Assembly (NCBI GenBank): GCA_001303705.1
Contig: LJUI01000109.1
Location: 1-9,497 of the forward strand
From: a candidate division TA06 bacterium SM23_40
GTDB lineage: Bacteria > LJUI01 > SM1-40
Direction of reading: 5' to 3'
DNA: 9,497 nucleotides
In this document: positions 1 through 9,497 of the stretch, piece by piece
Layout of the letters: each line of letters begins with the position of its first letter
Position numbering within the stretch: position 1 is the stretch's first letter
Position numbers and translations under genes: made by a program
The notes under the pieces: generated by a model
The model's input: the letters and a program-made list of their open reading frames with translations, nothing else
What the model was told of the DNA's origin: nothing
Database searches by the model: none

Positions 1-1098
1 GCCCTCGAGGGCTATCGCGTCACGATCTTCGAGGCGCTTCCGGTTGCCGGCGGTATGCTCGCGACTGGGATCCCGGACTATCGGTTGCCGAAGGATATCC
101 TGAACTACGATATCGATCTCATCAAGAAAGTGGGCGTCGAGATCAGGACGAACACGGCGGTAGGACGGGACGTGCAAATCGCTGATCTAAGGCAACAGTA
201 CAAGGCCGTCTTCGTCGCCACGGGGGCTCATAAGGGACTGAAGCTGAGAATCGAGGGCGAGGAGTCTCCCCAGGTGATGGATGCGGTCGAGTTCTTACGT
301 GCGATCAACCTTGGGCAAGAGGTCGAGATCGGACAGAAGGTGGCTGTGATCGGCGGTGGGGATGCCGCGGTCGATGCAGCGCGAGTCGCCAGGCGTCTGG
401 GCAAGGATGTCAAGGTACTGTATAGGCGAACAAGAGGGGAGATGCCCGCGGCGCAGGAGGAGATCGAAGAGCTGGACCGGGAAGGAATCGAACTTCAGTT
501 GCTGGTCGCCCCGGTCAAGGTGCTATCGGACAATGGGACGCTGAGGGGCATCGAATGCGTGAGGATGAAGTTGGGCGATTTCGACCAGAGTGGCAGGAGG
601 CGGCCGGTTCCGATTGAGGGATCGGAGTTCACGGTCGAGATCGACACCTTGATCCCGGCGATCGGCCAGGAGCCTGACGTGATGTGTGTAGCAGGGGAAG
701 GCGGACTTCAGCTCTCCCGCTGGAACACCATCGAAGTCAATCCAGAGACGTTGTACGCCGGAATGGAGGGAGTCTTCGCCGGCGGCGACGTGGTCACGGG
801 ACCATCCACGGTCGTGCAAGCAATGGCTCATGGAAAGACCGTCGCCCGAATGATACAGAGACACATCGAGGGACGGCCAGTGCAGAGGGAGTACAGCGTG
901 ACACGGCCGGTGATGGACGTCGACGCGGTCGAACTCAGCGACGCTGAGGTGGCGAAACTGCATAAGCCGGCAATGCCAGAGCTACCGGTGGTGGAACGGG
1001 AAGGCAGCTTCAGGGAAGTGCAGTTGGGCTTCACTGAGGAGATGGCGGTGGCGGAAGCGAGGCGCTGTGTCAGGTGTGACAAAGAGGCCAGGGGATGA
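1..1098 (+). CDS. GltD/NfnB-like FAD- and NAD(P)-dependent oxidoreductase, 5' truncated
   Basis: The frame is open from base 1, so the gene begins upstream; the ATG at 55 is internal. The 365 visible residues start at the end of the first FAD-binding Rossmann unit (VTIFEALPVAGGM). They continue through a GIPDYRLP motif, a second dinucleotide fold (VIGGGDAAVDAA, about residues 115-127), YRRTRGEMPA (about 141-150) and the C-terminal FAD motif GGDVVTGPSTVVQAMAHG (about 261-278). They end with RCVRC (Cys356, Cys359). This is the layout of the glutamate synthase small-subunit/NfnB family, which moves electrons between NAD(P)H, FAD and iron-sulfur partners. The part before base 1 could carry a ferredoxin or NuoF-like domain, which cannot be seen. 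Neighbouring hydrogenase and Hdr genes argue for electron transfer with an Hdr/hydrogenase complex rather than for glutamate synthesis; that is inference. The stop TGA is directly followed by the next ATG. Confidence 0.9.
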   Translation, partial: ALEGYRVTIFEALPVAGGMLATGIPDYRLPKDILNYDIDLIKKVGVEIRTNTAVGRDVQIADLRQQYKAVFVATGAHKGLKLRIEGEESPQVMDAVEFLRAINLGQEVEIGQKVAVIGGGDAAVDAARVARRLGKDVKVLYRRTRGEMPAAQEEIEELDREGIELQLLVAPVKVLSDNGTLRGIECVRMKLGDFDQSGRRRPVPIEGSEFTVEIDTLIPAIGQEPDVMCVAGEGGLQLSRWNTIEVNPETLYAGMEGVFAGGDVVTGPSTVVQAMAHGKTVARMIQRHIEGRPVQREYSVTRPVMDVDAVELSDAEVAKLHKPAMPELPVVEREGSFREVQLGFTEEMAVAEARRCVRCDKEARG

Positions 1099-1530
1099 AT
1101 GGAGAGGATAGTGACTACGGAACGTGTAGTGACAGGTGAGACATCGGTCGGTTCTGAGGTTGGTGCTGAGAAGATGACGCTAGAAGAGGTGAGGGATATC
1201 CTCGGCGCGGAAGTGCTGGCGGGGGCACACCTGCTGTCGCTAGAGGTGAGCATGGGCTGTGGGGCGGACCTGATGAGCGATGTGCTCGCCTACGGTAAGC
1301 CGGGTTCGCTTCTGCTGACAGGGTTGACCAACCAGCAGGTAGTGCGCACGGCGGAGATGGCGGACATCGTGGCCATTTGCTTTGTCCGGGGCAAGAGGCC
1401 GGATGAGGAGACCGTCGAGATGGCGAAAAGACAGGAGTTGCCCCTGTTGTGGACCAGGCTGCCGATGTTTGAGAGCTGCGGCCGTTTGTACAGGCGTGGA
1501 CTCATTGGGGTGTCTGAGTCGACGGACTAG
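1099..1530 (+). CDS. DRTGG-domain protein (copy 1)
   Basis: This 143-residue protein resembles the DRTGG domain found in Pta-like and CBS-linked regulatory proteins and as stand-alone genes beside hydrogenases. The core runs from about residue 26 to 137, with GADLMSDVLAYG (55-66), an ICFVRGKRPDEETVEMA stretch (93-109) and LPMFESCGRLY (121-131). The literal DRTGG motif is absent. No catalytic residues are evident, and a ligand-binding or regulatory role is inferred. The ATG at 1099 abuts the preceding TGA and has AGGGG four bases upstream. A second in-frame ATG at 1174 would put the SDLMSDV-type motif at residues 31-37, exactly where it lies in the paralogue at 2457-2801. The first 25 residues (rich in T, V, E, G) may therefore be untranslated or a non-conserved extension. 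The family call is fairly sure; the start is not. Confidence 0.8.
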   Translation: MERIVTTERVVTGETSVGSEVGAEKMTLEEVRDILGAEVLAGAHLLSLEVSMGCGADLMSDVLAYGKPGSLLLTGLTNQQVVRTAEMADIVAICFVRGKRPDEETVEMAKRQELPLLWTRLPMFESCGRLYRRGLIGVSESTD

Positions 1531-1548
1531 CAGCGGTGGTGCAGGATA

Positions 1549-2460
1549 ATGCCGTTCACCAGGGTTCAGGAGCTGGTCTATGAGATGAAGGTCAGCCAGG
1601 TGATGAGCCGGAGCGTCATCACCGTTCGACCGCAGATGCCGATGAGCGAGCTGAGGGAGATCTTCCGCGACAAGCGGATCTCGGGAACCCCCGTGGTGGA
1701 TGGGGATCGGCTGGTGGGCATCATCAGTCTCGAGGACTTCATCAAGTGGCTCTATGATAGGGAAGGGGACTCGCTGATCGAGAATAAAATGACGAGGAAC
1801 GTCGAGACTCTTTACGATGACGAGCCGCTAGTGCACGCGGTCAGCAAATTCGAGACATCGGGTTTTGGGCGATTCGCGGTGGTCGAGCGGCGGAGCGGCA
1901 AGCTGGTGGGTGTGATCACCAAGGGCGATATCGTTGAGGGGCTGCTGAAGAAGTTGGAGATCGACTATCACGAGGAGGAGATACATCGGTACCGCGCCAG
2001 TCACATCTTCGAAGACATCGTGGCCGACAGGACCACGCTGGCATTCGAGTATGACGTCGTCGGGCGTGATTTCGAGCGAGCCGGGGAAAGCTCAAGTCGA
2101 CTGAAGCGCACGTTGAAACGTCTCGGCTTGGACCCCGGGGTGGTCCGCCGTGTGGCGATAGCCACTTACGAGGCGGAGATGAACCTCATCGTGTTCACAG
2201 AGGGGGGAAGGATCTCGGTCAGGCTCGAGCCAGGGCGGATAACCGTGCATGTGACGGATTCGGGCCCGGGAATCCCCGACGTCGAGAAAGCCCTTCAACC
2301 CGGGTACTCGACGGCCCCGCAGTGGGTGAGAGAGCTCGGCTTCGGTGCCGGGATGGGCCTGGTCAATATGCAAAAGTGTGCGGACGAGATGGAGATCATC
2401 TCGGCCCCGGGCAAAGGCACCCAGATCAAAATCGCGATCCTGACGGGGAGGAAAAGGTGA
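1549..2460 (+). CDS. CBS-domain pair fused to RsbW-like ATPase (anti-sigma/serine kinase type)
   Basis: This 303-residue protein has two CBS domains at about residues 15-70 (VMSRSVITVRP, then GTPVVDGDRLVGIISLEDF) and 79-135 (NKMTRNVETLYDDEPL, then KLVGVITKGDIVEGL). A GHKL ATPase domain follows at about 165-300. The ATPase motifs are an N-box around YEAEMNLIVF (207-216), a G1 box DSGPGI (237-242) and a glycine-rich G2 lid GFGAGMGL (264-271). The absence of an H-box and the compact N-box resemble RsbW/SpoIIAB anti-sigma kinases more than sensor histidine kinases. CBS pairs commonly bind AMP, ATP or related nucleotides, so an adenylate-gated kinase is a reasonable inference; no substrate or sigma factor is visible here. 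The start at 1549 has AGGA only two bases upstream. An in-frame ATG at 1585 would still leave both CBS domains almost intact. The end overlaps the next gene by four bases (GTGA). Confidence 0.85.
   Translation: MPFTRVQELVYEMKVSQVMSRSVITVRPQMPMSELREIFRDKRISGTPVVDGDRLVGIISLEDFIKWLYDREGDSLIENKMTRNVETLYDDEPLVHAVSKFETSGFGRFAVVERRSGKLVGVITKGDIVEGLLKKLEIDYHEEEIHRYRASHIFEDIVADRTTLAFEYDVVGRDFERAGESSSRLKRTLKRLGLDPGVVRRVAIATYEAEMNLIVFTEGGRISVRLEPGRITVHVTDSGPGIPDVEKALQPGYSTAPQWVRELGFGAGMGLVNMQKCADEMEIISAPGKGTQIKIAILTGRKR
2445..2451 (+). promoter_or_regulatory. Ribosome binding site fixing a GTG start at 2457
   Basis: The purine run GGGGAGG lies five bases before GTG 2457, inside the end of the CBS-ATPase gene. 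It supports the GTG as the start of the second DRTGG gene rather than the far-upstream in-frame ATG at 2322, which lies inside the ATPase coding region. The GTGA stop/start overlap suggests translational coupling. Confidence 0.75.
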
Positions 2461-2801
2461 GGCTGGCCGAAATAGTCGAGAAGCTCGGTCTCGCGGTCCG
2501 AACCGCGAGCGGGCATTTGGATACGGAGGTCACTGCAGGATACGCAAGCGATTTGATGAGCGATGTGATCGCCCACGCCAAGAAGGGAAACCTCTGGGTC
2601 ACACTGCAGATCCATCAGAACATCGTTGCAGTGGCCAGCATGAATGAGCTCGCCGGAATCGTGCTGGTGAACGGAAGAGAGCCGGAGGCAGAGACTATCG
2701 AGAAGGCGGAGAGCGAAGGTATACCGATCATGGTGACGCCACTGCCTACGTTTGAAGTGGCTGGCAAGCTCTATGAGTTGGGGATCGGCGGGATCCCCTA
2801 G
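2457..2801 (+). CDS. DRTGG-domain protein (copy 2)
   Basis: This 114-residue protein (starting VRLAEIVEKLGL) is a diverged paralogue of the product at 1099-1530. The two align with no gap through YASDLMSDVIAHAKKG (29-44), an IVLVNGREPEAETIEKA stretch and LPTFEVAGKLYELGI near the C-terminus. It has no cysteines, transmembrane segment or recognisable catalytic motif, and the literal DRTGG sequence is absent here too. Stand-alone DRTGG proteins of this size sit in hydrogenase operons next to PHP and ATPase genes. Their function is not established to my knowledge; small-molecule binding is the usual guess. The start is the GTG that overlaps the upstream TGA, backed by a strong ribosome binding site. 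Two DRTGG copies flanking the CBS-ATPase gene suggest that the three products act together, which is inference. Confidence 0.85.
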   Translation: MRLAEIVEKLGLAVRTASGHLDTEVTAGYASDLMSDVIAHAKKGNLWVTLQIHQNIVAVASMNELAGIVLVNGREPEAETIEKAESEGIPIMVTPLPTFEVAGKLYELGIGGIP

Positions 2802-2827
2802 CAAAGCCGGGTGCCACGCGGGGCGAC

Positions 2828-3547
2828 GTGATGAGGCAGCTGCGAGCGGACCTGCACTTGCACACCTGCCTTTCACCCTGCGCTGAGCTCGAGATGGTGC
2901 CGACGGCGATCGTGAAGCAGGCGAAATGTATAGGCTTAGATGCTATCGCGATATGTGACCACAACTCGGCCGAGAACGTCGGTGCTGTGCTGCGAGCTGG
3001 GCAGAGGGAGAGCCTCACCATCATACCCGGAATGGAGGTCACCACTCGTGAGGAGGTGCACATTCTCGGTCTCTTCGCTGATGAGGGACAGGTAATGCGC
3101 CTTCAAGACCGCGTGTACGAGAACTTGGCGGGCGAGAATGATCCGGATGTTTTCGGGTTCCAGGTGGTCGTTGACGAGTGCGATAACGTTGTGGACTGCA
3201 CCACGAAGCTTTTGATCGGTGCGACGAGTTTCTCGCTGGAAGAGACCGTGAGAGTGATCCATGACTGTGGAGGCTTGGCCATCGCAGCTCATATCGACCG
3301 CGAGCGGTTCGGCCTCGTCGGACAGCTCGGCTTCATCCCCGAGGGGCTTCCACTGGACGGTGTGGAGCTGTCGCCGTACGCGTCATTCGACAGCTGGGGG
3401 GATCTCCCGGTGGTGAGGTCCTCTGACGCCCACTCGTTGAATGACATCGGCAAGACCTCTACGTGCTTTCGCGTCGCGGAGGTAACGCTCAGCGAGATTG
3501 CGATGGCGCTCAGGGGCGAGCACGGTCGGCTGGTAGTACGTGGATAG
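2828..3547 (+). CDS. PHP-domain metal-dependent phosphoesterase
   Basis: This 239-residue single-domain PHP protein appears to keep every canonical metal-ligand motif. These are DLHLHT (His10, His12), CDHN (Asp44, His45), PGMEVTT (Glu70), EVHILG (His78), AAHID (His155) and SSDAH (Asp200, His202). PHP domains bind two or three divalent metals and hydrolyse phosphoesters of nucleotides, nucleic acids or small molecules; the substrate here cannot be told from the sequence. The HTCLSPCAE stretch places two cysteines next to the first metal motif, as in the PHP proteins I know from hydrogenase-linked cassettes. Translation can begin at GTG 2828 or at the adjacent ATG 2831; the upstream purine content is weak for both. 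The stop TAG is directly followed by the ATG of the next gene, so the two are probably translated together. Confidence 0.88.
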   Translation: MMRQLRADLHLHTCLSPCAELEMVPTAIVKQAKCIGLDAIAICDHNSAENVGAVLRAGQRESLTIIPGMEVTTREEVHILGLFADEGQVMRLQDRVYENLAGENDPDVFGFQVVVDECDNVVDCTTKLLIGATSFSLEETVRVIHDCGGLAIAAHIDRERFGLVGQLGFIPEGLPLDGVELSPYASFDSWGDLPVVRSSDAHSLNDIGKTSTCFRVAEVTLSEIAMALRGEHGRLVVRG

Positions 3548-4012
3548 ATGGAGGATCTCGCGCTTCATGTCTTGGACATAGCAGAGAACTCGCTGGCTTC
3601 GTCGGCGCAGCGCGTTGAGATTCTCATCGTCGAGGACACGACAGAGGACCTGCTGGTAATCGAGATCAGGGACGACGGCGCGGGAATGGATCCGGAGACT
3701 CGGGAAAGAGTCCTTGATCCTTTCTTCACGACGAAGAGGACACGGCAAGTCGGCTTGGGCATTCCGTTGCTGGCACAGGCCGCGCGAGAGAGCGAGGGAC
3801 AGTTCGAGATCGTATCTGAGCCAGGGAAGGGAACGACGGTCAGGGCCACGTTCCGTCACAGTCATCCGGACCGCAAGCCTTTGGGAGATATGTTGGAGAC
3901 GATACGCACGCTGATGGCGGGAAGGCCGGAATTGCAGCTCCGATACGAGCACAGGACAGACGACGCTGTGTATCGGTTTGACACGCTAGATACGGAGCGA
4001 GACGAGGGCTGA
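3548..4012 (+). CDS. GHKL ATP-binding protein without histidine phospho-acceptor domain
   Basis: This 154-residue protein is a nearly bare histidine-kinase-type ATPase domain. The N-box is at DIAENSLASSA (10-20), the G1 box DDGAGM at 42-47, the F-box DPFFTTKR at 57-64, and the G2 box GLGIPL at 69-74, with PGKGTTV closing the fold at 92-98. There is no H-box or dimerisation helix before it and no sensor or membrane segment. It therefore cannot autophosphorylate on histidine in the usual way, and may act on a partner protein or as an ATP-dependent switch. After the fold come about 45 residues (PLGDMLETIRTLMAGRPEL, then YEHRTDDAVYRFDT). I associate this tail with small ATP-binding proteins encoded in clostridial hydrogenase operons. 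The ATG follows the PHP stop with no gap. The response regulator at 8066 is a possible partner, but nothing in the sequence shows it. Confidence 0.85.
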   Translation: MEDLALHVLDIAENSLASSAQRVEILIVEDTTEDLLVIEIRDDGAGMDPETRERVLDPFFTTKRTRQVGLGIPLLAQAARESEGQFEIVSEPGKGTTVRATFRHSHPDRKPLGDMLETIRTLMAGRPELQLRYEHRTDDAVYRFDTLDTERDEG

Positions 4013-4064
4013 GGCTGGGCCCGAGCGGACGTTAGCTAGTCATACTCTGCACAGGGTATATGAC

Positions 4065-7000
4065 ATGGTGAGACTGACGATTAACGGGATCGAGGTCGAG
4101 GTCGAGAAGGGATCGACGGTCATCGAGGCTGCGGAGAAGCTCGGCATCAAGATCCCCACTCTCTGTCATCACAAGTCCTTGGAGCCTTACGGCGCTTGCC
4201 GTGTGTGTCTTGTGGAATTGGAGACGCCGCGGGGCTCGAAGATCGAGGCGTCTTGCGTCTATCCGGCGCAGGAGGGCCTCGTCGTCAAGACCGACACGGA
4301 AAGGGTGCTCAAAACTCGCCGGATGATGGTCGAGTTATTGCTTGCGCGCTGTCCGGATGCAGTGGCGCTGAAGCAGCTCGCGAGCAGTCTGGGACTCGAG
4401 GACACTCGTTTCCCGAAGAAGAACGAGGACTGCATCCTCTGCGGACTGTGCGCCAGGGTGTGTCAGGAACGAATGGGCGTTGGCGCTGTCACTTTCCTCA
4501 ACCGCGGTGCAGACCGGAAGATCTCGACTCCTTATGACAAGCACTCTCCCATCTGTATGGCCTGCGGTGCCTGTCAAGTCGTCTGTCCGGTTGACGTAGT
4601 CGATCTATCCAAGGTCACCCTGAGGGAACCCAGGCCGATACTCGCTGACTACGATGCGGGCCTGGCACCGCGATCTTCCATCTATGTACCGTTCCCTCAG
4701 GCGATACCGAAGGTGGCGACGATCGACCCCCATACCTGCATGCACCTGCTCAACGACGTATGCAGGTCGTGTGAGAACTTCTGCGACGCTGGGGCGATTG
4801 ACTTCGACCAGGAGGATCAGACCGAAGAGATCGACGTTGGTGCGGTTATCCTGGCCCCAGGATTCGAGCAATTCAATCCTGAGCTCAAGAAGGAATTCGG
4901 CTACGGCAGATACCCGAACGTCATATCGAGCCTGCAGTTCGAGCGCATCCTCTCCGCCAGCGGGCCGTATGTTGGGAAGGTGCTCAGGCCATCTGACCTG
5001 AAGCATCCCAACAGGATCGCGTGGATCCAGTGCGTCGGATCGCGAGAGGTAGACAGGAACTACTGTTCCTCGGTCTGCTGCATGTACGCCACGAAAGAGG
5101 CTGTGATTGCCAAGGAGCACGAGCCAGACCTCGAATGCACGATCTTCTACATCGACATGCGTGCATACGGCAAGGGGTTCGATGCGTACTACAATCGTGC
5201 CAAGGAGTTGGGCGTCAGGTACGTGCGTTGTTCGCCCTCGTCGATCAAGGAAGTCGCCGAAAACAACAACTTGAAGATCACCTATCAGGGGGAGGATGGC
5301 GAGCGCGTCACGGAAGAGTTTGACATGGTCGTGCTTTCCACCGGTCTTGGGCCTCCTCAGGACGCGCATGACCTGGTGCGGATGTATGGCATTGACCTCA
5401 ATCAGCACGGTTTCGCGGCCACACAAGGCCTCGCTCCCGTCGAGACGTCACGACCTGGGGTCTATGTTTGTGGCCCATTCGCTGGGCCTAAGGACATCCC
5501 GGAGACGGTGATGGAGGCCTCGGCTAGTGCCTCCAAGGCGATGGCGCTTCTGGCAGAGGCACGAGGCTCGTTGATCAGAGGCAAGGAGTATCCGCCCGAA
5601 AAGGACGTGACGGGCCAGGAACCGCGTATCGGTGTGTTTGTCTGCCACTGTGGCAAGAATATCGGCGGAGTCGCCGATGTGCCGTCGGTGGTCGAGTATG
5701 CGAGGACACTGCCCGACGTCGTCTACGCAGAGGACAATCTCTATACCTGCTCGACGGACACTCAGGAGGGGATCAAGCAGATGATCGCGGAGCACGACCT
5801 CAACCGTGTGGTTGTGGCGTCGTGCAGCCCGAGGACCCATGAGCCTCTCTTCCGCAACACCTGTCGGGAGGCGGGTCTCAACGAGTACCTGTTCGAGATG
5901 GCGAATATCCGCGATCAGTGCACGTGGGTGCACATGCGTGAGCCCGAGAAGGCAACCCAGAAGTCGAAGGACCTACTGCGGATGGCGGTGGCTAAGGCGA
6001 GGACTCTGGAACCCCTGCACAAGAGCAGCCTGAAAGTGAACAACGCAGCCCTTGTGATCGGCGGAGGCATGGCGGGCATGACGGCCGCTCTCAACCTCGC
6101 CGACCAGGGGTTCCAGGTGCATCTGGTTGAGAAAGAGGAAGAACTGGGAGGGAACTTCAGGCACATCCACAGCCTGCTTAACGGCGGAAATCCTCAGCAG
6201 ACACTGACTCAGACTATCGAGAGGATCGAGTTTCATCCGCGGATAACCGTCTATGTGGGAAGCACGCTGTCGGAGGTTGAGGGGTCGGTGGGGAATTTCA
6301 CGTCCACGATCTCGCGTAACGGCACGCAGAAGCGGGTGGGGCACGGTGTGGCTATCGTCGCCACGGGCGCGACGGAATACGAACCGACCGAATACCTCTA
6401 CGGAGAGCATCCGCGGGTGCTGACACAGGTTACCCTGGAGGAGTGGATCTCCAGCAACAGGGTGGAGCTGCAGGAGCTGAAATCGGTTGTCATGATTCAG
6501 TGTGTCGGCTCGCGAGACGAGGAACGGCCCTACTGCAGCCGAGTCTGTTGTTCGCAAGCGGTGAAGAACGCGCTCGCCCTCAAGAAGTTGCGTCCGGACA
6601 TGGCCGTAACCGTACTCTATCGTGACATCAGGACGTACGGCTTGTACGAACAGTACTACAGAGAGGCTAGGGAAAGGGGCGTCCGCTTCATCCGCTACGA
6701 GGAGGATCGGAAACCTCGGGTATCCTCGAGCGATGGTGGGCTGCGTGTCTCCACTCTGGACCCGGTTCTGAATGCTACCGTTCACATAGACTGTGACATG
6801 GTGGTTTTGGCTGCTGCCATTGTGCCCAGGGGCGATACCGAGGAAGTGAGCAAGCTGTTCAAGGTAGCCCTTAATCAGGATAGATACTTCCTCGAGGCGC
6901 ACATGAAGTTGCGACCGGTGGACTTCGCTACGGACGGTGTCTTCATGTGCGGCCTGGCTCACTGTCCCAAGTCGGTGGAGGAGAGTATCGCTCAGGCGGA

Positions 7001-7310
7001 CGCCGCCGCTGCCAGGGCGGCTACCCTCCTCTCGAAGGACGAGATCGCGCTGGAGGCGACCATATCCGAGGTGGTGGATGAGAACTGCGACGGGTGCGCC
7101 TACTGCATCGATCCTTGCCCGTACAACGCGCTGTCGCTGATCGAATACATGTATGAAGGGAGTATCAAGAAGGGCATAGAACGAGATGCAGCGCTCTGTA
7201 AGGGCTGCGGCGTTTGTCAGGCAACATGCCCCAAGAAGGGCATATACATCCGCAGCTTCAGGCTGGAGCAGTTGAGCGCGATGGTAGACGCTGCTTTGGA
7301 GGTAGCCTAA
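4065..7310 (+). CDS. hdrA: Tandem HdrA-like electron-bifurcating flavoprotein with NuoG-like N-terminus
   Basis: This 1081-residue protein begins with a NuoG/HndD-like 2Fe-2S domain (Cys34, 45, 48, 64). Two 4Fe-4S motifs follow, CILCGLCARVC (123-133) and CMACGACQVVCP (164-175). An HdrA-like half (about 205-500) has a Cys225/233/236/240 cluster, IQCVGSR (321-327), YCSSVCC (333-339) and a GVYVCG FAD-end motif, but no GxGxxG Rossmann motif. A second half from about 520 is nearer to full HdrA. It has the N-domain RIGVFVCHCGKNIGG, LYTCS and ASCSPRTHEP, the FAD motif VIGGGMAGMTAAL (664-676), IQCVGSR (811-817), YCSRVCC (823-829), and two C-terminal ferredoxin motifs (Cys1008-1018 and Cys1045-1055). 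HdrA carries the FAD that splits electron pairs between ferredoxin and a second acceptor. The following mvhD and [NiFe] hydrogenase genes fit that role. The start has AGGG eight bases upstream, after a 52-base gap. Confidence 0.93.
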   Translation: MVRLTINGIEVEVEKGSTVIEAAEKLGIKIPTLCHHKSLEPYGACRVCLVELETPRGSKIEASCVYPAQEGLVVKTDTERVLKTRRMMVELLLARCPDAVALKQLASSLGLEDTRFPKKNEDCILCGLCARVCQERMGVGAVTFLNRGADRKISTPYDKHSPICMACGACQVVCPVDVVDLSKVTLREPRPILADYDAGLAPRSSIYVPFPQAIPKVATIDPHTCMHLLNDVCRSCENFCDAGAIDFDQEDQTEEIDVGAVILAPGFEQFNPELKKEFGYGRYPNVISSLQFERILSASGPYVGKVLRPSDLKHPNRIAWIQCVGSREVDRNYCSSVCCMYATKEAVIAKEHEPDLECTIFYIDMRAYGKGFDAYYNRAKELGVRYVRCSPSSIKEVAENNNLKITYQGEDGERVTEEFDMVVLSTGLGPPQDAHDLVRMYGIDLNQHGFAATQGLAPVETSRPGVYVCGPFAGPKDIPETVMEASASASKAMALLAEARGSLIRGKEYPPEKDVTGQEPRIGVFVCHCGKNIGGVADVPSVVEYARTLPDVVYAEDNLYTCSTDTQEGIKQMIAEHDLNRVVVASCSPRTHEPLFRNTCREAGLNEYLFEMANIRDQCTWVHMREPEKATQKSKDLLRMAVAKARTLEPLHKSSLKVNNAALVIGGGMAGMTAALNLADQGFQVHLVEKEEELGGNFRHIHSLLNGGNPQQTLTQTIERIEFHPRITVYVGSTLSEVEGSVGNFTSTISRNGTQKRVGHGVAIVATGATEYEPTEYLYGEHPRVLTQVTLEEWISSNRVELQELKSVVMIQCVGSRDEERPYCSRVCCSQAVKNALALKKLRPDMAVTVLYRDIRTYGLYEQYYREARERGVRFIRYEEDRKPRVSSSDGGLRVSTLDPVLNATVHIDCDMVVLAAAIVPRGDTEEVSKLFKVALNQDRYFLEAHMKLRPVDFATDGVFMCGLAHCPKSVEESIAQADAAAARAATLLSKDEIALEATISEVVDENCDGCAYCIDPCPYNALSLIEYMYEGSIKKGIERDAALCKGCGVCQATCPKKGIYIRSFRLEQLSAMVDAALEVA

Positions 7311-7328
7311 GAAAGGACTCTGCGGGAT

Positions 7329-7745
7329 ATGGCGAACGAGGAACTCGAACCGATCATCATCGCCTTCTGCTGTAACTGGTGTTCGTACGCAGGGGCCGAT
7401 CTTGCAGGTGTGTCCCGAGTTCAATATCCTACGAATCTGCGGATCATCCGGGTCATGTGCTCCGGGATGGTGCATCCGAACCTGGTCATCGACGCGCTCA
7501 CGAAAGGCGCCGATGGCGTCTTGATTTTGGGCTGTCATCCCGGAGATTGTCATTACCTCGAAGGCAATTTAAGAGCGGAGGGCCGAAAGGAAGCCATCGA
7601 GCTCATGCTGGAGGATTTCGGCGTGGAGCCCGAGCGATTCAGACTGGAATGGGTGTCGGCGTCCGAGGGTCCGAGGTTCGCCGAGGTGGTTCGGGAGATG
7701 ACCGAGACTGTTCGTGAGCTCGGCCCCAGCCCCTATAAGGCCTGA
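7329..7745 (+). CDS. mvhD: MvhD/FlpD-family hydrogenase-Hdr linker, 2Fe-2S protein
   Basis: This 138-residue protein matches the MvhD family, whose 2Fe-2S cluster passes electrons from the [NiFe] hydrogenase (or a formate dehydrogenase) to HdrA. The diagnostic cysteines are present: FCCNWCSY (Cys14, 15, 18), VMCSGMV (Cys44) and LGCHPGDCHY (Cys69, Cys74). The length is typical of a free-standing MvhD, so it is not fused to HdrA as in some HdrA2 types. It begins 18 bases after hdrA and has AAAGGA 11 bases upstream of its ATG. Its place right after hdrA and before the hydrogenase genes supports an HdrA-MvhD-hydrogenase assembly in the cytoplasm. Confidence 0.95.
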   Translation: MANEELEPIIIAFCCNWCSYAGADLAGVSRVQYPTNLRIIRVMCSGMVHPNLVIDALTKGADGVLILGCHPGDCHYLEGNLRAEGRKEAIELMLEDFGVEPERFRLEWVSASEGPRFAEVVREMTETVRELGPSPYKA

Positions 7746-7810
7746 GGCTCTGGCTGGGCTCCCCCTGTCTGAGGCTTTGGATAGCGGAGATCTTTCAAAG
7801 GATTCGAGAG

Positions 7811-8008
7811 ATGCCAGAGAGAGTGCGGTATTTCGAGGGCAAGAAATACTTCTGGGACGGGGAACAGTACGACAGGGAGGAGAGCGCCAGGGCGAAGGAG
7901 AAGGAATACCGAGGCAAGAGTTTCGATGTGCGCGTCTGGCCGGAGGAGGGTACAGTGCTCCTCTACACGCGGAGGGTCGTTAAGGAGGTGGTAGTCGAGG
8001 GAGGTTGA
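7811..8008 (+). CDS. Small charged protein of unknown function
   Basis: This 65-residue ORF is not one I recognise. It is rich in Glu, Lys and Arg, has no cysteine, and shows no membrane segment or signal peptide. It has several aromatic residues near the N-terminus (RYFEGKKYFWDGEQY). A central charged helix-like stretch (REESARAKEKEYRGK) is followed by an alternating, probably beta-strand tail (VLLYTRRVVKEVVVEG). The start ATG has AAAGGA eight bases upstream, and the gene sits in a 65-base gap after mvhD and 57 bases before the response regulator, on the operon strand. Size and composition would suit a small accessory or subunit-bridging protein, but that is a guess. A longer overlapping frame covering 7714-7983 has a less convincing composition and was not chosen. 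Confidence 0.7.
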   Translation: MPERVRYFEGKKYFWDGEQYDREESARAKEKEYRGKSFDVRVWPEEGTVLLYTRRVVKEVVVEGG

Positions 8009-8065
8009 GAAGAGGGGCTGGGTGGAAGGAGACGTGCGACAGCAACTGCTAGTGGCGCGAGGACA

Positions 8066-8476
8066 ATGAGTAGAGCTCGGATACTAGTCATCGATGATGA
8101 TCCGGATTTCGTGGACGCCACGAAAGCGATCCTCGAGACGGGACAGTACGAGGTGAGCTGCGCTTACAACGAGGACGAGGGGCTGAAACGCTTGGAGGAA
8201 GAGATCCCCGACCTCATCATCTTAGACATCATGATGAGGAGGTTCGCCGAAGGCTTTACCTTCGCACGGGGGATCAGGAAGGATCCACGCTACCAGAGGA
8301 TACCCATCATCGTAGCGACATCGGTACGTGAACAGACGGGGTTCGATTTCCCGGGCGACCCCAAACACCCGAAGTTTTTCCCCATAGACGAATTCATGGA
8401 GAAGCCTCTCGAACCGCAGCTTCTCTTAGAGACAGTCGAGCGGCTACTTGCCGAGAAAGCCGACGATCCTGTGTAG
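8066..8476 (+). CDS. Stand-alone response-regulator receiver protein
   Basis: This 136-residue CheY-like receiver has no output domain. It has the acidic triad ILVIDDDPD (Asp10-12), phospho-acceptor Asp54 in IILDIMM, the conserved Thr/Ser at IIVATS (Thr85) and the lysine at MEKPL (Lys113). The stretch GFDFPGDPKHPKFFP (92-106) lies between the TS motif and the lysine motif and is longer than in CheY. The start has GAGG three bases upstream. It would receive a phosphoryl group from a histidine kinase, but the only kinase-like ATPases in the window (1549-2460 and 3548-4012) lack a histidine phospho-donor domain. Its place between mvhD and the hydrogenase genes suggests a role in controlling the hydrogenase complex by protein contact. 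That is inference. Confidence 0.9.
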   Translation: MSRARILVIDDDPDFVDATKAILETGQYEVSCAYNEDEGLKRLEEEIPDLIILDIMMRRFAEGFTFARGIRKDPRYQRIPIIVATSVREQTGFDFPGDPKHPKFFPIDEFMEKPLEPQLLLETVERLLAEKADDPV

Positions 8477-8497
8477 GTGATCGAGTCTCCGATAGAG

Positions 8498-8506
8498 GGA
8501 GGAGGG
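8498..8506 (+). promoter_or_regulatory. Strong ribosome binding site of the hydrogenase small-subunit gene
   Basis: The purine run GGAGGAGGG ends four bases before ATG 8511, and its GGAGG core is five bases away. It supports 8511 as the native start of the small-subunit gene, and so shows that the main reading frame after 8575 is cut off from its own N-terminus. Confidence 0.8.
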
Positions 8507-8510
8507 TATC

Positions 8511-9429
8511 ATGCCAGTAAAAGTGGCAGAAGAGTGGCTGAACATCTGTGGAGGATGTGAGGTCACGATCCTGGCTCGACTTTGTCCATATGCCCGTGTT
8601 GATGGACCACAAGTACTACGGGCAGACGGGGGAAGGAGAAAAGCTCGAAATCCCCGAGGCGGATGTGGGGATCATCTCCGGAGGTGTCAGGAACGAGAAG
8701 GAGAAGCATGTCACCGAGGAGATGAGGAAGAAGTGCGGCACGCTGATTGCCCTCGGTTCATGTGCGTGCTACGGAGGGATCCCCGCCCTCGCGAACATGT
8801 TCCCTCTGGAGGCCCTGTATCAGAAGGTGTACAGGGAGTCGAAGACGACGGAGCCCGGCGACACTCCTGCGGAGAACATCCCGCCGCTGCTGGACAGGGT
8901 GTACGGCGTCGATGAGATCGTCCCCGTGGATGTCTACATTCCAGGCTGTCCCACAAACCCCGATCTTATTGTCAAGGCACTGACTGCGCTCCTGGAGGGC
9001 AAGTCCTTCAAGCTTCCCGAGCGCAGCGTCTGTGACGAGTGTCCGCTGAAGCGCGAGAAGAAAGCAGCGGGCGGCGCGATCAAGAGGACCCTGGACTCGG
9101 TGGACTTCAAGCTTGGGGAACCCTACGAGCACACAAGGTGCTTCATGGAGCAGGGGTACCTGTGCCTGGGGCCCGTGACTCTGGCAGGCTGTGGCCACAA
9201 GGAGGGAGATAACGGTGTGACCGTCCCGCGTTGTATCAAGGGGCATATGCCGTGTCGTGGGTGTTTCGGTCCGATCCGCAAGGGCGCTAATCCCATGGTC
9301 GACATGATGAGCGCTATCTCATCGATCGGGCTGGACGCCAAGCAGGTAGAGGATAGGCGCGCTCTGTTGAACAGGTACATCGGCGCTCAGAATCGGCTCA
9401 GGCCGCTACCTGAGCGGCCCAAGAGATAG
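8511..9429 (+). CDS. [NiFe] hydrogenase small subunit (MvhG-like), frame broken near 8574
   Basis: Two reading frames together encode one protein. Frame one (8511-8574) gives MPVKVAEEWLNICGGCEV and three more residues, the classic N-terminus with the CxxC pair of the proximal 4Fe-4S cluster. From 8575 another frame continues with LDFVHMPVLMDHKYYGQTG and runs intact to TAG 9427-9429. It contains IALGSCACYGG (8749-8778), IPGCPTNP, CDECP (from 9031) and a cysteine-rich C-terminus (RCFMEQGYLC, AGCGH, MPCRGC) for further 4Fe-4S clusters. The family normally has about a dozen residues (D-x2-E-x-LLDLL type) between CEVTIL and LDFV. These are missing, and the junction needs 3n+2 bases to restore frame. 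A GTG at 8548 could start the second frame but would lack the CxxC. The subunit relays electrons from the NiFe site towards MvhD/HdrA. Either a recent deletion or a sequence/assembly error fits. Confidence 0.85.
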
Positions 9430-9441
9430 GGGGCTGGACAG

Positions 9442-9497
9442 ATGAGAACGATCACGCTTGCTCCAGTAACCAGGATTGAGGGCCACGCCAAGGTTAC
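9442..9497 (+). CDS. [NiFe] hydrogenase large subunit, N-terminal fragment
   Basis: The window ends 18 codons and two bases into this gene. The visible peptide MRTITLAPVTRIEGHAKV contains the PVTRIEGHAK signature near the N-terminus of the catalytic large subunit of group 3 [NiFe] hydrogenases (MvhA, FrhA and HoxH relatives), in which the Glu of RIEGH is highly conserved. The ATG lies 12 bases after the small-subunit stop, with an AGGGGG ribosome binding site eight bases upstream that overlaps that stop codon. The Ni-binding CxxC motifs lie beyond the window. The gene order of small before large subunit and after mvhD supports an MvhA assignment, but the fragment is too short to name a subgroup. 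Confidence 0.85.
   Translation, partial: MRTITLAPVTRIEGHAKV

Follow-up and report, generated by a model that had tools for sequence, protein, structure and literature searches.

A conserved five-gene ATPase cassette linked to the NADH/ferredoxin core of bifurcating enzymes

What do five small putative signalling genes control when they stand directly upstream of heterodisulfide reductase and [NiFe] hydrogenase genes? The question is raised by the window, the whole 9,497-nucleotide stretch of contig LJUI01000109.1 from candidate division TA06 bacterium SM23_40 that was analysed. A sequence-only reading had named five families at 1099-4012 and placed their genes without meaningful gaps before HdrA and MvhD. 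We found Pfam matches for each of the five ORFs, in the order DRTGG1, CBS2-HAT2, DRTGG2, PHP and HAT1 on the forward strand, and the gaps from GltD to HdrA were 0 (after GltD), 18, -4, 26, 0 and 52 bases, with MvhD following, which confirmed both points.

1..1098, +, GltD-like FAD/NAD domain (Pyr_redox_2 E 4e-26; NCBIfam GltD-type E 1e-105)
1099..1530, +, DRTGG1, stand-alone DRTGG-domain protein of 143 aa (PF07085, 28.5 bits; Pfam cut-off 25.2)
1549..2460, +, CBS2-HAT2, tandem CBS domains fused to a SpoIIAB/RsbW-type ATPase (PF00571 twice, CBS E 3e-28; PF13581/PF02518, HATPase_c E 1e-10)
2457..2801, +, DRTGG2, 114 aa, GTG start overlapping the preceding stop (PF07085, 31.1 bits; cut-off 25.2)
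2828..3547, +, PHP-family phosphoesterase with intact metal ligands and an invariant extra Cys18 (PF02811, E 2.5e-7)
3548..4012, +, HAT1, GHKL/histidine-kinase CA-type ATPase without DHp (PF02518, E 1e-15)
4065..7310, +, HdrA with an N-terminal BfuA/NuoG-like 2Fe-2S/4Fe-4S domain (NF040770 HdrA2, E 3e-260)
7329..7745, +, MvhD/FlpD-type electron transfer subunit (PF02662, E 7e-56)
8066..8476, +, stand-alone CheY-like response regulator (PF00072, E 2e-16)
8511..9429, +, [NiFe] hydrogenase small subunit MvhG/VhuG (NF045875, E 5e-61 for 8548-9429)

The cassette and its proteins

The same gene order, DRTGG1, HAT2 (accompanied at some loci by CBS domains or an [FeFe]-hydrogenase-like, here FeFe-like, protein and at others by neither), DRTGG2, PHP and HAT1, was repeated across phyla. 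Furthermore, a second copy of the cassette, 56-70% identical, lies within a complete locus of the same genome (the C35 copy), together with NuoE, a 2Fe-2S protein, NuoF-GltD, HdrA, MvhD, MvhG, MvhA, HdrC and HdrB. That the genes are chance neighbours of the operon with no joint function could appeal to the third of loci that do not adjoin NuoF, but this reading is refuted by the order conserved across phyla and kept in the second copy, as well as by fusions between members, and we give it practically no weight. Promoter and terminator scans of the window gave signals no more than chance level, and a known structured RNA in the window was rejected after a search. PADLOC returned zero family matches for all five proteins, and an anti-phage defence system was rejected on this ground.

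Both DRTGG proteins exceeded the family cut-off. DRTGG1 keeps D32, S35, T49 and Q55 (domain numbering) in 113 homologues. For DRTGG2 a start at 2322 was rejected in favour of the GTG at 2457, which gives a GTGA overlap. Its AF2 model (pLDDT 96) matched 2IOJ (Z 16.2, r.m.s.d. 1.9 over 112 residues) and the CBS/DRTGG region 3L2B of a CBS-pyrophosphatase (Z 13.8). D32, S35, H53 and N55 were invariant (100%, 129 homologues) and T49 invariant or nearly so, all near predicted strand ends, a pattern that looks more like a ligand pocket in the model than a phosphorelay through His53.

HAT2 has intact N, G1 and G2 boxes (ExxxN, DxGxG and GxGxG) in a HATPase_c_2-type domain (41 bits against PF13581), and E51, E53, N55, D80, G82, G84, G107, G109, G111 and G113 were 99-100% conserved in homologues. 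Its nearest curated family was TIGR01925 spIIAB (E 2.6e-15; 57 bits, below the equivalog cut-off of 135) and its nearest PDB sequence was an anti-sigma F factor (4.5e-8). HAT2 shares ATPase fold and motifs with the SpoIIAB/RsbW partner-switching kinases. Whereas those kinases have a STAS antagonist and sigma factor, neither was recurrent among clustered neighbours within 9 kb at 133 loci, and DRTGG proteins stand in their place. In the PHP protein, the ligands H10, H12, D44, H45, E70, H78, H155, D200 and H202 (HxH, DH, E, H, H, DxH) were 97-100% conserved and C18 was 100% conserved in 133 homologues. HAT1, a CA-type domain alone (154 aa) lacking a HisKA/DHp phosphoacceptor domain, conserves N14, D42, G44, G69 and G71 among homologues, and its AF2 model (pLDDT 88) matched WalK, CckA and MutL. 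A phosphoacceptor histidine domain accompanies neither HAT1 nor HAT2.

Linkage to the NADH/ferredoxin core

A search within the phylum of the window returned only its own genome, the sole one there, and linkage was therefore surveyed in 386 genomes sampled across families; 52 of them had and 334 lacked the cassette PHP protein, whose scores were separated from those of generic PHP proteins by a clean gap. The results revealed bifurcation-type NuoF (BfuB) in 52/52 genomes with the cassette compared to 126/334 without it (Fisher 3e-20), as tallied by hand with a profile built from cassette-adjacent NuoFs. NuoF lay within about 10 kb at 36 of 53 sampled loci (<1 expected); adjacency was found at 60 of 80 named loci and at 19 of the 29 sampled loci with full 8-kb flanks (~0.4 expected). 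About a third of cassette loci were unlinked, and in those genomes NuoF was located elsewhere. Random placement, which the sequence-only reading had named as the outcome that would count against it, was thus not found for the NuoE/NuoF core.

The module for the third substrate was variable. Beside the cassette we found [FeFe], [NiFe], HdrA, formate-dehydrogenase/NuoG-like, Rnf and complex I modules, and on the PHP tree (74 labelled loci, 6 kinds) the module was swapped at least ~22 times. The cassette therefore tracks the NADH/ferredoxin core and not the hydrogenase class. The earlier proposal that it serves bifurcation in general, and not one type of active site, fits this survey with a sharper subject, the NuoE/NuoF (BfuC/BfuB) core, while its emphasis on the [NiFe]-Hdr pairing did not hold, that being one of several partners and not a special one.

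The survey also bears on the explanation that these are hydrogenase-specific accessory genes, beside Hdr genes here by accident. Clostridial examples of cassette genes are known upstream of bifurcating [FeFe] hydrogenases (PMC3561251, PMC3608648), but an H-cluster hydrogenase was nearby at only 14/53 sampled loci and HdrA at 4/53, formate-dehydrogenase/NuoG, Rnf and complex I being common partners. In addition, no Fe_hyd_lg_C ([FeFe]-type) protein was found in the window's own genome (89.8% complete) or in either cassette copy. An [FeFe]-specific accessory role was largely refuted by these results, and we regard the explanation as very improbable.

Of BfuB, the window retains just the GltD tail. 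The gene at 1-1098 is probably the C-terminal GltD part of a BfuB-type NuoF-GltD fusion cut by the contig end; its C35 paralogue is a 1018-aa NuoF-GltD fusion. The C35 copy contains the Bfu core, with a NuoE region in a 391-aa ORF and a match to NuoF model positions 1-541 (E 2.7e-294). The BfuB C-terminal 2x[4Fe-4S] domain is absent from this NuoF, whose match ends at 541/597 and gives way to a GltD domain that bears separate Cys motifs. The window type thus differs from the Bfu (HydABC) family in that GltD replaces the C-terminal ferredoxin domain of BfuB and a BfuA-like domain is joined to HdrA, where residues 2-179 align with the [FeFe] hydrogenase A6 N-terminus (E 1e-37). According to the available excerpts of PMC9304861, HdrA is a separate bifurcating family that is combined with Bfu in Bam complexes, and many of the cassette's third-substrate partners match the Bfu list given there. 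Comparison with the C35 copy also showed that the MvhG frame of the window is lost near 8573.

Interchangeable inputs and related systems

Beside HAT2, CBS domains and a group D (M2e) 'sensory' hydrogenase almost exclude each other: 32 loci had CBS only, 47 an FeFe-like protein only, 4 both and 32 neither (Fisher 7e-7). Roughly one HAT2 locus in four lacks both inputs nearby. Natural fusions joined DRTGG1 to HAT2 (L054, L115), HAT2 to the FeFe-like protein (once), PHP to HAT1 and CBS to HAT2, and at L087, L112 and L149 a complete histidine kinase carried the FeFe-like module. In many cassettes the FeFe-like protein, with two 4Fe-4S, Fe_hyd_lg_C and a C-terminal four-Cys FeS, has the same architecture as the putative sensory [FeFe]-hydrogenase of group D (Tam HydS; Csac_1857, TTE0887), and both are encoded upstream of bifurcating-enzyme genes, next to a gene for a histidine-kinase-like ATPase (PMC8163306, PMC3561251). 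The window cassette differs in having CBS domains in place of the Fe_hyd_lg_C protein with its C-terminal FeS domain, and these group D papers (PMC8163306, PMC3561251) mention neither DRTGG or PHP genes nor partners outside the [FeFe] class. A paper on TM1420-TM1423 points to group D.

HAT1 also has known counterparts. HydE of Acetobacterium woodii and, in the NiFe-Bfu operon of Acetomicrobium mobile, HisK are small histidine-kinase-type ATPases, encoded among the NuoE, 2Fe-2S and NuoF genes, that are not holoenzyme subunits (PMC3315566, PMC9304861); the remaining cassette genes are not covered in those papers. At loci such as L031 and L176, HAT1 takes the place of HydE/HisK, a likeness drawn from description and gene order and not from direct sequence comparison. 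In the literature on DRTGG, PHP and hydrogenases we came across no account that treats the five genes as a single system, and the block as a whole appears undescribed. The sequence-only reading had put it forward as a candidate for an undescribed regulatory system; this appears to stand for the block but not for its parts, since HydE/HisK (HAT1) and the group D (M2e) hydrogenase are known (PMC3315566, PMC9304861, PMC8163306).

A possible control switch for Bfu-type enzymes

Our preferred reading, to which we give about an even chance, is that the cassette is a conserved cytosolic energy/redox-sensing ATPase control switch for Bfu-type (NADH/ferredoxin-coupled) bifurcating enzymes. In its favour we count the co-occurrence and adjacency with NuoF, the exchange of third-substrate modules, the alternative inputs, the fusions, the SpoIIAB likeness of HAT2 and the place of HydE and HisK outside the holoenzymes. 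A sensor would set the state of HAT2, acting as a protein kinase or switch. In the window the sensor would be the tandem CBS domains, reading adenylate charge; other lineages would use the group D [FeFe]-hydrogenase-like Fe-S protein, which would read H2/redox. HAT2 may work with DRTGG1 and DRTGG2 as partners, the latter with its predicted pocket; PHP could strip a phosphoryl group or nucleotide ligand and thereby reset the switch; and HAT1, encoded beside NuoE/NuoF in many loci, might relay the state to the enzyme, its presumed target, through activity or assembly. By analogy with SpoIIAB-like ATPases and CBS-pyrophosphatase, an adenylate-sensing regulatory role is plausible. The DRTGG fold occurs with adenine-nucleotide-binding CBS domains in the regulatory region of that nucleotide-regulated enzyme, and the cassette too has DRTGG and CBS domains; for the pyrophosphatase, PMC11172384 describes inhibition by AMP/ADP and activation by ATP/diadenosine polyphosphates. 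That pyrophosphatase is one polypeptide controlling its own enzyme, whereas the cassette consists of separate proteins with a separate ATPase.

Alternatively, the cassette could serve the construction or repair of the FMN/Fe-S NuoEF core, its two GHKL ATPases working as chaperone-like clamps alongside the DRTGG and PHP proteins. HAT1 adjoins the NuoE and NuoF genes yet its counterparts stay outside the holoenzymes, it is matched by MutL and topoisomerase VI-B as well as by kinases, the cassette follows the core and not the third substrate, and PMC3315566 itself suggests assembly or signalling for HydE. We nevertheless consider this unlikely: CBS domains or a sensory-type hydrogenase as alternative inputs would be odd for a chaperone, a third of cassettes are unlinked, and the 126 sampled genomes with bifurcation-type NuoF and no cassette indicate that it is not generally needed for assembly. 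Less probable still is nucleotide housekeeping, in which PHP and DRTGG2 would act as enzyme and binding partner on a small molecule, such as an adenine nucleotide that is damaged or used as a signal and would be hydrolysed, with the ATPases regulating the pair. The conserved PHP metal site and DRTGG2 residues are consistent with this, as are named PHP relatives that include nucleases and 3',5'-nucleoside bisphosphate phosphatase, but it leaves unexplained the strict NuoEF link and why CBS and FeFe-like inputs replace one another.

The control-switch reading can be widened to a phylum-spanning signalling system for the NADH/ferredoxin core, in which a SpoIIAB-like ATPase, with DRTGG/PHP proteins replacing STAS/PP2C and with plug-in CBS (adenylate charge) or cofactor-bearing hydrogenase-homologue (H2) sensors, would govern many unrelated anaerobic redox enzymes; this we hold to be possible but somewhat doubtful. 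The cassette itself suggests that enzyme control is organised around the NADH/ferredoxin core and not around hydrogen, which would bear on the redox balance of acetogens, syntrophs and uncultured anaerobes. The Tam HydS study asks how its signal is relayed, a PAS domain being absent (PMC8163306), and the cassette names a candidate in HAT2, which is adjacent to the FeFe-like protein, once fused to it, and CBS-bearing where that protein is missing. For work in cultivated relatives, the cassette also yields a short list of deletion targets.

Against the control switch, nothing that could serve as a dedicated output, be it a sigma factor, a STAS protein or a DNA-binding domain, was recurrent in the cassette; the missing phosphoacceptor domain, the unlinked third of loci and the HAT2 loci that lack both inputs also weigh against it. 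The CheY-like response regulator of the window is a possible but unproven output partner. It is not present in the C35 copy of the locus; response regulators were near 26 cassette loci, 34/37 of them on the same strand as the cassette, and this proximity was not taken as proof because they are common genes. In favour of the switch, Rex, the NADH-sensing repressor, was found near 8 cassette loci, on the same strand.

Gene layout and a second copy of the cassette

The window is an entire contig of 9497 bases from a genome that is 89.8% complete. ORF calling was simple and the material consisted of metagenome bins with contig ends. The following genes were found, HAT2 being a SpoIIAB-like ATPase and HAT1 a histidine-kinase-type ATPase without a phosphoacceptor domain.

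1-1098, GltD-like domain, tail only
1099-1530, DRTGG1
1549-2460, CBS2-HAT2
2457-2801, DRTGG2
2828-3547, PHP
3548-4012, HAT1
4065-7310, HdrA
7329-7745, MvhD
7811-8008, 65-aa ORF, no confident family (DUF3592 weak, E 0.06)
8066-8476, stand-alone response regulator, between MvhD and the [NiFe] small subunit
8511 (start ATG), [NiFe] hydrogenase small subunit, 3' of the response regulator

The gaps from GltD to HdrA are, in order, 0, 18, -4, 26, 0 and 52 bases, and this spacing looks as in an operon. Residues 2-179 of HdrA matched the domain that carries the Fe-S wiring in NADH-dependent [FeFe] hydrogenase, and the HdrA N-terminus is a predicted BfuA-like domain fused to HdrA.

A paralogous cassette locus (56-70% identity per cassette protein) was found on another contig of the same genome, C35. 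It starts with an HdrA fragment-NuoE, a 2Fe-2S protein and NuoF-GltD (1018 aa), continues with DRTGG1, CBS2-HAT2, DRTGG2, PHP, HAT1, HdrA, MvhD, MvhG and MvhA, and ends with a protease, HdrC, HdrB, HypA and HypB. Because C35 shows the complete set, the GltD tail at the window start is most likely the C-terminal end of a NuoF-GltD protein. The response regulator at 8066-8476 was absent from the C35 copy. The [NiFe] small-subunit gene of the window starts at ATG 8511 (MPVKVAEEWLNICGGCEVTIL) and loses its frame near 8573 (window 8511-8580), with about 14 residues of the C35 small subunit missing, which points to a disrupted gene or to a misassembly.

Association with the NADH/ferredoxin core

When a PHP profile was searched against 386 genomes, most of which represent separate families, matches of E 1e-60 or better were found in 52, the next appearing only at 1e-21, where generic PHP proteins start. 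A profile built from cassette-linked NuoFs was run on the same genomes, and NuoF at E 1e-230 or better was present in 52/52 cassette genomes versus 126/334 others (Fisher 3e-20; counts copied by hand). The main rival explanation is that the cassette serves assembly of the NADH/ferredoxin core (NuoE and NuoF); Acetobacterium woodii HydE, which is similar to histidine-kinase ATP-binding domains and is not an enzyme component, has been given a possible part in assembly or signalling (PMC3315566). However, the 126 sampled genomes with the same NuoF type lack the cassette, which argues against assembly.

NuoF lay within the fetched stretch at 36 of 53 sampled loci and at 60 of 80 named loci (the best 80 of >584 matches to a window-led query, not a random sample), many stretches ending at contig ends. 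At loci with full 8-kb flanks it was found in 19/29 sampled and 27/32 named, with a chance expectation of ~0.4 of the 29 sampled loci, assuming two NuoF genes per 2.6 Mb.

Beside the cassette and NuoEF we found [FeFe] hydrogenase, [NiFe] hydrogenase, HdrA with or without Mvh, a formate-dehydrogenase/NuoG-like protein, Rnf, complex I and GltD. These labels rest on profile matches and motifs, and the motif missed, for instance, MvhA on C35. An H-cluster hydrogenase occurred at only 14/53 sampled loci and HdrA at 4/53. Six partner kinds at 74 loci required 22 changes on the PHP tree versus 44 in shuffles, the tree being made by a quick method with many weak branches; therefore partner modules have been inherited in part, yet swapped many times. 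No Fe_hyd_lg_C protein was found in the window's genome (89.8% complete). Collectively, the varied partners, the few H-cluster and HdrA loci, the swaps and this Fe_hyd_lg_C-free genome indicated that the cassette belongs to the NADH/ferredoxin core.

Module order and a putative signal path

The core order in most loci was DRTGG1, HAT2, DRTGG2, PHP and HAT1. Often HAT2 was followed by an [FeFe]-hydrogenase-like protein (two 4Fe-4S, Fe_hyd_lg_C, FeS). This protein retained all four Cys predicted to bind the [4Fe-4S] part of the H-cluster as well as all four Cys of the C-terminal cluster, and it agreed with the published group D (M2e) description. Those group D hydrogenases that lie upstream of bifurcating hydrogenases were named sensory owing to nearby kinases (PMC3561251, PMC3608648, PMC8163306). 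A CBS domain on HAT2 and an FeFe-like protein nearby were near-exclusive. Fusions joined CBS to HAT2 (36 loci), DRTGG1 to HAT2 (L054, L115), HAT2 to the FeFe-like protein (L178) and PHP to HAT1 (L041, L049), and at several loci HAT1 was positioned among the NuoE, 2Fe-2S and NuoF genes. Read from adjacency, fusion and fold, a signal may pass from the sensor to HAT2, then to DRTGG, PHP and finally HAT1. We found no treatment of the DRTGG and PHP genes, or of the whole cassette as one unit, in the open-access literature that was searched.

Complete histidine kinases with a group-D-like Fe_hyd_lg_C/FeS module as sensor half were also encountered (L149:845-2902, L087:11563-13500, L112:5944-7986).

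Conserved residues and nearby regulators

HAT2 residues E51, E53, N55, D80, G82, G84, G107, G109, G111 and G113 were 99-100% conserved, and its closest solved sequence was anti-sigma F factor. HAT1 conserved N14, D42, G44, G69 and G71, and its predicted structure (all models being of single chains) was similar to kinase CA domains and MutL. C-terminal to this ATPase domain, an HxDxxPxG motif was conserved at residues 106-113 (window 3863-3886), for which no Pfam family accounts. In DRTGG2, whose fold is shared by AF1212 and by the CBS/DRTGG part of the pyrophosphatase from C. perfringens, D32, S35, H53 and N55 were invariant in 129/129 and follow predicted strands 27-30 and 45-49. Every PHP metal ligand was conserved among homologues. 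In an LSPC motif that directly follows the metal-binding HxH, Cys18 (window 2879-2881) was invariant in 133/133 cassette PHP proteins, and is possibly a redox or metal site.

Response regulators were encoded near 26 cassette loci, almost always on the same strand. A gene for the NADH-sensing repressor Rex lay close to the cassette, and on its strand, at L028, L050, L096, L100, L112, L115, L187 and L190, its identity being confirmed with NCBIfam at two of these eight loci (L028 and L100).
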